A stretch of 64,000 nt of DNA from Paenibacillus silvisoli (GTDB taxonomy: Bacteria > Bacillota > Bacilli > Paenibacillales > Paenibacillaceae), in contig NZ_CP133017.1 in the NCBI RefSeq assembly GCF_030866765.1, positions 590,501 to 654,500 on the forward strand. The letters are read 5' to 3'. Positions within the stretch are counted from its first letter, which is position 1. Each line of letters opens with the position of its first letter. The notes beneath the pieces were generated by a model, which was not told the DNA's origin, made no database searches, and was given only the letters and a program-made list of their open reading frames with translations. This document shows, piece by piece, positions 1 to 64,000 of the stretch. A program made the translations under genes and the position numbers.

Positions 1-1
1 T

Positions 2-1180
2 ACGGGCGACATTCCCGCCATGTGGCTGCGCGATTCCAGCGCGCAAGTCAGACCTTACATTCAGCTCGCTTCCGGGGATCCGGAGCTGGCCGCGGTCATC
101 GAAGGGCTGCTGAAGCGCCAATTCCGCTGCATCCTCATCGATCCGTACGCCAACGCGTTCAACGAAGAGGCGAACGACAACCGATACGAAAATGACATCA
201 CGGAACTGCCCGCCCCGAATCCGTGGGTATGGGAGCGCAAATACGAAATCGATTCGCTCTGCTATCCGATTCAGATCGGCTTCCTGTTCTGGAAGCAGAC
301 GGGCAGCACCGGCGCATTCGATGGCGCGTTCCGCGAAGCGGCGGCGCGCATCGTACAGCTGTGGCGCGTCGAACAGAAGCATATGGAGGAATCGCCATAC
401 CGGTTCACGCGGACGTCCGGACCGCCTAGCGACACCATTCACAACAACGGAATGGGCGAGCCGGTCGGCTACACAGGCATGACCTGGTCCGGCTTCCGTC
501 CTAGCGACGATGCTTGCGCGTACGGCTACCTCGTTCCGGCCAATATGTTCGCGAGCGTCGTGCTGGGCTACTTGGCCGAAATCGCCGCAGAGGTGCTGGC
601 CGATGAGGAGCTGCAGCGCGAGGCGCTCTCGCTGAAGGCCGACATTGACCGCGGAATACAGAGCTTCGGCATCTACAAGCATCCGGTATACGGGGACATG
701 TATGCCTATGAAACGGACGGACTTGGCCATTACACGCTGATGGACGATGCCAACGTACCGAGCCTTCTGTCAATCCCTTACCTAGGCTATGCGGCGAAGG
801 ACGACCCGATTTACTTGAACACGCGCCGGTTCATCCTGAGCAAGGACAACCCGTATTACTACGAGGGCAGCCGTGCCAAAGGGATCGGAAGCCCGCATAC
901 GCCGCCGCGCTACATTTGGCATATCAGTTTGGTTATGCAGGCTTTGACATCGACGGACGAGCAGGAAATCGCGGAGCTGGTCAAGCTTCTGATCGATACC
1001 GACGGCAATACCGGCTTCATGCATGAAGGCTTTCATGTGGATGAACCGACGCAATTTACGAGATCGTGGTTCGCTTGGGCAAACACGCTGTTCGGCGAGC
1101 TGATCCTGAAACTTATCAACGAGAATAAACTGCACGCTATGCTGGCACCGCATAGTGAAGAAGCGCCTATTGGAGGGTAA
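2..1180 (+). CDS. Glycoside hydrolase family 125 (exo-alpha-1,6-mannosidase), 5' truncated
   Basis: The gene enters from the left edge: the reading frame is open from base 2, and the first visible ATG (base 20) lies inside the conserved GH125 motif [17 protein letters not shown], so it is not the true start. About 392 residues are visible; the family is usually 420-450, so only a short N-terminus is missing. Other family-like blocks are GFRPSDDAC, the Gly/Pro-rich [14 protein letters not shown] and [12 protein letters not shown] near the C-terminus, which should carry the acidic catalytic residues. GH125 enzymes release mannose from alpha-1,6-linked mannans and N-glycan arms. It is followed after 4 bases by a fucosidase and, downstream, by a GH38 mannosidase, which fits N-glycan breakdown. 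Whether it is secreted cannot be seen. Confidence 0.9.
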
Positions 1181-1184
1181 CGAA

Positions 1185-2564
1185 ATGAGCGAAACCGTAC
1201 ACGAAGTGGAAAATGGCGTCCATAATTTCAGCAGCGAGAAGGAATACGTGAAACCGACCAATCCGGTCACGCTGGAGCGGCTGGAATGGTTCCAGGACCA
1301 GAAGCTCGCGCTGATGATGCACTGGGGCCCGTATTCGCAAATCGGGATGGTGGAATCGTGGATTTTGAGCGACGAGGACGGCGATTGGTCCCGAAACGAC
1401 GTCGATTGGACGAATGATTATGAGGAAATGAAACGCGAATACTTCGACCTCAACAAAACGTTCAATCCGTTCCGGTTCGAGCCGGAGAAATGGGCGGAAG
1501 CGGCTGCCGAGGGCGGCTTCAAATATTTGATTTTCACGACGAAGCATCATGACGGCTTCTGCATGTGGGATACCCACACGACGGATTATCGCGTTACGGG
1601 CAAGGAAACGCCTTTCCACATGCACAAGTACGCCGATATTTGCAAACACGTCTTCGATGCGTTCCGCGACAAAGGGCTTGCCATCGCATCCTATTTCTCC
1701 AAAGCGGACTGGCATACGCCGTACTACTGGACGCCGGGCATGGAGAGAGGCCGTCATACGTGGCGCGGACCTTCCTACAATCCGGCGGAGCATCCGTCGT
1801 TGTGGGAGAAATTCGTTCAGTTCACGCACGATCAAATTATGGAGCTGATGACGCGTTACGGCCGAATCGATATTTTGTGGCTCGATGCGGGCTGGGTACG
1901 AGACGGCGGCCGCGTGAATCAGGATATCCGTCTGGGCGAACTCGTCGAGCGCGCGCGTCAAACGCAGCCATGGCTGCTGTCGGCCGACCGCACGGTAGGC
2001 GGCGCTTACGAGAACTACGTCACGCCGGAGCAGACGATTCCGGACCGTCCGCTCCATGTGCCATGGGAGAGCTGCATCACGATCGGCACGTCGTTCTCGT
2101 TCAAATTCGAGGACAAGTACAAATCGGCTCGCCAGCTCGTCCATATTCTGATGGAGGTCGTCGCCAAAGGCGGCAACTTAGCGCTCAATGTCGGGCCGCA
2201 GCCTGACGGCCGTTTGCCGGCCGGCGCGCTGAAAAGCATGAAGGAGCTCGGCGCTTGGATGAAAACCTACGGCGAAGCGGTATACGGCACGCGGATTTGC
2301 GCACCGTATTACACGGGCAATAGCGCGTTCACGCGCAAGGGCGATACCGTTTACTGTACCTATCTGTACGCAAACGAGGATGCGCAAGTGTCGCAGCAAA
2401 TCCGCATTCCGTATACGGATGCGGTAACGGGCATCGAGCTCGTCGGCACCGACGAAGCGGTCGAATATACGCAGGACGGCGAAGGCATTACGCTGCAGCT
2501 TCCGGCAAGCCAGCTGGGCGGACAAGCGCCGATCGCGCACGTCTTCCGTATGAGCACGAAGTAA
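1185..2564 (+). CDS. Alpha-L-fucosidase, glycoside hydrolase family 29
   Basis: 459 residues. The ATG at 1185 is chosen over an in-frame GTG at 1155, because GGAGG at 1172-1176 sits 8 bases before it and the GTG lies inside the preceding gene. GH29 signatures: LALMMHWGPYS near the N-terminus, FTTKHHDGFCMWD at about residue 120, and RIDILWLDAGW at about residue 225, whose Asp matches the family nucleophile. A short beta-rich C-terminal domain follows the barrel. There is no signal peptide, so the enzyme should act in the cytoplasm on imported fucosylated oligosaccharides. It is translationally close to the GH125 gene and probably co-transcribed with it. Confidence 0.93.
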   Translation: MSETVHEVENGVHNFSSEKEYVKPTNPVTLERLEWFQDQKLALMMHWGPYSQIGMVESWILSDEDGDWSRNDVDWTNDYEEMKREYFDLNKTFNPFRFEPEKWAEAAAEGGFKYLIFTTKHHDGFCMWDTHTTDYRVTGKETPFHMHKYADICKHVFDAFRDKGLAIASYFSKADWHTPYYWTPGMERGRHTWRGPSYNPAEHPSLWEKFVQFTHDQIMELMTRYGRIDILWLDAGWVRDGGRVNQDIRLGELVERARQTQPWLLSADRTVGGAYENYVTPEQTIPDRPLHVPWESCITIGTSFSFKFEDKYKSARQLVHILMEVVAKGGNLALNVGPQPDGRLPAGALKSMKELGAWMKTYGEAVYGTRICAPYYTGNSAFTRKGDTVYCTYLYANEDAQVSQQIRIPYTDAVTGIELVGTDEAVEYTQDGEGITLQLPASQLGGQAPIAHVFRMSTK

Positions 2565-2586
2565 TGACAGTTGCTTCCAAGTGGAA

Positions 2587-2615
2587 TTGCGAAGGTTAAT
2601 GCTGTAAAATAGAAT
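2587..2615 (+). promoter_or_regulatory. Sigma-A type promoter for the membrane AraC regulator
   Basis: TTGCGA (2587-2592) and TAGAAT (2610-2615) are separated by 17 bases in the gap between the fucosidase and the regulator. This would give the regulator its own transcript. Confidence 0.5.
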
Positions 2616-2662
2616 ATTATTTTTAAAATGTAAACGCGGGCAGATAAAATAGGGGGATGGAC

Positions 2663-4879
2663 ATGAACAGCAATTGGTTCCGTAAATTACTTTTATCTTA
2701 TCTACCCGCGTTTTTCGTCGTTGTCACCATTCTGTTCGTCGTCTTCTTCCAGACGCTGAACGAGCAGAACCGCAAGGAAGCCATTAAAGCGAACCAATTT
2801 CTGGCTCAGCAGGTCGTGCTCTTTACGGATAACGCGCTCAAGACGCTGGATTACCGCGTCCTGCGCGATATTCTGACAACGGAGCAGCTGAGGACGTTCT
2901 TCAACACGGACTTGGATGACGTCTACGGCAACATTCAGGCAACCAAGCTGATGGACGATTGGAAGCTCAATTATTCGATTATCGATTCCGTTTATTTTAT
3001 CCGGTTAAAGGATCAGTTCATCATTGGCGACGGATCCGGGATGAAGGCGGATTTTCTGGATACGCCGTTTATTCAGCCGTACATTCAAGGCGAGTTGAAA
3101 ACAGGGGAATGGACCGGGAAACGCAGCTTTCAGACGTATCCGGCGGAGAAAGCCGTGGACGTCATCTCGATCGTGCAGGACTACCCGCATTTCTCTACTG
3201 AGAAAAAAGGTTATGTCGTCGTCAATGTCAGCTTGTCCAAGCTGAAACGGACGATTACGCCGATGTACAATCCGGATCAGACCTACATCCGGTTCAACGA
3301 CACGCAAGGCCGCAGCCTGATCGACGACAGCCAATCGGGCGATGGAACGAGAACCGTGCTCTCGCGTTACGTTTCGCCGTATACGGATTGGGTTGTCGAA
3401 AGCGGCCCAGCCGACGATGGACTTTCGCGGATCGCGCTTCACTTCTACAACGTATGGGTCGTCATTGCGATCGTGGCCGTCCTGCTCGGCGTTCTCTGGG
3501 TCGTTCATGTGACGCGCCGCAACTATAAGCCGATCAGCCAGCTTGTGTCGCTCATTCGAGCCAGTTCGCTGATCAAGCCCGAGGACGGGAAAACGGCGAA
3601 CAACGAATTCGGCTTTATCCGCGGCGCGCTGGAGCATTTGATGGAGGAGACGACCAAGACCCGGGAGCAGAATAAAGAGACGGTCATCCTTCAGAAGAAG
3701 CACCGGTTTCACGAGGCGGTCGAAGGGAGCGCGCCGGTCCGCGAAACGGAGTGGCAGGCGGATCTGCTCCGCTTCAGCATTAATCCGGCCGGAGCGGGAA
3801 GCTTCGTGATGTCGCTTGAGATCGACCGTTACCAGCAGTTCGTGCAGACCTACCACCATCAGGATCAATCGATTCTGAAATTCGTGCTTTCGAGCGTCAC
3901 GCAGGAGATGGCCGGCCTCAACGGGGCGACGGTGTGGGCCGAATGGGTATCGGACCGCAGGCTGGCGGCTATCGTTTGGGTGCCGGATGAAGCGGAAGGC
4001 TTGGAGCTGAGCTTCCAAATCGGGGAGCAAATCGTGGAGTGGGTCAGCGCGAATTTAAGCTTTACGGTGACGATCGGCGTACACGGCATGGCCGCGAGCC
4101 TGGAGGAAATCCGCAGCTCGCACGAGATCGCGGGCAACCTGCTGCAATATAAAGCGGTGCTTGGCATCGGGCGGCTGCTTCGCCCGACGGAGCTGGACGC
4201 GTCGAAGCTTCGCGTACACGATTATTTCGGCACGATCCACGCGTTATCGCAGGCGATCCGGCTGGCGGATAACGGATGGAGGAAAAATCTCGACGAGCTG
4301 TTCGATCAGATTCAAGATGCGATCTCGTCGCGCAAGGAAATCGAGAGCTTCCTGCAGTTTCTGCATCAGCAGCTGACCCGGGTGTTCCTGGAGCTGCCGA
4401 AGGATGCGAGGAATGTATGGAAGGATACCGACGCGGAGCTGCTGGAGCTCGGACGAACCTGGGAAACGGCCGCCGAATTGCAGCAGGGCTGCTCGCAAAT
4501 TTTCGAGAGCGCCGTCGCCAAGCTGCAAGCGCTCAAGGATTCGCAGCGGACGCGCGCGGTCATCGGCGATATTCGGGCGTATATCGAGGAGCATTTCGCG
4601 AATCCGGAGCTCTCGCTCGACCATCTCAGCGATAAGTTCAACCTGCAGGCGAAGAACATCAGCAAGCTGTTCAAGGAGGAGTCGGGCGGCAACTTCGTCG
4701 ACTTCCTCATCGGACTCCGGATGGACAAAGCCAAGCAGCTGCTGCTCGGCACGGAATTATCGCTGCAGGAGATCAGCCTGCAGGTCGGTTATTTTAACTA
4801 TAATTCGTTTAACCGGGCGTTCAAGAACGTGGCAGGCCTTTCACCGAGCGACTATCGCAAGCAGCATGCGAGCCGGTGA
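2663..4879 (+). CDS. Membrane-anchored AraC-family transcriptional regulator
   Basis: 738 residues. The second of two nearby ATGs (2657, 2663) is preferred because AGGGGG at 2651-2656 is 6 bases before it. Layout: TM helix at about residues 7-28, an extracellular sensing region of about 230 residues (Cache-like by position), a second TM at about 262-285 (VWVVIAIVAVLLGVLWVVHV), a cytoplasmic linker, and a C-terminal AraC double HTH of about 100 residues ending in LSPSDYRKQHASR. Such one-polypeptide sensor-regulators control adjacent sugar transporters in Paenibacillaceae. The transporter downstream is of the LplA/LplB/YtcP type, so this protein probably senses extracellular glycan and switches on the 5.2-14.4 kb operon. 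Confidence 0.88.
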   Translation: MNSNWFRKLLLSYLPAFFVVVTILFVVFFQTLNEQNRKEAIKANQFLAQQVVLFTDNALKTLDYRVLRDILTTEQLRTFFNTDLDDVYGNIQATKLMDDWKLNYSIIDSVYFIRLKDQFIIGDGSGMKADFLDTPFIQPYIQGELKTGEWTGKRSFQTYPAEKAVDVISIVQDYPHFSTEKKGYVVVNVSLSKLKRTITPMYNPDQTYIRFNDTQGRSLIDDSQSGDGTRTVLSRYVSPYTDWVVESGPADDGLSRIALHFYNVWVVIAIVAVLLGVLWVVHVTRRNYKPISQLVSLIRASSLIKPEDGKTANNEFGFIRGALEHLMEETTKTREQNKETVILQKKHRFHEAVEGSAPVRETEWQADLLRFSINPAGAGSFVMSLEIDRYQQFVQTYHHQDQSILKFVLSSVTQEMAGLNGATVWAEWVSDRRLAAIVWVPDEAEGLELSFQIGEQIVEWVSANLSFTVTIGVHGMAASLEEIRSSHEIAGNLLQYKAVLGIGRLLRPTELDASKLRVHDYFGTIHALSQAIRLADNGWRKNLDELFDQIQDAISSRKEIESFLQFLHQQLTRVFLELPKDARNVWKDTDAELLELGRTWETAAELQQGCSQIFESAVAKLQALKDSQRTRAVIGDIRAYIEEHFANPELSLDHLSDKFNLQAKNISKLFKEESGGNFVDFLIGLRMDKAKQLLLGTELSLQEISLQVGYFNYNSFNRAFKNVAGLSPSDYRKQHASR

Positions 4880-4910
4880 GGGGGTTTCCGCGCTAGGACC
4901 GCCTCCATTG

Positions 4911-4960
4911 AAACCTTGGATCCTGCCAGCGGAAGCGGCGGATGCCAAGGTTTTTTATTT
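4911..4960 (+). terminator. Rho-independent terminator after the AraC regulator
   Basis: AAACCTTGG (4911-4919) pairs with CCAAGGTTT (4945-4953), extended inward by ATCC/GGAT around one bulged G, and is followed by a run of T. Confidence 0.8.
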
Positions 4961-5098
4961 TTCCGTAAACGGGCGATTCCTCATTCCCAGGCGAAAAACT
5001 CGAACTGCCGAAAAATGCGGAGTATGCATCTTTCGCCGCGGTAAAACCCGCGCCGTTACTGGGTTTGCGAAAATTGTAGAGTGTCCGAATCTTACGAA

Positions 5099-5128
5099 TT
5101 GAAGACAAGTCCATCCGCGTCCTAGAAT
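5099..5128 (+). promoter_or_regulatory. Likely promoter of the glycan transporter operon
   Basis: TTGAAG (5099-5104), an 18-base spacer and TAGAAT (5123-5128) lie 35 bases before the first permease ribosome site. Nothing else in the preceding 130 bases looks better. The AraC-type regulator would be expected to bind just upstream. Confidence 0.45.
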
Positions 5129-5168
5129 TGGGGTACCGAGAACGATACTGACATAAGGAGTAATGCGG

Positions 5169-6074
5169 ATGGCACAAACGTGGTTAAAAATGAGGAGAAG
5201 CTGGGAGCTGTATCTCCTGATTTTGCTTCCGATCGCTTATCTGATCATCTTTAAATACATCCCGATGTTCGGCGTAATCATTGCATTTAAAGACTTCAAC
5301 GTCATTAAAGGCATACTGGGCAGCCCTTGGGTCGGCTTCAAGCATTTCGAGAACCTGTTCCAATCGCCGAACTTTCCGGTACTGATTAAGAACACCATCA
5401 TTATCAGCTTCTATTCCTTGCTGGCCGGCTTCCCGATTCCGATCCTGCTGGCGCTGGCGCTGAACGAAATTCGGACAGGCTTCTTCAAAAAGTCGGTTCA
5501 AATGATCACCTACGCGCCTCACTTCATTTCGACGGTCGTCATGGTATCGATCATTATTCTGATGTTGTCGCCGCACGTCGGCGTCGTGGAGCGAATCTTC
5601 ACCTTCCTTGGGCTGCCGACGACGAACTTCATGGGCGAGCCCGGCTTGTTCAAATCGATTTACGTCTGGTCCGGCGTATGGCAGGAGATGGGGTACGCCT
5701 CCATCATCTATATCGCGGCTTTGGCCGGCGTCGATCCTTCGCTCTATGAAGCGGCGCGCATGGACGGAGCTTCCCGATTCAAGAAGATTCTTCACATCGA
5801 CTTGCCGTCCTTGCTTCCGATTACGATCACGATGCTGATCCTGAGTCTCGGCAACTTGATGGCGGTTGGCTTCGAGAAAATCTTCCTGATGCAAAATCCG
5901 CTCAACTTGAGCACCTCCGAAGTTATTTCGACCTACGTGTACAAGGTGGGCTTGCTCGGAGCGAACTTCAGCTTCTCGTCCGCGGTCGGACTATTCAACT
6001 CCGTGATTAACTTGCTGCTGCTAATCGCCGTCAATGCGATTGCGCGCCGGGTTTCACAGAACAGCTTGTGGTAG
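5169..6074 (+). CDS. Sugar ABC transporter permease, LplB type
   Basis: 301 residues. The ATG at 5169 is 8 bases after AAGGAG (5155-5160); an earlier in-frame ATG at 5163 would be only 2 bases after it. Six hydrophobic segments are visible. The binding-protein-dependent permease signature EAARMDGASRFKKILHIDLP (about residues 195-214) contacts the ATPase. N-terminal sequence (YIPMFGVIIAFKDFNVIKGI) is characteristic of the LplB/YtcP subgroup for complex oligosaccharides. It partners with the next permease and the lipoprotein receptor; no ATPase is encoded nearby, so a shared MsmX-like ATPase elsewhere is likely (inference). Confidence 0.92.
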   Translation: MAQTWLKMRRSWELYLLILLPIAYLIIFKYIPMFGVIIAFKDFNVIKGILGSPWVGFKHFENLFQSPNFPVLIKNTIIISFYSLLAGFPIPILLALALNEIRTGFFKKSVQMITYAPHFISTVVMVSIIILMLSPHVGVVERIFTFLGLPTTNFMGEPGLFKSIYVWSGVWQEMGYASIIYIAALAGVDPSLYEAARMDGASRFKKILHIDLPSLLPITITMLILSLGNLMAVGFEKIFLMQNPLNLSTSEVISTYVYKVGLLGANFSFSSAVGLFNSVINLLLLIAVNAIARRVSQNSLW

Positions 6075-6088
6075 AAAGGCGGTTGTCC

Positions 6089-6991
6089 ATGCTAACGAAA
6101 ACTACGAAAATCAGAGAGCCATTCGGCGACCGCGTCCTGCTTACATGCATCTATTTGTTGCTCGGCACGATCACGTTAACGGTGCTATACCCGCTTGTGT
6201 ATATTTTCAGCTCGTCGATCAGTTCGCCGGATGCCGTCGTAGGCGGTCGGGTATGGCTGTTTCCGGTCGATATCTCGCTTCGGGCTTACGAATCGATTTT
6301 TCAAAGCAAGCAGCTGATGATGGGGTATTACAACAGCATTGTGTATACCGTATTCGGCACCTTGATCAATCTCACGTTTACCGTCCTAATGGCTTACCCG
6401 CTGTCGCAGCGGTCGATGCCGGGCCGCAATATCTTTATGATTCTGATGATGATTACCGTCTTTTTCAGCGGCGGACTCATACCGACGTACTTGTTGGTAA
6501 AAAATTTACACATGCTGGATACGCGATGGGCGCTATGGCTGCCGGGAGCCTTCTCGGCGTTCCAGGTCATCATCGCCAGAACCTTCTTCCAGTCTTCGAT
6601 TCCGCTTGAGCTGCAGGAAGCGGCTCAAATGGACGGCTGCCGCGATATTCGCTACCTATGGAGCATCGTACTGCCGCTGTCGAAGCCGATCTTGGCGGTT
6701 ATGACGCTGATGTATGCGGTCGGACACTGGAACGCGTACTTTGACGCTTTGATCTATCTGAGGTCCGAGAACTTATTCCCGTTGCAATACGTCCTCCGGA
6801 ACGTGCTCATTCTAAACGCGGCCGACCCGGAGATGCTGGCGAACACCGCTCAGGCGCTGCGGGACAAAGGCTTCGAGCAAGTGCTTAAATACGCGCTGAT
6901 CGTCGTAGCCTGCGTACCGGTTCTCATTATGTACCCGTTTGTTCAGAAGCATTTTGTTAAAGGCGTTATGATCGGCTCCTTAAAAGGCTGA
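6089..6991 (+). CDS. Sugar ABC transporter permease, YtcP/LplC type
   Basis: 300 residues. The ATG at 6089 follows AAAGGCGG by 6 bases; an in-frame GTG at 6068 overlaps the previous gene and has no ribosome site. Six TM segments, the EAAQMDGCRDIRYLWSIVLP loop and the C-terminal signature PFVQKHFVKGVMIGSLKG are typical of the second permease of this transporter class. It starts 14 bases after the first permease and is surely co-transcribed. Confidence 0.92.
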   Translation: MLTKTTKIREPFGDRVLLTCIYLLLGTITLTVLYPLVYIFSSSISSPDAVVGGRVWLFPVDISLRAYESIFQSKQLMMGYYNSIVYTVFGTLINLTFTVLMAYPLSQRSMPGRNIFMILMMITVFFSGGLIPTYLLVKNLHMLDTRWALWLPGAFSAFQVIIARTFFQSSIPLELQEAAQMDGCRDIRYLWSIVLPLSKPILAVMTLMYAVGHWNAYFDALIYLRSENLFPLQYVLRNVLILNAADPEMLANTAQALRDKGFEQVLKYALIVVACVPVLIMYPFVQKHFVKGVMIGSLKG

Positions 6992-7152
6992 TTGCAGCGA
7001 TAGAGCAGCACCTTGTATGTACATTTCAGCTGGAGGTGGGGCAACGGCATACGATTCAGTCAGCAGACTTCATCTAGCGAGCAAGCAGGGGGAAAGCCCG
7101 GCGACCCGGGCAAGTGCAATGAAAAACAGATCCACATAAGGAGGAGTCAGTT

Positions 7153-8823
7153 TTGAAAAAGTCCATCTTGACAGCACTTATGCTTGTACTGATTAGCAGC
7201 ATCGTATTGACCGCTTGCGGCGGCGCGAACAATAAAGAAAACGCCGGCAACGAAGCGGCAGCAGGCAACAACACGGCAGCGGAGGGGAATGCGGCGGAAT
7301 CGACGGAACCGGTCGACCTCGGATTCTTCGCGCCGCAAGGCAAAGCGCCGCTTGAAGATAACGAATATACGAAACTGGTTGAAGAGAAATTCAACGTCAA
7401 AATCAAGTGGGACCTGGCGCCTCAGGATGCGCTCGTTGACCGCAGACAGCTGCTGCTGGCAAGCGGCGACTATCCGGAAGTATTCCTGGAAGGCAAGTTC
7501 ACGACAGGCGATCTGATGACGTACGGCAAACAAGGCGTACTTATTCCGCTCAACGACCTGATCGACAAATATGCGCCGAACCTGAAGGCGATGATGGACA
7601 AGAAGCCTTACGTGAAGGAAGCGATGACTTCGCCGGACGGCAATATCTATGGCATTCCGCGCGTCAATGAATGCTACCACTGTACGCATGCCCAGAAGTT
7701 CTGGATGAACAAGGCATGGCTGGATAAGCTCGGCCTCGCGGTTCCAACGACAACGGACGAACTGTACAACGTGCTGAAAGCGTTCAAGGAGAAAGACCCG
7801 AACGGCAACGGCAAAGCGGACGAGATTCCATTGACTGGCGCACCGAACAAATCCGTGTGGAACGGCAATATCGACGCCTACCTCATGAACTCCTTTATCT
7901 ATAACGACAACGACAAGTATTTGACGATGGCAGACGGCAAAGTGGACTTTGCCGCGAACAAGCCGGAGTGGAAAGAAGGCCTGGCGTACATGCACAAGCT
8001 GTACAGCGAAGGCTTGATCGACAAAGCGGCATTCACGCAAAACGACCAAGCGATCGGCCAGCTCGGCCAACGCGAAGGCGATGAAATCGTAGGCTCCATT
8101 ACGACGGCTCTTGTCAGCTACTTGGTTAAAGCATACGAAGATACGGACGAGCGTCAAAAGCACTGGGTCATCATTCCGCCGGTTAAAGGCCCGAACGGTG
8201 TTCAGCTTGCAGGCACGTCCCAAGGCATCAGCGAGTTCCCGATGGCTATTACGAACAAAGCTTCCGAAGCACAGCAAATCGCAGCTATTAAGTTGATGGA
8301 TTACGCATACAGCGAAGAAGGCGCATTGCTCAGCGAGTACGGCGTGAAAGAAGGCATTGGCTGGAAGAAAGCGGACGCAGCTGAATTGAACATCACAGGC
8401 CAAGCGGCTAAATACAGCTTCGCCAACCTGCAGCCGGTAGACGAGAACGTTGTACGCAACGACAGCTGGTCGCTTCTTGGACCTAAAGATCTGTCGAAAG
8501 AATTCCGCGATCTGTTCGCAACGGCTCAAGACCCGCTTACGGGCGCAGGCTACGAGAAGCGTCTTGCAGACGCAACGGCAGCTTACGCTCCATACGCACC
8601 GAAGGAAGTTTTCCCATCCGGCGCTTACGTAAAAGCGGAAGACACGGACACAATCGCACAACTGGCGACTTCGATCAAGGACTATGTAAACTCGAATATG
8701 GCACAGTTCATCATCGGCGATAAAGACATCGAGAAGGACTGGGATGCTTACGTGAAGGGCTTCGACGGCCTGAATCTGCCGCAGTACATTCAAATTTATC
8801 AATCCGCGATCGAGAAAAACTAA
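7153..8823 (+). CDS. Extracellular sugar-binding lipoprotein (LplA-like)
   Basis: 556 residues, starting at TTG 7153 after a strong AAGGAGGAG site. The signal peptide MKKSILTALMLVLISSIVLTAC ends in the lipobox LTAC, so the protein is lipid-anchored at Cys22. A short Asn/Ala/Glu-rich linker follows and then a large two-lobed binding domain. Length and sequence fit the family-1 solute receptors that accompany LplB/YtcP permeases and bind long oligosaccharides. Upstream, a small GCCCG/CGGGC hairpin lies at about 7097-7112. The ligand cannot be read from sequence; the surrounding mannosidases and fucosidase suggest N-glycan-derived oligosaccharides. Confidence 0.9.
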   Translation: MKKSILTALMLVLISSIVLTACGGANNKENAGNEAAAGNNTAAEGNAAESTEPVDLGFFAPQGKAPLEDNEYTKLVEEKFNVKIKWDLAPQDALVDRRQLLLASGDYPEVFLEGKFTTGDLMTYGKQGVLIPLNDLIDKYAPNLKAMMDKKPYVKEAMTSPDGNIYGIPRVNECYHCTHAQKFWMNKAWLDKLGLAVPTTTDELYNVLKAFKEKDPNGNGKADEIPLTGAPNKSVWNGNIDAYLMNSFIYNDNDKYLTMADGKVDFAANKPEWKEGLAYMHKLYSEGLIDKAAFTQNDQAIGQLGQREGDEIVGSITTALVSYLVKAYEDTDERQKHWVIIPPVKGPNGVQLAGTSQGISEFPMAITNKASEAQQIAAIKLMDYAYSEEGALLSEYGVKEGIGWKKADAAELNITGQAAKYSFANLQPVDENVVRNDSWSLLGPKDLSKEFRDLFATAQDPLTGAGYEKRLADATAAYAPYAPKEVFPSGAYVKAEDTDTIAQLATSIKDYVNSNMAQFIIGDKDIEKDWDAYVKGFDGLNLPQYIQIYQSAIEKN

Positions 8824-8833
8824 CGCATAGAGC

Positions 8834-8877
8834 AACAGAGGAAGTATTCCTTCGGGTATACTTCCTTCTGCTGTTTT
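8834..8877 (+). terminator. Hairpin after the sugar receptor, possibly a partial terminator
   Basis: AACAG and AGGAAGTAT pair with ATACTTCCT and CTGTT around a TTCG-type loop. The T-tract is short, so this may mainly stabilise the receptor message while letting some transcription reach the GH3 and GH38 genes. Confidence 0.55.
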
Positions 8878-8944
8878 ATCCGGTAATTAGAAAAATAAGG
8901 TAAAAAAACGGGAGAATCAAGGGAGAAGAGAGAGGAGAAATCAT

Positions 8945-11257
8945 ATGGTTATGCGCTATAAAGACGCATCGCTTACAGCGGCTGAACGGGCGAAGGACTT
9001 GCTTTCCCACATGACGGTCGAAGAGAAAATCGGACAGACGGTGCAGCCGTTCGGATGGAAAATGTACAGCAAGCGGGAGGACGGCCTCATTGATCTGGAC
9101 GCCGAGTTTAAAGCGGCGGTCAAGAGCGGCGGCATCGGATCGCTCTACGGCACGCTGCGCGCCGATCCGTGGACGGAAGTTACGCTCGAGAACGGGCTTT
9201 CGCCGGAGGAGGGCGCGCGCGCCATCAATACGATTCAGCGCTATACGATGGAGCAGTCCCGCCTCGGCATTCCGATTCTGTTCGGCGAGGAATGCTCGCA
9301 CGGTCATATGGCGATCGGCGCGACGGTGTTCCCGGTTCCGCTGCTGATCGGAAGCGCCTGGAACGTGGACCTGTACCGCGAGATGTGCCGGGTGGTCGCG
9401 CTTGAAACGCGCAGCCAGGGCGGTGCGGCAACGTATTCGCCGGTGCTCGACGTGGTGCGCGATCCGCGCTGGGGCCGAACGGAGGAGTGCTTCGGCGAGG
9501 ACCCGTACATGATCGGGGAGCTGGCGACGGCCGCCGTTCAGGGGCTGCAAGGGGAGCGGCTGGACAGCGAAGGCAGCCTCGTTGCGACGCTGAAGCATTT
9601 TGTCGGCTACGGCTCGCCGGAGGGCGGCCGCAATGCCGGGCCGGCTCATATGGGCAAGCGCGAGCTGCATGAGGTCGACCTGCTTCCGTTCCGCAAGGGC
9701 GTCGAGGCGGGCGCGATGTCCATCATGCCGGCGTACAACGAGATCGACGGCGTGCCGTGCACGTCGAACGAGGAGCTGCTGCAGCAGGTGCTCCGCGACG
9801 AGTGGGGCTTCGAAGGCTTCGTCATTACGGACTGCGGCGCGATCAATATGCTGGCTTACGGCCACGACGTAGCCAAGGACAATGAGGAAGCGGCGGCGAT
9901 CTCTTTGAAGGCGGGCATCGATATGGAGATGTCCGGCGCGATGTTCGCAGGGCATCTGCAGGATGCGCTGAACAACGGCCAAATTGCCGAAGCCGATCTG
10001 GATAAGGCGGTTCTGCGGATTTTGGAGGCGAAGTTCAAGCTCGGCTTGTTCGATCGCCCTTATGTCGATCCGGCTTTGGCGGCGCGAGTGATCGGCTGCG
10101 AGGAGCACGCCCAGCTGGCGCGCGAAATCGCCCGTCAAGGCATCATTCTGCTCAAGAATGAAGGAGCGGCGCTGCCTCTTTCCAAGGGGACCGGCAAAAT
10201 CGCCGTGATCGGGCCGAATGCCGATCACACCTACAATCAGCTCGGCGATTACACGTCGCCGCAGCCAAGAGAGCGGATCGCGACGCTGCTGGACGGCATC
10301 AAAGCCGCGCTTGGCGAGGAAGCCGAGGAGCGCGTGCTCTACGCGCCGGGCTGCCGCATTCAAGGCGACGCGCGCGAAGGCTTTGCTTCCGCGCTGGCAT
10401 GCGCCGAGCAAGCGGACGTCGTCGTGCTGGCGCTCGGCGGGTCCAGCGCTAGAGACTTCGGCGAAGGAACGATCGACCTGCGCACGGGCGCATCCGTCGT
10501 GACGGATTCCGCTTGGAGCGATATGGAATGCGGTGAAGGCATCGATCGTACCGGCCTTCATCTGATGGGCGTCCAATTGGAGCTGGCGAAGGAAATTCAC
10601 CGGTTAGGCAAACGGCTTATCGTCGTGTACATTAACGGCCGTCCGATCGTGGAGCCTTGGATCGAGGAGAACGCCGACGCGATCTTGGAAGCGTGGTACC
10701 CTGGGCAGGAAGGCGGACACGCGCTTGCCGATATTATTTTCGGCGACGTCAATCCTTCGGGCCGGCTGACGATTTCGGTACCGAAGCATGTCGGCCAGCT
10801 GCCGGTCTACTACAATGGCAAGAGAAGCCGCGGCAAGCGGTACTTGGAAATGGATTCGAAGCCTAGATATCCGTTCGGCTTCGGACTTAGCTATACGTCC
10901 TTCGAATACAGCGGACTAGCCGTCTATCCGGAAGTCATTGCGCCTGACGGAGAAGCGATGGTTACCGTTAACGTGACGAATACCGGCAGCGTGGCGGGCA
11001 CAGAGGTCGTTCAGCTGTATATCGGCGACAAAGTCAGCTCGGTAACGAGACCGGCGAAGGAGCTGAAGGGCTTCGCCCGCGCGGCGCTGGAACCTGGCGA
11101 AACGAAGACGGTCACGTTCAAAATCGGCAGCGAGCAGCTGCAAATGCTGGATCTCCAATTGAAGCCGGTTGTCGAGGAAGGCGAGTTTCAAATTATGGTT
11201 GGCAAACATTCGGCTGACGTCGTAAGCGCAAGTTTGTTTGTGCAATGTGAGGAGTAA
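8945..11257 (+). CDS. Glycoside hydrolase family 3 (beta-glucosidase/beta-xylosidase-like)
   Basis: 770 residues. ATG 8945 follows AGAGAGGAG by 7-8 bases. The N-terminal GH3 barrel holds VLDVVRDPRWGRTEECFGED, LKHFVGYGSPEGGRN and FVITDCGAINM; the Asp of TDCGA is the expected nucleophile. The C-terminal GH3 sandwich (GKIAVIGPNAD onward) and a fibronectin-III-like end (SYTSFEYSGL to the terminus) follow. No signal peptide is seen, so it is cytoplasmic. The exact specificity (glucose, xylose or GlcNAc) is not decided by sequence. A beta-xylosidase role would fit plant N-glycans, which carry core xylose and fucose, but this is inference. Confidence 0.92.
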   Translation: MVMRYKDASLTAAERAKDLLSHMTVEEKIGQTVQPFGWKMYSKREDGLIDLDAEFKAAVKSGGIGSLYGTLRADPWTEVTLENGLSPEEGARAINTIQRYTMEQSRLGIPILFGEECSHGHMAIGATVFPVPLLIGSAWNVDLYREMCRVVALETRSQGGAATYSPVLDVVRDPRWGRTEECFGEDPYMIGELATAAVQGLQGERLDSEGSLVATLKHFVGYGSPEGGRNAGPAHMGKRELHEVDLLPFRKGVEAGAMSIMPAYNEIDGVPCTSNEELLQQVLRDEWGFEGFVITDCGAINMLAYGHDVAKDNEEAAAISLKAGIDMEMSGAMFAGHLQDALNNGQIAEADLDKAVLRILEAKFKLGLFDRPYVDPALAARVIGCEEHAQLAREIARQGIILLKNEGAALPLSKGTGKIAVIGPNADHTYNQLGDYTSPQPRERIATLLDGIKAALGEEAEERVLYAPGCRIQGDAREGFASALACAEQADVVVLALGGSSARDFGEGTIDLRTGASVVTDSAWSDMECGEGIDRTGLHLMGVQLELAKEIHRLGKRLIVVYINGRPIVEPWIEENADAILEAWYPGQEGGHALADIIFGDVNPSGRLTISVPKHVGQLPVYYNGKRSRGKRYLEMDSKPRYPFGFGLSYTSFEYSGLAVYPEVIAPDGEAMVTVNVTNTGSVAGTEVVQLYIGDKVSSVTRPAKELKGFARAALEPGETKTVTFKIGSEQLQMLDLQLKPVVEEGEFQIMVGKHSADVVSASLFVQCEE

Positions 11258-11265
11258 GAGGAATC

Positions 11266-14200
11266 ATGTATCGAATTCACCGTTTTATTCGAAGCTTATC
11301 GGAGCGTCAATGGGCAGAAGCGCTGCCGCTGTTGGATTGGAAGGTACGGAAAGTCCGCTACGGATTGCCAGGCGAATACGAGCCGCTTGATGGCGGAGAG
11401 GAAACTACCCTGCGGGACATGCGCCTGGACGGGAAGCACGGCGTTACGTATTTCTTGACCAAACAGATTGCGATTCCGTCCGAATGGCCGCACGGAACGG
11501 CGGGATTGACCGTAGCCGGCGGAGGCGAAGGCCTGCTGCGGATCAATGGCGCCTCTTATCACGGCTTGGACCGCAATCACAATTTCGTGCCGCTTTACTT
11601 GGAAGGCGTCGGCCTTGAGCCGCTGCTCGAGATCGAATTGATGGATCCGATCCCGGAGCCGGTCGATCCGCTGAACAATCAGGCGCCGGTCATCAGCCCG
11701 GTTACCCACTATGACGTTAAGCTGGTCCGCGTTAACAAACCGGCGCAAAGCTTGCTGTACAGCGTGCAGGCGGTATACGAAACGATGCGCCTGCTGCCGG
11801 AAGAGGATTACGGCCGCCAGCAAATGCTGGAGCTTCTTTATGAAACGATGAACGAAACGGACGGCTTGCCGGAGGATAGCTGGCATGACGGCGATGTACT
11901 AGGCGCCATTGAGCAGCGTCTAGCGGATCGCGTTGGGGCGCGGTTCCCGGCAGGCAGCAACCCGCTGCAAGGCAAAATGCACATGGTCGGCCAATCCCAT
12001 ATCGACATCGCGTGGCTGTGGCCGGTACGGGAGACCGTCCGCAAATCCAGCCGGACCTTCTCGACCATGACGTCGCTCATCGAAGAATATCCGGACTTCA
12101 TCTACACGCAGAGCCAGCCGCTGCTGTACGCCTTCGTGAAGGAGCATGATCCGGCGCTCTATGAGAAGGTGAAGAAGGCGGTCGCCGACGGGCGTTGGGA
12201 GCTTGTCGGGGGCATGTGGGTCGAGCCGGACTTGAACATTCCGAGCGGAGAGTCGCTCGTTCGCCAAATGCTGTACGGCCAGCTCTTCTACCGGGACGAA
12301 TTCGGCAAGAGCTCGCATATCGAATGGCTGCCCGACACGTTCGGCTACTGCGCGTCGCTGCCGCAGCTGCTCAAGCTGGCCGGCGTCGATTATTTCATGA
12401 CGACGAAGCTGGGCTGGAACGACACGAACAAATTCCCGCATGAGCTGTTCCGCTGGGTCGGCATCGACGGCACCGCGATCGTCTCGTACTCGAATCACGG
12501 CGTGAACGAGAGCACGAGTCCGAAGGACGTTAAGGAGCATTGGCAGGCTTACCGCCAGAAGGACAAGCTGAACGAGCTGATGCTGCTGTACGGACATGGC
12601 GACGGCGGCGGCGGCGTGACGCGGCAAATGGTCGAAGCCGTGCATCGCAGCCCGCTTATGCCGGGTCTTCCCGCGAGCAGCTTCAGTACGGCCGGCGCAT
12701 TCTTCGAATCGGTCGAAGCCGTCGCGCAGACGCTGCCGGAATGGCACGGCGACTTGTACTTGGAGCTGCACCGCGGCACGTTGACGACGCATGGCCGCAA
12801 CAAACGGAGCAACCGCAAAGCGGAGGCGCTGTACCGCGAAGCGGAAATTTGGAGCTCGCTCGGCCGCGCGTATATGGCGGGGGCTGAAGGGCGCTCGGAA
12901 GCGCTGGCGGAGGGCTGGAAGCTGATGCTGCTGAATCAGTTCCATGACATCATTCCGGGCACGGCGATTACGGAAACCTACGAGACTTCGGCCGCGGAAT
13001 ACGAGAACATTTTCGCGCTGGGGAACGGGGAACTGACTGCGTCGCTGCAGGCATTGGCCGGTCAGATCGGCAGTGCAGGTGGGGAAGGAACGGCTTATGC
13101 CGTGTTCAACAGCCTTGGCTGGGAGCGCAACGATACGGTTACGATCGAAGGCGGCGTAGAGCTGGCGGACGTCGAGGCGGTTGACGAGTCGGGTCATCGT
13201 TTGGCTGCGGACTTGACGGAATTGACGGAATTGACGGATTTGACGGCAGGTAGCGGCAGCGCCTATGCCTTGTCGGTGGCCGTTCCGGCGATTCCGGCAT
13301 TCGGCTATAAGACGATCTGGCTGCGGAAGGCACCTGCTAAGGCAGCAGCCGCAGCCGCGGCCGCGACGGTCAAAGCGGCCGGCACGCTCGATGGTTGGGA
13401 AACCGCGCATTACAAGCTGGCGTTCAACGAGCGCGGCGAAATCGTAAGCTGGTTCGACAAGGCGGCAGACCGGGAGCTTCTTCCTGCCGGCGCGAAGGCG
13501 AACGAGCTGCAATTCTACCATGATAAGCCGACGTATTGGGATGCATGGGACATCGATCCGAAGTTCGAGCAGAACCGGGCCGGCGAGGCGGAGCTGGTCG
13601 AGATGCGGGTCGTCGTCTCCGGCGAAGCGGCGGATGTGCTGCGCTTCGAATGGCGGCTTGGCCAATCGCGTATCGAGCAGGACCTGGTGCTCTACCATCA
13701 TCAGAAGCGGGTCGACTTCAAGACGCGCGTCAATTGGCAGGAGAGCCACAAGCTGCTGAAGGTGGCGTTCCCGGTCGATATCGTAGCCGCGAAGGCGGCG
13801 TACGAAATTCCGTTCGGCGCGCTGGAGCGGCCGACGCACCGCAATACGAGCTGGGAGCAGGCGCAGTTCGAGGTGTGCGGCCATCGCTGGGCGGATCTGT
13901 CCGAAGGCGGCTACGGCGTCAGTCTGATGAACGACTGCAAGTACGGCTACGACGTGAAGGACGGCGTGCTGCGCCTGTCGCTGCTGCGCGCGCCGAAGTG
14001 GCCGGATGTGACGGCCGACCTTGGCGAGCACGAGTTCACTTACTCGCTGCTGCCGCATGAGCAGGACTGGCGCGGAGCGGAAGTCGTCCGCAGAGCCGCG
14101 GAATTGAACCAGCCGGCCGTTGCGGTACAGCTTCCGGGCACGGGCCGCGGCAGCTTGCCGGCGACCGCTTCGCTGCTGGAGCTGGACAGCCGTTCCGTCG

Positions 14201-14430
14201 TGCTCGACACGGTCAAACCGGCCGAGCGCGGCGAAGGGACGATCCTGCGCTTCTACGAATCGACGGGCAGCCGCGACCGCGTTACACTCAAGCTGCCGCA
14301 AGGGGCAAAACATGCCAGCATCGTCAACCTGCTGGAGGACGAGCTGGAGCCGTGCGCCATTGGCGAAGACGGCAGCTTGAAGCTACAGTTCAAGCCGTTC
14401 GAAATCAAATCCGTTCGCGTTACGCGATAA
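11266..14430 (+). CDS. Alpha-mannosidase, glycoside hydrolase family 38
   Basis: 1,054 residues, starting 8 bases after the GH3 stop with AGAGGAATC just before the ATG. GH38 features: the zinc-site motif GQSHIDIAWLWP at about residue 243, SQPLLYAFVKEHDP, GMWVEPDLNIPSGESLVRQ, and EWLPDTFGYCASLPQ, whose Asp is the expected nucleophile. The C-terminal beta-rich domains are complete. There is no signal peptide. A low-complexity insertion of Leu-Thr-Glu/Asp repeats at about residue 650 and a poly-Ala stretch at about 690 lie in the hinge before the C-terminal domains. Last gene of the glycan operon. Confidence 0.94.
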   Translation: MYRIHRFIRSLSERQWAEALPLLDWKVRKVRYGLPGEYEPLDGGEETTLRDMRLDGKHGVTYFLTKQIAIPSEWPHGTAGLTVAGGGEGLLRINGASYHGLDRNHNFVPLYLEGVGLEPLLEIELMDPIPEPVDPLNNQAPVISPVTHYDVKLVRVNKPAQSLLYSVQAVYETMRLLPEEDYGRQQMLELLYETMNETDGLPEDSWHDGDVLGAIEQRLADRVGARFPAGSNPLQGKMHMVGQSHIDIAWLWPVRETVRKSSRTFSTMTSLIEEYPDFIYTQSQPLLYAFVKEHDPALYEKVKKAVADGRWELVGGMWVEPDLNIPSGESLVRQMLYGQLFYRDEFGKSSHIEWLPDTFGYCASLPQLLKLAGVDYFMTTKLGWNDTNKFPHELFRWVGIDGTAIVSYSNHGVNESTSPKDVKEHWQAYRQKDKLNELMLLYGHGDGGGGVTRQMVEAVHRSPLMPGLPASSFSTAGAFFESVEAVAQTLPEWHGDLYLELHRGTLTTHGRNKRSNRKAEALYREAEIWSSLGRAYMAGAEGRSEALAEGWKLMLLNQFHDIIPGTAITETYETSAAEYENIFALGNGELTASLQALAGQIGSAGGEGTAYAVFNSLGWERNDTVTIEGGVELADVEAVDESGHRLAADLTELTELTDLTAGSGSAYALSVAVPAIPAFGYKTIWLRKAPAKAAAAAAAATVKAAGTLDGWETAHYKLAFNERGEIVSWFDKAADRELLPAGAKANELQFYHDKPTYWDAWDIDPKFEQNRAGEAELVEMRVVVSGEAADVLRFEWRLGQSRIEQDLVLYHHQKRVDFKTRVNWQESHKLLKVAFPVDIVAAKAAYEIPFGALERPTHRNTSWEQAQFEVCGHRWADLSEGGYGVSLMNDCKYGYDVKDGVLRLSLLRAPKWPDVTADLGEHEFTYSLLPHEQDWRGAEVVRRAAELNQPAVAVQLPGTGRGSLPATASLLELDSRSVVLDTVKPAERGEGTILRFYESTGSRDRVTLKLPQGAKHASIVNLLEDELEPCAIGEDGSLKLQFKPFEIKSVRVTR

Positions 14431-14432
14431 AG

Positions 14433-14487
14433 AAAAAAACCTTCACCTTCCGCGTTCCCTAACACGCGGTCGGATGAAGGTTTTTTT
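14433..14487 (+). terminator. Bidirectional terminator between GH38 and the minus-strand pair
   Basis: A-rich AAAAAAACCTTCA pairs with TGAAGGTTTTTTT, with an inner CCGCGT/ACGCGG stem. It is symmetric enough to stop transcription from both sides. Confidence 0.9.
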
Positions 14488-14503
14488 AGAAGCCTCCGCT
14501 AGC

Positions 14504-14719
14504 CTAACGTCTGCGAATCTCAAAAAACTCGCAGGCCGAGCGGTCGTGATAGGTAATGTCGCTGACGCTGGATTGGCTGACGACCGTCGAGTCGTCGAAG
14601 CGGATAATGACGCCGCCGGGGTCGACGATGTGGTCGTCCTTGTAGACGCGAAGCTTGAACTGGCGCTCCATCGCCTCATTGAAATCGGCATCCGTAAGCA
14701 GACGGCGGTACAAGGCCAT
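14504..14719 (-). CDS. Small protein of unknown function (71 aa)
   Basis: 71 residues. On the minus strand AGGAGG precedes the ATG at a good distance, and the stop lies next to the shared terminator, so it is likely a real gene. The protein is charged and soluble, with alternating short beta-like stretches (FKLRVYKDD, GGVIIRFDDSTVV) and a basic end (FFEIRRR). I do not recognise a family. It lies 59 bases downstream of the next minus-strand gene and may share its transcript. Confidence 0.6.
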   Translation of the reverse strand: MALYRRLLTDADFNEAMERQFKLRVYKDDHIVDPGGVIIRFDDSTVVSQSSVSDITYHDRSACEFFEIRRR

Positions 14720-14778
14720 GAATGCCTGCCTCCTCTTCGTGAATTGCGTGTGATGTATGTATTGCTTCTTGCTTAGAC

Positions 14779-15369
14779 TTAGCGCTTGCGCTCGAAATGG
14801 TACTCCATGTCGCCCGTCATCGCCGCGGGCGTATCGCCCGTTACGCGGAAATCGTGGCTGTGCAGCAGCTCGAAGCCGCCGAAGTCGACCTGCTTATAAA
14901 ACTCGAAGCAAGGAAAGCCGTCATGGCTGCCTTTGACTTCGACCGTTCCGTCTTCTTCGTGCACGATGACGCGCATCTCATAGTCGACGGCAGGCGCGGC
15001 CGGCCGCAGCGGATTGGCGGCGGACGCCTTCATGACGAAGGAAACGGACGACGCTTCCCATGTCTCGTCGGCAACCGTTACGCCTTCCGTTGAGGCTTTG
15101 CCCTGCTTGAACTCGGATATGCCGCCGGGCTTCGTCACTCTTAGCGTCGTGTAGCCGGTGTCCGCGTACGTAAACAGCTTTCTCTTCGCGAAGTCGACGA
15201 CGACCTCTTGCTCCACGCGGTTGCGTCCGGTATGGACGGCAGCCGGGGTAAACTCACGGGCATCTCCGGCATATTCATGCGTGAAGCCGGTTTCCGGATC
15301 GGTCATGGCCGGAAGCCACTGCAGGCCGCCGATAAAGACGCTGCCTCGAATTTTGACGATTGTAGCCAT
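14779..15369 (-). CDS. Unknown protein resembling DUF3238
   Basis: 196 residues, no signal peptide or membrane segment. The pattern of beta strands and phrases such as GSHDGFPCFEFYKQ and the N-terminal IRGSVFI resemble the DUF3238 family of Bacillus-group proteins, whose function is unknown. The assignment is from memory of the family and is tentative. The ribosome site is weak (GAGG 13 bases from the ATG). TGGTAAACT on the minus strand near 15410-15420 may be an extended -10. Confidence 0.6.
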   Translation of the reverse strand: MATIVKIRGSVFIGGLQWLPAMTDPETGFTHEYAGDAREFTPAAVHTGRNRVEQEVVVDFAKRKLFTYADTGYTTLRVTKPGGISEFKQGKASTEGVTVADETWEASSVSFVMKASAANPLRPAAPAVDYEMRVIVHEEDGTVEVKGSHDGFPCFEFYKQVDFGGFELLHSHDFRVTGDTPAAMTGDMEYHFERKR

Positions 15370-15558
15370 TGCCGTTTCAGTGCCTCGCTTTCAATGATGT
15401 CGTTTCGCTTAGTTTACCATACAAACGTCCCGGAGCCAGCATGATGACAATTGAAGCACATAATTCCAGCGGGTCTGGAGACAGTAAAGCCTGTATGGCT
15501 TCGACATGAAGCAAACAAACATGGGCTCGCAACATGCGAGAAGAAAGCGGTGAACATC

Positions 15559-16389
15559 ATGAACCAACCTAACGGCAGCCGGCGGCTCCCGGCATGGTCC
15601 TGCGTGCTGGCTGCGCTCGTTCTGCTGCTGACGGCAGTCTCGGCTAGTACGACGGCGCAGGCGTCAGGCAGCGCGGTGGCGCCGCAAGGCGGACCGTACC
15701 ATTTTGGCTTCAAAAAAAGCGTCGGCGGCATGCTGCCATCGATCAAAGAAGAAGGCTTTCAGCCGATACTGGAACAGCACGGGGCGATTTTTCTCGGGGA
15801 TACCAAACAGAAGGAGCTGTATCTAACCTTCGACAACGGCTATGAGAACGGCTATACGAGCCGGATTTTGGACGTGTTGAAGGAGAAGCAGGTGCCGGCC
15901 ATATTTTTCATTACCGGACACTACGTGAAGGACAAGCCGGAATTGGTGAAACGGATGGTCGCGGAAGGGCATCTCGTCGGCAATCACTCCTGGAGCCATC
16001 CCGACATGAGCGTCATTTCGAACAGCCAGATCCAAACGGAGCTTGCGAAGGTGAAGGCGGCTGTCGCGGAGCTGACCGGACAGCAGAACATGCAGTTTTT
16101 GCGTCCGCCTAGAGGCATCTTCAACAGCCGGGTGCTTGCCGTCAGCAAGGAGCAGGGCTACACGAGCGTCTTCTGGTCGGTCGCTTACCGGGATTGGGAG
16201 CCGAACGCGCAGCGCGGCTGGCGCTATGCGTACGATAATGTGATGAAGCAGCTTCACCCCGGAGCGGTGATTCTGCTGCACAGCGTGTCCAAGGACAACA
16301 CGGAAGCACTGCCTCAAATAATCGAAGCGGCAAGGCAGCAGGGCTACACGTTCAAGCCGCTCTCCGAGCTGGCGACCAAAACGTATTGA
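15559..16389 (+). CDS. pdaA: Polysaccharide deacetylase, PdaA type (muramic-acid de-N-acetylase)
   Basis: 276 residues from ATG 15559, which directly precedes a signal sequence (PAWSCVLAALVLLLTAVSAS); an in-frame ATG at 15451 would bury the signal peptide. NodB-homology motifs: ELYLTFDNGYENGYTSRILD, GNHSWSHPDM (metal His residues), FLRPPRGIFN and a final VILLHS. The TFDNGYENGY form of motif 1 is typical of PdaA, which deacetylates N-acetylmuramic acid on the way to muramic delta-lactam of spore cortex. This implies a spore former. It is monocistronic, closed by a strong terminator. Confidence 0.88.
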   Translation: MNQPNGSRRLPAWSCVLAALVLLLTAVSASTTAQASGSAVAPQGGPYHFGFKKSVGGMLPSIKEEGFQPILEQHGAIFLGDTKQKELYLTFDNGYENGYTSRILDVLKEKQVPAIFFITGHYVKDKPELVKRMVAEGHLVGNHSWSHPDMSVISNSQIQTELAKVKAAVAELTGQQNMQFLRPPRGIFNSRVLAVSKEQGYTSVFWSVAYRDWEPNAQRGWRYAYDNVMKQLHPGAVILLHSVSKDNTEALPQIIEAARQQGYTFKPLSELATKTY

Positions 16390-16411
16390 AGGTTCATAAT
16401 GGTGAACGAGG

Positions 16412-16440
16412 AAGAGGCGTCGGTCGACGCCTCTTTTTTG
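16412..16440 (+). terminator. Rho-independent terminator after pdaA
   Basis: Perfect 10-base stem AAGAGGCGTC / GACGCCTCTT with a 4-base loop and a T-run. It lies inside an upstream extension of the next reading frame and so argues against an early start for the kinase. Confidence 0.92.
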
Positions 16441-16523
16441 TCGACTGGAAGAGGGGAATAGCGAATTTTGTCGAATATATGGATTCGGATCCCATTTCTA
16501 GACTAGTAGCAGGAAGTGAGCTT

Positions 16524-19436
16524 ATGATAAAAGATTTGGTTGTCAACGCGGCATTTATGACGTTAATCACCTTCTTTTCCAGCAGGCTGTTCATGAACAA
16601 CAGACGCTACAACGATTGGCGGCACCGGCTCGCGCTCGGTCTGCTTCAAGGCGTCTTCGGCTGCATCCTTGTTTACTATGGCGTCCATCTGGATGCGAGC
16701 GTCATTATCGATTTACGCTATGTTCCCGTGCTTGTGGCCTGCTATTTCGGCGGCCTCCCCGCTGCCGCGATTGCCGGAGCCATAGTAATCCTCTACCGGG
16801 TTTCGGTTTCTCCGTTCGGGCCCGCCTCGCTGACCGCTATTATTACGATGGCCTTATTCGTGCTCGGTATCGGGCTGACGATGAGCTACTTCAAAACCTT
16901 CTGGCGCCAATGGGTCGCCTCCACCTCGCTAATTGCCGTCATTCTGCTCGGCGCAGGCCGGCTTATCATCAACCTGCCGTTTCAAATGCTGGTTACGATT
17001 AGTCTGTTCAATATGATCGGCGGGATCGCCATCGCTTATCTGCTCTCTTATTTGCTTCGCACCGACCGGCTGGAACAGCAGAACCGCTCCGCTACCAAGG
17101 AGCTGCATCAGCTGCTTCATCTGCAATCCGGCTTGACGGCCAAAATCATCCGCGACAGTCAAGGCCACTACCGATACACGCTCATCGAAGGGCAGCTGCT
17201 GCACAAGCAGGGCTGGGCGGACGTGAACATGGCGGGCAAGCGGCTGAACGAATTGGAAGGTATGACGCCGGCCTATTTTGAGCTGGTGTCGGGCTACTTC
17301 GGTCGTGCTTTCGCAGGCGAGAAGGTCACCTATGAGATGGTGTATAACGGATTTCGCACGTTTAATACGCTGGAGCCGGTTGTCGTGCAAGGGCGCGTGA
17401 CGGAAATCATTCTCTCCAGCACCGACATTACGGATTGGAAGCAGGCCGAGGAGCAGCTGCGCGAAAGCGAGGAACGCTACCGGACGATCGTCGAGCATTC
17501 CAACGACATGATTATCGCTTTTAACCGGGACGGCAAAATCCTTTCCGCCAATGCCAAGGTGGCCGAGACGCTGCAGCGCGGGATGGAGGGCATCATAGGA
17601 AAGCGCCTGGACGAATTAGCGCAGCTTCGTCAGGCGGAGTCTTGGGAAGAGCAGTTCTGCCAATTCGCGGAGCTGAACGCGATGAAGCGGTTCGAGCTGG
17701 ATCTCTACTTCGGCGAGCAGGCGATGCGGTGTTACTCCGTGACGCTGATGCCGATGACGCTGAAGGGCGAGCTGCGCATGAAGGCGACCTTCCACGATCT
17801 GACCGACTGGAAGCTCAAGCGGGAAGCGGATGGCGCGAACAAGGCCAAGAGCCAGTTTCTCGCTCAAATGAGCCATGAAATCCGCACGCCGCTCACGGCC
17901 ATTCTCGGGCTTAACTACTTGCTGCAGCGCACGGCGCTTACGCCGGTTCAAACTGATTATGTAAGCAAATCGATTCTCTCGACGCGAAGCCTGCTCACGA
18001 TCATCGACGAAATTTTGGATTTCTCGAAAATCGAGGCGAACAAGGTCGTGCTGGAGCAGATTGATTTTGACTTGTACGGGGTCATTCACGACCTTTCCGG
18101 CATCGTAGCGGTCAAGGCGCACGAGAAGAAGCTGAAGCTGCGCTTCGCGGTCGATCACCGCGTGCCTCAAATGCTGAAGGGCGATCCGCTGCGCCTGAAG
18201 CAGGTGCTGCTCAATCTGATCAACAACGCGCTGAAATTCACGCATCTAGGCGAGGTTGCCGTTTCGATCGAGCTCGCGGGACGGGATGAGCATACCGTGA
18301 AGCTGCTCGCGGCCGTGAAGGATACGGGCATCGGCATAAGCGCCGATCAGCGGCAGAAGCTGTTCCAGCAGTTCACCCAAGCGGATATGTCGACGACGCG
18401 GGAATATGGAGGAACGGGCTTGGGACTCGCGATCAGCCAGCGGTTCGTTCAGCTGATGAACGGGACGCTGGACGTGGATAGCGCGCCGGGCGCGGGCAGC
18501 CGGTTTTATTTTACGGCGGAGTTCAGGCAGGCGGAAACGCCGGCGCTGCGGCCGGGCAGGGAGCTGCCGGTATCGTTCCCGCGCGTGCTGCTGGTGTGCG
18601 GGAATCCGAACATGCGGAAGGTGCTGCGCAGCCAGCTGGAGCTGTTCACCTGCATCGTCAGTCTGGCATCGTCGGAACAGGAAGCGCTCTACCATCTAAC
18701 GGTACATAACCGATATGATCTGACGCTGGTAGATTGGAAGCTTGCAAACGGCGATCCGGTGCGGCTGACGGAGCGGATCGAGAGCGAGCTGGCGCACAAG
18801 GCTGGAGTCGTGGCGTTTACGAGCGCATATCACGAGGCGGAGCTGCAAGGCGGCCTGCCGTCTTCGGCGGCGGTGGGGCGGGTCATCTACTACCCGATCG
18901 GCCAGTCGCAGCTGTTGGATGACATGATTGCGCTGCTCCAGCTTTCGGTTTCGGCATTGGAGACGGCATCGACGTCGGCGTTGGAGGAACCGGCGCGGGA
19001 AGCGGAGCGGGCCGGCAAGTATGCGGCGCTGCAAGGCATTTCCGTCCTGCTGGTCGAGGATAATGTCATCAATCAGCTGGTCGCCCTGGAGCTGCTCAAA
19101 GGGATGGGGATGCTCGTGGATGTCGTCGACAACGGCGAGGAAGCGGTCAGCCGCGTCCGCGACAAAAGGTATGACGCGATCTTGATGGATTTGCAAATGC
19201 CGGTTATGGATGGCTACGAATCGACGCGGCTGATCCGGCAAATCGAGCATGCGAAGGATATCCCGATCATCGCGATGACCGCGGACGCGATGAAGGGCGT
19301 CCAGGAAGAAGTGCTGGAGGCGGGGATGGATTATTATTTGACGAAGCCGTTTGATCCGGCCATGATTTATACGGTACTGCTGGGGTCGATGGAGCGGGTA
19401 TCCCGGCGGGAATCGGCTGCGGGGCGCCAGGAATAA
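16524..19436 (+). CDS. Hybrid sensor histidine kinase with LytS-like membrane domain
   Basis: 970 residues. ATG 16524 follows AGGAAG by 7 bases; earlier starts would cross a terminator. Layout: five to six TM helices of the 5TM-LYT type (about 1-185), a PAS-like region (about 195-305), a second PAS (ERYRTIVEHSNDMIIAFNRD, about 315-430), HisKA with FLAQMSHEIRTPLTAIL (His near 450), HATPase with N, G1 (VKDTGIGIS) and GGTGLGLAIS boxes (about 550-670), a degenerate receiver (about 687-807) and a canonical receiver (VLLVEDN, MDLQMPVMDGYESTR, Asp near 887). The first receiver lacks the acidic pair and the conserved Lys. No HPt or partner regulator is adjacent. Confidence 0.9.
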   Translation: MIKDLVVNAAFMTLITFFSSRLFMNNRRYNDWRHRLALGLLQGVFGCILVYYGVHLDASVIIDLRYVPVLVACYFGGLPAAAIAGAIVILYRVSVSPFGPASLTAIITMALFVLGIGLTMSYFKTFWRQWVASTSLIAVILLGAGRLIINLPFQMLVTISLFNMIGGIAIAYLLSYLLRTDRLEQQNRSATKELHQLLHLQSGLTAKIIRDSQGHYRYTLIEGQLLHKQGWADVNMAGKRLNELEGMTPAYFELVSGYFGRAFAGEKVTYEMVYNGFRTFNTLEPVVVQGRVTEIILSSTDITDWKQAEEQLRESEERYRTIVEHSNDMIIAFNRDGKILSANAKVAETLQRGMEGIIGKRLDELAQLRQAESWEEQFCQFAELNAMKRFELDLYFGEQAMRCYSVTLMPMTLKGELRMKATFHDLTDWKLKREADGANKAKSQFLAQMSHEIRTPLTAILGLNYLLQRTALTPVQTDYVSKSILSTRSLLTIIDEILDFSKIEANKVVLEQIDFDLYGVIHDLSGIVAVKAHEKKLKLRFAVDHRVPQMLKGDPLRLKQVLLNLINNALKFTHLGEVAVSIELAGRDEHTVKLLAAVKDTGIGISADQRQKLFQQFTQADMSTTREYGGTGLGLAISQRFVQLMNGTLDVDSAPGAGSRFYFTAEFRQAETPALRPGRELPVSFPRVLLVCGNPNMRKVLRSQLELFTCIVSLASSEQEALYHLTVHNRYDLTLVDWKLANGDPVRLTERIESELAHKAGVVAFTSAYHEAELQGGLPSSAAVGRVIYYPIGQSQLLDDMIALLQLSVSALETASTSALEEPAREAERAGKYAALQGISVLLVEDNVINQLVALELLKGMGMLVDVVDNGEEAVSRVRDKRYDAILMDLQMPVMDGYESTRLIRQIEHAKDIPIIAMTADAMKGVQEEVLEAGMDYYLTKPFDPAMIYTVLLGSMERVSRRESAAGRQE

Positions 19437-19511
19437 AAAGCTAAATTTTTCGCCCGGCTGATGCTATACTCATAATTAAAGTTGATCAATCCAAGACGAG
19501 GTGAGCGAGCC

Positions 19512-20570
19512 ATGAGTACAGCAGAGCCGGTTCTCGGCGGCCGCGCCAAGCAGCCGTATACCGAGCAGCAGCTAGGCCAGACGGAGCTGACGCCTTCCTT
19601 CCGCGTCGATCTTCGGTCCCATAAGGATAAGGCGTACGAGAAGTTCATCCGGGTGAACACGGTAAAAGATTGGTCGCAATTGACGTGGGACCGCGTCGGC
19701 AAGCCGTTCGAGGTCCGCACGATGTCGGAAGCCCGCAAGCAGTGGGAGCGGGAGAACGCGAAGCCGATGGATGCGAAGACGTCCTGGCAGTATTTTAACA
19801 AAGCATTTCACGAGTGGTTCGACAAAGATTTGCCGTCGGAGATCAGCGGCGCGCAATCGGCGTTTCTGCGAAGTCTCGCTTCGTTTAAACCGTCGGAGAT
19901 CAGCGCTGCGCTCGGAGATGCGGCCCGCCATCATCTATGGAATTACGTGCACCGCATTCAGGACGGCGTCTGGGATCCAAGGGGCAAACGGGCGATGTTC
20001 GAAGGCTTGAACGTGAAGCGTCCTCGCATTCTGTTTCTCGGTGCGGCGGAGGGGTATGAGGCGATGCAGCTGGCGGCGCTCTATCCGGGAGCCGAGGTTG
20101 TGCTCGTCGACTATGACGAGTATTGCAAAACGGTGCGGCACGGCGAATTTCCCGATTCGTATCCGTTCCTTGGCCCAAACGAAGCGACCGGCGGGGCAAA
20201 GGTATACTACAAGCCCGACTTCAACATCGAGTACGTCGTCGACGATATTCGCAACCTCGCGTTCGGCAAAAGCTTCGATATCGTGCTGTCGGTCGGGCTG
20301 CTGGAGCATTTTCCGGATGCCTACAAGCCTGAGGCGGTCGACTGGCACCGCAAGTTTTTGAAGGACGGGGGCTACGCGATCTTCACCACGCCGCGCAATC
20401 AATGGAAGAGCCGCATGTTCTACGTCATTATGGCGGACATTATGAACCATACCTACCGGGAACTGATGACGGTGGAGCAAATGGGGCTGTACATTTACGA
20501 GAACGGATTCGATATTATCCGTCACGGATACATCAAGGCGCATAACGCCGTCATTGCGCAGGCAAGGTAA
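19512..20570 (+). CDS. Class I SAM-dependent methyltransferase (substrate unknown)
   Basis: 352 residues from ATG 19512, 6 bases after AGGTGAG. The Rossmann core runs from about residue 170: RILFLGAAEGYEAMQLAALYP (motif I variant with GAAEG), the acidic end of strand 2 in VVLVDYDEY, and FDIVLSVGLLEHFPD (motif IV). The N-terminal 165 residues form an additional helical domain. It resembles ubiquinone/C-methyltransferase-like enzymes, but the acceptor is unknown. TATACT at 19465-19470 may be a -10 with a poor -35. It is separated from the following gene by an operator-like palindrome, so it is probably its own unit. Confidence 0.8.
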   Translation: MSTAEPVLGGRAKQPYTEQQLGQTELTPSFRVDLRSHKDKAYEKFIRVNTVKDWSQLTWDRVGKPFEVRTMSEARKQWERENAKPMDAKTSWQYFNKAFHEWFDKDLPSEISGAQSAFLRSLASFKPSEISAALGDAARHHLWNYVHRIQDGVWDPRGKRAMFEGLNVKRPRILFLGAAEGYEAMQLAALYPGAEVVLVDYDEYCKTVRHGEFPDSYPFLGPNEATGGAKVYYKPDFNIEYVVDDIRNLAFGKSFDIVLSVGLLEHFPDAYKPEAVDWHRKFLKDGGYAIFTTPRNQWKSRMFYVIMADIMNHTYRELMTVEQMGLYIYENGFDIIRHGYIKAHNAVIAQAR

Positions 20571-20593
20571 GAAGGGCATTATTAACCGAAAAG

Positions 20594-20609
20594 TTGTAAG
20601 CACTTACAA
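20594..20609. promoter_or_regulatory. Operator-like palindrome, LacI/cre-like
   Basis: TTGTAAG-CA-CTTACAA is a perfect 7-base inverted repeat with a 2-base centre, placed 48 bases before the aldehyde dehydrogenase start. The shape matches LacI-family operators and is near the CcpA cre consensus, except for the central CA instead of CG. Confidence 0.55.
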
Positions 20610-20657
20610 TGGGTATTTCGCCTTTGCGCGGACGCCCGGATGAGCAGGGGACGGGAT

Positions 20658-22034
20658 ATGATGGTACGTGTTCAAGAGCTGCTGGAGCGGCAGCAGACCT
20701 GGTTTCAAACGGGGGAAAGCCGCAGCTACGCTTATCGTTTAACGCAGCTAAAGAAATTGAAGCAAGCCGTAGTCGAGCGTGAAGCGGCCATTCTGGAGGC
20801 GCTCCGCTCCGATCTGGGGAAAAGCGAGCATGAAGCGTACACGCTGGAGATCGGCCCCTTCTACGCCGAAATCAACTTCGCCATCAAGCATCTTCGCAGG
20901 TGGATGAAGCCAAAACGGGTCAAAACGCCGATGACCCATCTGGGCAGCCGCAGCTGGATTATGCCGGAGCCGCTCGGCTCGGTGCTAATTGTTTCCCCTT
21001 GGAATTACCCGTTTAATTTAACGCTAACCCCATTAATCGGCGCGATCGCCGCCGGCAATACGGCAATCATAAAGCCTTCCGAGCTATCGGTTGCCACGGC
21101 CGGGATCATCGAAGCTCTCATCTCGGAAAATTTCCCTCCGGCCTTTATCGCCGTTGTCCAAGGCGGGGCGGATACGAGCCGGGAGCTGGTGGCGCTGCCG
21201 TTCGATCATATTTTCTACACCGGCGGCACCGAGGTCGGCAAGCTGGTGATGGCGGCGGCCGCGCAGCATTTGACGCCGGTTACGCTGGAGCTCGGCGGCA
21301 AATCGCCGTGCATCGTTCATCATGACGCTTCGATTGCGCTGGCGGCCAAGCGGATCGCCTTCGGCAAATTTCTGAACAGCGGGCAGACCTGCGTCGCTCC
21401 GGACTACTTGCTTGTGCACCGCAGCGTCAAAGACGCGCTGCTTGAGGCGCTCGCCCAAGCGGTTGCGTCCTTCTACGGCGACGAGCCGCTGAAGCATCCT
21501 GACTATGGGCGCATCGCCTCCCGCCGCCACTATGATCGGCTGAAATCGTTCCTTCAGGACGGCAAAGCCGCGTTCGGCGGCGGTTCGGACGACGAGGCGC
21601 TGCGCATCGCTCCGACGGTGCTCGAGGATGTCGCATGGAGCTCGCCGGTCATGCAGGAGGAAATCTTCGGGCCGATTCTGCCCGTGTTCGCGTACGAGGA
21701 CCTGCAGGAGGCGATTGCGCTCGTGAATGCGCGGCCGAAGCCGCTGGCGCTGTATGTCTTTAGCCGAAGCGAGGCGGTGCAGCGCCGATTGACGTCGAGT
21801 CTTTCCTTCGGCGGCGGCTGCATCAACGATACGATGCTGCATCTCGGCTCGCCGTATTTGCCGTTCGGCGGCGTCGGGCAGAGCGGCACCGGCAGCTACC
21901 ACGGCGAGCAAAGCTTCCTGACGTTCTCGCATCGCAAGAGCGTGCTGAAGCAGACGACGGCGTTCGATTTTCCGTTCCGGTATCCGTCCTTTAAGAATGG
22001 CGTCAAAATCATCCGCATGCTGATGAAGCCGTAG
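20658..22034 (+). CDS. NAD(P)-dependent aldehyde dehydrogenase, class 3-like
   Basis: 458 residues. ATG 20658 is 6 bases after AGGGGA; an in-frame ATG at 20640 lacks a site. Motifs: IVSPWNYPFNLTLTPLIGAI, FYTGGTEVGK, LELGGKSPCIVHHDA with the general base Glu, and SGQTCVAPDYLL with the catalytic Cys, then EEIFGPILPVF. The compact length and a C-terminal basic-hydrophobic tail (KNGVKIIRMLMKP) match the YwdH/ALDH3 group that oxidises medium or long-chain and aromatic aldehydes. It is first in a run of four closely spaced genes (gaps or overlaps of -4 to 37 bases), which suggests a joint pathway. Confidence 0.92.
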   Translation: MMVRVQELLERQQTWFQTGESRSYAYRLTQLKKLKQAVVEREAAILEALRSDLGKSEHEAYTLEIGPFYAEINFAIKHLRRWMKPKRVKTPMTHLGSRSWIMPEPLGSVLIVSPWNYPFNLTLTPLIGAIAAGNTAIIKPSELSVATAGIIEALISENFPPAFIAVVQGGADTSRELVALPFDHIFYTGGTEVGKLVMAAAAQHLTPVTLELGGKSPCIVHHDASIALAAKRIAFGKFLNSGQTCVAPDYLLVHRSVKDALLEALAQAVASFYGDEPLKHPDYGRIASRRHYDRLKSFLQDGKAAFGGGSDDEALRIAPTVLEDVAWSSPVMQEEIFGPILPVFAYEDLQEAIALVNARPKPLALYVFSRSEAVQRRLTSSLSFGGGCINDTMLHLGSPYLPFGGVGQSGTGSYHGEQSFLTFSHRKSVLKQTTAFDFPFRYPSFKNGVKIIRMLMKP

Positions 22035-22056
22035 AACGGGAGGGAGACAGCCGGGG

Positions 22057-23268
22057 ATGAGGGGAACCGAGGAAGCTTACGCGTATTATAAGGCGGTCTT
22101 CGAGCGGGTGCCGAAGCCGTTTGCTTTTGTTGATCTCGATTTGTTGGACCGGAACATCGCTTCGATCGCGCAGGCGGCAGGGGGTAAGAAGGTTCGAATC
22201 GCGAGCAAGTCTGTCCGCTGCGTCGATGTGCTGCGGCGCATTCTGGGCAGCGTGCCTTCGGTGTATCAAGGCATTATGTGCTATACCGCCGACGAGGCGG
22301 CGCTGCTTGCGCGCGAAGGCTTCGACGATCTGCTGCTCGGTTACCCGCAATGGCAGCCGGAGCGCCTCGGCGAGCTGATCGCGTTGATCGGAGAAGGGCG
22401 ATCGATTGTGTTTATGGTGGACTGCGCGGAGCATGTGCGGCAGATTGAACGGCTGGCGGCTGAACGCGGCGTTGTCGTTCCGCTATGTCTCGATATCGAT
22501 ATGTCGGCCGATTATCCCGGCTTGCATTTCGGCGTCTGGCGCTCGCCGCTGTCTTCTTGGGCGCATGTGCGGCCCGTTGCGGAGGGGATTATGGCCTCGC
22601 CTTGGCTGGCGCTCGAGGGCATCATGGGCTATGAAGCGCAGATTGCCGGCGTCGGCGACAACATGCCCGGCAAGATGTTGAAGAATCGGGTGGTCCGCTG
22701 GTTGAAAAAGCGATCGGTCTCGGAGGTTGCCGAGCGCCGCCGCGAGGTGGTGGAAGGGCTGCTTGAGCTCGGCGCGGAGCTGCGCTTCGTGAACGCGGGC
22801 GGAACCGGCAGCTTGGACAGCTCGCGTCAGGAGCGCTGGGTCACGGAAATTACGGCGGGCTCCGGCTTTTACGCGCCCGGGCTGTTCGATCATTACGCCT
22901 CGTTCCGCTATGAGCCTGCGGCTGCGTATGCGGTGGAGGTCGTACGTCGTCCGCGGCCGGACATCGTCACCTGCATGGGGGGCGGCTACACGGCTTCCGG
23001 GGCGGTCGGCTTGGAGAAGCAAGCCAAGGTTTATCTGCCTGCCGGGCTGGAGTTGATTCCGCTTGAAGGCGCGGGCGAAGTGCAGACGCCATTGCGCGTG
23101 AAGAGCGGCGGGGCTGAGCCTGTGCTAGCGATCGGCGATCCGGTCTTCTTCCGGCATGCCAAGGCGGGCGAGCTGTGCGAAAGGTTCACGAAGCTTTACG
23201 CGGTGTCCGAGGGACAAATCGTGGCGGAATATCCAACCTATCGCGGAATGGGGGCTTGTTTTGTATGA
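22057..23268 (+). CDS. PLP-dependent amino-acid deaminase/aldolase (alanine racemase-fold, D-threonine-aldolase-like)
   Basis: 403 residues. The N-terminal alanine-racemase barrel carries FAFVDLDLLDRNI and RIASKSVRC, whose Lys should bind PLP. The C-terminal domain ends with DPVFFRHAKAGELCERF, where His and Cys are placed like the metal ligands of D-serine dehydratase and D-threonine aldolase enzymes. The reaction is therefore likely cleavage or deamination of a D-beta-hydroxy amino acid. Its stop overlaps the next start by 4 bases (ATGA), indicating translational coupling with the FAD oxidase. An aldehyde product could feed the upstream dehydrogenase (inference). Confidence 0.85.
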   Translation: MRGTEEAYAYYKAVFERVPKPFAFVDLDLLDRNIASIAQAAGGKKVRIASKSVRCVDVLRRILGSVPSVYQGIMCYTADEAALLAREGFDDLLLGYPQWQPERLGELIALIGEGRSIVFMVDCAEHVRQIERLAAERGVVVPLCLDIDMSADYPGLHFGVWRSPLSSWAHVRPVAEGIMASPWLALEGIMGYEAQIAGVGDNMPGKMLKNRVVRWLKKRSVSEVAERRREVVEGLLELGAELRFVNAGGTGSLDSSRQERWVTEITAGSGFYAPGLFDHYASFRYEPAAAYAVEVVRRPRPDIVTCMGGGYTASGAVGLEKQAKVYLPAGLELIPLEGAGEVQTPLRVKSGGAEPVLAIGDPVFFRHAKAGELCERFTKLYAVSEGQIVAEYPTYRGMGACFV

Positions 23269-24587
23269 ACGGACACGCTGCAATGCGGATCGCCTGGTCG
23301 AACTGGTCGGGCTCCGTGCAAGCTTCGCCGCAGACGGTGCTGTATCCCGAGTCGATCGAGGCTGTCGTCGAAGCGGTGCTCATGTGCCGGCGCGACGGCA
23401 GGCGGCTGCGGGTTGTCGGTACGGGGCATTCGTTTACGCCGATCGCGGCTGCCGGCGACGTGATGATTTCGCTCGACCGGATGCAGGGACTGGTGGAAAT
23501 CGATGCCGAGGAAGAGACCGCCACCGTGTGGGCCGGCACGAAGCTGAAGCTGCTCGGCGAGCTGCTGCAAGGGGAGGGACTGGCCCAGGAGAATTTAGGC
23601 GATATCGACGTGCAATCGATCGCCGGCGCCATTAGTACGGGTACGCATGGAACGGGGCGGACGTTCGGCAATATCGCGACGCAGGCGGTGGGGCTAACGC
23701 TGGTGACGGGGACGGGCGAAGTGGTTGAATGCTCGATGGATTCACATCCGGACAGCTTCCGGGCGATGCAAGTGTCGCTTGGCGCGCTCGGCATTATCGT
23801 GCAGGTGAAGCTGAAGCTGCGGCCTGTCTATCGGATGCGCTACGAGAGCAAGCGGGTCCCGCTCTCCGCGTGCTTGGAGCAGCTGCCTGCGCTTGCGGAT
23901 GCGCACCGGCATTTCGAGTTTTACTGGTTCCCCTACGCGGATCCTTGCCAGCTCAAAATAATGAACGAAACGGAAGAGCCCGCCACGCCGCGGCGGTTCC
24001 GCCACTATGTCAGCGACGTGCTGCTGGAGAACGCCGCCTTTGGCCTGCTGTCGGGGCTGTGCCGGCGGTTTCCGAAGCTGTGCGCGCCTGTCAGCCGGTT
24101 ATCGGCTTCGCAGGTTCCGACCGGCAGCCGGGTCGATTACAGCCATCGCCTGTTCGCGACGCAGCGGCTAGTCCGCTTCAACGAGATGGAGTATAACCTG
24201 CCTGCCGATGCGATGCCTGCCGTGATCGAGGAGATGCGCGCGGTGATGGCGCGCGAACGGTTTGCGGTTCATTTTCCGATCGAGTGCAGGTATGCCCGGG
24301 GCGACGATATTTGGCTGAGCCCTGCGTATGGGCGGGATTCGGCGTATATCGCCGTTCATATGTACAAGGGCATGCCGTACGGGCCGTATTTTGCCGCGAT
24401 GGAAAAAATCTTCCTGCGCTACGGCGGTCGGCCGCACTGGGGCAAAATGCATTCGCTTCACGCCTCGCAGCTGCGGGAGCTGTATCCGATGTGGGAGCCT
24501 TTTGTCCGGGTTCGCGAGCAGTTCGATCCTGACGGCGTGCTGCTGAATCCTTACTTGGAGAAGCTGTTCGGGGTTTCAAAGGTGTAG
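23265..24587 (+). CDS. FAD-linked oxidase of the D-arabinono-1,4-lactone/L-gulonolactone oxidase type
   Basis: 440 residues from the coupled ATG at 23265. The FAD domain shows VVGTGHSFTPIAA, whose His is in the position that binds FAD covalently in this family, then SLDRMQGLVEID, and the diphosphate loop SIAGAISTGTHGTG. The C-terminal ALO domain has the conserved GGRPHWGKMH near residue 410 and a final FGVSKV. Such enzymes oxidise sugar lactones or alditols with oxygen. There is no signal peptide. Substrate is not known; the neighbours (aldolase, aldehyde dehydrogenase, exporter) do not point to ascorbate-like synthesis. Confidence 0.88.
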   Translation: MNGHAAMRIAWSNWSGSVQASPQTVLYPESIEAVVEAVLMCRRDGRRLRVVGTGHSFTPIAAAGDVMISLDRMQGLVEIDAEEETATVWAGTKLKLLGELLQGEGLAQENLGDIDVQSIAGAISTGTHGTGRTFGNIATQAVGLTLVTGTGEVVECSMDSHPDSFRAMQVSLGALGIIVQVKLKLRPVYRMRYESKRVPLSACLEQLPALADAHRHFEFYWFPYADPCQLKIMNETEEPATPRRFRHYVSDVLLENAAFGLLSGLCRRFPKLCAPVSRLSASQVPTGSRVDYSHRLFATQRLVRFNEMEYNLPADAMPAVIEEMRAVMARERFAVHFPIECRYARGDDIWLSPAYGRDSAYIAVHMYKGMPYGPYFAAMEKIFLRYGGRPHWGKMHSLHASQLRELYPMWEPFVRVREQFDPDGVLLNPYLEKLFGVSKV

Positions 24588-24621
24588 CATTCACGTTAGC
24601 GTTCATGGGGAGGGCATGCCG

Positions 24622-25884
24622 TTGAACCGGATCGAAATCGCTGCGCGCTGGTCCGTTATTGCCGCATATGCGGCAGTGGCGGCGGTGACGCAGCTGCTAT
24701 GGGTGACGTTTACGCCGATTACGACAGACGCCGCGGCGCACTGGGGCGTATCGGTCGATGCCGTCGGCTGGCTGTCGCTCGTATTTCCGCTCGTGTACGT
24801 GCTGCTGTCGATTCCGTTTGGCATGGCGGCGGACCGCAGCTTCCGCGGAGCGCTTGTATGGGGAGCGGGCCTGACGGTGGCGGGAGCGGCGATTCGGCTT
24901 GCGCCCGGCTACGGGGCCGTGCTTGCCGGCCAGCTCGTCATTGCCGTGGGGCAGCCGCTCGTGCTGAACGCGGTCAATAAAATAGCGGTGCTCTATGCGG
25001 CACCGCCTAAACGTCCTGCCGCGATTGCGGCGGGTACGGCCAGCTTGTTTGTCGGCATTATGATTTCGAACGTGACGGTGCCTTTTCTAATGGATTGGGG
25101 CGGCATGTCCGCGGTCTTATGGACGCAAGCGGCCATTAGCTTGGTTGCCGGCCTCGTGCTGGCGTTCGTGCTTATGCGCGCGGTTCCTTTGTACGGCGAT
25201 GAAGCTGCTGCGGGTACGGCTGCGGTGGGAGCAGGTGGCGTGGATCGTGCGCCGGTTGCGGCTTCGGCTGCTGCTGCGGCTTTGACTGCGCTTCGCGATT
25301 TGCGGGAGGTGTGGTCGGCGCGATGGGTTCGGGTGTTCAGCCTGCTTTTATTCGCCGGCTTCGGGATCTTCATCACGCTGGCCACCTGGCTTGAGGTGCT
25401 TGCAGATGGCATCGGCTACAATCCGGTGCAGGTCGGGACCGGACTTGGCCTGATGACGGCGGCCGGCATCGTTGGCGCGGCGGTTTTGCCGGATTGGGCC
25501 ATGCGCGGCTGCCGGGCTAGAACGCTGCTGGCGCTGTCCCTTGCGGTGAGCGCCGTGCTGTTGGTTTTTCTTGCTGCAGGCATGCCGTACTGGCTGTTTT
25601 TGACGTTGCTTGGCTTGGCCGGACTGCTCCTGCTGGCGGACCTGCCTATCGTGCTGTCGTTTGCCGAAGCCAAGGCGGAGCCGCGTTCGGCCGGCGCCGT
25701 TACGGGATTGCTGCTGCTGTTCGGCAATCTCGGCGGCATTGTATTGTCGCTGCTTGTGCAGCTGCTTCTGGAGGAGCGGGTAATCGCAATCGGCGCGCTT
25801 GTGGTCGTGACGGCGCTCGTCGCGCCGTTCGCCCTGCGTTTTCCGGCGCAGGGGGCGGGGCGAACGTCAAAACCAGACAAATAG
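24622..25884 (+). CDS. Major facilitator superfamily transporter
   Basis: 420 residues, about 12 hydrophobic segments, with a short variable Ala-rich loop in the middle. TTG 24622 lies 8 bases after GGGGAGG (24607-24613); an ATG at 24616 would be only 2 bases away. GMAADRS after TM2 is the MFS loop 2-3 motif, and GQPLVLNAVNKIA lies in TM4. Overall it resembles CynX/FLVCR-like carriers. As last gene of the 20.6-25.9 kb cluster it probably moves that pathway's substrate or product. Its end overlaps the end of the opposite-strand RacA-like gene by 18 bases. Confidence 0.87.
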   Translation: MNRIEIAARWSVIAAYAAVAAVTQLLWVTFTPITTDAAAHWGVSVDAVGWLSLVFPLVYVLLSIPFGMAADRSFRGALVWGAGLTVAGAAIRLAPGYGAVLAGQLVIAVGQPLVLNAVNKIAVLYAAPPKRPAAIAAGTASLFVGIMISNVTVPFLMDWGGMSAVLWTQAAISLVAGLVLAFVLMRAVPLYGDEAAAGTAAVGAGGVDRAPVAASAAAAALTALRDLREVWSARWVRVFSLLLFAGFGIFITLATWLEVLADGIGYNPVQVGTGLGLMTAAGIVGAAVLPDWAMRGCRARTLLALSLAVSAVLLVFLAAGMPYWLFLTLLGLAGLLLLADLPIVLSFAEAKAEPRSAGAVTGLLLLFGNLGGIVLSLLVQLLLEERVIAIGALVVVTALVAPFALRFPAQGAGRTSKPDK

Positions 25885-26496
25885 GGAGCGGAACAGACCT
25901 CGTTTACGGGTCGGAGCGGGAGCGGCGGAAGAGGGTGCAGGTTTGCTGGCAGGGCCAAGGGAGTCCGTCATTGCGGACGCGGCGGCGACTTCGGCTGCTG
26001 CCGTGCCTGCGGCAAAGGCGCTTTTGCCGCCCGGTGCAGCCATGGGCAGCTTGGCGTTCTCGATCGCGGCGGCGAGGTAATCGACCAAACGGCGGAGCTC
26101 CTCCAGCTCCGAGCGGTGCTGCAGGATTTGGGTCGCGACGACCTCGTCGGCTTTTTGCTCCAGCTTATATTCCACTTGTTCCAGACGGAAGTAAATCTCG
26201 CTCAGCTCGCCTGGGGAATTGGCCGTGCTTGCTTCGTGCTCGATGAGACCGGTCGCGGGATTGCTGTCCGTTGCGTTCGGCTGCTCCGGTTCCGGTAGGA
26301 CGATCATGTCCATCGTATCTCCGCGTTCGAGTGCTTCCTTGATAAAGGCGAGCATCGCGAGGTCCTGCGTCGTGAAGATATAATGCCCAAATTTGTCCTT
26401 CTGGAAATAATGAGGGAAGTGGGAAGCCCAGCGTTTGACCGTGGTTTGGCTGACGTTCAACGACTCAGCTGCATCCTTGCTTTTGACAAGTTCCAT
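25867..26496 (-). CDS. RacA-like DNA-binding protein (MerR-type HTH plus coiled coil)
   Basis: 209 residues. The ATG at 26496 follows GGAGTGAT; an upstream in-frame extension has no ribosome site. Residues 1-70 form a MerR/RacA-like winged HTH (VKSKDAAESLNVSQTTVKRW, then FGHYIFTTQDLAML). Residues about 105-150 form a heptad coiled coil (IYFRLEQVEYKLEQKADEVV), then an Ala/Pro/Ser-rich linker and a short basic-hydrophobic tail RKRGLFRSLFVWF that could touch membrane. B. subtilis RacA, which anchors the chromosome at the pole in sporulation, has HTH plus coiled coil. Equivalence is inferred, not proven. Confidence 0.72.
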   Translation of the reverse strand: MELVKSKDAAESLNVSQTTVKRWASHFPHYFQKDKFGHYIFTTQDLAMLAFIKEALERGDTMDMIVLPEPEQPNATDSNPATGLIEHEASTANSPGELSEIYFRLEQVEYKLEQKADEVVATQILQHRSELEELRRLVDYLAAAIENAKLPMAAPGGKSAFAAGTAAAEVAAASAMTDSLGPASKPAPSSAAPAPTRKRGLFRSLFVWF

Positions 26497-26693
26497 TCCT
26501 ATCACTCCGTTCGGTTGGGATGCATACGTTATTCGCGCTCCTCCGGCCACTCCCTGCAACGGTGACAAAGGAAGTGCCGATTCGCTAAACAAAGTGGTTT
26601 TGCGGGAACTCTCGCGCGTGTCCGGCGCCTGCCATTCGCCAAGTTTCACTGTGTTTTATGGCGGTCGGCGCCATGGGGGGGAGTGCGAAAGCT

Positions 26694-26916
26694 TCAAACT
26701 AGCAAAAATCGGCCCGTGCCGCATGCTGAGAGCACGATAACGTGCACTCAGTGGCGTAAACGCCGGGAAAGTGAGCTGAGAGCACGAAAAGATGCACTCG
26801 TCTCTCAAACTAGCTAAAATTGGCCCGCGCCGCATGCTGAGAGCACGAAAACGTGCACTCAGTGGCGTAAACGCCGGAAAAGGGGAGTCGAGAGCACGAA
26901 AAGATGCACTCGTTTC
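26694..26916 (+). repeat. Family A: two tandem 111-112 bp units with double palindromes
   Basis: Units at 26694-26804 and 26805-26916, starting TCAAACTAGC and followed by a third partial start. Each holds two GAGAGCACG-NNNN-(C/G)(G/A)TGCACTC imperfect palindromes. The same unit occurs in reverse orientation, again as two copies with 111 bp period, at 34299-34520. Confidence 0.85.
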
Positions 26917-26953
26917 TTAAACTAGCCAACTCCTAACTGATACCGCACTCCTA

Positions 26954-27143
26954 GCGTCGGGAAGCGCAACTCTCGGCCCCGAGCTCGTGCAAAAAGAAAG
27001 CTGAGCATCGGAAAAACCGACGCTCAGCAATAGAAACGCTCCAAATCACCACGAAACGGACAACGAGCGTCGGGAAACCTGACTCTCAACCCTGAATTCG
27101 CGCAAAAAGAAAGCCGAGCATCGAAATATCCGACGCTCAGCAC
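26954..27143 (+). repeat. Family B: two tandem 113 bp units with CGACGCTCAGC hairpins
   Basis: GCGTCGGGAA recurs at 26954 and 27067 and AAAAAGAAAGC at 26991 and 27104, a 113 base period. Each unit ends in a hairpin of the form CTGAGCATCGG...CCGACGCTCAG (27001-27029 and 27113-27141). Related copies lie at 34164-34240. The 26650-27225 gap holds no gene that I can support. Confidence 0.8.
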
Positions 27144-27225
27144 CAACTAGCGCGCCAATCCGGGCTTCGCCCTCGACTAGCGCCACTCTCGCTATCTCTG
27201 CACTCGCGCCTCAAGCGCGAAAACC

Positions 27226-28068
27226 TTACTTCCCGCTGCCAGCGAAGCTGTCTACATCAATAAACGGCGTCGCGCCTCCGGTGACGCTCGGCAGCCTGCC
27301 GTCCCACTTGTCGAGGGCTTTCTCCTGCACCTCGATCTGCTTCAGCTGGATCAGCTCCGGCGTAACCTCCTGCTTCTTCAGCTTCAGCGACTCCGCCTCC
27401 GCTTGCGCTTGCGCGATCTTCTGCTTCGCTTCGATCTGCACCCGTTTCAAGTCGTTCTCCGCCTTCAACGCCTGCTGCTGCGCAACCTGCTTCGCTTCGA
27501 TCGACGCGTTGAACGCATCCGAAAACTTGAAATTCACGATGTTAATGTCGGCCACGATCAAGTTATACTTCGCGAGCCGCGTCGTCAAATGCTCCCGGAC
27601 TTCGCCCGCAACGACATCGCGCTTGGCGATCAAGTCTTCCGCGGGATAGCGCGCGGTCACTTCCTTGACGATTTCCTGAATGGCGGGATTCACGATGACG
27701 CTGTCGAACGAGCCGCCGACGTTGTTCATCAGCTTATACGCGGCCGCTTTGTCGACGGAATAGTTGACGGCCACATGCGTCGAGACCGGCTGCAAATCCT
27801 TCGAGGACGCGCTCGTATCGGTTTCCGCCTTTGTCACCTGAACGTTCACCTGGATGATCGTCTGCACGAACGGGATCTTCATGTGAATGCCTGGCGACAG
27901 TATGTTATCATTCAATTTACCGAACGTTTTGTACAAGCCGACGTTGCCGTACTGGACCGTCTGAAAACCGTTAAAAGCGACGATGACACCAACGACGATT
28001 AAAAGGCCGAATAAAATGTAAGGCTTCAAGCTTACTTTTTTCACCGGATTCGGTTCAACAACATGCAT
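27226..28068 (-). CDS. SPFH/prohibitin-family membrane protein
   Basis: 280 residues. The ATG at 28068 follows AAGGAGGGG by about 7 bases and opens just before a TM helix (ILFGLLIVVGVIVAF, about residues 17-32); longer in-frame starts overlap upstream sequence without a site. The SPFH domain follows (QYGNVGLYKTFGKLNDNILS to TRLAKYNLIVADINIVNF), then a charged coiled coil (QVAQQQALKAENDLKRVQIE and onward) and a C-terminal tail. This is the prohibitin type that forms large rings on membranes and helps protease or membrane organisation. It is monocistronic. Confidence 0.9.
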   Translation of the reverse strand: MHVVEPNPVKKVSLKPYILFGLLIVVGVIVAFNGFQTVQYGNVGLYKTFGKLNDNILSPGIHMKIPFVQTIIQVNVQVTKAETDTSASSKDLQPVSTHVAVNYSVDKAAAYKLMNNVGGSFDSVIVNPAIQEIVKEVTARYPAEDLIAKRDVVAGEVREHLTTRLAKYNLIVADINIVNFKFSDAFNASIEAKQVAQQQALKAENDLKRVQIEAKQKIAQAQAEAESLKLKKQEVTPELIQLKQIEVQEKALDKWDGRLPSVTGGATPFIDVDSFAGSGK

Positions 28069-28171
28069 GGACGACCCCTCCTTATGAATAGCTATGCGCA
28101 TTTTCAGGGATACATACGAAGCTGATGGAAAAAGGTTCCTAAACGAAACGTAAAGGGAGGTGACGCGAAAA

Positions 28172-28408
28172 ATGGAGCATACCGCGCAGGAAGTGGCAGA
28201 GTGGATGGTACAGGAGCTGCAATCGGCAGGCATGCTGCGGCAGGAGCAGGCGGTTGCGCATATTCGGGCGCACTTTGGCGAGCAGTTCATCTACGTCAAT
28301 GAGAACGGCAACGAGTCCATCGACAAAGAAGTAAAGAAAAGATTTAAAAAGCTGCACGGCGGGCGCGCAGCTTGGGAGCGGGACGGTTTTTTCTGGGGAT
28401 GGGTGTAG
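28172..28408 (+). CDS. Small conserved protein, DUF6953-like (78 aa)
   Basis: 78 residues from ATG 28172, 8 bases after GGGAGGTGA; a GTG at 28160 overlaps that site. Sequence features: helical start (AQEVAEWMVQELQSAGMLRQ), FGEQFIYVNENGNESIDKEV, basic KKRFKKLHGG and a final Trp-rich WERDGFFWGWV. This pattern matches a small Bacillus-group family that I believe is DUF6953; function unknown. It diverges from the SPFH gene. Confidence 0.7.
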   Translation: MEHTAQEVAEWMVQELQSAGMLRQEQAVAHIRAHFGEQFIYVNENGNESIDKEVKKRFKKLHGGRAAWERDGFFWGWV

Positions 28409-28438
28409 TGTAATGCGCGCAGCGTAGCGGCTGTCGCG

Positions 28439-28747
28439 CTAGACCGCGTAATCGATTTTGCCGTCGACCCAAATAACGAGCTCCCGTGCCGCCGCGTCAT
28501 AGTCGACGAGGCCATGCGTAGAATAGTACCAAGTTTTGCTGTTCACCGCGCCCTCAGCCACGACGAAAATATTCAGCTCGTCATGATGCCGGCACAACGG
28601 CTCGGCAATGGACGGATCGACCGCGTCAATGCAAAGCTTCCAGCCTTCGCGCCCATCCGCGGGCGTAATCGCAAACGTCAGTTCATGCTGCTTGGAATCG
28701 AGAAACAGCCGGCCGCCAACCGTGTGGCGAATATACAAATGGTCCAT
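28439..28747 (-). CDS. Small protein of unknown function (102 aa)
   Basis: 102 residues on the minus strand, preceded by AGGAGGGGACCCA and ATG. Soluble, beta-rich looking, with no signal peptide, no Cys pair and a final EYLVIW-like strand (RELVIWVDGKIDYAV). I recognise no family. It converges on the preceding small gene with a 30-base gap. Confidence 0.55.
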   Translation of the reverse strand: MDHLYIRHTVGGRLFLDSKQHELTFAITPADGREGWKLCIDAVDPSIAEPLCRHHDELNIFVVAEGAVNSKTWYYSTHGLVDYDAAARELVIWVDGKIDYAV

Positions 28748-28799
28748 TGGGTCCCCTCCTATATTAGGGAGTTTGATGGAGTCAAACTCTCACCGCTAA

Positions 28800-28829
28800 T
28801 TGACAAAGCTAACTATAGCACACTATCAT
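28800..28829 (+). promoter_or_regulatory. Sigma-A promoter of the pirin gene
   Basis: TTGACA (28800-28805), an 18-base spacer and TATCAT (28824-28829). The -10 abuts a palindromic operator. Confidence 0.7.
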
Positions 28830-28847
28830 ACTTACATAAAGTAAGTA
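28829..28847. promoter_or_regulatory. Palindromic operator overlapping the pirin -10/+1
   Basis: TACTTAC-ATAAA-GTAAGTA is a perfect 7-base inverted repeat with a 5-base centre. The form is similar to sites of MarR/DUF24 quinone- or redox-sensing repressors (YodB/CatR type). Confidence 0.6.
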
Positions 28848-28884
28848 AGTTACGGTAAATAAATCGAAAAAGGAGTGCTTGCGC

Positions 28885-29592
28885 ATGATCGCAATCCATC
28901 CCGCACAATCGCGTTATTCCGGCAATACCGGCTGGCTGCAGTTTAATTTTAGTTTCTCGTTCGCCGATTATTACGACCCGAACAACATGAATTTTGGCCC
29001 GCTGCGCGTATTTAACGAGGATTATATTCAGCCTAATAAAGGATTCGGCACCCATCCGCACCGCGACATGGAGATCGTGACGGTCGTTATCAGCGGCGAG
29101 CTGGCGCATGAAGACAACACGGGCGGCAAAGAGATTTTGCGCGTCGGCGAGGTGCAGCGGATGACGGCCGGTACGGGCATTTTGCACTCGGAGGTCAATT
29201 CGTCGATGACGGAAACGGCCAATATTATGCAGCTGTGGTTTCTGCCCGAGGCCAAAGGGCTGGAGCCAGGCTATGAGCAGAAGGCGTTCGACCAAGCGGG
29301 GATGCAAAACGCGCTGCTGCCGATCGTTTCCAAAAGCATCGAAGGCGAGTCGATCGCAACGATCCATCAGGATCTTACGATTTACCTGTCCAAGCTGGAG
29401 GCCGGCAAGAGCGTGACCTTCAACCAGGATCCGGCGCGCAAAATCTACCTGTTCGTCTATGGTGGCAGCGTAACCTTGAACGGCGAGCATGCGTTGAACC
29501 GCAGCGATGCCGCGCGCATCACCGATCTGGCGGAGTTGGCGATCACCGGCGTCGAAGACGCGCAGTTTATGCTCATCGATCTGCCGGCGTAA
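28885..29592 (+). CDS. Pirin-family cupin protein (YhhW-like)
   Basis: 235 residues from ATG 28885, 9 bases after AGGAG; a TTG at 28879 is too close to it. The N-terminal cupin carries the metal-site block GFGTHPHRDMEIVTVVISGE and GTGILHSEVNSS; the second, shorter cupin lies around residues 160-235. Bacterial homologues such as YhhW act as quercetinase or as redox-responsive proteins. The promoter is overlapped by a palindrome of the kind used by quinone-sensing repressors, which fits a role in quinone or electrophile response (inference). Confidence 0.9.
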   Translation: MIAIHPAQSRYSGNTGWLQFNFSFSFADYYDPNNMNFGPLRVFNEDYIQPNKGFGTHPHRDMEIVTVVISGELAHEDNTGGKEILRVGEVQRMTAGTGILHSEVNSSMTETANIMQLWFLPEAKGLEPGYEQKAFDQAGMQNALLPIVSKSIEGESIATIHQDLTIYLSKLEAGKSVTFNQDPARKIYLFVYGGSVTLNGEHALNRSDAARITDLAELAITGVEDAQFMLIDLPA

Positions 29593-29679
29593 ATCGGTCC
29601 CGTGACGCTGCATAAGCGGCCCAAATCCCGTCAACAATGAGAGTAAACTCGAATCTAGCAATAGAACGGAGGAACTCTC

Positions 29680-29838
29680 GTGAACTATAAACCGGCCGAA
29701 CTAGACGGACTGCAGCTTGCGCAGCTGCAACAATTCGAATCGGAGCTTCGCAAGCAGACCGCGATCGACATCGTGGTAGTCGCCTATCAGATAACGGCAG
29801 AGCCGGAAGGCAGCGGAGCCGCTGCTAGCGGCAAATAA
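29680..29838 (+). CDS. Small protein of unknown function (52 aa)
   Basis: 52 residues, GTG start at 29680, 6-7 bases after GGAGGA, closed by its own terminator 10 bases later. Sequence: an acidic, Gln-rich helix (ELDGLQLAQLQQFESELRKQ), a hydrophobic stretch (AIDIVVVAYQI) and a short Gly/Ala/Ser tail. The ribosome site and terminator make it a convincing gene although short. No family recognised. Confidence 0.65.
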   Translation: MNYKPAELDGLQLAQLQQFESELRKQTAIDIVVVAYQITAEPEGSGAAASGK

Positions 29839-29847
29839 GCAAGAAGC

Positions 29848-29890
29848 AAGAGCGTGTTTCCGCTAAGCCGGAGATCACGCTCTTTTTTTT
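29848..29890 (+). terminator. Rho-independent terminator after the 52-aa gene
   Basis: AAGAGCGTG (29848-29856) pairs with CACGCTCTT (29876-29884) and continues into eight or more T. Confidence 0.9.
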
Positions 29891-29998
29891 ACCCTTAATT
29901 TGGTCGTTAGAATGGGACTTTAGGAGGAATCCGCGCGTTTCATGCCGAAAAAGTAGTAAAAGATGGCGAAAAATATGGACGGAGTAGGAGATATCGGC

Positions 29999-32900
29999 AT
30001 GAAATGGATATCGGGTAACGCGCTTGGCAATACGTTTCGCAAATTCGGCGATGACAAGGAAGAGTATACGAAGGTGCTCTTCCTCTTTATTTACCTGTTT
30101 GCCGTTGCATCGGCCTCGACGGTCGGACGGACCGCGGCGGACGCCTTGTTCCTTTCCCGGTTCGGCGCTTCGCAGCTCTCCTTCATGTACGTGCCGCAGT
30201 CCGCTGCGCTGCTGCTGATCGGGCTAATGTTCCAGCGCTTCAGCCCAAGGTTTAGAATGGCTAATCTCGTGAAGGTGCTCATTCCCGTTATTGCGGCGCT
30301 TGTCTTGGTTTCCAGGCTCGGCGTAGGCATGGATCTCGGCTGGGTATATCCGGTTATTTACGTCGGCTTCGACGTGTTCAATTTCTTGATGGTTGTCTGC
30401 TTCTGGCAGTTCGCGTCCTCCATTCTGGATCAGCGCAAAGTAAAGCGGACCATCGGGCTTGTTGGCAGCGGCGGTTTGGTCGGCGGCATCGTCAGCGGTT
30501 TCGGGCTCAAGCTGATCGTGCCGCTCGTCGGGACGGCCAATCTGATTTGCTTCTATGCCGCGCTTCAGCTGATCGCGCTCGCGGCCGTCGTGAAGCTGCT
30601 CGGACTTGCCGGAAAAGGCTCGGATCTGTTCGCCGTAAGCAACATGCAGCGCAAGCGGACGGGAAGCGGCGGCTCCGGTTCAGGTTCAGGCACGAAAAAG
30701 AAAGAGGGGATGTTCCGCAACGTTCCGCATCTCAAGTACATTGCGATCATGTCCGCCACGCTCGTTATTACGCTGACGCTGATCGACTATCAGTTCAAGG
30801 TGATTTTGCGAGGTACGCTGCAGGACGACGCGCTGGCCGGATTCATGGGTAGCTTCTACGGATTCTCGGGCTTGCTTGCGTTGTTCATCCAGCTCTTCGT
30901 GGCCGGAAAGCTGCTGACGCGGTTCGGCGTTATGACTGCGATTCTCGTCTTCCCGGTTGCGCTCTTCGCGGGAAGCCTCGGCGTGCTGCTCATGCCTGTG
31001 CTAGCGATGGTCGTGATCGCCAAGGGCAGCGACAAAGTGCTCGGCGACACGATCAACTCGTCGGTCAATCAGCTCGTCATGTTTCCGATCCCGCCGGAAT
31101 GGCGCAATCAGGCGAAGAGCTTCCTCGACGGCGTCGTGCGCAACGGGGCAAAAGGAATCGCCGCCGTCAGCTTGATCGTGCTATCGCAGCTGATGACGAC
31201 GCAGCAGTTTAGCTATGTGATTTTGGCGCTGCTGTGCGGTTGTATCGTTGCGGCGGTCAAGGTGAAGGGCGCGTATTTGGAGGCGCTTCTATCCACGCTC
31301 AAGACGAGGGGGCACGATCTGCGCGAGGGGCAGCTCGATCTGATGGACCCTGCCAGCTTGCGGGTGCTGACGGACGCGCTGTCGCATCCCGAAAAGGTGC
31401 AGGTGCTGTATGCGCTGAAAATTTTGCAGGATATCGACGGATTCGACCTGCTGCCTCACATCGACGCTCTGCTCCGGCATCCTTCAAAGGACGTATGCGT
31501 GGAGGCGCTCCGCTATGTGGAACGGACGCAGCCGGCCGGGCAGGAAGATCGGCTTCTGGCGATTGCGGGCGAGGGGCACAGCCGGGTTCGGGCGGCCGCG
31601 CTGCTCGCGCTCGCATCGTATGCAAAAGACGAGTATCTCGATGCCATTACGGCGCGTCTGGATGAGACGGATATGGACGTGAAGTCCGGGGCGATTGCGG
31701 GCTTGATCAAGTATTACGGCATCGAGGGCATGTTCCGCGCGGTCGGTACGTTGAAGCAGCTGCTGGAAAGCTCGCGCGAAGACGAACGGATGTCGATGGC
31801 GATTTTGTTCGGGCGCATCGGGGTCCGGGAATTTTACAAGCCGCTTATTCCGCTGCTGAACGATACGGCGCCGCAGGTGCGCAAGTTCGCGGTGCAATCG
31901 GCGGGGGCGCTGCAAGTGCCAGAGCTCGTGCCGCATATCGTGCCGCTGCTGGCGCATAACGAGACGCGCGAAGCGACGGTTGAGACGCTTGCGGCTTATG
32001 AGGAGCGGGAGATTTTGAAGCTGCTCGGCTCTTATTTCGATGCGGACGCGGCGGTATCGCTGCATTTGCCGAAAGTGTACGAGCGCATTGGGTCGCAGCA
32101 AGCTTTTGAGCAATTGTTCGAGCGGTATGCGGCGGCTAATTTCGAGATGAGGGACAAGCTGCTGGAAGCGATGTCGCGGATGCGCAAAGGCATTCAGCAG
32201 GTGGATGCCAAAGGCATGGAAGCGAGCATTTTGCTGGAGCTGGAGTTATATTGGCGCTTCACGGCTTACCAGGGCGATTTGCTTGCCGCGGAAGGCTACG
32301 AGGACGTGGCGGAAGCCGCCGAACAGGCGCGCTCCGCGATGATCAAACGGGTGTTCCAGCTGCTCGGCTTCATCTATGAGGCCAAAACGATTCAAGCCGT
32401 CTACGTGAACTGGACCGACGGCGGCGCCCGCCAACAGGCGAATGCGGCGGAAGTGATCGATCAGCTGGTGCAGGGCAACCTGCGGCTGGAGCTGGCGAAG
32501 CTGATGTCGGCGTCACGGACGGTGACGGCGAGCGCTTCGAGGAACGAAGCGGCGCTCGATCTGAGCTGGATGAACGAGCAGGGCGACGAGTGGCTGTGTC
32601 AAGTGATTCAGTTTGCGTCAAGGAAAGGGACGGGCGCTTCGGCCGTCTCTGCCGGGGAGCATGTCGACGATGCTTGGCTGAGCGAGCAGATGGAACGGAT
32701 CGGCTTATTGAAAAACGTTTCCCTGTTCCACGGCTTATCGGGCCGGGAGCTTTCGTTGATCGCGATGCGTATGGAGCGCGTGAGCTGCCCGAAAGGGAGC
32801 TTTGTCTTCCGGCAAAATGACCCCGGCGACGCGCTTTATCTCATCCAGAGCGGACGCGCCGGCGTGTATCAAGGCAAGGAGAAGCTGCGGGAGCGTCAGG

Positions 32901-33601
32901 CGGGGGACTGCTTTGGCCAGACGGCGATTCTGACCCGCCGGCTGCGTACGGCAACCGTTAAGGCGGAAGATTCGCTCGTGCTGTGGCGGTTGGAGTCGGC
33001 AGCCTTTTATGATGTGATTTTCGACCGCAGCGGTATTGCCTTGGAAATGATGAAGCTTCTATCGAGGCGGCTGCGCTCGAAGCTGGCGCAAAAGCCGAAC
33101 ACGGCGAAGGACGAACGGCAGCAGGCTCAGGCGATGAAGGAAGCAGCGGCAGGCAGCAGCGAGACTGCGCAGGAAGAGCTGGCGATGGGCGGCGACCATA
33201 TTTTGCGGCGGGTGCTTATTTTGCAAAAAATCGAGCTGTTTGCCCGGTTGTCCCATGAGGATGTCATCGCGCTTGCGCAAATGGTGGAGGAAGTCGAGTA
33301 CGCGCCTGGCGAATCGATTTGCCGGGTTGATGATTACGGCGATACGTTGTACGGTATCATAGAAGGAAGCGTCCGTGTACATAAAGGCAGCGAAACGTTC
33401 GCGGTGCTGGGCGAAGGGGAATGCTTCGGCGAGATGGCGGTCATCGACAGCGGACTGCGGTCGGCCGATTGCACGGCGGCAAGCAGGGCGGTTCTGCTGC
33501 AGCTGCACCGCGATCAGGTGTTTACGCTGTGCTTCCAAAATATCGGCGTGCTGCGGGGCATGATGCAGGTGCTGGCAGACCGGCTGCGCGGCATGCTGTA
33601 G
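29999..33601 (+). CDS. Fusion of ADP/ATP-translocase-like MFS, HEAT repeats and two cyclic-nucleotide-binding domains
   Basis: 1,200 residues. ATG 29999 has AGGAG 8 bases before it; ATGs at 29963 and 29975 are in frame but lack a site. Residues about 25-400 form 11-12 TM helices resembling the NTT (ATP/ADP carrier) branch of the MFS superfamily, interrupted by a Gly/Ser-rich linker (about 215-230). Residues about 430-720 are HEAT-like helical repeats (VCVEALRYVERT, VRAAALLALASY, VKSGAIAGLIKYY, VRKFAVQSAGAL). Two cNMP domains follow: about 905-1020 (GDCFGQTAILTRRLRTATV) and about 1079-1195 (GECFGEMAVIDSGLRSADC). The ligand and transported molecule are unknown; the next gene is a lipoprotein 18 bases away. 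Confidence 0.85.
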   Translation: MKWISGNALGNTFRKFGDDKEEYTKVLFLFIYLFAVASASTVGRTAADALFLSRFGASQLSFMYVPQSAALLLIGLMFQRFSPRFRMANLVKVLIPVIAALVLVSRLGVGMDLGWVYPVIYVGFDVFNFLMVVCFWQFASSILDQRKVKRTIGLVGSGGLVGGIVSGFGLKLIVPLVGTANLICFYAALQLIALAAVVKLLGLAGKGSDLFAVSNMQRKRTGSGGSGSGSGTKKKEGMFRNVPHLKYIAIMSATLVITLTLIDYQFKVILRGTLQDDALAGFMGSFYGFSGLLALFIQLFVAGKLLTRFGVMTAILVFPVALFAGSLGVLLMPVLAMVVIAKGSDKVLGDTINSSVNQLVMFPIPPEWRNQAKSFLDGVVRNGAKGIAAVSLIVLSQLMTTQQFSYVILALLCGCIVAAVKVKGAYLEALLSTLKTRGHDLREGQLDLMDPASLRVLTDALSHPEKVQVLYALKILQDIDGFDLLPHIDALLRHPSKDVCVEALRYVERTQPAGQEDRLLAIAGEGHSRVRAAALLALASYAKDEYLDAITARLDETDMDVKSGAIAGLIKYYGIEGMFRAVGTLKQLLESSREDERMSMAILFGRIGVREFYKPLIPLLNDTAPQVRKFAVQSAGALQVPELVPHIVPLLAHNETREATVETLAAYEEREILKLLGSYFDADAAVSLHLPKVYERIGSQQAFEQLFERYAAANFEMRDKLLEAMSRMRKGIQQVDAKGMEASILLELELYWRFTAYQGDLLAAEGYEDVAEAAEQARSAMIKRVFQLLGFIYEAKTIQAVYVNWTDGGARQQANAAEVIDQLVQGNLRLELAKLMSASRTVTASASRNEAALDLSWMNEQGDEWLCQVIQFASRKGTGASAVSAGEHVDDAWLSEQMERIGLLKNVSLFHGLSGRELSLIAMRMERVSCPKGSFVFRQNDPGDALYLIQSGRAGVYQGKEKLRERQAGDCFGQTAILTRRLRTATVKAEDSLVLWRLESAAFYDVIFDRSGIALEMMKLLSRRLRSKLAQKPNTAKDERQQAQAMKEAAAGSSETAQEELAMGGDHILRRVLILQKIELFARLSHEDVIALAQMVEEVEYAPGESICRVDDYGDTLYGIIEGSVRVHKGSETFAVLGEGECFGEMAVIDSGLRSADCTAASRAVLLQLHRDQVFTLCFQNIGVLRGMMQVLADRLRGML

Positions 33602-33619
33602 AGTAGGGGAGTAGAAGAG

Positions 33620-34105
33620 TTGAAACGATGGTTGGTAGGAATCATGCTGGCATGCGGCGTTATGATGCTGCTTTCCGCGTGCGGGGAGAAGAGCAAAACG
33701 CCGTTGACGTATATCGATATGGTGCACTCGACGGATTTGAGCGCGGAACTTAACGAAAACGTGAAGCTAGGTATTAGCGAGCAGGAGCTTGTGACGCAGG
33801 CGGGCAAGCCGGAGCGCACGCTGAACAATGGCCGCGTGTTCATGTTCATGTACGAGAACTATCAGTACAGCTCGCTCGATAACGTGGTGCTGGCCTATTC
33901 GCCGGGCCCTGCGTTGGCGACGGCCAAAGGCGCGAAGCTCGGCGCGACGAAGGAAAGCGTCGAGAAGCTGTACGGCAATAGCTTCTACACGCGCGATGGC
34001 GCGATCGGCTACATCGACAAGGACAAGCGGCTCGCGCTCGAGTTCGCGGTTAAAGACGACCGCGTGGCGGCGATCACGCTGTCGTCGCTGAAGCTGTATG
34101 AGTAG
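33620..34105 (+). CDS. Putative lipoprotein with SmpA/BamE-like fold
   Basis: 161 residues, TTG start 8 bases after GGGGAG. A signal peptide ends in the lipobox LLSAC (Cys at residue 21). The rest shows two similar blocks, LGISEQELVTQAGKPERTLNNGRVFMFMY and a second starting GATKESVEKLYG, like the repeated G-x-x-x-x-x-V-x-x-x-x-G-x-P pattern of SmpA/BLIP-like domains. It follows the large transporter fusion by 18 bases and ends at a strong terminator, so the two form one operon and may work together at the membrane (inference). Confidence 0.75.
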   Translation: MKRWLVGIMLACGVMMLLSACGEKSKTPLTYIDMVHSTDLSAELNENVKLGISEQELVTQAGKPERTLNNGRVFMFMYENYQYSSLDNVVLAYSPGPALATAKGAKLGATKESVEKLYGNSFYTRDGAIGYIDKDKRLALEFAVKDDRVAAITLSSLKLYE

Positions 34106-34114
34106 CGGTTTTGG

Positions 34115-34153
34115 AAAAGACAGTCCCCGGTGGCGGTGGGGGACTGTCTTTTT
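34115..34153 (+). terminator. Terminator of the fusion/lipoprotein operon
   Basis: AAAAGACAGTCCCC pairs with GGGGACTGTCTTTT around a GC-rich loop, followed by T-rich sequence. Confidence 0.9.
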
Positions 34154-34163
34154 GTTTTGGGTG

Positions 34164-34240
34164 GAGAGTCGGGGAAGCCGGCTCTCAGCTGCGAAAATGG
34201 TGGAAACGGATGACGAGCGTCGGGAAAGCCTATTCTCAAC
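34164..34240 (+). repeat. Family B repeat, second locus
   Basis: GAGAGTCGGGGAAGCCGGCTCTC hairpin, then GAAACGGATGACGAGCGTCGGGAAA and a TCTCAAC end. The order and spacing match the family B copy at 27001-27090 in the same orientation. Confidence 0.7.
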
Positions 34241-34298
34241 GGCAAAAGGGGCTCCCTCTCCCAACTAACTTCTAGCTATTGGTGTGTGCACGTTCCCA

Positions 34299-34520
34299 CA
34301 AGCGGCGCGCAGGGATATGAGTTAGTTTCAGGGCTAAGAGCATGATTTCGTGCGTTCAGCAGAAGAATACGGCGGTTTTGCCGATGAGAGCACGTTTTCG
34401 TGCTTTCACCAAGCGGCGCGAAGGAATATGAGTTAGTTTCAGAACGGAGAGCACGAATTCGTGCATTCAGCAGAGGAATTCGGCGGTTTTGCCGATGAGA
34501 GCACGTTTTCGTACGCTCAC
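34299..34520 (-). repeat. Family A repeat, second locus (inverted, two 111 bp units)
   Basis: CAAGCGGCGCG starts at 34299 and 34410, exactly 111 bases apart. Each unit contains GAGAGCACGTTTTCGTGC-type palindromes. Its reverse complement lines up with the units at 26694-26916. Confidence 0.85.
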
Positions 34521-34568
34521 GATCTGGCGGAGGGGGCGGCCAGTTGTTAGTTTGCTTGGTCTGCCGCT

Positions 34569-34815
34569 CGATAGCGGTATATCCGCTCTCAATCGCTGAT
34601 TTGGTGAAGAACATCATCCACTATCGGATTTAACAAGCGCAAACGCGCCATTTTCAGCGCACGAGCCACCACGATAGCGGAATAGTCGCTCTCACGCGCC
34701 GATTCGGCGCCAACCAGTATCCAATAGCGGTATATCGCTATCGGAAGGCCAAACAGGCGCAAACCCACCATTTCCGACGCAATCTGTCGCCGTTAGCGAC
34801 AAATCCGCTATCGGC
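34569..34815. repeat. Family C: GATAGCGG...CCGCTATC palindromes in imperfect tandem
   Basis: CGATAGCGG begins at 34569 and 34672; further related palindromes are AATAGCGGTATATCGCTATCGG (about 34722) and TTAGCGACAAATCCGCTATCGG (about 34792). With families A and B these fill most of the 34.11-34.86 kb gap; I see no gene there. Confidence 0.65.
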
Positions 34816-34854
34816 CAGCCGCGCCCAGCCACCCCAGCGCCCCGCCCCACAAAC

Positions 34855-34897
34855 ACAAAAAAAGCGCCGCCCCCACAAACCCCGGGGGCGGCGCTTC
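34855..34897 (-). terminator. Terminator of the FAH-family gene
   Basis: A 13-base GC-rich stem AAGCGCCGCCCCC / GGGGGCGGCGCTT; on the minus strand it runs into seven or more T. Confidence 0.9.
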
Positions 34898-34901
34898 TTT
34901 A

Positions 34902-35552
34902 TTACAACGTCATGTCCACATAAAGCGGACCAAACGTCTCTTCCTTGCCGCCGGCGGCAAGGCGCAGCTCCAGCGTGTCGCCGTCCGCGAGCGGGCCGAC
35001 GCCCGCAGGCGTGCCGGTGTAAATCACGTCACCGGCGCCCAGACCCATGCGAGTCCCGATGAAATCCACCAGCTGCTGCAGCGAGAAGATCATGTCTTTC
35101 GGGCAGCCTTCCTGTGCCTTCTCCTCATTTTTAAGCAGGCTAAAGGTTAATTGCGTGAAATCCTCCATGCCCGTGAACGGCACGAACGGACCGAGCACCG
35201 CCGAGCCGACGAAGCCTTTCGACAGCAGCCACGGCTGGCCCTTCTTCTTCAGCACCGACTGCACGTCGCGGGCGGTCAGATCGATGCCGAGCGCGATGCC
35301 GTCGATCAGTTCCTCGGCTTTCATGCCAGGCCGATACGACGCGCCGATGCGCACGACAACCTCCAGCTCATAATGAATTTCGCCGATCGAGCCCGGCAGC
35401 TCCAGCTTGCCGACAGCCGGATGCAGCGCGTGCGTCGGCTTCGAGAAAATAATCGGCTCCTCCGGCACCTCGTTGCCAAGCTCTTTCGCATGCAAAGCAT
35501 AGTTGCGTCCAACGCAATAAATATTACGAATAGTGTCCATTGCAGATGACAT
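34902..35552 (-). CDS. Fumarylacetoacetate hydrolase-family protein
   Basis: 216 residues. The ATG at 35552 is about 9 bases after AAAGGAAG; a longer frame reaching 35900 runs antisense into the next operon and is rejected. Family motifs: [20 protein letters not shown] at the N-terminus, [18 protein letters not shown] with the metal-binding acidic residues, then DLTARDVQ and [15 protein letters not shown]. Small single-domain FAH proteins act as acylpyruvate hydrolases or oxaloacetate decarboxylases; which applies here is not visible. It is monocistronic and divergent from the sugar ABC operon. Confidence 0.9.
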
Positions 35553-35670
35553 ATCAAAAAACTTCCTTTCCTTAACCGCATTGATTTTACCGCTATTCAC
35601 CATCATAGCATGAAGGAGGCGTTCGTCCCACAACCTTAAAAAAGCAAACCTCACTCCTTGATTTCGCGCA

Positions 35671-35699
35671 TTGTTGCAAAGGGCAAAGTAAAACATAAT
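35671..35699 (+). promoter_or_regulatory. Likely promoter of the YesM/YesN-linked sugar operon
   Basis: TTGTTG (35671-35676), 17 bases, CATAAT (35694-35699), 32 bases before the receptor start. Confidence 0.5.
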
Positions 35700-35730
35700 A
35701 AGCGTATAACAACCCAAGGGGGAATAGAGA

Positions 35731-37071
35731 ATGGCAAGCAAAACAATGAAGACAACCGCAATCGCACTTTCGGCGGCAGCGCTGCTCTTGGGAGCAACAG
35801 CTTGCGGCACTAAAGAAAACAATACAGCTGACAACACGAATGCCGGTACGAACACTGGCAACGCAGGAGCCAAAGAAGTAACGATTACATTCCAAAACAT
35901 CTACCCGGATCCGGAGACGCCGTCCTACAAAATGCTTCACGCCATTGTGGACCAATATCAGAAGGATCACCCGAACGTCAAAATCGAGCTGGACTCGTTG
36001 AATACCGACCAACAAAAGCTGAAGCTGAAGACGCAAGCCGCTTCCAAAGAAGTGCCGGACATCACGATCGTGAACCCATCCGCGCAAATGAAGCCTTTCG
36101 TCGATGCAGGCCTGTTCGCGCCGCTTAATGAAATGATCGATCAGAACGGCCTCAAAGATACGTTCCAAAAAGGCCTTCTCGACTACTACAGCTTCGACGG
36201 CAACGTATACGCGCTGCCGGACGGCAACAACATCGAAGTCGTTTACTATAATAAAGACCTGTTCGCGCAAGCAGGCATCACAGCGCCTCCAGCGACGTAC
36301 GAAGAGTTCATCGAGGACGTCAAAGCGCTCCGCGCGAAGAACATTACGCCTATCGCGATCGGCGAGAAAGACTCCTGGACCGGCTCGTTCCTGTTCATGA
36401 ACGTCCTGCTTCGCACGAACGGCGGACCTGGTTTCCTGCAAGACGTGCTTGACGGCAAGAAGCAATTCACGGATCCGGCATTCACGGAAGCGGTATCCAA
36501 GTTCCAAGACCTGATCCAAGCGAAAGCATTTAACGAAGGCGCAACATCCGTGGACTACAACACGGGCGGCAACCTGTTCAAAACAGGCAAAGCGGCTATG
36601 ATGATCATGGGCACATGGGAAACTGGCGCAATCGACGCATCTTCCGTTGGCGGCAAAGTCGGCGTATTCAAATTCCCGACAGTCGGCGGCAAAGGCGATC
36701 CGGACCAATTCATGCTAGCTCCGGGCTCCGCATTCGCGATCTCCGCGAACAGCGAGCACCTGCAAGAAACGAAGGATTTCCTCAACTACTTCATGCTGAA
36801 CATGCCGAAAAAGCAATTCGAGCTGAAGAACGCGGTGGGCAGCGGCCAAATCATCGAAGGCGACTTCAAAGCGGCAGGTTACTCCGACCTGGCAATCGCG
36901 GTGCTGGATCTGTTCAAAGGCAGCAAAGGCGGCGACTTGGCGTTCGATAACAAAATGAAGCCGGCCATCGCTCAAGTTCACCTGAGCAGCATTCAAAACA
37001 TGTTCGTACAAAAAGTCGATCCTGCAAATGTAGCGCAAGAGCACCAAGCGGCATATGACTCGAACAAATAA
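35731..37071 (+). CDS. Sugar-binding lipoprotein of an ABC transporter
   Basis: 446 residues, ATG 8 bases after AAGGGGG. The signal peptide ends in the lipobox ATAC (Cys27), followed by an Asn/Thr-rich linker. The mature protein has family-1 solute receptor features: [52 protein letters not shown] and a C-terminal helical block. It is of the MsmE/CUT1 type for di- or oligosaccharides. It heads an operon with two permeases and a YesM/YesN pair. A hairpin after its stop probably raises its level over the permeases. Confidence 0.92.
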
Positions 37072-37092
37072 ACAACAGGTCCAGTAAGTCGT

Positions 37093-37143
37093 TTGCGGGT
37101 GAAGGCAGCCTAGCGTCTTCATCCGCAATACGGCTTTCTTTTT
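37093..37143 (+). terminator. Intra-operon hairpin between receptor and permeases
   Basis: TTGCGGGTGAAG pairs with CTTCATCCGCAA (12 pairs, one G-U), followed after 5 bases by a T-rich tract. It likely terminates part of the transcripts. Confidence 0.7.
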
Positions 37144-37160
37144 AGAAGGAGGCAAACCCC

Positions 37161-38051
37161 GTGAATGTTTTAAAAGTCCCGGCTCGTACAATCGCAGTAT
37201 TCGTCTTGCCGTGTCTGCTGATCTATATCGGCCTCGTGTTCGTTCCGATCCTCGTATCCGTGTACGACAGCTTGCTGGATTGGGACAGCATTAACAAGGC
37301 GAAATTTATCGGGCTCGATAATTTTAAAACGATCCTTTTCGAGGATACGAACTTCTGGCCGTCCGTTCGCCGCACGCTCATGTACTCCGTCTTTTCCATG
37401 GCGGAAATTCCGATCTGTCTTTTCATTGCAGCATTGATGAACCGTTATCTCCGTAAAGCGAATACGCTTGTTTCGATTTATTTCGTACCTGTTATTTTGT
37501 CTGTCGTTATTATTGGCCAGCTTTGGAAAACGATCTACAACCCGACCGAAATGGGCGGTATGCTGAATGGCATTTTGAACGCGCTTGGCCTTGAAAGCTG
37601 GACGCACAGCTGGCTGACGGAGCCTAAGTTTGCGATGTACTGCTTATATTTCGTATCCCTTTGGCAATATTTCGGCTACCATCTGCTCATCCAATACACC
37701 GGCGTGCAGAACATTCCGAATGAAATATATGAAGCGGCCAAGATCGATGGCGCGGAAGGCTTCAAATCCGATTGGTACATTACGTATCCGATGGCGGTTC
37801 CGATTTTCAAAATTTCGATCGTGCTTGCGTTCATCGGTTCCCTGCAGGCGTTCGACCTCGTTTGGGTCATGACCGGCGGCGGCCCGGCGCACGCGACGGA
37901 CACGATTTCCACGCACATGTACAATATGTCGTTCCTGTCTCTGAAGTATGGATACGGCAGCGCACTGGCAACGATTCTGGTGCTCATTTGCTTGATCTTT
38001 ACGGTCGTCATCAATTTCGTCTTCAAAAAAGTCGAAGCGAAATACACCTAA
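37161..38051 (+). CDS. Sugar ABC transporter permease (MalF type)
   Basis: 296 residues, GTG start 8 bases after AGAAGGAGG. Six TM helices; the coupling-loop signature EIYEAAKIDGAEGFKSDWYI and the FDLVWVMTGGGPAHATDTIS motif are typical of CUT1 MalF-like permeases. It forms the channel with the next gene product. Confidence 0.93.
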   Translation: MNVLKVPARTIAVFVLPCLLIYIGLVFVPILVSVYDSLLDWDSINKAKFIGLDNFKTILFEDTNFWPSVRRTLMYSVFSMAEIPICLFIAALMNRYLRKANTLVSIYFVPVILSVVIIGQLWKTIYNPTEMGGMLNGILNALGLESWTHSWLTEPKFAMYCLYFVSLWQYFGYHLLIQYTGVQNIPNEIYEAAKIDGAEGFKSDWYITYPMAVPIFKISIVLAFIGSLQAFDLVWVMTGGGPAHATDTISTHMYNMSFLSLKYGYGSALATILVLICLIFTVVINFVFKKVEAKYT

Positions 38052-38069
38052 GAGGGGGAGAACAGCATC

Positions 38070-38894
38070 ATGGCAAGCTTCAAAAAAGGGATCGTGTATC
38101 TGCTTCTCTCGATCCTCGTCATCACGCAAATCTATCCGTTGTTCTGGCTGGTCATGTACTCGCTCAAGACGAACGAGCAAATTCTCGGCAGCAGCTTCTT
38201 CTCGCTGCCGACCACGCCGCAATGGGCCAACTATACGGACGCCTACAAAGGCGGCCACTACTTGAAATACCTCGGCAACAGCGTGCTCGTCACGTCGGTT
38301 ACGCTGATCTGCGTCATCGTGCTCAGCTCGATGGTCGCTTATGCGATTTCCCGGTTTAAATGGAAATACGGTCCGATCATAACGCTCGTCTTCCTGCTCG
38401 GCATGATGATTCCGATGCAGGCGACGCTGCTGCCGCTGATGGTTATTTTCAAGCATATGCACATTTTGAACACGCGCTGGTCGCTCATTCTGCCGTATAT
38501 CGCGTTTTCCACGCCGATCGCCGTTTTCATTCTGAGCGGCTTCATGCGAGGCATCCCGGCCGAGATCGAAGAGTCGGCTTTCATGGACGGCGCGAGCGTG
38601 TACCGGATTTTCCGCAGCATCATTTTGCCGATTTCGGTGCCGCCGATTATGACCGTTGTCATTCTGACGTTCATCACGATTTGGAACGAATACATTATGG
38701 CCGCAACATTTATTTCCGCGGAGAACTTGAAAACACTTCCATTTGGTATTTATAATTTTGTTAGTCAATACAATGCCAACTTCGGCGCAATCGGCGCTTA
38801 CCTCGTGCTTGGCGCGCTGCCGGTGCTGCTCGTGTACTTCTTCTTATCCGAGAAGATTACGAAGGGCATGGTAGCCGGAGCGGTGAAAGGGTAA
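38070..38894 (+). CDS. Sugar ABC transporter permease (MalG type)
   Basis: 274 residues, preceded by GAGGGGGAG. Six TM helices; EIEESAFMDGASVYRIFRSI is the ATPase-contact loop, and the end SEKITKGMVAGAVKG is the usual MalG-type C-terminus. No ATPase gene is in this operon, so a shared ATPase is expected. Confidence 0.93.
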   Translation: MASFKKGIVYLLLSILVITQIYPLFWLVMYSLKTNEQILGSSFFSLPTTPQWANYTDAYKGGHYLKYLGNSVLVTSVTLICVIVLSSMVAYAISRFKWKYGPIITLVFLLGMMIPMQATLLPLMVIFKHMHILNTRWSLILPYIAFSTPIAVFILSGFMRGIPAEIEESAFMDGASVYRIFRSIILPISVPPIMTVVILTFITIWNEYIMAATFISAENLKTLPFGIYNFVSQYNANFGAIGAYLVLGALPVLLVYFFLSEKITKGMVAGAVKG

Positions 38895-38918
38895 GGAACG
38901 GGAAGGCGGAACAATTAC

Positions 38919-40763
38919 GTGTCGCGGGGATTCCACTCCATTCAATACAGGCTGTTCGTGCTGTTTCTGTTCAGCATGTCAGCAATCGTACTGATTGTCA
39001 GCGTTCTGTATTATAACCGTACGACGGTACAATTTCATGAGAAGGTGAGCGGCCTGGCGAAGCAGAACGTCTCGCAGACGGCAGGCTTGTTCGACCTTCT
39101 CTTGAAAGGGTATGACAGCATGTCCAAATCCGTCATAGGCAATAACGATCTTGCTCGCATTTTGAGCAACCCGTCAGTCGACAGCCCCGCTGTCGATTAT
39201 TTTAATGAGCGGAGCATTACGAATATACTCGGCGCGGTCTTCCTGTCCAAGGAAGACCTTATCGGCATTCACGTGCTGACGGACCGGGGCAAAGTGTACA
39301 ACTACGGCAACTACGCCAACGTGATCGACCCCGATTACGCCAAAAGCGAATGGTATCAGAAGGTGAAGCAATCGCCGGGGAGCATGGTTTGGCTCGGCGT
39401 CTATAATCAATCGATTATCGATCAAGTGGAGAAACAAACCGTATTCGCCTTTGGCCGGCCGATCTTTGACCTGAACAGTCATAAACGGGTCGGCATCGCC
39501 TTGTTCGAGACCAGTCCGCAGGCGATTTTGAACGCGATGGCCAATTTGAAGCTGGGAGCGCACAGCCAAGTGTATTTGATGTCCGGTGAAGGCGAGCTCA
39601 TTTCCGCGACGTCGATTACTTGGGATGAAGCGTGGCTGACCGGTTTGGCGCGGCCGAAGGACGGCGTGCCCGTCGTCATGGAGCAGGACGATCAGTTGAT
39701 CGTGTCCTCGAAGCTGCCCTATGCGGACTGGACCGTGCTCAGCGTAACCCCGGATCAGGATCTCAACGTGGAGCTGGCGGAGACGAAGCGGTTTTTGATT
39801 CTGGTAGGCGCTGCGCTGGTCGTCATGGCCGTACTGATCGCATCCATATTCTCGCGGACGATTTCCTCGCCGCTTAAACGGCTGATCTCCGAGATGAAGC
39901 AGGTCGAAATCGGTAATTTCCGCGGCTCGCTGAACGTGACGTCGTATCAGGAAATTAATATTTTGGTCGCGTCGTTTAACCAGATGGTGAATCAGATCGC
40001 CGAGCTCATTGAACGGGTGAAGATTTCTTCGGTCAGCGAGAAGAACGCGGAGCTGAAAGCGCTCCAGTCGCAGGTAAATCCGCATTTCCTCTATAACACG
40101 CTCGATATGATTTACTGGATGCTCGACGAGAAAGGGCATGACCGGCTCGGCGAGGTTGTGCTGTCGTTGTCGCGGCTGTTCCGTTACAGCAGCCACTGGG
40201 ATGAAAGAGCGGTCAGCCTGCAAGAAGAAATCGAGCAGACGGAGCATTACCTCACCATTATCGTGACCCGGCTGGAGGGCCGCTTGAGCGTCGATATTGA
40301 CGTAGCCGAGCAATGGCTGAACATCCCGCTGCCCAAAATGACGCTGCAGCCCATTATCGAGAACGCGGTCAAATACGGGCTTGAGCCGCTTGTTGACCGG
40401 TGCGGCGTGCTGCGGGTGTCCGCGGAAGCGGATGAGCTGAAGCTGCGCATCCTGGTGCAGGACAACGGCGCCGGTATCGAGGAGGCTGCGCTAGATAAGC
40501 TGAATGCTTCTTTAAGACATCCGGATGAAGCGGCCAACCCGGATGAGGAGCACGATGAGCTGCGCCTTTCCGGCGGCAGCGGCGGTGGGATCGGACTTGT
40601 TAATTTACAAAGGCGACTGCGGCATATGTACGGCGAAGCCTATGGCGTTGAGCTGCGGAGCGTCGTGAACGAGGGCACGACGGCGATCATTACGGTGCCG
40701 TTGCTGCCGGGTGTGAAGGAAGGGGGAACTGCAGGTGGCGGTGAATATCCTCATCGCGGATGA
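38919..40763 (+). CDS. Sensor histidine kinase, YesM type
   Basis: 614 residues, GTG start after GGAAGGCGGA. TM1 at about residues 11-33, an extracellular Cache-like sensor (about 35-285), TM2 at about 290-312 (FLILVGAALVVMAVLIASIF), HAMP, then the His_kinase domain with LQSQVNPHFLYNTLDMIYWM (phospho-His near 389) and a HATPase domain with ENAVKYGLEP and VQDNGAGIEE. It directly follows the sugar permeases and overlaps the response regulator by 29 bases, so it senses the transported sugar or its receptor. Confidence 0.93.
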   Translation: MSRGFHSIQYRLFVLFLFSMSAIVLIVSVLYYNRTTVQFHEKVSGLAKQNVSQTAGLFDLLLKGYDSMSKSVIGNNDLARILSNPSVDSPAVDYFNERSITNILGAVFLSKEDLIGIHVLTDRGKVYNYGNYANVIDPDYAKSEWYQKVKQSPGSMVWLGVYNQSIIDQVEKQTVFAFGRPIFDLNSHKRVGIALFETSPQAILNAMANLKLGAHSQVYLMSGEGELISATSITWDEAWLTGLARPKDGVPVVMEQDDQLIVSSKLPYADWTVLSVTPDQDLNVELAETKRFLILVGAALVVMAVLIASIFSRTISSPLKRLISEMKQVEIGNFRGSLNVTSYQEINILVASFNQMVNQIAELIERVKISSVSEKNAELKALQSQVNPHFLYNTLDMIYWMLDEKGHDRLGEVVLSLSRLFRYSSHWDERAVSLQEEIEQTEHYLTIIVTRLEGRLSVDIDVAEQWLNIPLPKMTLQPIIENAVKYGLEPLVDRCGVLRVSAEADELKLRILVQDNGAGIEEAALDKLNASLRHPDEAANPDEEHDELRLSGGSGGGIGLVNLQRRLRHMYGEAYGVELRSVVNEGTTAIITVPLLPGVKEGGTAGGGEYPHRG

Positions 40764-41913
40764 CGAGGGCGTTATTCGCGAAGGCGTGAAACGGACGATT
40801 CAACGGGCTTTTCCCGATTATCACGTTCATCTGGCGGCGTCGGCGGAGGACGCGGTGCAGCTGATGGACAGCCAGCCGATCGATATCGTGCTGACCGATA
40901 TTTTGATGCCGGGCATCGACGGGCTGGAATTTATGAAGATGTCGCGGCGCAAATATCCGCATGCCAAATGGGTCGTCATCTCGGCGCACTCGGAGTTTTC
41001 GTATGCGCAAAAGGCCGTGCGGCTCGGCGCCCGCGATTATTTGCTCAAGCCGATCGGCAAGCAGCGCTTGGTCGAGCTAATGGCGCAGCTTGCGGATGAG
41101 GCGCGCGAGGAATCCGTCGTGACGCGCGAAGGCGAGATGCTGAAGACGAACCTCAAATATTTGCGTGAGGCGGTGTTTCAGCGGGTGGCATCGGGGCTGG
41201 ACATCGGCAACCTGGATGTCGGGCCGCTGATGGATCGCTATCCCGAGTTTCAATTAATCATGGTGCGCATCGAAGAAGCGGTCAAGAACGTGCAGCTGGA
41301 GCATTTTATTATCGAAAATGTGCTTTCGGAGCTGATCGACCGGCACGGGGAGGGCTTCGTCGTCAACTTCGACCGGCAGAGCCTGCTTGGGCTTGCGCAG
41401 TTCAAGGATGAGCGCATGAAAGCGGAGCTGCTCGGCGAGCTGCAGAAGCATCTCAGCCATTATTTGAAGCTGCCGTTCCACATTACGTCGAGCGACGTCA
41501 TCCGGGAATTCAACCGGATTCCGGACGAGGTGCGGCGCCTTCGTCAGGCGCCGGCCGCCGCGGTGAGCGAGCGGCAGGAGGGCGGCGACAAAGCGATCGA
41601 GGTGGCGCTGCAATATTTGAAGGCGCACTATAATGAAGAGCTGTCGCTGGAGAAGGTGGCGTCGGTCGTGTTTTTGAACCCGATCTACTTCAGCCAGCTG
41701 TTCAAGCAGCGGACGGGACAGGGCTATAAGGATTACGTCATCAGCCTGCGCATCGAGCAAGCGAAGGAGCTGCTGCAGCAGTCGGGCCTCAAGCTGGCGG
41801 AAATCGCCGAGCGGATCGGCTATGCGGACGTGCGCCACTTCACGCAAGTGTTCCGGCGCAAAATGAACGTGACGCCGACGGAGTACCGTCAGCAGTTTCT
41901 GGCGGAGCGGTAG
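40735..41913 (+). CDS. Response regulator, YesN type (receiver plus AraC HTH)
   Basis: 392 residues, GTG start after GGGGGAACTGCAG, inside the end of the kinase gene. Receiver: NILIADDEG, IVLTDILMPGIDG (Asp near residue 55) and LLKPIGK with the conserved Lys. A middle linker region of about 140 residues is followed by an AraC-type double HTH (about 285-390: LSLEKVASVVFLNPIYFSQL, then LAEIAERIGYADVRHFTQVF). It should activate the 35.7 kb promoter when phosphorylated by the preceding kinase. Confidence 0.93.
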   Translation: MAVNILIADDEGVIREGVKRTIQRAFPDYHVHLAASAEDAVQLMDSQPIDIVLTDILMPGIDGLEFMKMSRRKYPHAKWVVISAHSEFSYAQKAVRLGARDYLLKPIGKQRLVELMAQLADEAREESVVTREGEMLKTNLKYLREAVFQRVASGLDIGNLDVGPLMDRYPEFQLIMVRIEEAVKNVQLEHFIIENVLSELIDRHGEGFVVNFDRQSLLGLAQFKDERMKAELLGELQKHLSHYLKLPFHITSSDVIREFNRIPDEVRRLRQAPAAAVSERQEGGDKAIEVALQYLKAHYNEELSLEKVASVVFLNPIYFSQLFKQRTGQGYKDYVISLRIEQAKELLQQSGLKLAEIAERIGYADVRHFTQVFRRKMNVTPTEYRQQFLAER

Positions 41914-42004
41914 GTGAGGGCGGCTCCGCAGAGGCGAAGGCGCGAAGCGGTGCTTGCGCGCTGGCCGCGGATGGCGGTTAACGCGAGCGGTATAGTTACG
42001 ATAG

Positions 42005-42075
42005 AAATGTTGCGATTTCTACAACATTTAGCCTTGGTCCTATCGAGGTGAAATGTTGCAGAAAGTACAACATTT
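42005..42075. repeat. Two copies of an AAATGTTG...CAACATTT palindrome
   Basis: Copy 1 at 42005-42029 and copy 2 at 42051-42075, each with 8-base arms and a 9-base loop, 46 bases apart. The rest of the 41914-42122 gap shows no gene. Confidence 0.7.
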
Positions 42076-42122
42076 CTATTAGAGCTGGCCGAGGTGGGGG
42101 TCTAATCTGGAGCGGGAACATG

Positions 42123-42165
42123 AAAGAGCTGGGCGTCGAAATGATCGACGCTCAGCTCTTTTTTA
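42123..42165 (-). terminator. Bidirectional terminator at the end of the NADP reductase gene
   Basis: AAAGAGCTGGGCGTCG pairs with CGACGCTCAGCTCTTT (one G-U), with A and T tracts on both sides. Confidence 0.88.
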
Positions 42166-42171
42166 ATTCTA

Positions 42172-43224
42172 CTAATGCTCATCCCCATCATCCACGGCGA
42201 CGCCGAGCTGGCGGTTCTTCTCCTTAAAGCGCGAGTTGTGCGAGGAGACGTACGCCGTTTTGTCGGCGGCGGGGTCGGTGTAGACCTTCGCGCTGTTTGC
42301 CGCGTTCACGGCGTCGGCGAAGGTGCCCGCGATCAGGTGCACCTTGCTCACATGCGTAACGAAGTCGCCGGCGGCGAAAACGCCCGGCAGGTTCGTCTCC
42401 ATTTTGCCGCTGACGTTCGCATGCCAGTCGCCCATGTCCAGGCCCCAGTCGCGAATCGGGCCGAAGTTGTAGCGCAGGCCATGGTTCACGATGACGGCAT
42501 CGATCATCACCTGCTCGACCTCGCCGGTTTCCATATGCGAGATCGATACGCGGTCGATCATGCTACCGTCGCTGCTGTGCAGCGCCTGCACGGCATAAGG
42601 CGTCCGCACGTCGGCGGACGACTCCTTCATCCGCGTCACATTGCGCTCGTGGCCGCCGAACTGATCGCGCCGGTGCACGACGGTTAAGCTGGCCGCGATC
42701 GGCTCGATCATGTTCGCCCAATCGACCGCGGAATCGCCGCCGCCCGAAATCAGCACATGCTTGCTCCGGAATTCCTCCAGCGATTGCACCGTATAGTGCA
42801 AATTCGAAACCTCGAACCGGTCCGCGCCTTCGATATCCAGCTTCGCCAGCTCCAATATGCCATAGCCGATCGCCAGCACGACCGAGCGCGTCCAGTGCTT
42901 CTCGCCGGAAGCGGCGGTAAGCACTATCGTCCCGTCAGCCTGATGCTCCAGCCCGACAATATGTTGGCCGAGCACGATCGTCGGATCGAAGGTCAGCGCC
43001 TGCGTCACGAGCTGCTTGATCAGATCGGCGCCAAGCGTAGGCGTGAGCCCCCCGACATCCCATATCATTTTCTCCGGATAAATGAGAATGCGTCCTCCGA
43101 GCTCCTCGCGCGCTTCGATCAGCTTGGTTTTCATCTCCCGCATCCCGCTATAGAAAGCGGTGTACAGCCCGGCCGGGCCTCCTCCGATAATGGTCACATC
43201 GAATAATTCCAACTCATGGTTCAT
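42172..43224 (-). CDS. Ferredoxin/flavodoxin-NADP reductase, YumC (thioredoxin-reductase-like) type
   Basis: 350 residues. The FAD motif [20 protein letters not shown] is at the N-terminus, and the NADPH motif [16 protein letters not shown] at about residue 160. C-terminal FAD contact [11 protein letters not shown] is present. The CxxC pair of true thioredoxin reductases is missing, as in YumC/YcgT-type reductases. It is divergent from the Fur-boxed siderophore transporter across a 197-base gap, which suggests a link to iron release or to electron supply for siderophore reduction (inference). Confidence 0.9.
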
Positions 43225-43314
43225 CCTGACTTCCCACTTTCATCCATATAATCCAAAACAACCGCCTCCATGTCCATCGGCGGCCAAAGGCCGGCAATCC
43301 GGCATGAAAAGTTG

Positions 43315-43343
43315 TTGACAAAACCGTCTGACGGGCTTAAAGT
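43315..43343 (+). promoter_or_regulatory. Sigma-A promoter of the siderophore transporter operon
   Basis: TTGACA (43315-43320), 17 bases, TAAAGT (43338-43343). Confidence 0.6.
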
Positions 43344-43361
43344 TTGAGATGTCCCTGACAC

Positions 43362-43376
43362 TGATAATCATTATCA
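43362..43376. promoter_or_regulatory. Fur box
   Basis: TGATAAT-C-ATTATCA, the perfect 7-1-7 Fur consensus, placed about 12 bases after the expected transcription start; a further half-site ATTATCAT lies near 43391. Confidence 0.9.
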
Positions 43377-43421
43377 ATCAAATCGACATCATTATCATAC
43401 AACGAAAGTAGGAGAAATCAA

Positions 43422-44414
43422 ATGAACAAATTGTTAATTCCCATGCTGGTCCTGTTCGTCCTAGTGCTTAGCGCCTGCGGCAGCAACGGTGCTAACAACG
43501 GCGGCAACAACGCCGAGACAGCGGCTAACGCCAATAATTCCGCGGCGAACGCAGCGGATTCCGCGAATGCGAATAACTCCGCCTCCACAGAAGCATCCGG
43601 CACGATTACATACCAGTCCCAGACAGGTCCGGTCGAAGTGCCGGACAACCCGCAGCGCGTTATCGTGCTGGCAGGCTTCGCTGGCGACGTCATGTCGTTC
43701 GGCGTCAATCTGGTCGGCGTCGATTCGTGGTCCAAAATGAACCCGCGCTTCCAGGATAAGCTGAAGGACGTAGCGGAAGTAACGGACGAGAGTCTGGAGA
43801 AAATTTTGGAGCTGAAGCCCGACCTGATCATCGGTCTGGATAACGTAAAGAACATCGACAAGCTGAACGAGATCGCGCCGACGGTTGTGTACACGTACGG
43901 CAAGGTGGACTACCTGACGCAGCATCTTGAAATCGGCAAGCTGCTCAATAAGGAGAAGGAAGCGCAAACTTGGATTGACGATTTCAAGCAGCGCGCGGCT
44001 AAAGCAGGCGAGGAAATCAAAGCGAAGATCGGCGCCGACACGACGATTTCCGTTATCGAGTCGTTCGATAAGCAGCTGTACGTATACGGCGACCACTGGG
44101 GCCGCGGAACGGAAATTCTGTACCAGGCAATGGGACTAGCGATGCCGGCGAAGGTCAAGGAAATGACGGATAAAGAAGGTTACTACGCCTTGTCCACCGA
44201 GGTGCTGCCGGATTACATGGGCGACTATGTCATTTTCAGCAAGAATGCCGAAGCGGACAATTCGTTCCAAACGACCGACACGTACAAAAACACGAAGGCA
44301 GCGAAAAATAACCACGTTATCGAAGTCGATGCAACATCGTTCTACTTCAACGATGCGCTGACGCTGGACTATCAGCTGGAAACGTTGACGAAAGGCATTC
44401 TGGGCGGCGAGTAA
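43422..44414 (+). CDS. Iron-siderophore-binding lipoprotein (FecB/FhuD family)
   Basis: 330 residues, ATG after TAGGAG. The signal peptide ends in the lipobox LSAC (Cys20) with a long Asn/Ala-rich linker. Mature protein: VEVPDNPQRVIVLAGFAGDVMSFG and LELKPDLIIGLD are the N-lobe pattern of periplasmic-binding fold class III receptors for ferric siderophores. Fur box upstream and two FecCD permeases downstream set the role as ferric-siderophore uptake. Confidence 0.93.
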   Translation: MNKLLIPMLVLFVLVLSACGSNGANNGGNNAETAANANNSAANAADSANANNSASTEASGTITYQSQTGPVEVPDNPQRVIVLAGFAGDVMSFGVNLVGVDSWSKMNPRFQDKLKDVAEVTDESLEKILELKPDLIIGLDNVKNIDKLNEIAPTVVYTYGKVDYLTQHLEIGKLLNKEKEAQTWIDDFKQRAAKAGEEIKAKIGADTTISVIESFDKQLYVYGDHWGRGTEILYQAMGLAMPAKVKEMTDKEGYYALSTEVLPDYMGDYVIFSKNAEADNSFQTTDTYKNTKAAKNNHVIEVDATSFYFNDALTLDYQLETLTKGILGGE

Positions 44415-44417
44415 CCG

Positions 44418-45440
44418 ATGAGCGACTTACGCGTACGAGACACACGCCGCACCGCCGCCTTCATGCTCAAGCTCGGCGCAGGCTTGGTTGCGCTAGCCGG
44501 CATGTTCACGGCCGCGATGCTTCTCGGAGCGGCCGACGTCACGTTTCATGATTTGTGGCTGGTGATCTTCACCAGCCACTCCGGCGATACCGTCACGATG
44601 ATCCGCGAAATCCGTTACCCGCGCGAGGTGGCGGGCATGCTCGTCGGCGCGGCGCTGGCCGTAGCCGGCTCCATCATGCAGGGACTGACGCGCAACCCGC
44701 TGGCCGACCCCGGCTTGCTCGGGCTGACGGCAGGCTCCAGCGCGGCGCTTGCGCTGACGGTAGCTTTTTACCCGTCCGCGGGTTATTTTGCCATTATGGT
44801 TGCCTGCTTCATTGGCGCCGCTTGCGGTACGCTCTTCGTGCTCGGCATCAGCGCGATCAAGAAGGGCGGATTGTCGCCGCTTCGCATGGTGCTGGCCGGC
44901 TCGGCCGTTTCCGCATTTCTATATGCGGTTTCGGATGGCACCGGCTTGCTGTTCAAGCTGTCCAAAGACGTCACCATGTGGACGGCCGGCGGCTTAGTCG
45001 GTACGACTTGGGGGCAGGTAGGGGCGATCGCGCCGTTTATTTTGGTCGGCATCGCCATCGCTATTGCGCTTTCAAAACAGCTGACCATCCTCAGCCTGAA
45101 TGAAGAGGTGGCCGTAGGGCTGGGATTGCGGACGGCTTATATTAAAATCACGCTGTATGCCGTCATCACGCTGCTCGCCGGCGCAGCCGTCGCCCTGGTC
45201 GGCAATATGGCTTTTATCGGCCTGATGATTCCTCATATCGTACGGGCGATGTTCGGCACCGATTACCGGGCCGTCATTCCGATGGCCGCCGTCTGGGGCG
45301 CGATTTTCATGCTGCTTGCGGACACGGTCGGCCGTACGATCCACGCCCCTTACGAAACGCCGGTGGTGGCAATTATCGCGATGCTCGGACTTCCGTTCTT
45401 CCTGTTCATCGTGCGTAAAGGAGTCAAGCTGCAATCATGA
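44418..45440 (+). CDS. Siderophore ABC transporter permease (FecC/FhuB family)
   Basis: 340 residues, starting 3 bases after the receptor stop. About nine hydrophobic segments; family motifs REIRYPREVAGMLVGAALAV, QGLTRNPLADPGLLGLTAGS and IGLMIPHIVRAMFGTDYRAV. Pairs with the next gene. Confidence 0.93.
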   Translation: MSDLRVRDTRRTAAFMLKLGAGLVALAGMFTAAMLLGAADVTFHDLWLVIFTSHSGDTVTMIREIRYPREVAGMLVGAALAVAGSIMQGLTRNPLADPGLLGLTAGSSAALALTVAFYPSAGYFAIMVACFIGAACGTLFVLGISAIKKGGLSPLRMVLAGSAVSAFLYAVSDGTGLLFKLSKDVTMWTAGGLVGTTWGQVGAIAPFILVGIAIAIALSKQLTILSLNEEVAVGLGLRTAYIKITLYAVITLLAGAAVALVGNMAFIGLMIPHIVRAMFGTDYRAVIPMAAVWGAIFMLLADTVGRTIHAPYETPVVAIIAMLGLPFFLFIVRKGVKLQS

Positions 45441-46447
45441 TGAATGCTGCATTCGTAAAAAAACAGCGGGTCACCCTCGCGGCGCTGTTCCTGCTGATTA
45501 TCGCCACCTTCGCCGTCGGGATGCGACTGGGTGACGCTTCAATCCCGTTCAGCCGGATGCTGCCGACGCTCTTCGGCCAAGGCTCGTTCAAGGAGAATTT
45601 CGTTCTGTTCGATATCCGGCTGCCGAGACTGATCATCACGCTGCTCTCCGGCATGGCGCTTGCGCTGTCCGGTTCGATTTTGCAGGGGATTACGCGCAAC
45701 GATTTAGCCGATCCCGGCGTTATCGGCATCAATTCCGGAGCTGGCCTCGCGATTTCGGTCTTCTTCTTGTACGTGCCGATCGAGGAGCCGGGATCGTTCA
45801 CGTACCTCATCCCGTTGGTCGGGTTTGCGGGAGCGCTGCTGACGACGCTGCTCATTTATCTGTTTGCGTACAGCCGCGGCGAAGGACTGCAGCCGGTCAA
45901 GCTGGTGCTTGTCGGCGTCGGCTTCGCGATGGCGCTCTCGGGCGCGATGATCGTCGTTATCTCGTCGGCGGATCGGATGAAGGTCGATTTTATCGCAAAA
46001 TGGCTCGCGGGCAACATCTGGGGAACCGACTGGCCGTTCATTTGGGCGCTGCTCCCGTGGCTGGTTCTGCTCATTCCCTACACGCTGTATAAAGCTAATG
46101 CCCTTAACCTTCTGTCGCTGAACGAATCGTCGGCAATCGGCTCGGGCGTAGCCGTTAACCGGGAACGGATCGTGCTGCTGATCGTATCCGTCGCACTGGC
46201 CGCCGCCGCGGTATCCGTCACCGGGGGCATCGCGTTCGTCGGTTTGATGGCGCCGCATATCGCCAGGGCGCTGGTCGGAACGCGCGTTCAGCTGTTCATG
46301 CCGGTTTCGATTCTGATGGGGGGCTGGCTGCTGCTGCTTGCCGACACAGTCGGCCGTAACCTGGTCGATCCGGACGGCATTCCGGCAGGGATTATGATCG
46401 CGCTCATCGGCGGACCGTACTTCCTGTACCTGCTGCTGAAAAAATAA
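45437..46447 (+). CDS. Siderophore ABC transporter permease (FecD/FhuG family)
   Basis: 336 residues; its ATG overlaps the previous stop (ATGA), so translation is coupled. Motifs DIRLPRLIITLLSGMALALS, QGITRNDLADPGVIGINSGA and FVGLMAPHIARALVGTRVQL are as expected. No ATPase gene follows: a terminator does. The system must borrow an ATPase, as several Bacillus siderophore receptors do with FhuC/YusV (established precedent, here inferred). Confidence 0.93.
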   Translation: MMNAAFVKKQRVTLAALFLLIIATFAVGMRLGDASIPFSRMLPTLFGQGSFKENFVLFDIRLPRLIITLLSGMALALSGSILQGITRNDLADPGVIGINSGAGLAISVFFLYVPIEEPGSFTYLIPLVGFAGALLTTLLIYLFAYSRGEGLQPVKLVLVGVGFAMALSGAMIVVISSADRMKVDFIAKWLAGNIWGTDWPFIWALLPWLVLLIPYTLYKANALNLLSLNESSAIGSGVAVNRERIVLLIVSVALAAAAVSVTGGIAFVGLMAPHIARALVGTRVQLFMPVSILMGGWLLLLADTVGRNLVDPDGIPAGIMIALIGGPYFLYLLLKK

Positions 46448-46449
46448 CG

Positions 46450-46502
46450 AAAGACCGGCCTCAGATTTCCGCGAATGGAAGCTTGAGGCCGGTCTCTTTT
46501 AT
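46450..46502. terminator. Bidirectional terminator between siderophore operon and GH4 operon
   Basis: 12-base stem AGACCGGCCTCA (46452-46463) / TGAGGCCGGTCT (46484-46495) with a T tail on the plus strand. It touches the stop of the opposing GH4 gene. Confidence 0.85.
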
Positions 46503-47806
46503 TGCTGCGGGAAAAACTGAGGCAAATAGTCTTTGTTCGCTTCCAGCATCTCGTCCAGCAGCTGGATCGCCACATCCACGCCAGGAACGAGCGGGTGGTG
46601 CACCATCGCTTGCAGCGCGACGTCGCGGCTGCCGGTGACGGCGGCTTCGATCGTCAGCTGCTCGTAAGTTTTAACGGCGTGAATGAGTCCTTTGACATGC
46701 GCGGGCACGTTCGTCAGCGGCAGCGGCAGCGGGCCGTTCTTCGTCACGACGCAGTTCACTTCGATGGAGGCATCGGGAGGAAGGAAGTCGATCGTGCCAT
46801 TGTTAGCGACATTAAGCGTTTGGATATCGTTTTTGCCGTTGTGGAGCGACTTCATCAGGTTCACCGCGGCTTCGGAATAGTACGCGCCGCCGCGCTGCTC
46901 CAGCTGCTTCGGCTTCTCGCTCAGCTCCGGGTCGGCGTACAGCCGGAACAGCTCGTCTTCCACGCGCTTCACGACCGCGGCGCGGTTGCCGTCGCGCTTG
47001 AAGGACTCCAGCTGCTCGGCCAGCATGTGATCCGGCATATAAAAATATTTCAAATAATACGAGGGCAGGGCGCCAAGCGAGCGGAGGAAGTCCGGATTCC
47101 AGCCCGTTTGCGGCACGTTCTTGCCGCTGAAGCCGTCCGTGTCGTTCAGCAGCTCCCGCAGCTTATCCTCGCCGTTCACGTCGACGCGCGTCACCCAGTG
47201 CAGATGATTGAGGCCGACGAACTCGGCGTAGATGCGATCCGGCGTCGTCTCGTAGGTCGAGGAGAGCCACTTGATCAAGCCGATCGGCGCGTTGCACAGT
47301 CCGACGCTGCGCACGTTCGAATGTTTATGAATCGCTTCGGTCACGATGCCCGCCGGGTTCGTGAAGTTGAGCAGCCAGGCATTCGGCGCGAGCTCCTCGA
47401 TGTCGCGGCAAATGTCCAGCAGCACCGGAATCGTTCGCAGCGCCTTCATCATGCCGCCGGGACCGGTCGTTTCCTGGCCGATGACGCCGTATTTGAGCGG
47501 GATCGATTCGTCACGGCCGCGCGCTTCGAGCATGCCGACGCGCATTTGCGTGCTGACGAAGTCCGCGTCCTTGATCGCCAGGCGGCGGTCGGTCGTCAGA
47601 TGCACTTCGATCGGGAGTCCGGAGCGTTCGACCATTCTTTTGGCCAAGCTGCCGACGATGTTCAGCTTATGCAGCCCCGCCTCGATATCGACGAGCCACA
47701 GCTCGCGCACCGGCAGCTCTGCATGAAATCGGATAAATCCTTCCACCAGCTCCGGGGTATACGAGGAGCCGCCGCCAATGACGACGACCTTCAATCCGTT
47801 AGCCAT
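46499..47806 (-). CDS. 6-phospho-beta-glucosidase, glycoside hydrolase family 4
   Basis: 435 residues. NAD motif VVVIGGGSSYTPELVEGF at the N-terminus; GQETTGPGGMMKALRTIPV, WLLNFTNPAGIVTEAI, GLCNAPIGL (Cys metal ligand) and GLNHLHWVTRV (His ligand) are GH4 features of the CelF/LicH 6-phospho-beta-glycosidases, which use NAD+ and a divalent metal. Third gene of a lacI-kinase-GH4 operon. No PTS gene lies here, so its phosphorylated substrate may come from the adjacent kinase. Confidence 0.93.
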   Translation of the reverse strand: MANGLKVVVIGGGSSYTPELVEGFIRFHAELPVRELWLVDIEAGLHKLNIVGSLAKRMVERSGLPIEVHLTTDRRLAIKDADFVSTQMRVGMLEARGRDESIPLKYGVIGQETTGPGGMMKALRTIPVLLDICRDIEELAPNAWLLNFTNPAGIVTEAIHKHSNVRSVGLCNAPIGLIKWLSSTYETTPDRIYAEFVGLNHLHWVTRVDVNGEDKLRELLNDTDGFSGKNVPQTGWNPDFLRSLGALPSYYLKYFYMPDHMLAEQLESFKRDGNRAAVVKRVEDELFRLYADPELSEKPKQLEQRGGAYYSEAAVNLMKSLHNGKNDIQTLNVANNGTIDFLPPDASIEVNCVVTKNGPLPLPLTNVPAHVKGLIHAVKTYEQLTIEAAVTGSRDVALQAMVHHPLVPGVDVAIQLLDEMLEANKDYLPQFFPQQ

Positions 47807-47829
47807 GTCCCAACACTTCCTATCTTCTT

Positions 47830-48810
47830 TTATAGTTGAATTTGTGCAAAATCGCCTAATGCCCGCATCCGGTCGTACACGTCCTGGCTAATGGTCAGGC
47901 CGTCTTCTTCCATGGCGGACCAAACGGCGCCGAAGACCGGATCAACGGTCAAAGTGACGATGTTGGCAGATGGCGCCACCTCATGAACGAGCTGTTCAAT
48001 GGCGCCGCGAATCCAGCCGCGGTCGCCGCGCGTGAGCAGGCTGCCGGCAAGCACGACGTCGAACGTTTCGTCCGCCATGCCGAGGCGCGTTGCAACGGCT
48101 GCTGCTGCTTTGCCGAGCTCCGCCCCTTGGTGGCGGAGGATCGCGATCGCCGGTTCATCGCCCGCAGCCGCTGCCTCGAATAGCAGTTTCGCAGCATCGA
48201 CCGGAACCTGCTTATCGTGGTCGAGGAAGTCGTTGAACATCGTCTCGACATCGTTGTAGCCAAGGAAACGCAGCATAAGCTCCGTTAGCGCGGTAGGCTT
48301 CTCGCGGCCATCCCAGGCGCGGATGACGGTGCGGAACGCTTCGATGTTGAGCGCGGCGCCGCCGCCGAAATCGCCGTACATATAGTTGAAGCCGCCGACC
48401 TGCAGATGCTCGCCGGCCTTGTTGCGGCCTGCGCAGTTTGCGCCTGTGCCGCAAATGATCGAGATGCCGTAAGAGCGATCCGTCCCGGCGCGAAGCCCGA
48501 TCATCGTATCGCATGTAATCGAGTAGCGGGGAAGCCCGATCGCGCGTACGATCGGATGCAGGATGCGGTAATCGACCTCGCGGTCGGCTCCGGCCAGGCC
48601 GAAGTAAGCATGTTGCACATCCGCGTACTGGATGCCGGCCGGCGCCAGCGCGCCGGCTACGGCCTCCGCCAGATGGCGCGCCGCTTCCTCGGCGTTAATT
48701 TGATGGTTGCCGTTACCGCTTTGGCCTTTGCCTAGGACGCGGCCGTGCTCGTCGGTCAATAGGGCGTGCGTCTTGGAACCGCCGCCGTCGATGCCCAAAT
48801 AATATGCCAT
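47830..48810 (-). CDS. BadF/BadG-type sugar kinase (N-acetylglucosamine kinase-like)
   Basis: 326 residues. ATG 48810 follows GGGAGCG by 8-9 bases and opens directly on the phosphate motif YYLGIDGGGSKTHALLTDEH. Further ASKHA features: AYFGLAGADREVD, GISIICGTGANCAGRN and GGFNYMYGDFGGGAAL. This family includes N-acetylglucosamine and glucosamine kinases. It sits 23 bases before the GH4 gene and 68 bases after lacI, so it may phosphorylate either the monosaccharide or an imported disaccharide for GH4. Confidence 0.9.
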   Translation of the reverse strand: MAYYLGIDGGGSKTHALLTDEHGRVLGKGQSGNGNHQINAEEAARHLAEAVAGALAPAGIQYADVQHAYFGLAGADREVDYRILHPIVRAIGLPRYSITCDTMIGLRAGTDRSYGISIICGTGANCAGRNKAGEHLQVGGFNYMYGDFGGGAALNIEAFRTVIRAWDGREKPTALTELMLRFLGYNDVETMFNDFLDHDKQVPVDAAKLLFEAAAAGDEPAIAILRHQGAELGKAAAAVATRLGMADETFDVVLAGSLLTRGDRGWIRGAIEQLVHEVAPSANIVTLTVDPVFGAVWSAMEEDGLTISQDVYDRMRALGDFAQIQL

Positions 48811-48878
48811 TTGTATGTTCGCTCCCGATGGTAGATATTTTACATTCCTTTTCACTCTATTAGGTTGCGGAGTTCGAG

Positions 48879-49880
48879 CTAACGGCCGTGCCCTGCCCGA
48901 CCCGTCGACTGCCGGATCACGAGCTCCGGATCGACCCGCAGACTGGAGGCGCGCTTGAGCGTGCCGTCGATCCGCTTCAGCAGCATTTCGGCCGCGGCCT
49001 GCCCGATCCGGTCCGCCGGCTGGCGGATTGTCGTCAGAAGGGGGCGCAGCAGCGAAGCGATCTGCTGGTCGTCGTAGCCGATGACGGCGACTTCGTCCGG
49101 CACGCGGATACCGGCCTCCATAAAGGCGTTGATCGCGCCGATGGCGATATAATCGTCGCCCGCGAACACGGCGCCCGGCAGCCGGTTCGCCTCGATCCAG
49201 CGCCTTGCCGTCCGGTAGCCGAGCTCGGCTTCGTAGTTGCCGGAGACCAGCTCGAACGGCTCCAGCCCGGCCTCGCGCAGCGCGTCCAGAAACCCGTTGC
49301 GGCGCTCTTTGGTGCTGCGGAACAGCTCGCTCCCGCTCAGATGCGCAATCGAGGTGTGCCCAAGTTCGATGAGATGTTTGGCCGCCGCATAGCCGCCTTT
49401 GTAGTTGTCCACCGTAATGGAGTACGCATCGTTCTCAGGCTTCTGATTGTCGATCAGCACATACGGAATGTTTCGCCGTTTCATTTCAATAATATAGTGG
49501 TCTTCCTCGATCGGAGAGAGCAGGATAATGCCGTCTACGCGGTCTTCTTGAATCAGATAATGGCCGTCCTCAACGTCCGCGTGTTTAGTCACCGACACGG
49601 CAAGAAAGTAGCCCTGCTCGGCCAAAACGCCGTTCATCTGGTTCACGATTTCATCGAAAAACGTATCCTGCATCGTCGTCATGATGAGGCCGATGATGCC
49701 GGTCTTGCCACGGGCGAGACTGCGAGCCGCCGCATTCGGGCGGTAATCGAGCTCCTTCATCGCTGCCAGCACCCTTTGACGGTTTTTCTCCCGCACCGTT
49801 CCCGCGCCGTTCAGGACGCGCGATACGGTGACGACGGAAAGTCCCGATTTCTTGGCGACGTCGAAAATGCTTACTTTCAT
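48879..49880 (-). CDS. LacI-family transcriptional repressor
   Basis: 333 residues. N-terminal HTH and hinge VSIFDVAKKSGLSVVTVSRV, then YRPNAAARSLARGKTGIIGL and a ribose-binding-like effector domain with VIGYDDQQIASLLRPLLTT. ATG after AGGAGACC. It is the first gene of an operon with the sugar kinase and GH4 enzyme. Two matching operators upstream of it point to autoregulation of the whole operon, relieved by a beta-glycoside or amino-sugar effector. Confidence 0.94.
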   Translation of the reverse strand: MKVSIFDVAKKSGLSVVTVSRVLNGAGTVREKNRQRVLAAMKELDYRPNAAARSLARGKTGIIGLIMTTMQDTFFDEIVNQMNGVLAEQGYFLAVSVTKHADVEDGHYLIQEDRVDGIILLSPIEEDHYIIEMKRRNIPYVLIDNQKPENDAYSITVDNYKGGYAAAKHLIELGHTSIAHLSGSELFRSTKERRNGFLDALREAGLEPFELVSGNYEAELGYRTARRWIEANRLPGAVFAGDDYIAIGAINAFMEAGIRVPDEVAVIGYDDQQIASLLRPLLTTIRQPADRIGQAAAEMLLKRIDGTLKRASSLRVDPELVIRQSTGRAGHGR

Positions 49881-49902
49881 AGTCGGTCTCCTCTTGGCAA
49901 CA

Positions 49903-49922
49903 AATTAAAGCGGTTAAACTTT
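49903..49922. promoter_or_regulatory. LacI-type operator O2 (proximal)
   Basis: ATTAAAG-CG-GTTAAACTTT region with the 10-2-10 layout of O1; each arm matches O1 at 8 of 10 bases (full site 49901-49922). It lies 21-42 bases before the repressor start codon. Confidence 0.6.
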
Positions 49923-49974
49923 GTGGAGAAAAATAAAGGCGCGGGCGAATTCGAATCAAGAATTGCTCGTTCCA

Positions 49975-49996
49975 AAAGTTAAAGTGCTTTAACTTT
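49975..49996. promoter_or_regulatory. LacI-type operator O1 (distal, perfect palindrome)
   Basis: AAAGTTAAAG-TG-CTTTAACTTT, a perfect 10-base inverted repeat. Its centre is 74 bases from that of O2, close to seven helical turns, suitable for looping. Confidence 0.8.
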
Positions 49997-50126
49997 CAAT
50001 CTCATGGCTTTATTGTAGTGGACGCGGTCGGTTTTTGCAACCGTCATTTGCCGTATGCCGCCATGTACAAGCCATGCTTAACCACCTATAATGAAGCCAA
50101 CACGATCCGAAGGAGCGGGATATCGA

Positions 50127-50387
50127 ATGAGCGCGACGTACAAAAACTGCCAAAGCTGCGGCATGCCGATCGCGAAAGGCGATAAGAACGGCACGGAAGC
50201 AAGCGGAGCCAAAAGCTTGAAGTACTGCATCCACTGCTACGTGGACGGCAAGTTCACGATGCCGGATATGACCGCGGAGGGGATGAAGGGAGTCGTGAAG
50301 GAGAAGCTCGTCAGCATGGGCTTTCCGAAATTTACGACGGGTTTCTTTACCCGTGGCATCACCAAGCTGGAGCGCTGGAAGAGCTGA
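50127..50387 (+). CDS. Putative zinc ribbon protein (Zn_ribbon_2 type)
   Basis: 86 residues from ATG 50127, 9 bases after AAGGAG. CQSCGMPI (residues 8-15) and YCIHCYVDGKF form two CxxC knuckles spaced as in the PF12674 zinc ribbon family. The C-terminal half is basic (GFFTRGITKLERWKS). The role is unknown; members are usually stand-alone small proteins. Confidence 0.82.
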   Translation: MSATYKNCQSCGMPIAKGDKNGTEASGAKSLKYCIHCYVDGKFTMPDMTAEGMKGVVKEKLVSMGFPKFTTGFFTRGITKLERWKS

Positions 50388-50391
50388 TGGT

Positions 50392-50577
50392 GTAACGGTT
50401 GCTCCAGCGCTTATTTGCGTGAAAAAAGCCCATTTTGAATGCTAACGTTTGCCACAGCGCCTATTTGGCTCAAATCGGGTCAATTCGCTGCCCGAATCGC
50501 TAAATAGCCTTATTAGCAACCGTTACAATTTCAAAAGAGCCATTATAGCCGAAATAGCCTACGTGACAACCGTTAGC
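50392..50577. repeat. Family D array 1: four TAACG half-sites (two forward, two reverse)
   Basis: Forward half-sites at 50392-50418 and 50441-50468, reverse ones at 50499-50526 and about 50548-50577. Each has TAACG at the outer end and a (C/G)CTATTTG-like core. GTAACGGTTGCT opens the first and closes, inverted, the third. Confidence 0.8.
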
Positions 50578-50616
50578 GGATTCGCGCAGGTAGCAGAAAG
50601 TCGATTCGCTACTCTG

Positions 50617-50645
50617 ACGCAGCCTGATGAGGCTGCGTTTTTTTG
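50617..50645 (+). terminator. Rho-independent terminator between the two family D arrays
   Basis: ACGCAGCC / GGCTGCGT perfect 8-base stem with a 6-base loop and a T run. It may end the zinc ribbon transcript 230 bases upstream. Confidence 0.85.
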
Positions 50646-50679
50646 CGGGCAGAACCGCTCACAGCCAGCCGCTATCCAT

Positions 50680-50867
50680 TCTAACGAACCCTATCGACGC
50701 TATTTTGCCCATTTAGCCCCTTCTCGCGATCTAACGAACTCCACAAACCTTATTTCACGCAAAATGGGCTGCTTCGGCTTGAAATCCGCAAAATAGCGTC
50801 TCCTGGATTCGTTAGCTCTGAAAAACATCTGTTTTCGGGCAAATAAGCGCTGTACGATTCGTTAGAG
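50680..50867. repeat. Family D array 2: four TAACGAA half-sites (two forward, two reverse)
   Basis: Forward half-sites start CTAACGAAC at 50681 and 50731; reverse ones end GATTCGTTAG at about 50815 and 50865. Cores CGCTATTTTGCC and GGCAAATAAGCG match those of array 1. The order is the same as in array 1. Confidence 0.8.
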
Positions 50868-50934
50868 GTGCATAGCATCGAGCAACCATGAACCCCTTGG
50901 AGCAAATGGCAGCTTTGGTGCAAATGGTTTTCGG

Positions 50935-50962
50935 CGCTAACGGACATCCATGTCCGTTAGCG
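50935..50962. repeat. Perfect 13-base palindrome upstream of the DUF445 gene
   Basis: CGCTAACGGACAT-CC-ATGTCCGTTAGCG. It shares the CTAACG end with family D but has a very short centre, so it is either a minimal relative or a protein site. No T run follows. Confidence 0.75.
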
Positions 50963-51068
50963 AAATAACATTCTGGCCGGTCCCAACAGCGTGCTCCCTT
51001 GCCAAGCTTTTTTGCATGAGGTCCGCTTGAAGTGGTATCGTGTAAGTAGCACTACTAGGAGGAAGTTT

Positions 51069-52322
51069 ATGGCCACTACTACGGGAAAAAATAAACATAT
51101 CGCCAATATATCGCTTGGCGTCATGGCCGCGGGCTTCGCGGCGACGCTGCCGTTCCGCGAAGGCGGCCTCGGCTTGCTGCATGCGGGCTTCGAGGCGGGC
51201 GTCATCGGCGGGCTCGCGGACTGGTTTGCCGTCACGGCGCTGTTCCGCCATCCGCTCGGCATTCCGATTCCGCATACGGCGCTGTTGCCGAAGAACCGCA
51301 AGAAGATGTCGGACGGGATCGTCCGCGTCCTAGAGGAGCGGCTGCTCGCCAAGGAGAGCATGCTCGACAAGCTGCGCGAGCTCCAGCTTGCGGAGCAGCT
51401 GCTGCCGGCGCTCCGGCAAGGGCTGCACGCGGCGGTGCACAGCGAGCGCTTGCCGCAGCTGATCGAAGGCGCGCTGCGCGGCATACCGGCGGAGAAGCTG
51501 GTACCAATGATCACGGGCGAAATCCGTTCCGCCGTGGAGCGGATCGATCTGGAGGCGGCGCTTCGCGGCTTCCTGCGGAATGCGGCCGAGAACGGCCAGG
51601 ATGAGCGGCTGCTAGACCTGCTGCTGGAGCGCGCGGAAGAATGGGTCAACACGGAAGGCATGCGTAAAGAGTTCGGCAGCGCGGTCATGAAGCTTGTGCA
51701 AGGAATGAATTTGGGCGGCCTGATGCAATTTGCGGTCAATGCGTTTATAGGATATTTAGATGAAGATCGCGTTGGTACGATGCTGCAATCCTTCGTTATT
51801 ATGAAGATTCGGGAGCTTAAGATTCAAAGCAACGACCAGCGCGCCGCTATTCTGAAGCATTTGCACGATGGGCTGGATACGCTGATCTCGCGTCTATCCG
51901 AGACGGGACAGCTGCAGCTGATGCGCGACGAGCTGATCGGTTCCTTCGACCTGGATGGGGAGCTGGCACGGCTGCTTGAGGTTTGGCGGGAGAAGGGCAT
52001 CGCGTTCGCCCATTCGGAAACGTTCGCTGCTCAGGCATGGCCATTGGTCGAGCGGCTTCTGGATCGATTGGAGCAGAACCAGGGACTTATCCAAAGCGCA
52101 GAGCTCTGGCTGAAGGAGCAGGCGGCGGGACTCATCGAACGCAACCATGTCAGAATCGGTTCGTTCGTGAAGGAGAACCTTGACCGGCTGGACAACGATC
52201 AGCTTGTGGAGTTAATTGAAGATAAAGTCGGCCAGGATTTGCAATGGATTCGGGTCAACGGCGCGCTGTGCGGCTTCCTGATCGGCCTGCTGCTGCAAGG
52301 GATTCAAATGATTGTTGGCTAG
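51069..52322 (+). CDS. DUF445 family membrane protein
   Basis: 417 residues from ATG 51069, directly after AGGAGGAAGTTT. N-terminal hydrophobic region with LLHAGFEAGVIGGLADWFAV and TALFRHPLGIPIPHTALLPK, the DUF445 hallmark, a long helical middle, and a final hydrophobic helix (GALCGFLIGLLLQGIQMIVG). DUF445 proteins (YjiN/YheB group) are membrane-anchored and of unknown biochemical role. Monocistronic. Confidence 0.9.
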   Translation: MATTTGKNKHIANISLGVMAAGFAATLPFREGGLGLLHAGFEAGVIGGLADWFAVTALFRHPLGIPIPHTALLPKNRKKMSDGIVRVLEERLLAKESMLDKLRELQLAEQLLPALRQGLHAAVHSERLPQLIEGALRGIPAEKLVPMITGEIRSAVERIDLEAALRGFLRNAAENGQDERLLDLLLERAEEWVNTEGMRKEFGSAVMKLVQGMNLGGLMQFAVNAFIGYLDEDRVGTMLQSFVIMKIRELKIQSNDQRAAILKHLHDGLDTLISRLSETGQLQLMRDELIGSFDLDGELARLLEVWREKGIAFAHSETFAAQAWPLVERLLDRLEQNQGLIQSAELWLKEQAAGLIERNHVRIGSFVKENLDRLDNDQLVELIEDKVGQDLQWIRVNGALCGFLIGLLLQGIQMIVG

Positions 52323-52547
52323 GCCGCCCTGTGCTCGCCTTGCAGCCGGCGTTACTGCCTATGCGAATCGCCCTTATTTGCGCAAAACGGCGAATTAGTG
52401 AGGTAGAACGAGGCTGCTCGCGCGCCGATCGGTTGTAAGCGCTCTATTCGTGCCGTTCGGCAGGAAATGAGAACGAGACTGCTTGCGTGTTATCTTTACA
52501 AACTTCCGTGTCAGGCGTAACATACGAGTCATGTTTCATACGTTATC

Positions 52548-52697
52548 ACGCTGAATTTCTAGTTTAGAAATCGGGGGAACCATTCAATAGGGGTGAATCT
52601 TGAAGCTGGCGCGCCGCAAGGCCGGAGCTTCGAGTAGGGCGACTCTCACGCCCGAATCCGTCAGCTAACCTCGAAAGCGTATAAAGAGAGGCAACGA
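52548..52697 (+). ncRNA. c-di-AMP riboswitch (ydaO/yuaA class)
   Basis: The aptamer is recognised from its ordered conserved blocks: TCGGGGGAACC (52571-52581), GGGGTGAATC (52590-52599), GTAGGGCGACTCTCACGCCC (about 52633-52652), CCGTCAGCTAACCTCG (52658-52673), and AGAGAGGCAACG at the 3' end. The P1 ends are approximate. In this class c-di-AMP binding favours termination. An intrinsic terminator follows 40 bases later, before the KdpD-like gene. The rest of the 52323-52547 gap holds a degenerate family D half-site near 52370 and nothing else that I can support. Confidence 0.92.
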
Positions 52698-52736
52698 TTG
52701 TCCGTGCATATAGACACTTCATGATAACTTGTGCCT

Positions 52737-52799
52737 AGAAGCCGCGATAGAGCGTTCCTCTGTTTCACAAGAGGCAGTCTCATTGCAGGCTTCTTTTTT
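52737..52799 (+). terminator. Riboswitch expression platform (terminator)
   Basis: AGAAGCC (52737-52743) pairs with GGCTTCT (52788-52794), with an inner CCTCT/AGAGG hairpin, then a T run. An in-frame extension of the next gene crosses it, so that extension is not coding. Confidence 0.8.
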
Positions 52800-52877
52800 G
52801 TGCGTTTACGATGCTTGAAGCATAAGTTTGTGTTCAATATGTCAGTTTATAGATGTAGGAAGGAAGGCGAAATTGTT

Positions 52878-55208
52878 ATGGCTGGTTACCGCCGCAGAAC
52901 CCCGGAGGAATTGCTCTTATCCATATCCAAACTTCATCGCGGGCGCCTGAAAATTTATGTGGGCGCGGTCAGCGGCTCGGGCAAAACGTATCACATGCTG
53001 CGCGAGGGCCAAGGGCTTAAGCAGCAGGGGATCGAGGTCGTCGTCTGCGCGGTGTCGACGATGCGCCGGCCGGAGACGGTCGAGCAGCTCGCCGATTTGG
53101 AGCGGATTCCAAGCATTCACTGGTACAAGGGCGACGTGGAAAAAAAGGACCTTAATCTGGACGCCATCATTGAGCGGAACCCGGAGGTCGTCCTCGTCGA
53201 CGGGCTGGCGCACGAGAACCGCCCGGATGCGCAGTTTCCGACGCGTCTCGAGGACATCCAGTTTCTGCTAAGCCATGGCATCAGCGTCATAACAACGGTC
53301 AACGTCTACGAGCTGGAAGGCGTGACGGAGCTTGCGCAGAAGCTGACCGGCATCGAGGCGGAATGCACCGTCTCCGCCGATTTGCTCGAGCTCGCCGACG
53401 AAGTGCGGCTGATCGACGCATCGCCGGAGACGATCCTGAGCCGCCTGAACGACGGGCGTCTCTGCAACGTGAAGGATCCGGAGCTGCTGAAGCGCGGCAA
53501 CCTCGGCAAGCTCCGGGAGCTTGCGCTTCGGCTCATGGCCGAAGGCGTCAACGAGTCGCTGGAGAAATACCGCGAGGAGCAGGGCTTCTTCGGTCCATCC
53601 GGCGCGGCGGAGCGCATTCTTGTAGCGGCGCAGTATCACTGGAACGCTTCGATTTATATCCGCCGCGGCCAGCAAATCGCCAAGCGGCTGGGCGGCGACC
53701 TGCAGGTTGTCGTTTTCGCGGACAGCAGTCAGGAGCCTACGAAGGAGCGGGAGGATTTCAAACGTTCGATCCTCAAGCTCACCGAGAAGGTCGATGCGGG
53801 CTTCCGCGAAATTTCGGTCAGCAATAGAAGACAGGTACCGCGCGCGCTCGTTCAATATGCGATGCTCATCAATGCGACCCGCATCATCATGGGCCATTCG
53901 AAGCAGACGCGTTCGGAGGAGTTCTGGCAAGGGTCCATCGCGGGCAGCGTATTGAAGCAAAGCCGCAATATCGACGTCTTCTTCATGGCGGACCGCGCGG
54001 CGAATGAAGGCGAGCGGGTGCTGCCGACGATGCGCAAGTCGTCGAAGCAGACGGCTGAGCCGTACCGCCGGCTAAGCACGCAGGAAGTAGAGAAGAAGAT
54101 CGAAAGCTTCCGCCGAGGTAAATTCAAAGTTTATATCGGCGCGGCGCCCGGGGCAGGAAAGTCGTATATGATGCTGCGCGAGGGCAACGATTTGCTGCGC
54201 AAAGAGATCGATGTCGTCGTCGGTCTAATGGAAACGCACAACCGCGCGGATACGCTGGGTCAGGCCGGCAAGCTGGAAGTCGTGCCGCGGCTGACGATCG
54301 ATCATGAAGGTAAGCAATATAGCGAGATGGATGTCGCTGCTATTCTGAAGCGAAATCCGGAGGTCGTGCTCATCGATGAGCTGGCCCACACGAATGCGCC
54401 GGGCAGCCGCCACAAGCGGCGCTACGAGGATGTGCAGGAAATTCTTGCGGCTGGCATTTCCGTCATCGCGACGATGAACGTGCATCATCTGGAAAGCTTG
54501 AAGGATGCCGTGGAGCAAATTACGGGTACGGCGGTGGAAGAGACCGTTCCCGATACGATTCTTCGATTGGCCGACGAGGTCGAGCTGATCGACGTGTCGC
54601 CGGATACGCTGCGCCAGCGAATAAAGGAAGGCCAGATCTGTAAACCGGAGGAAGTGGAGGAAGCGCTTTGCGGCTTCTTCAAGACGGGCAACCTGATCGC
54701 GCTGCGCGAGCTTGCGCTTCGGGAGATCGCCGACGATGTCGACGAGCGGCTGGAGGCTTGGGAGCGCAACGGCTCGCTTCGCGGCCCATGGCGGCGACAT
54801 GAATCGATATTCGTAGCGATTACGCCGGGCAAGCGGGCAGAACGGCTCATCCGCCGCGGCTTCCGGATCGCGCACCGGCTGAAAGCGGATTGGCATGTCC
54901 ATTACGTACAGACGTCAGCGGGCACGGATGACGCGAAACGGCTGGAGGAGCTCGAGGAGCTGACGGTGCGTCTTGGGGGGACGTTCGAGGTGGAGCAAGC
55001 GGCCTCGCAAAACGCCATTCCGGATGCGCTCCTGGCGAAGGCGAATTCGCTCAAGAGCACGCAGATGATTCTCGGCCAGTCCAGCCGGAGCTTCTGGAGC
55101 AAGCTGCAGCAGAAGCCGGTGGTCGATACGATTTTGCGGGAAGGCCGGCATATGGATGTGCTGGTCGTAGCGGATTTTAATCCAAACATCGCGCTCGGAG
55201 ACGAATAG
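52878..55208 (+). CDS. Tandem KdpD sensor/USP protein without histidine kinase
   Basis: 776 residues. ATG 52878 follows the AGGAAGGAAGGCGA site. Two copies of the KdpD N-terminal module are fused. Copy 1: degenerate KdpD domain with Walker A GAVSGSGKT (Lys36), Walker B-like VVLVDGLAHENRP, then a USP-like domain (about 245-375). Copy 2 from about 400: canonical GAAPGAGKS, VVVGLMETHNRADT, VVLIDELAHTNAPGSRHKRR, then a second USP-like domain (about 640-770). There is no TM, HisKA or HATPase region and no kdpFABC beside it. KdpD USP domains are known to bind c-di-AMP in Staphylococcus; here c-di-AMP may act on both RNA and protein (inference). Confidence 0.9.
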   Translation: MAGYRRRTPEELLLSISKLHRGRLKIYVGAVSGSGKTYHMLREGQGLKQQGIEVVVCAVSTMRRPETVEQLADLERIPSIHWYKGDVEKKDLNLDAIIERNPEVVLVDGLAHENRPDAQFPTRLEDIQFLLSHGISVITTVNVYELEGVTELAQKLTGIEAECTVSADLLELADEVRLIDASPETILSRLNDGRLCNVKDPELLKRGNLGKLRELALRLMAEGVNESLEKYREEQGFFGPSGAAERILVAAQYHWNASIYIRRGQQIAKRLGGDLQVVVFADSSQEPTKEREDFKRSILKLTEKVDAGFREISVSNRRQVPRALVQYAMLINATRIIMGHSKQTRSEEFWQGSIAGSVLKQSRNIDVFFMADRAANEGERVLPTMRKSSKQTAEPYRRLSTQEVEKKIESFRRGKFKVYIGAAPGAGKSYMMLREGNDLLRKEIDVVVGLMETHNRADTLGQAGKLEVVPRLTIDHEGKQYSEMDVAAILKRNPEVVLIDELAHTNAPGSRHKRRYEDVQEILAAGISVIATMNVHHLESLKDAVEQITGTAVEETVPDTILRLADEVELIDVSPDTLRQRIKEGQICKPEEVEEALCGFFKTGNLIALRELALREIADDVDERLEAWERNGSLRGPWRRHESIFVAITPGKRAERLIRRGFRIAHRLKADWHVHYVQTSAGTDDAKRLEELEELTVRLGGTFEVEQAASQNAIPDALLAKANSLKSTQMILGQSSRSFWSKLQQKPVVDTILREGRHMDVLVVADFNPNIALGDE

Positions 55209-55300
55209 AACCAACGCATTCAGGCAATCATTATTCACGACTGTGGATATTCATTTATTTTGGCAAGAAGTGATAATCGCTGGAAATTGAAAAAATTAAA

Positions 55301-55329
55301 TTGAAACGCTCTTAGATTCTTGGTAGAAT
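55301..55329 (+). promoter_or_regulatory. Extended -10 promoter of the amino-acid ABC operon
   Basis: TTGAAA (55301-55306), 17 bases, TGG-TAGAAT (-10 at 55324-55329). AGATTCT/AGAATCT repeats overlap it at 55314, 55325 and 55344. Confidence 0.75.
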
Positions 55330-55366
55330 CTTTACTGAGCTAAAGAATCTACTAGGGGGATATAGA

Positions 55367-56194
55367 ATGAAAAAGTGGTATTTTATTGCAGTTCTTACAC
55401 TTGTCGCTGCAGTTGTTCTCTCCGGCTGCGGAGCGAAATCTTCAAACAATAATGCAGGCGGCGAGGCTGGCAACGGTGGCGAAGATGTGACTTACATGTT
55501 CGCCACTGACGCGGCTTACGCGCCTATGGAATACATGGACAAAGACGTTATCTCGGGATTCGACATCGAATTTCTTGATCTTGTCATGGAAGAAGCGGGT
55601 CTGAAACACGAAGTGAAGCACACGGGTTGGGACGGCATGCTGGAAGGCGTGAAGCAAGCGAATGAATTCCAAGCCGGCATCTCCAGCATCTCCATCACGG
55701 ACGACCGTAAACAAACGTACGACTACTCGATGCCTTATTTCGAATCCATCAACGTGATTATGGTGAAGGAAGGCAGCGACATTAAGAGCGCGCTTGATCT
55801 GAAAGGCAAGAAGGTTGCGGTGCAAAGCGGCACGACGGCCGATATTCTCATGACGGGCATTATGGGTGAAGGCAATACCGATCTGAAGAAGATGGACAGC
55901 AACGCCGTTGCTCTGCTTGAGCTGGATCAAGGCGGCGCGGATGCGGTTGTAGCGGATATCGCGATCGTTCGCGATTACATCAAGAACAACCCGGACAAGA
56001 AATACGTTGAAGTGTCGGATACGACAAACTTCACTCCGGAATACTACGGCATCCTGTACCCGAAAGGCAGCGACCTGAAGGCGAAGCTGGATCCGGCAAT
56101 CAAAACGGTTATCGAGAATGGCAAATATGCGGAACTGTACAAAAAATGGTTCGGTGAAGAGCCGAATACGGCGAATCTGCTGAACGCGAAGTAA
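55367..56194 (+). CDS. Polar amino-acid-binding lipoprotein (TcyA/GlnH family)
   Basis: 275 residues, ATG after AGGGGGA. Lipobox LSGC (Cys21). The mature protein begins YMFATDAAYAPMEYMDKDVISGFDIEFLDLV and has FQAGISSISITDDRKQTYDYS, both standard for SBP family 3. The next two genes are its permease and ATPase. Ligand class is polar amino acid; cystine, glutamine or another cannot be told apart. Confidence 0.92.
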   Translation: MKKWYFIAVLTLVAAVVLSGCGAKSSNNNAGGEAGNGGEDVTYMFATDAAYAPMEYMDKDVISGFDIEFLDLVMEEAGLKHEVKHTGWDGMLEGVKQANEFQAGISSISITDDRKQTYDYSMPYFESINVIMVKEGSDIKSALDLKGKKVAVQSGTTADILMTGIMGEGNTDLKKMDSNAVALLELDQGGADAVVADIAIVRDYIKNNPDKKYVEVSDTTNFTPEYYGILYPKGSDLKAKLDPAIKTVIENGKYAELYKKWFGEEPNTANLLNAK

Positions 56195-56311
56195 GAGGCG
56201 CCAAGGGCATGCGCAACTGCGCATGCCTTTTTATTGATTCGGGTGCGAGCGGCGGGATGATCCGGTGCGGTGCCCAACATCGGTGTATCGTATACGAAAG
56301 GGCGAATTGGG

Positions 56312-56959
56312 ATGGATTTTAGATTTGATATTATTTGGGATTATGCGCCTCTTCTTCTCAAGGGGACGCTCTATACGATCGGAATCTCGCTCTCGAGTAT
56401 TCTGCTCGGCTCGATTCTTGGCCTTGGCGTAAGCTTCGGCAAAATGTCGTCGCGCTGGTTCCTCCGCTGGCCGATGCAATCGTACGTAAACTTTTTCCGT
56501 GGAACTCCGCTGCTGGTGCAGATCTATATCGTGCACTTCGGACTCATTCCGCTTCTTTACGGTAAAACAAACGCGATCATCGCGGCTATTACCGCGCTAT
56601 CCTTGAATGCTGCAGCCTACACGGCTGAAATTTATAGAGCCGGCATCCAGTCGATCGACAAAGGGCAGATGGAAGCGGCCAAATCGCTCGGCATGACGCA
56701 TGGCCAAGCGATGCGCTTCATTATTTTGCCGCAGGCGATCAGACGGATGATTCCGGCGTTCGGCAACGAATTTATCGTCCTCGTGAAGGACTCCTCGCTG
56801 GTGGCGCTCATTACCGCGCCTGAAATTATGTACTGGAGCAACGCGATGAAGGCGCAGTATATTCGCGTATGGGAGCCGTATCTGGCGGCTGCGTTCATTT
56901 ATTTCATTCTAACGTACACCTTGAATAAGATTCTAGGTGCAGTGGAAAGGAAAGTATAA
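56312..56959 (+). CDS. Amino-acid ABC transporter permease (HisM/GlnP family)
   Basis: 215 residues from ATG 56312; an in-frame GTG at 56270 lacks support. Five TM helices and the motif [20 protein letters not shown], then [20 protein letters not shown] (ATPase contact). Single permease, so it is likely a homodimer. Confidence 0.93.
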
Positions 56960-56963
56960 TCCC

Positions 56964-57695
56964 ATGAACCCTATTATCGAGGTTACGGATCTATCGAAAG
57001 CGTTCGGCGACAACGTCGTGCTTAAAAATATTTCGGCCAGCATTAACAGCCAGGAGGTTGTCGTCGTCATCGGTCCGTCCGGTTCAGGCAAATCGACGTT
57101 TCTGCGCTGCCTGAACTTGTTGGAGGAGCCGACTGGCGGCAACATCGTCATCGACGGACAGTCGCTCATGGACAAGAAAACGAGCATCACCGGCGTCCGC
57201 ACCGAGGTCGGCATGGTGTTCCAGCAGTTCAATCTGTTCCCTCATCTGACCGTGCTGGACAATATTACGCTGGGCCCGGTCCAGATCCGCAAATGGCCGG
57301 CGCAGAAAGCGAAGAGCAAAGCGATGGAGCTGCTGCAGAAGGTCGGCCTTTCCGACAAGGCCAACGCCAAACCGGCTTCGCTGTCCGGCGGCCAATCGCA
57401 GCGCGTAGCCATTGCGCGCGCGCTCGCCATGGAGCCGAAGATTATGCTGTTCGACGAGCCGACATCGGCGCTTGATCCGGAAATGGTCGGCGAGGTGCTT
57501 GCCGTCATGAAGGAGCTTGCGAAGGAAGGGATGACGATGGTCGTCGTCACCCACGAAATGGGCTTCGCACGCGAGGTCGGCGACCGCGTGATCTTCATGG
57601 AGCAGGGCTATATCGTGGAGCAGGGCACGCCAAGGCAAATTTTCGAGCATCCGCAGCAGGAACGGACGAAAGCGTTCTTGTCGAAGGTGCTTTAG
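56964..57695 (+). CDS. Amino-acid ABC transporter ATPase (GlnQ family)
   Basis: 243 residues from ATG 56964, 4 bases after the permease stop, with AAAGGAAAG in front. Walker [19 protein letters not shown]-loop [16 protein letters not shown], signature [15 protein letters not shown], Walker [15 protein letters not shown] and the H-loop [12 protein letters not shown] are all intact. Confidence 0.95.
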
Positions 57696-57713
57696 TACGT
57701 ACGGTTCCAACCA

Positions 57714-57755
57714 AACAGCCAGTCGACATCATACCGTCGGCCGGCTGTTTTTTTT
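57714..57755 (+). terminator. Terminator of the amino-acid ABC operon
   Basis: AACAGCC pairs with GGCTGTT, with inner CGAC/GTCG, followed by eight T. Confidence 0.85.
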
Positions 57756-57802
57756 GGTGCCGAAACCGGCTGTGCGATTCGTTAAAGCGCCAAAGCAACA
57801 AT

Positions 57803-57846
57803 AAAAAAGCCCAGCCGCATTCTATCATAGGGCGGCCAGGCTTTGT
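57803..57846 (-). terminator. Terminator of the M29 aminopeptidase gene
   Basis: On the minus strand the stem AAAGCCTGGCCGC / GCGGCTGGGCTTT leads into a run of T. Confidence 0.82.
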
Positions 57847-57863
57847 TGCGTACGGACGTGCGA

Positions 57864-59096
57864 TTAGAACGCCCAGTTTCCGCTTTGGAACACCATTTCC
57901 TTCGAGCCGTCGGCGCGTTCGCCTTCGATGTTCAGCTCGGCGGAGCCGATCATGAAGTCGACGTGAACGAGGCTGTTGTTCAGGCCGGCAGCGGTTTGCT
58001 CCTCTTCGTTCATCGCTTTGCCGCCTTCGATGCAGAACGCGTACGCTTTGCCGATCGCAAGGTGGCAGGATGCGTTCTCGTCGAACAGCGTGTTATAGAA
58101 CACGAGGTTCGTGTCCGAAATCGGGGAACGGTGCGGGACGAGCGCGACTTCGCCTAGATAGGCGGCGCCTTCGTCCGTGCCGACGAGGTTTTTAAGCACC
58201 TCGAGCCCTTCTTCCGCTTGGACGTCGACGATTTGGCCGTCCTTGAACGTGAGGGAGAAGTTCTTGATCAGGTTGCCGCCGTAGCTGAGCGGCTTCGTGC
58301 TGGATACGGTGCCGTTCACGCCGCCCTTCAGCGGTGCGGTGAACACTTCCTCGGTCGGCATGTTCGCGACGAAAATATCGCCCTTCGCGTTCTCGCTGCC
58401 GGCGCTGATCCAGATATGGCCCGGAGCCAGCTCGATCGTAAGGTCGGTGCCGGGACCGGTGTAGTGCAGCTTGCGGAATTTTTTCTCGTTCAGGTGCGAC
58501 GCTTTCACGTCCAGCACTTCGATATGCTGCTTCCAAGCCGCGACCGGATCTTCTTCGTTCATGCGCGTAGCCGCGAAAATCGCGTCCCACAGCGCGTCCA
58601 CTTGACGGTCAGACGCAACGTCAGGGAACACTTTGGCCGCCCAATCCACCGACGGTACGGCGACGATGGACCAGCTGACTTTGTCCGACATCGTGTACGT
58701 TCTCCACGTCTTCAGCGCGATGCCGGCCGCTTTGTTCGCGTTCGCGATCCGCTCCGGCTTAATGCCTTTCAGCAAGTCCGGGTTCGGGGCGATGATGCTG
58801 AGGAACGCTGCGTTGTCCGCGGCCATGTCCTCCCAGCCCTTCGCGCGCCATGCCGGATATTCGGTGAACGCTTCGTCCGGGGCAAGCTCGTATTTGGTGC
58901 GGGTAACGGTATCGTCGTTCCACTCGACATGGACGTTCTTGGCGCCTACTTCGTAGGCTTTCTTCACGACAAGACGCACGAAAGGCGCGCAGGAAATCGA
59001 CGTAGAAATCACTAAAGTTTGGCCGGGCTGTACGTTTACGCCGACTTCAACTGCCAGAGCGGCATAGCGCTCGAGTTTTTCTTGAAAACTTGGCAA
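57864..59096 (-). CDS. Metallo-aminopeptidase, M29 family (AmpS/PepS)
   Basis: 410 residues, TTG start at 59096 about 9 bases after AGGAG. M29 traits: N-terminal YAALAVEVGVNVQPGQTLVI, the central IWISAGSENAKGDIFVANMP with metal-binding Glu, and the C-terminal EVALVPHRSPISDTNLVFYN, DENASCHLAIGKAY and VHVDFMIGSAELNIEG containing Glu/His/Asp ligands. These enzymes cut N-terminal residues from cytoplasmic peptides with zinc or cobalt. Monocistronic, with its own terminator. Confidence 0.93.
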   Translation of the reverse strand: MPSFQEKLERYAALAVEVGVNVQPGQTLVISTSISCAPFVRLVVKKAYEVGAKNVHVEWNDDTVTRTKYELAPDEAFTEYPAWRAKGWEDMAADNAAFLSIIAPNPDLLKGIKPERIANANKAAGIALKTWRTYTMSDKVSWSIVAVPSVDWAAKVFPDVASDRQVDALWDAIFAATRMNEEDPVAAWKQHIEVLDVKASHLNEKKFRKLHYTGPGTDLTIELAPGHIWISAGSENAKGDIFVANMPTEEVFTAPLKGGVNGTVSSTKPLSYGGNLIKNFSLTFKDGQIVDVQAEEGLEVLKNLVGTDEGAAYLGEVALVPHRSPISDTNLVFYNTLFDENASCHLAIGKAYAFCIEGGKAMNEEEQTAAGLNNSLVHVDFMIGSAELNIEGERADGSKEMVFQSGNWAF

Positions 59097-59143
59097 AAGG
59101 GTTCACTCCTATTGGACAGAATAGATTTATTTTACCATACAAT

Positions 59144-59175
59144 CCCCGAATTTCCCTAAGGGGGGAATTTCGGGG
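59144..59175. repeat. 13-base near-perfect inverted repeat in a divergent promoter region
   Basis: CCCCGAATTTCCC and GGGAATTTCGGGG around a 6-base centre, one mismatch. It lies between the divergent aminopeptidase and ATL genes. On the minus strand TGGTAAAAT just beyond it may be the aminopeptidase -10. Confidence 0.6.
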
Positions 59176-59240
59176 GTATTGCTTGCGGGAGCCACCTGCG
59201 AAGGGTGTATACTAGGAGAGTATTAAGGAGGAACGAGGAT

Positions 59241-59570
59241 ATGACACCATTCACGCAGCAGGTGATTGCGGTGATCAAGGGGATACCGCCGGGATTCGTG
59301 ATGACCTATGGCCAGATCGCAGCGGAGGCCGGAAGTCCGCGCGCGGCGCGGCAAGTCGTGCGCATTTTGCATGCCATGAGCGAGAAGCACGGGCTGCCGT
59401 GGCACCGCGTCATTAACGGCAAAGGCGAAATCGCGATCGGCCAGGACGAGGGGCGTTTTATGCAGCGGGTGCTGCTTGAGGAGGAGGGCGTTTACGTCAG
59501 TCCTGCGGGCGTTATTGATCTAGAGGAATACCGGTTTGTACCGGATGAAAGACCGGTCGATTTTACGTAA
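59241..59570 (+). CDS. Alkyltransferase-like (ATL) protein, MGMT fold without the active Cys
   Basis: 109 residues from ATG 59241, 8 bases after AGGAGGAACG. It has the MGMT C-terminal domain: PPGFVMTYGQIAAEAGSPRA with the DNA-binding helix and the Arg finger, then GLPWHRVINGKG. The family active site PCHRV is PWHRV here, which defines ATL proteins. They bind O6-alkylguanine, do not repair it, and flag it for nucleotide excision repair (established for ATL1). TATACT at 59208-59213 may be its -10. Confidence 0.9.
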   Translation: MTPFTQQVIAVIKGIPPGFVMTYGQIAAEAGSPRAARQVVRILHAMSEKHGLPWHRVINGKGEIAIGQDEGRFMQRVLLEEEGVYVSPAGVIDLEEYRFVPDERPVDFT

Positions 59571-59587
59571 GGAAAGAAGGATTTATA

Positions 59588-60502
59588 TTGCCTAGACTTA
59601 TTTATGCCGCGCTCTTATTGTTAAGTCTTATTTGGGGCGGATCGTTTTATTTTATCAAAATCCTGCTTCACGACTTCGGACCGTGGTCCATCGCGTTTCT
59701 GCGTTCGTCCTTCGGGCTGGTGGTCGTACTGCTCATCATGCTCATCTTCAAAAGGCCGTTCGGATTCCGCGCCATCCCATGGCCGGCGATGTTCATCATG
59801 GCGATGATCAACACCGCGCTCCCATGGGCGCTCATCGGGTTCAGCGAGCAGCATTTGACGAGCAGCATGGCTTCGATTCTGAACGCGACGACGCCGGTTT
59901 GGACGATTATCGTCGGCATTTTATTTTTCAGGGGCAAGTCGAACGGCATGCAGTGGGTCGGCATCGGCGTCGCCACGATCGGCCTTCTGATCCTGCTCGG
60001 CGTTCGTCCCGGCGCGCTGCTCTCCATCAATGGAATCGGCCTGCTCGGCATGATGACCTCCACGTTCTGCTATGCGGTGGGCTCGCAATTGTCCAAGCGG
60101 CTGTCGCTGCGAGGCTGCTCTATGTACCAGATCACGTACGGTACGCTGCTAAGTAGTACGATCTTTAGCGGTGTGCTCGCTTTTTCGACGGAGTCGATTA
60201 CTTGGCCGCATTTAAGCTCCATGGACAACGTTCCGAACATGATCGGACTTGGGATGTTCGGCTCCGGCTTTGCCTATATCTTGTTCTACTATATGGTCGA
60301 GAAGGGCAGCGCGGAGTTTGCCTCCATGGTCACCTATCTCGTGCCGTCGACCGCGCTCATCTGGGGTGCGGTGCTGCTGAACGAAACGATCCACTGGAAT
60401 ATGCTCGTCGGCCTCGTCGTTATTCTCTTGGGCGTCTTCGTTGCCAGCCGCAAGCCGCGAACGGCCGCGTCGCTTGAGCCGCATGGCGCGCCAACAAGAT
60501 AG
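59588..60502 (+). CDS. EamA/DMT-family transporter
   Basis: 304 residues, TTG start after GGAAAGAAGGA, 17 bases from the ATL stop. Ten TM helices in two EamA halves (LLSLIWGGSFYFIKILLHDF and the second around residue 150 to 285, with GAVLLNETIHWNMLVGLVVI). Such proteins export small metabolites or drugs; the substrate is unknown. Confidence 0.9.
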   Translation: MPRLIYAALLLLSLIWGGSFYFIKILLHDFGPWSIAFLRSSFGLVVVLLIMLIFKRPFGFRAIPWPAMFIMAMINTALPWALIGFSEQHLTSSMASILNATTPVWTIIVGILFFRGKSNGMQWVGIGVATIGLLILLGVRPGALLSINGIGLLGMMTSTFCYAVGSQLSKRLSLRGCSMYQITYGTLLSSTIFSGVLAFSTESITWPHLSSMDNVPNMIGLGMFGSGFAYILFYYMVEKGSAEFASMVTYLVPSTALIWGAVLLNETIHWNMLVGLVVILLGVFVASRKPRTAASLEPHGAPTR

Positions 60503-60507
60503 ATCCA

Positions 60508-60557
60508 TTAACCCGCCTATAGGATGCCTTTTCGCGTCTGGGCGGGTTAATTTGTTT
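60508..60557 (+). terminator. Terminator after the ATL/DMT pair
   Basis: TTAACCCGCC (60508-60517) pairs with GGCGGGTTAA (60541-60550), followed by a T-rich stretch. Confidence 0.82.
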
Positions 60558-60621
60558 CCAAGCAGGGAATACCCAGTTTACGGCAAATTAGTAGTGATGC
60601 AGAAAAAAGGAGGCCATGATC

Positions 60622-62364
60622 TTGTCTTTCGTTACACGGCTGCAATGGTTTTTCAAGCTTAGATGGATGCACTATGCGCTCGCGATCGGCTTAATGACGA
60701 CCGTCAGCCTGCTTCAAACCGTCCCGCCGAAAATGATCGGCAACACGGTCGACCGCATCCGCGAGCAGTCGCTGACGGCTTCGCAGCTTACCGGCACGGT
60801 GACGCTGCTTGTCGGTCTTTCGCTGCTTCTCTACGTGCTCGTTTACATCTGGATCACGACGCTGTTCGGCAACTCCGTGCTGATCGAGAAGCTGCTGCGG
60901 GGACGCTTTCTCGCGCATCTCACCCGCATGACGCCGTCGTTCTTCCAGCGCAACAACACCGGCCAGCTGATGGCGCTCGCGACGAACGATATTTTGGCGA
61001 TCGGCAACACGGCGGGCTATGGCGTCATGACGCTCGTCAACACGCTGGTCGGCGCATCGGTCGTCATCATTACGATGATTTCGCTGATCGACTACAAGCT
61101 GATGTTAGCGGCGTTAATTCCGCTGCCGCTGCTGGCGGTCGTGATCAATAAGCTGGGTCAGCGGGTGCGGGTACGGTTCATGGCTGCGCAGGACGCGTTC
61201 GGCAAAATGAACAATCATGCGCTGGAGTCCATCTCCGGCATCCGCGTCGTCCGTTCGTACGTGCAGGAAAATGACGATCTGACCGCCTTCGACCGCGTGA
61301 CGACGGAGGTGATGGACCGCAACCGCGAAGTATCGGTGCTCAATGCGCTTTTCCAGCCGCTGATCTCGCTCATCGTCGGCATCAGCTACTCGATCGGTAT
61401 CGGCTACGGCAGCTACTTGGTCTTTCATGACGAGATTACGCTGGGACAATTAATCTCCTTTAATATCTATTTAGGCATGTTAATTTGGCCGATGATTTCC
61501 TTCGGGGAATTCATCAACGTGCTGCAGCGCGGCAGCGCTTCGGCGGATCGGCTGGATGAGGCGTTTAAGCAAGAGCCGGATTTGAAAGACGCGGCTTCGC
61601 CCGTCGAAGTGGCCTTACCGACGGCGATCGAGATGAGAGGACTTACCTTTACGTATCCGGCGGCAACTCATCCGAGCTTGCGGGAGGTCTCGTTCACGCT
61701 TGAACGGGGTCAGACGCTCGGCATCGTCGGCCGCACCGGCAGCGGCAAAAGCACGCTGCTCAAGCAGCTGCTTCGGCAGTACCCGGTGGAGCAGGAACGG
61801 CTGCTCATCTCGGACGTGCCCGTCGAGCGGATCGCGCTCGACCGCATGAAGCGCTGGATCGCCTACGTGCCGCAGGAGCATCTCTTGCTCTCGAAGTCGA
61901 TCAGCGACAACATCGCGCTCGGCAAGCCGGAAGCATCGGCGGAGGACATCGCGAAGGCGGTGGAGATGGCCTCCTTCACGTCCGATATCGCCGGCATGCC
62001 GGAGGGGCTCGGCACGATCGTCGGCGAGAACGGCGTCATGCTGTCCGGCGGGCAGAAGCAGCGGCTGGCCATCGCGCGGGCGCTGCTCATCGATTCGGAG
62101 ATTTTGCTGCTGGACGACGCCCTGTCCGCGGTCGATGCGCGGACCGAGAGCCGCATCCTGCACAATATCCGCCAGGAGCGGGCCGGCAAGACGACGTTGA
62201 TCGCGACGCACCGCTTGTCCGCGGTCAGTCACGCGGATTGGATTCTCGTGCTGGACGAAGGCCGCGTCATCGAGGAGGGCAGCCACGAGCAGCTAATGCA
62301 CCTCGGCGGCTGGTACAGGCAGCAGTGGGATCGGCAGCAGATGGAGGCTAGTTTGAATGACTAG
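60622..62364 (+). CDS. ABC exporter half-transporter with degenerate ATP site (BmrC/YheI-like)
   Basis: 580 residues. TTG 60622 is 8 bases after AAGGAGG; an ATG at 60616 is only 2 bases away. Six TM helices (about 1-310), then the ATPase: Walker A VGRTGSGKSTLLKQLL, YVPQEHLLLSKS, signature MLSGGQKQRLAIARAL and Walker B ILLLDDALSAVDART. The Glu after Walker B is replaced by Asp, as in the noncatalytic half of heterodimeric exporters such as BmrC. The partner is the next gene. Confidence 0.9.
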   Translation: MSFVTRLQWFFKLRWMHYALAIGLMTTVSLLQTVPPKMIGNTVDRIREQSLTASQLTGTVTLLVGLSLLLYVLVYIWITTLFGNSVLIEKLLRGRFLAHLTRMTPSFFQRNNTGQLMALATNDILAIGNTAGYGVMTLVNTLVGASVVIITMISLIDYKLMLAALIPLPLLAVVINKLGQRVRVRFMAAQDAFGKMNNHALESISGIRVVRSYVQENDDLTAFDRVTTEVMDRNREVSVLNALFQPLISLIVGISYSIGIGYGSYLVFHDEITLGQLISFNIYLGMLIWPMISFGEFINVLQRGSASADRLDEAFKQEPDLKDAASPVEVALPTAIEMRGLTFTYPAATHPSLREVSFTLERGQTLGIVGRTGSGKSTLLKQLLRQYPVEQERLLISDVPVERIALDRMKRWIAYVPQEHLLLSKSISDNIALGKPEASAEDIAKAVEMASFTSDIAGMPEGLGTIVGENGVMLSGGQKQRLAIARALLIDSEILLLDDALSAVDARTESRILHNIRQERAGKTTLIATHRLSAVSHADWILVLDEGRVIEEGSHEQLMHLGGWYRQQWDRQQMEASLND

Positions 62365-62379
62365 GAGGTTAGGTTAGCG

Positions 62380-64000
62380 ATGCAACCATCCACGACGAGA
62401 AGGCTTATCGCCTATGCGCTCGTCTACAAATACCGCATTATCGCGGCGCTGATTATTCTTTGCTTCGCCGTAGGCGCCGAGCTCGGCGGGCCTTACATTA
62501 CGAAAACGATCATCGACAAGCATCTGTCGCTCGATAAACGCGATTTATCCGCGGTGCTGCAGCTGCTCGGCCTCTATCTGGGGCTGCTGCTCGCCGCGAG
62601 CGTGTGCAACTTCACGCAATCGTACCTGCTCCAGACGACCGCGCTTCGCATTATCAAAAACATGAGGATCGACCTGATGCGGCATATCGGCCGCATTCCG
62701 CTGAAATATTTCGACAACACGCCGATCGGTCAGGTCGTGTCGCGAATCGCCAACGATACGGAGGCCGTACGCGATCTGTTCATGAGCTTCATGGCGACGT
62801 TCGTCGTCAGCTTCGTGCAGCTGACGGGGATTTACACGGCGCTGTTCATCTTGGACGTGCGGCTTGCGCTGTTCACGCTCCTGGTACCGCCGCTGTTCGT
62901 CGTCGTCATGTACGTTCACCTGAAGTACTCGAAGGTTTTCATCACCATCATGCGCGCCCGGCTCAGCGATATGAACGCGATGATCAACGAGTCGATCGTC
63001 GTCATGCCGATCATTCAGGCGTTCCGCAGGGAGAAGCTGACGATCGACGAGTTCGAGGTGCTGAACGAGGACCGCTATGTGAATCAGGTGAAGCAGTTCC
63101 GAGTGTTCTCGCTGTCTTCGCGGAATATCGTCGGCACCGTCGGCAGCCTGCTGACGGCCTATGTCGTATGGCATTTCGGAAGCCAGTCGCTGCAAACCGC
63201 CATTTCGTTCGGGGTGTTCTACGCGTTCATTGACTATTTGGGCCGCGTATTCCAACCGATTATCGGTATATTCGATCAGCTGACGAATGCGCAGCGCGCT
63301 TTTGTCTCGGCGGAGAAAGTGTTCGCGATCATGGACATGGAGGGGCAGGACGTAGAGGATACTGCCGGCGTTAAGCGGCCTGAAGGCGTCGTTAAATTCG
63401 ATAACGTAACCTTCGCGTATAAGGAAGGCGAAAATGTGCTGAAGCACATTTCGTTCGAGGCGCGCAGAGGCGAGACAGTGGCGCTCGTCGGCCATACGGG
63501 CTCGGGCAAAAGCTCCATCATGAACCTGCTGCTCGGCTTCTACGAGCCGCAGTCCGGCGTCATCTCGATTGACGGCCGCGATATTAAAGGCATGTCGAAG
63601 CAGGCGCTGCGCAAGCATATGGGCATCGTGCTGCAGGACCCGTTTCTGTTCGCGGGCGATATTAAATTCAATGTCAGCTTGTACAACAAGGATATTACGT
63701 TGGACCGGGTCAAAAGCGCGCTGCGCGAGGTGGGCGCCGCACCGTTTATCGAGCAGCTTCCGAACGGGTACGACGAAGAAGTCGTCGAGCGCGGAAGCAC
63801 GCTGTCGTCGGGTCAGCGGCAGCTGATCTCTTTCGCCCGGGCGCTGGCGTTCGATCCGTCGATTCTCATTCTGGACGAAGCGACGGCGAGCATCGACAGC
63901 GAGACGGAAGGGCTCATCCAGCAGGCGCTGAAGGTCGTCAGCGAAGGCCGTACGACGCTGGTAATCGCGCACCGGCTCTCGACGATCCGCGAAGCGGATC
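62380..64000 (+). CDS. ABC exporter half-transporter, catalytic partner (BmrD/YheH-like), 3' truncated
   Basis: Starts at ATG 62380, 15 bases after the previous stop, with TAGGAGG about 8 bases before it, and is open to the right edge (about 540 residues seen). TM region: LVYKYRIIAALIILCFAVGA onward, six helices. ATPase: VGHTGSGKSSIMNLLL, VLQDPFLFAGD, signature STLSSGQRQLISFARAL and Walker B ILILDEATASIDSETE with the catalytic Glu present, followed by VIAHRLSTI. It is the active half of the pair; together they likely export drugs or lipids. Confidence 0.93.
   Translation, partial: MQPSTTRRLIAYALVYKYRIIAALIILCFAVGAELGGPYITKTIIDKHLSLDKRDLSAVLQLLGLYLGLLLAASVCNFTQSYLLQTTALRIIKNMRIDLMRHIGRIPLKYFDNTPIGQVVSRIANDTEAVRDLFMSFMATFVVSFVQLTGIYTALFILDVRLALFTLLVPPLFVVVMYVHLKYSKVFITIMRARLSDMNAMINESIVVMPIIQAFRREKLTIDEFEVLNEDRYVNQVKQFRVFSLSSRNIVGTVGSLLTAYVVWHFGSQSLQTAISFGVFYAFIDYLGRVFQPIIGIFDQLTNAQRAFVSAEKVFAIMDMEGQDVEDTAGVKRPEGVVKFDNVTFAYKEGENVLKHISFEARRGETVALVGHTGSGKSSIMNLLLGFYEPQSGVISIDGRDIKGMSKQALRKHMGIVLQDPFLFAGDIKFNVSLYNKDITLDRVKSALREVGAAPFIEQLPNGYDEEVVERGSTLSSGQRQLISFARALAFDPSILILDEATASIDSETEGLIQQALKVVSEGRTTLVIAHRLSTIREAD

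What the first reader, a model, noticed from the sequence alone, without database searches (positions are those of the whole stretch)
52548..55208. c-di-AMP riboswitch controlling a kinase-less, duplicated KdpD sensor
A ydaO-class aptamer and terminator stand before a 776-residue protein made of two fused KdpD-sensor/USP modules and nothing else: no membrane part, no histidine kinase, no kdpFABC nearby. Copy 1 has lost Walker B Glu and much of the conserved motif, copy 2 keeps all of it, so one may be regulatory. Because KdpD USP domains bind c-di-AMP in Staphylococcus, the nucleotide may control both the synthesis and the activity of this protein: a possible dual-level potassium or osmotic sensor.
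Basis: partly seen in the sequence, partly recalled or inferred. Interest (0 to 1): 0.82.

Follow-up and report, generated by a model that had tools for sequence, protein, structure and literature searches.

The report
Riboswitch-controlled orphan twin KdpD regulator
A Paenibacillus-type bacterium carries a potassium-pump regulator made of two fused copies of the KdpD sensor, without the usual kinase or the pump genes beside it, and placed behind an RNA sensor for the messenger c-di-AMP; it looks like the kept regulator of a second, lost pump operon and may let cells tie potassium uptake to c-di-AMP from a distance.

Summary
Window 52539-52695 is a c-di-AMP (ydaO) aptamer (101.2 bits, best of six in this genome), followed by a terminator and a 776-residue protein of two KdpD modules with no membrane part or histidine kinase. 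The same chromosome has a kdpFABC operon with its own c-di-AMP riboswitch, a paralogous twin KdpD, a separate membrane kinase and a KdpE-like regulator. Twin KdpD is common in this family, each module fits NCBIfam NF038185, and KdpD domains are now known as serine kinases that switch off KdpB. The window gene belongs to an orphan lineage in 13 of 22 genus genomes, 13 of 13 with the riboswitch and with kdpA elsewhere. It branches with kdp-operon copies of Cohnella, so it looks like the regulator kept from a lost second operon. Its kinase-competent second module has lost on average 15.4 of 113 otherwise conserved positions, while the catalytically dead first module stays conserved. c-di-AMP binding by the protein ('dual level') finds no support in the published motif but is not excluded. 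Best reading: a c-di-AMP-gated regulator acting in trans on Kdp.

The parts
52495..52523 (+). possible sigma-A promoter of the leader (TTTACA, 17 nt, TAACAT)
   Evidence: 9 of 12 consensus match; TTTACA and TAACAT seen in 12 of 13 leaders aligned (the L049 stretch starts downstream of it)
52539..52695 (+). c-di-AMP (ydaO/yuaA) riboswitch aptamer
   Evidence: RF00379 101.2 bits, E 6.8e-23; RF00379 upstream of 13 of 13 orphan copies, 229-340 nt before the KdpD match
52686..52696 (+). 5' arm of a possible antiterminator (GAGAGGCAACG), complementary to 52753-52761 (CGTTCCTCT) with one bulge
   Evidence: read from sequence; GAGAGGC and ACG invariant in 13 of 13, CGTTCCTCT in 12 of 13 (L052 differs); pairing inferred, no covariation shown
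52737..52799 (+). intrinsic terminator: AGAAGCC/GGCTTCT stem enclosing a CCTCT/AGAGG hairpin, then T run
   Evidence: fold -29.5 kcal/mol, z -3.4; GAAGCC/GGCTTC and T run invariant in 13 of 13
52878..55208 (+). orphan twin KdpD protein (two KdpD-USP modules, 776 aa)
   Evidence: N terminus of the MAGYRRKTPEE type in the orthologues printed
52935..53549 (+). KdpD domain of copy 1: Walker A kept (G29-x5-GKT), Walker B Glu lost (D108-G109)
   Evidence: PF02702 219.8 bits; Glu absent in 87 of 88 twin proteins incl. 13 of 13 orphans
53595..54017 (+). USP-like domain 1 (residues 240-380 by my own boundaries; conserved AQYHWN(G/A)S loop)
   Evidence: Usp 22.1 bits on its own, under the cut-off of 24; loop conserved; c-di-AMP motif not met
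54111..54740 (+). KdpD domain of copy 2: G421-x5-GKS, D500-E501, R581, Y430; kinase-competent by sequence but diverged in orphans
   Evidence: PF02702 298.3 bits
54795..55187 (+). USP-like domain 2 (residues 640-770 by my own boundaries)
   Evidence: lies inside the NF038185 match 396-766; no Usp row in Pfam for module 2 alone
50991..52322 (+). DUF445 protein, conserved upstream neighbour (before the riboswitch)
   Evidence: PF04286 237 bits; upstream in 13 of 13 orphan loci counting the window
55367..57695 (+). polar amino-acid ABC transporter (binding protein, permease, ATPase), conserved downstream neighbour with a promoter-like site of its own at 55301-55329
   Evidence: downstream in 12 of 13 orphan loci counting the window

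Best explanation
A transcription-terminating c-di-AMP riboswitch makes this protein only when c-di-AMP is low (low cell potassium). The protein is a kinase-less tandem KdpD left behind when a second, Cohnella-like kdp operon lost kdpFABC in this lineage. It now acts in trans on the Kdp system encoded elsewhere in the chromosome. Shown by sequence: riboswitch, terminator, tandem modules, conserved orphan lineage, kdpA in the same genomes, purifying selection. Inferred: it is an OFF switch; it arose from a lost operon; its target is still the Kdp system; and, because the dead first module is the conserved one while the kinase-competent module has drifted, it probably modulates or competes with the operon-encoded serine-kinase KdpD (protecting the pump while potassium is scarce) rather than being the main KdpB kinase. 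That last step is the weakest: about 0.3 on its own.
For: Aptamer and expression platform. Two diadenylate cyclase matches in the genome. Genus survey: 13 of 22 genomes have two twin KdpDs; 13 of 13 orphan copies have RF00379 on the same strand 229-340 nt before the KdpD match, against 13 of 21 kdpA loci with one within 2 kb upstream. The 8 without were rescanned with cmscan and have none; in 6 of these genomes the orphan carries it. KdpA is in 13 of 13 orphan genomes and 8 of 8 solo-copy genomes (six of them the same genomes by coordinates). G152, with no KdpD, has no KdpA. Tree of 94 rows: orphans on one branch (SH-aLRT 100), grouped with seven Cohnella operon copies (96), not with the genus's own operon copies. 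Relics: P. filicis keeps tandem riboswitches, 78 residues of kdpC and an intact twin KdpD; P. sp. H1-7 has kdpABC without KdpD in 16 kb, and its only twin KdpD, behind tandem riboswitches, lies about 610 kb away. Selection: in the nine printed species pairs orphan dN/dS is at most 0.27; mean dN ratio NTD2/NTD1 over 36 pairs is 2.32 in orphans, 1.09 in operon copies of the same nine species. Conserved NTD2 positions changed: mean 15.4 of 113 in orphans, 0 to 4 in the other clades and single rows tested. The KdpD domain is a serine kinase for KdpB (PMC11018627: sections 7 and 8 and the first part of 9 read).
Against: No experiment. 11 of 13 orphans keep K, D, E and R of copy 2 (Thr is Ser in 7 of 13), so kinase activity may remain. 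The conserved neighbours are an amino-acid ABC transporter and DUF445, not Kdp genes. In B. thuringiensis, deletion of a short kdpD did not change kdp transcription (PMC6488665, passages); that leaves a post-translational role open but gives no support. Presence of kdpA is weak evidence, since 21 of 22 genus genomes have it. The other two solo proteins, L074 and L077, show no drift of NTD2, so the antagonist idea does not follow from being solo. A high NTD2/NTD1 ratio alone is not unique: the operon copy L123 scores 4.47 with 3 changes against none.
Confidence: 0.5

Rival explanations
1. The orphan is simply a second atypical serine kinase: its copy 2 phosphorylates KdpB Ser of the distant kdpFABC and shuts the pump; copy 1 is a structural or regulatory pseudokinase. 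Riboswitch control ensures that inhibitor and pump are made together.
For: Copy 2 keeps Walker A, D-E and the adenine Arg; KdpB keeps TGES; short KdpDs do this (PMC11018627); 13 of 21 kdpA loci of the genus have the same riboswitch.
Against: Each orphan has 13-20 of 116 conserved NTD2 positions changed, including the equivalents of E. coli N151 and R163 (same residues in D. radiodurans) in 13 of 13; catalytic Glu replaced in 2 of 13. The genome already has an operon copy for this job.
Confidence: 0.25
2. Dual-level control: c-di-AMP represses synthesis through the RNA and also binds a USP domain to set the protein's activity.
For: S. aureus KdpD USP binds c-di-AMP (PMC8214093) and D. geothermalis short KdpD is stimulated by it (PMC11018627).
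Against: Motif (A/G/C)xSxSx2N(Y/F): the first position fits, Ser244, Ser246 and Asn249 do not. Ser244 is Tyr or Phe in USP1 of 82 of 82 proteins, and Thr in USP2 of 7 of 7 orphans; in USP2 of the other 75 it is Ser in 3. The last position (Tyr271) was not tested. D. radiodurans KdpD fails the same three positions, so absence of the motif is not proof.
Confidence: 0.15
3. The orphan has been recruited to another target, for instance the neighbouring amino-acid ABC transporter or another potassium transporter.
For: DUF445 upstream in 13 of 13 and the ABC transporter downstream in 12 of 13 orphan loci; changed NTD2 positions.
Against: The ABC genes have a promoter-like site of their own and are not found in L217, where the orphan stays; kdpA in 13 of 13.
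Confidence: 0.15
4. A decaying relic with no present function.
For: Origin by loss of kdpFABC is suggested by comparison with L074; relaxed NTD2.
Against: Open frame in 13 of 13, purifying selection with NTD1 dN lower than in operon copies, conserved riboswitch and terminator.
Confidence: 0.05

Closest known systems
NCBIfam NF038185, KdpD-like non-kinase potassium sensor (single KdpD-USP module, 373 positions)
   Same: Two stretches match: 732 bits for the whole protein, cut-off 550
   Different: Two fused modules, the first catalytically degenerate; orphan locus under its own riboswitch
Short KdpD / atypical serine kinase for KdpB (D. geothermalis, PMC11018627)
   Same: KdpD-USP without membrane or histidine kinase part; copy 2 has the catalytic residues
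   Different: Tandem, diverged copy 2, not next to the pump; activity not tested
c-di-AMP riboswitch of the kdpFABC operon of B. thuringiensis (PMC6488665)
   Same: c-di-AMP riboswitch before a Kdp-related gene
   Different: Here it precedes only the regulator; the pump operon is elsewhere, with a kinase and KdpE-like regulator as well
Split KdpD (serine-kinase chain and histidine-kinase chain on separate proteins, PMC11018627)
   Same: The kdp operon of this genome is of that type: twin KdpD, then DUF4118-GAF-HisKA-HATPase kinase, then response regulator
   Different: The window copy has no kinase partner beside it

Membership tests
c-di-AMP (ydaO/yuaA) riboswitch RF00379 | Covariance-model match above gathering score over the full aptamer | tested here: met
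   101.2 bits, cut-off 38, positions 1-134
c-di-AMP (ydaO/yuaA) riboswitch RF00379 | Expression platform downstream of the aptamer | tested here: met
   Terminator folds at z -3.4, conserved in 13 of 13; antiterminator pairing inferred only
c-di-AMP (ydaO/yuaA) riboswitch RF00379 | Binding of c-di-AMP and c-di-AMP-dependent termination | not testable with these tools
   needs in-line probing or a transcription assay
KdpD-like non-kinase sensor NF038185 | Score over curated cut-off, no histidine kinase | tested here: met
   732 bits, cut-off 550; no HisKA or HATPase_c row
KdpD sensor histidine kinase (NF007793) | Membrane, HisKA and HATPase parts | tested here: not met
   509.9 bits against cut-off 1123; kinase families absent
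Atypical serine kinase for KdpB (KdpD N-terminal domain), copy 2 | G-x5-GK(T), Walker B D-E, adenine pair W39/R190 (E. coli) | tested here: met
   GAAPGAGKS, D500-E501, R581; Tyr in place of Trp and Ser in place of Thr, so met with two conservative changes. Activity not testable here
Atypical serine kinase for KdpB, copy 1 | Walker B Glu | tested here: not met
   Gly in the window; Glu absent in 87 of 88 twin proteins
c-di-AMP-binding KdpD USP domain (PMC8214093) | (A/G/C)xSxSx2N(Y/F) motif | tested here: not met
   USP1 A-Q-Y-H-W-N-A-S, USP2 A-I-T-P-G-K-R-A at the first four motif positions and between them; last position not tested; D. radiodurans KdpD fails it too
Universal stress protein domain, copy 1 and copy 2 | Pfam Usp over cut-off in each module | tested here: inconclusive
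   Whole protein 29.9 (cut-off 24); module 1 alone 22.1; module 2 no row.
Kdp operon member | Adjacent to kdpFABC | tested here: not met
   Only KdpA match of the genome is about 450 kb away

The most novel reading that the evidence does not exclude
The orphan twin KdpD is a riboswitch-gated antagonist of the KdpD serine kinase: a protein whose conserved core is a pseudokinase module that, when c-di-AMP is low, blocks inhibitory phosphorylation of KdpB (by competing for KdpB or pairing with the operon-encoded twin KdpD), so that c-di-AMP controls the pump's off-switch through RNA rather than through a protein-bound nucleotide. It would be a pseudokinase-based anti-inhibitor made from the remains of a lost operon.
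Probability: 0.22. Interest if true: 0.75.

Novelty: new variant of a known kind. Interest (0 to 1): 0.52.

Why it matters
c-di-AMP is a major controller of potassium in Gram-positive bacteria, and the finding that KdpD switches off the pump by serine phosphorylation is recent (PMC11018627, 2024). An orphan, riboswitch-controlled tandem KdpD with a natural pseudokinase half is a ready-made system for asking how that kinase is restrained. The survey also bears on a printed claim: PMC6488665 (section 11 read) reports riboswitch-controlled kdp operons in 12 species and suggests that riboswitch and KdpDE are mutually exclusive. Here 58 of 70 kdpABC loci carrying a twin KdpD have the riboswitch by pattern, and 20 of 70 have both it and a kinase plus regulator nearby. 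In the genus, Rfam and tblastn show the combination in the window's own genome and in G182, G105 and G168 (in G168 the riboswitch score is only 40.7 against 38).

Tried and rejected
Dual c-di-AMP receptor: not supported by the USP motif, but the motif also fails in D. radiodurans KdpD, so I did not treat it as disproved. Recent in-genome duplication of the operon copy: rejected by the tree. Co-transcription with the downstream ABC transporter: less likely, because of a promoter-like site with extended -10; a terminator between the two genes was not found by that scan. Covariation of terminator and antiterminator: the leaders are too conserved to show it, so only conservation is claimed. Structure prediction and fold comparison: not available. 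Papers: I saw no orphan or duplicated KdpD in the listed rows (20 of 41 listed; 14 of 16; 15 of 135; 15 of 128; 7 of 7), which show titles and abstract starts only; one listed genome paper, PMC10740426, holds the phrase 'KdpD-like non-kinase' once and was not opened. PMC11018627 has no 'duplicat', 'repeat' or 'two copies' in its main text. A search for DUF445, Paenibacillus and potassium together returned none.

Limits: the 80 loci are the best of 322 matches to patterns from copy 1, so they are biased toward twin proteins. Counts use tblastn and a pattern and ask only for presence in the fetched stretch (in L101 and L122 kdpABC lies on the other strand). The pattern agreed with Rfam on all 16 sites in six loci and on absence in 6 of the 12 operon loci without a pattern hit; the other 6 were not checked. 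In one search only 93 first-look candidates per genome were scored, so I rescanned the 8 kdpA loci without a hit; the G056 contig ends 2.5 kb upstream. The genus counts were read by eye (distances); sub-cut-off rows and one partial PF02702 match in G001 were left out. The tree is a quick one with SH-aLRT only and a midpoint root. In one search I compared chosen clades and single rows, not every subtree. One search printed dN/dS for nine pairs; some operon dS values were saturated. One search used 30 of the 75 other rows. A note in the notebook says 57 loci for the small ORF; the recount is 56.
Full report
What is there. The window (C1:590501-654500 of a 6.73 Mb genome in one contig) holds, in order, a DUF445 gene, a promoter-like site, a c-di-AMP aptamer at 52539-52695, a terminator ending near 52799, and an ATG at 52878 opening a 776-residue protein. 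The aptamer scores highest of six in the genome. The others precede the kdp operon, a KamA-family radical SAM gene, and genes for a G5-3D protein, a LysM-3D protein and an NlpC/P60 protein. Two diadenylate cyclase matches are present.

The protein. Pfam finds KdpD twice and Usp weakly; NCBIfam NF038185 'KdpD-like non-kinase potassium sensor' matches in two stretches, 732 bits. Module 1 keeps Walker A but has D-G in place of D-E; module 2 has D-E, the adenine-contacting Arg and a Tyr in place of Trp. In PMC11018627 (section 7 read) both Walker B residues were essential in E. coli KdpD for phosphorylating KdpB Ser162, and the TGES motif is present in this genome's KdpB. Over 88 twin proteins the Glu of module 1 is missing in 87, while module 2 has it in 75 of 75 non-orphans and 11 of 13 orphans.

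It has a relative in a kdp operon. At C1:1105192-1115256 the genome has a riboswitch (85.8 bits), a small unknown ORF, short kdpF-like frames (read, no family search), kdpA, kdpB, kdpC, a 774-residue twin KdpD, a DUF4118-GAF-HisKA-HATPase kinase and a response regulator. The window copy is 63% identical to that twin KdpD.

How common is it? NF038185 rings in 245 of 295 family genomes at E up to 0.001, none over the curated cut-off; the search is not specific, since it also rings in 9 of 14 control genomes. In a sample of 299 Bacilli genomes, 108 match the window protein at E up to 1e-40; 45 of the listed places cover the whole twin protein, in families f1, f22, f27, f33, f3 and f48, while most other places cover one module. 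In genome contigs 322 stretches encode relatives; I worked on the best 80. Of these 70 have kdpA, kdpB and kdpC in the fetched stretch, 8 have none (solo), and 2 (L110, L123) have part. By pattern, 58 of the 70 have a riboswitch within 3 kb upstream of kdpA, 31 have two or more, 26 have kinase and regulator nearby, and 20 have riboswitch, kinase and regulator.

The orphan lineage. In the genus, 21 of 22 genomes have a twin KdpD and 13 have two. All 13 second copies have RF00379 on the same strand, 229-340 nt before the KdpD match. Of 21 genomes with kdpA, 13 have RF00379 within 2 kb upstream of it; the other 8 have none on rescanning, and in six of them (G056, G020, G001, G129, G066, G077) the orphan alone carries it. 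All 13 orphan genomes have kdpA; the one genome without KdpD also lacks KdpA. Neighbours are conserved: DUF445 upstream in 13 of 13 and the ABC transporter downstream in 12 of 13, counting the window. In a 94-row tree the orphans sit on one branch (100) with seven Cohnella kdp-operon copies (96), away from the genus's own operon copies. So the gene looks like the survivor of a second kdp operon type. Two other solo cases fit loss of the pump with the regulator kept. In P. filicis (L074) tandem riboswitches and the small ORF are followed by 78 residues of KdpC and then an intact twin KdpD. In P. sp. H1-7 the only twin KdpD (L077, tandem riboswitches) is about 610 kb from a kdpABC locus that has its own tandem riboswitches and no KdpD within the 16 kb fetched. 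In H1-7 the regulator must act in trans if it acts on Kdp at all.

Constraint has moved. Among positions at least 95% conserved in the 75 non-orphans, an orphan has changed on average 1.7 of 85 in the KdpD domain of module 1 but 15.4 of 113 in that of module 2; in the other clades and single rows tested the module 2 figure was 0 to 4 and the module 1 figure 0 to 4.2. For nine species that have both copies, mean dN (Nei-Gojobori, 36 pairs) is 0.067 for NTD1 and 0.151 for NTD2 in orphans, 0.095 and 0.102 in operon copies. Positions equivalent to E. coli N151 and R163, the same in D. radiodurans, are changed in 13 of 13 orphans. dN/dS in the printed orphan pairs is at most 0.27, so the gene is kept by selection, but its kinase-competent half is no longer the most protected half. 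The other two solo proteins (L074, L077) show none of this, so the change belongs to the orphan lineage and does not follow from being solo.

How it most likely works. By analogy with PMC6488665 the leader should terminate when c-di-AMP is high, so the protein is made at low c-di-AMP, when potassium is scarce. A straightforward KdpB inhibitor made at that moment makes sense only if its kinase is held off until potassium returns; for short KdpDs c-di-AMP itself is proposed to release it (PMC11018627, sections 8 and 9), but the published USP motif (PMC8214093, section 11 and passages read) is not met by either USP domain here. Together with the drift of NTD2 this makes me prefer a modulating or antagonistic role toward the operon-encoded KdpD or KdpB. 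This is inference. The kinase reading, the dual-receptor reading and a new target all remain open.

Verdict. Real, conserved, and more interesting as a lineage than as a single locus; its parts are known kinds (riboswitch, non-kinase KdpD, KdpD serine kinase). New as far as the listed rows of my searches show: a stand-alone riboswitch-controlled twin KdpD lineage with shifted constraint, and kdp operons that combine the riboswitch with a kinase and regulator.

Noticed in passing
L077:9548-9955 and L011:1952-2347: Two families of small proteins (131-136 aa, no Pfam or NCBIfam match) encoded after c-di-AMP riboswitches in kdp loci; the first has tblastn relatives in 56 of 80 loci, L077 itself included. 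Possibly unknown Kdp accessory proteins.
   Followed up: partly
L047-L126: 20 of 70 kdpABC loci have both a c-di-AMP riboswitch upstream and a kinase plus response regulator nearby, against the printed suggestion that the two are mutually exclusive; 31 of 70 have two or more riboswitch hits.
   Followed up: yes
L074:9140-10040: Truncated kdpC (78 residues) between riboswitches and an intact twin KdpD in Paenibacillus filicis: a kdp operon that seems to have lost its pump.
   Followed up: yes
L223 and L077: Paenibacillus sp. H1-7: kdpABC with tandem riboswitches but no KdpD in the 16 kb around it; its only twin KdpD is solo under another tandem riboswitch.
   Followed up: yes
L075:8799-10061 (also L076, L081, L083, L084, L088): A DUF445 gene (PF04286, 280 bits in L075), about 40% identical to the window's, lies between kdpC and the twin KdpD in the P. 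tyrfis group; DUF445 also precedes 13 of 13 orphans. Chance or functional link unknown.
   Followed up: partly
L012:3270-4478: A KamA-family (lysine 2,3-aminomutase-like) radical SAM gene directly behind a c-di-AMP riboswitch, with a BCCT transporter gene nearby: possible osmolyte synthesis.
   Followed up: partly
G077:C1:1777921-1779562: kdpA is split in two frames (462 and 146 codons) in one genus genome: frameshift or sequencing error.
   Followed up: no
L064, L066, L071: Near-identical twin KdpDs and similar kdp loci filed under Paenibacillus, a Brevibacillus MAG and Siminovitchia terrae: recent transfer, contamination or misnaming.
   Followed up: no
family f6 genomes: Another (unnamed) Bacilli family has several frames of about 750-800 codons with two KdpD modules that both align best to module 2: perhaps an independent duplication.
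   Followed up: no
L221 (G001:C45:38039-38323): Partial KdpD match (98 bits, profile 110-210, 269-codon frame) in the genome that matches P. taihuensis by coordinates, perhaps a broken third copy.
   Followed up: no
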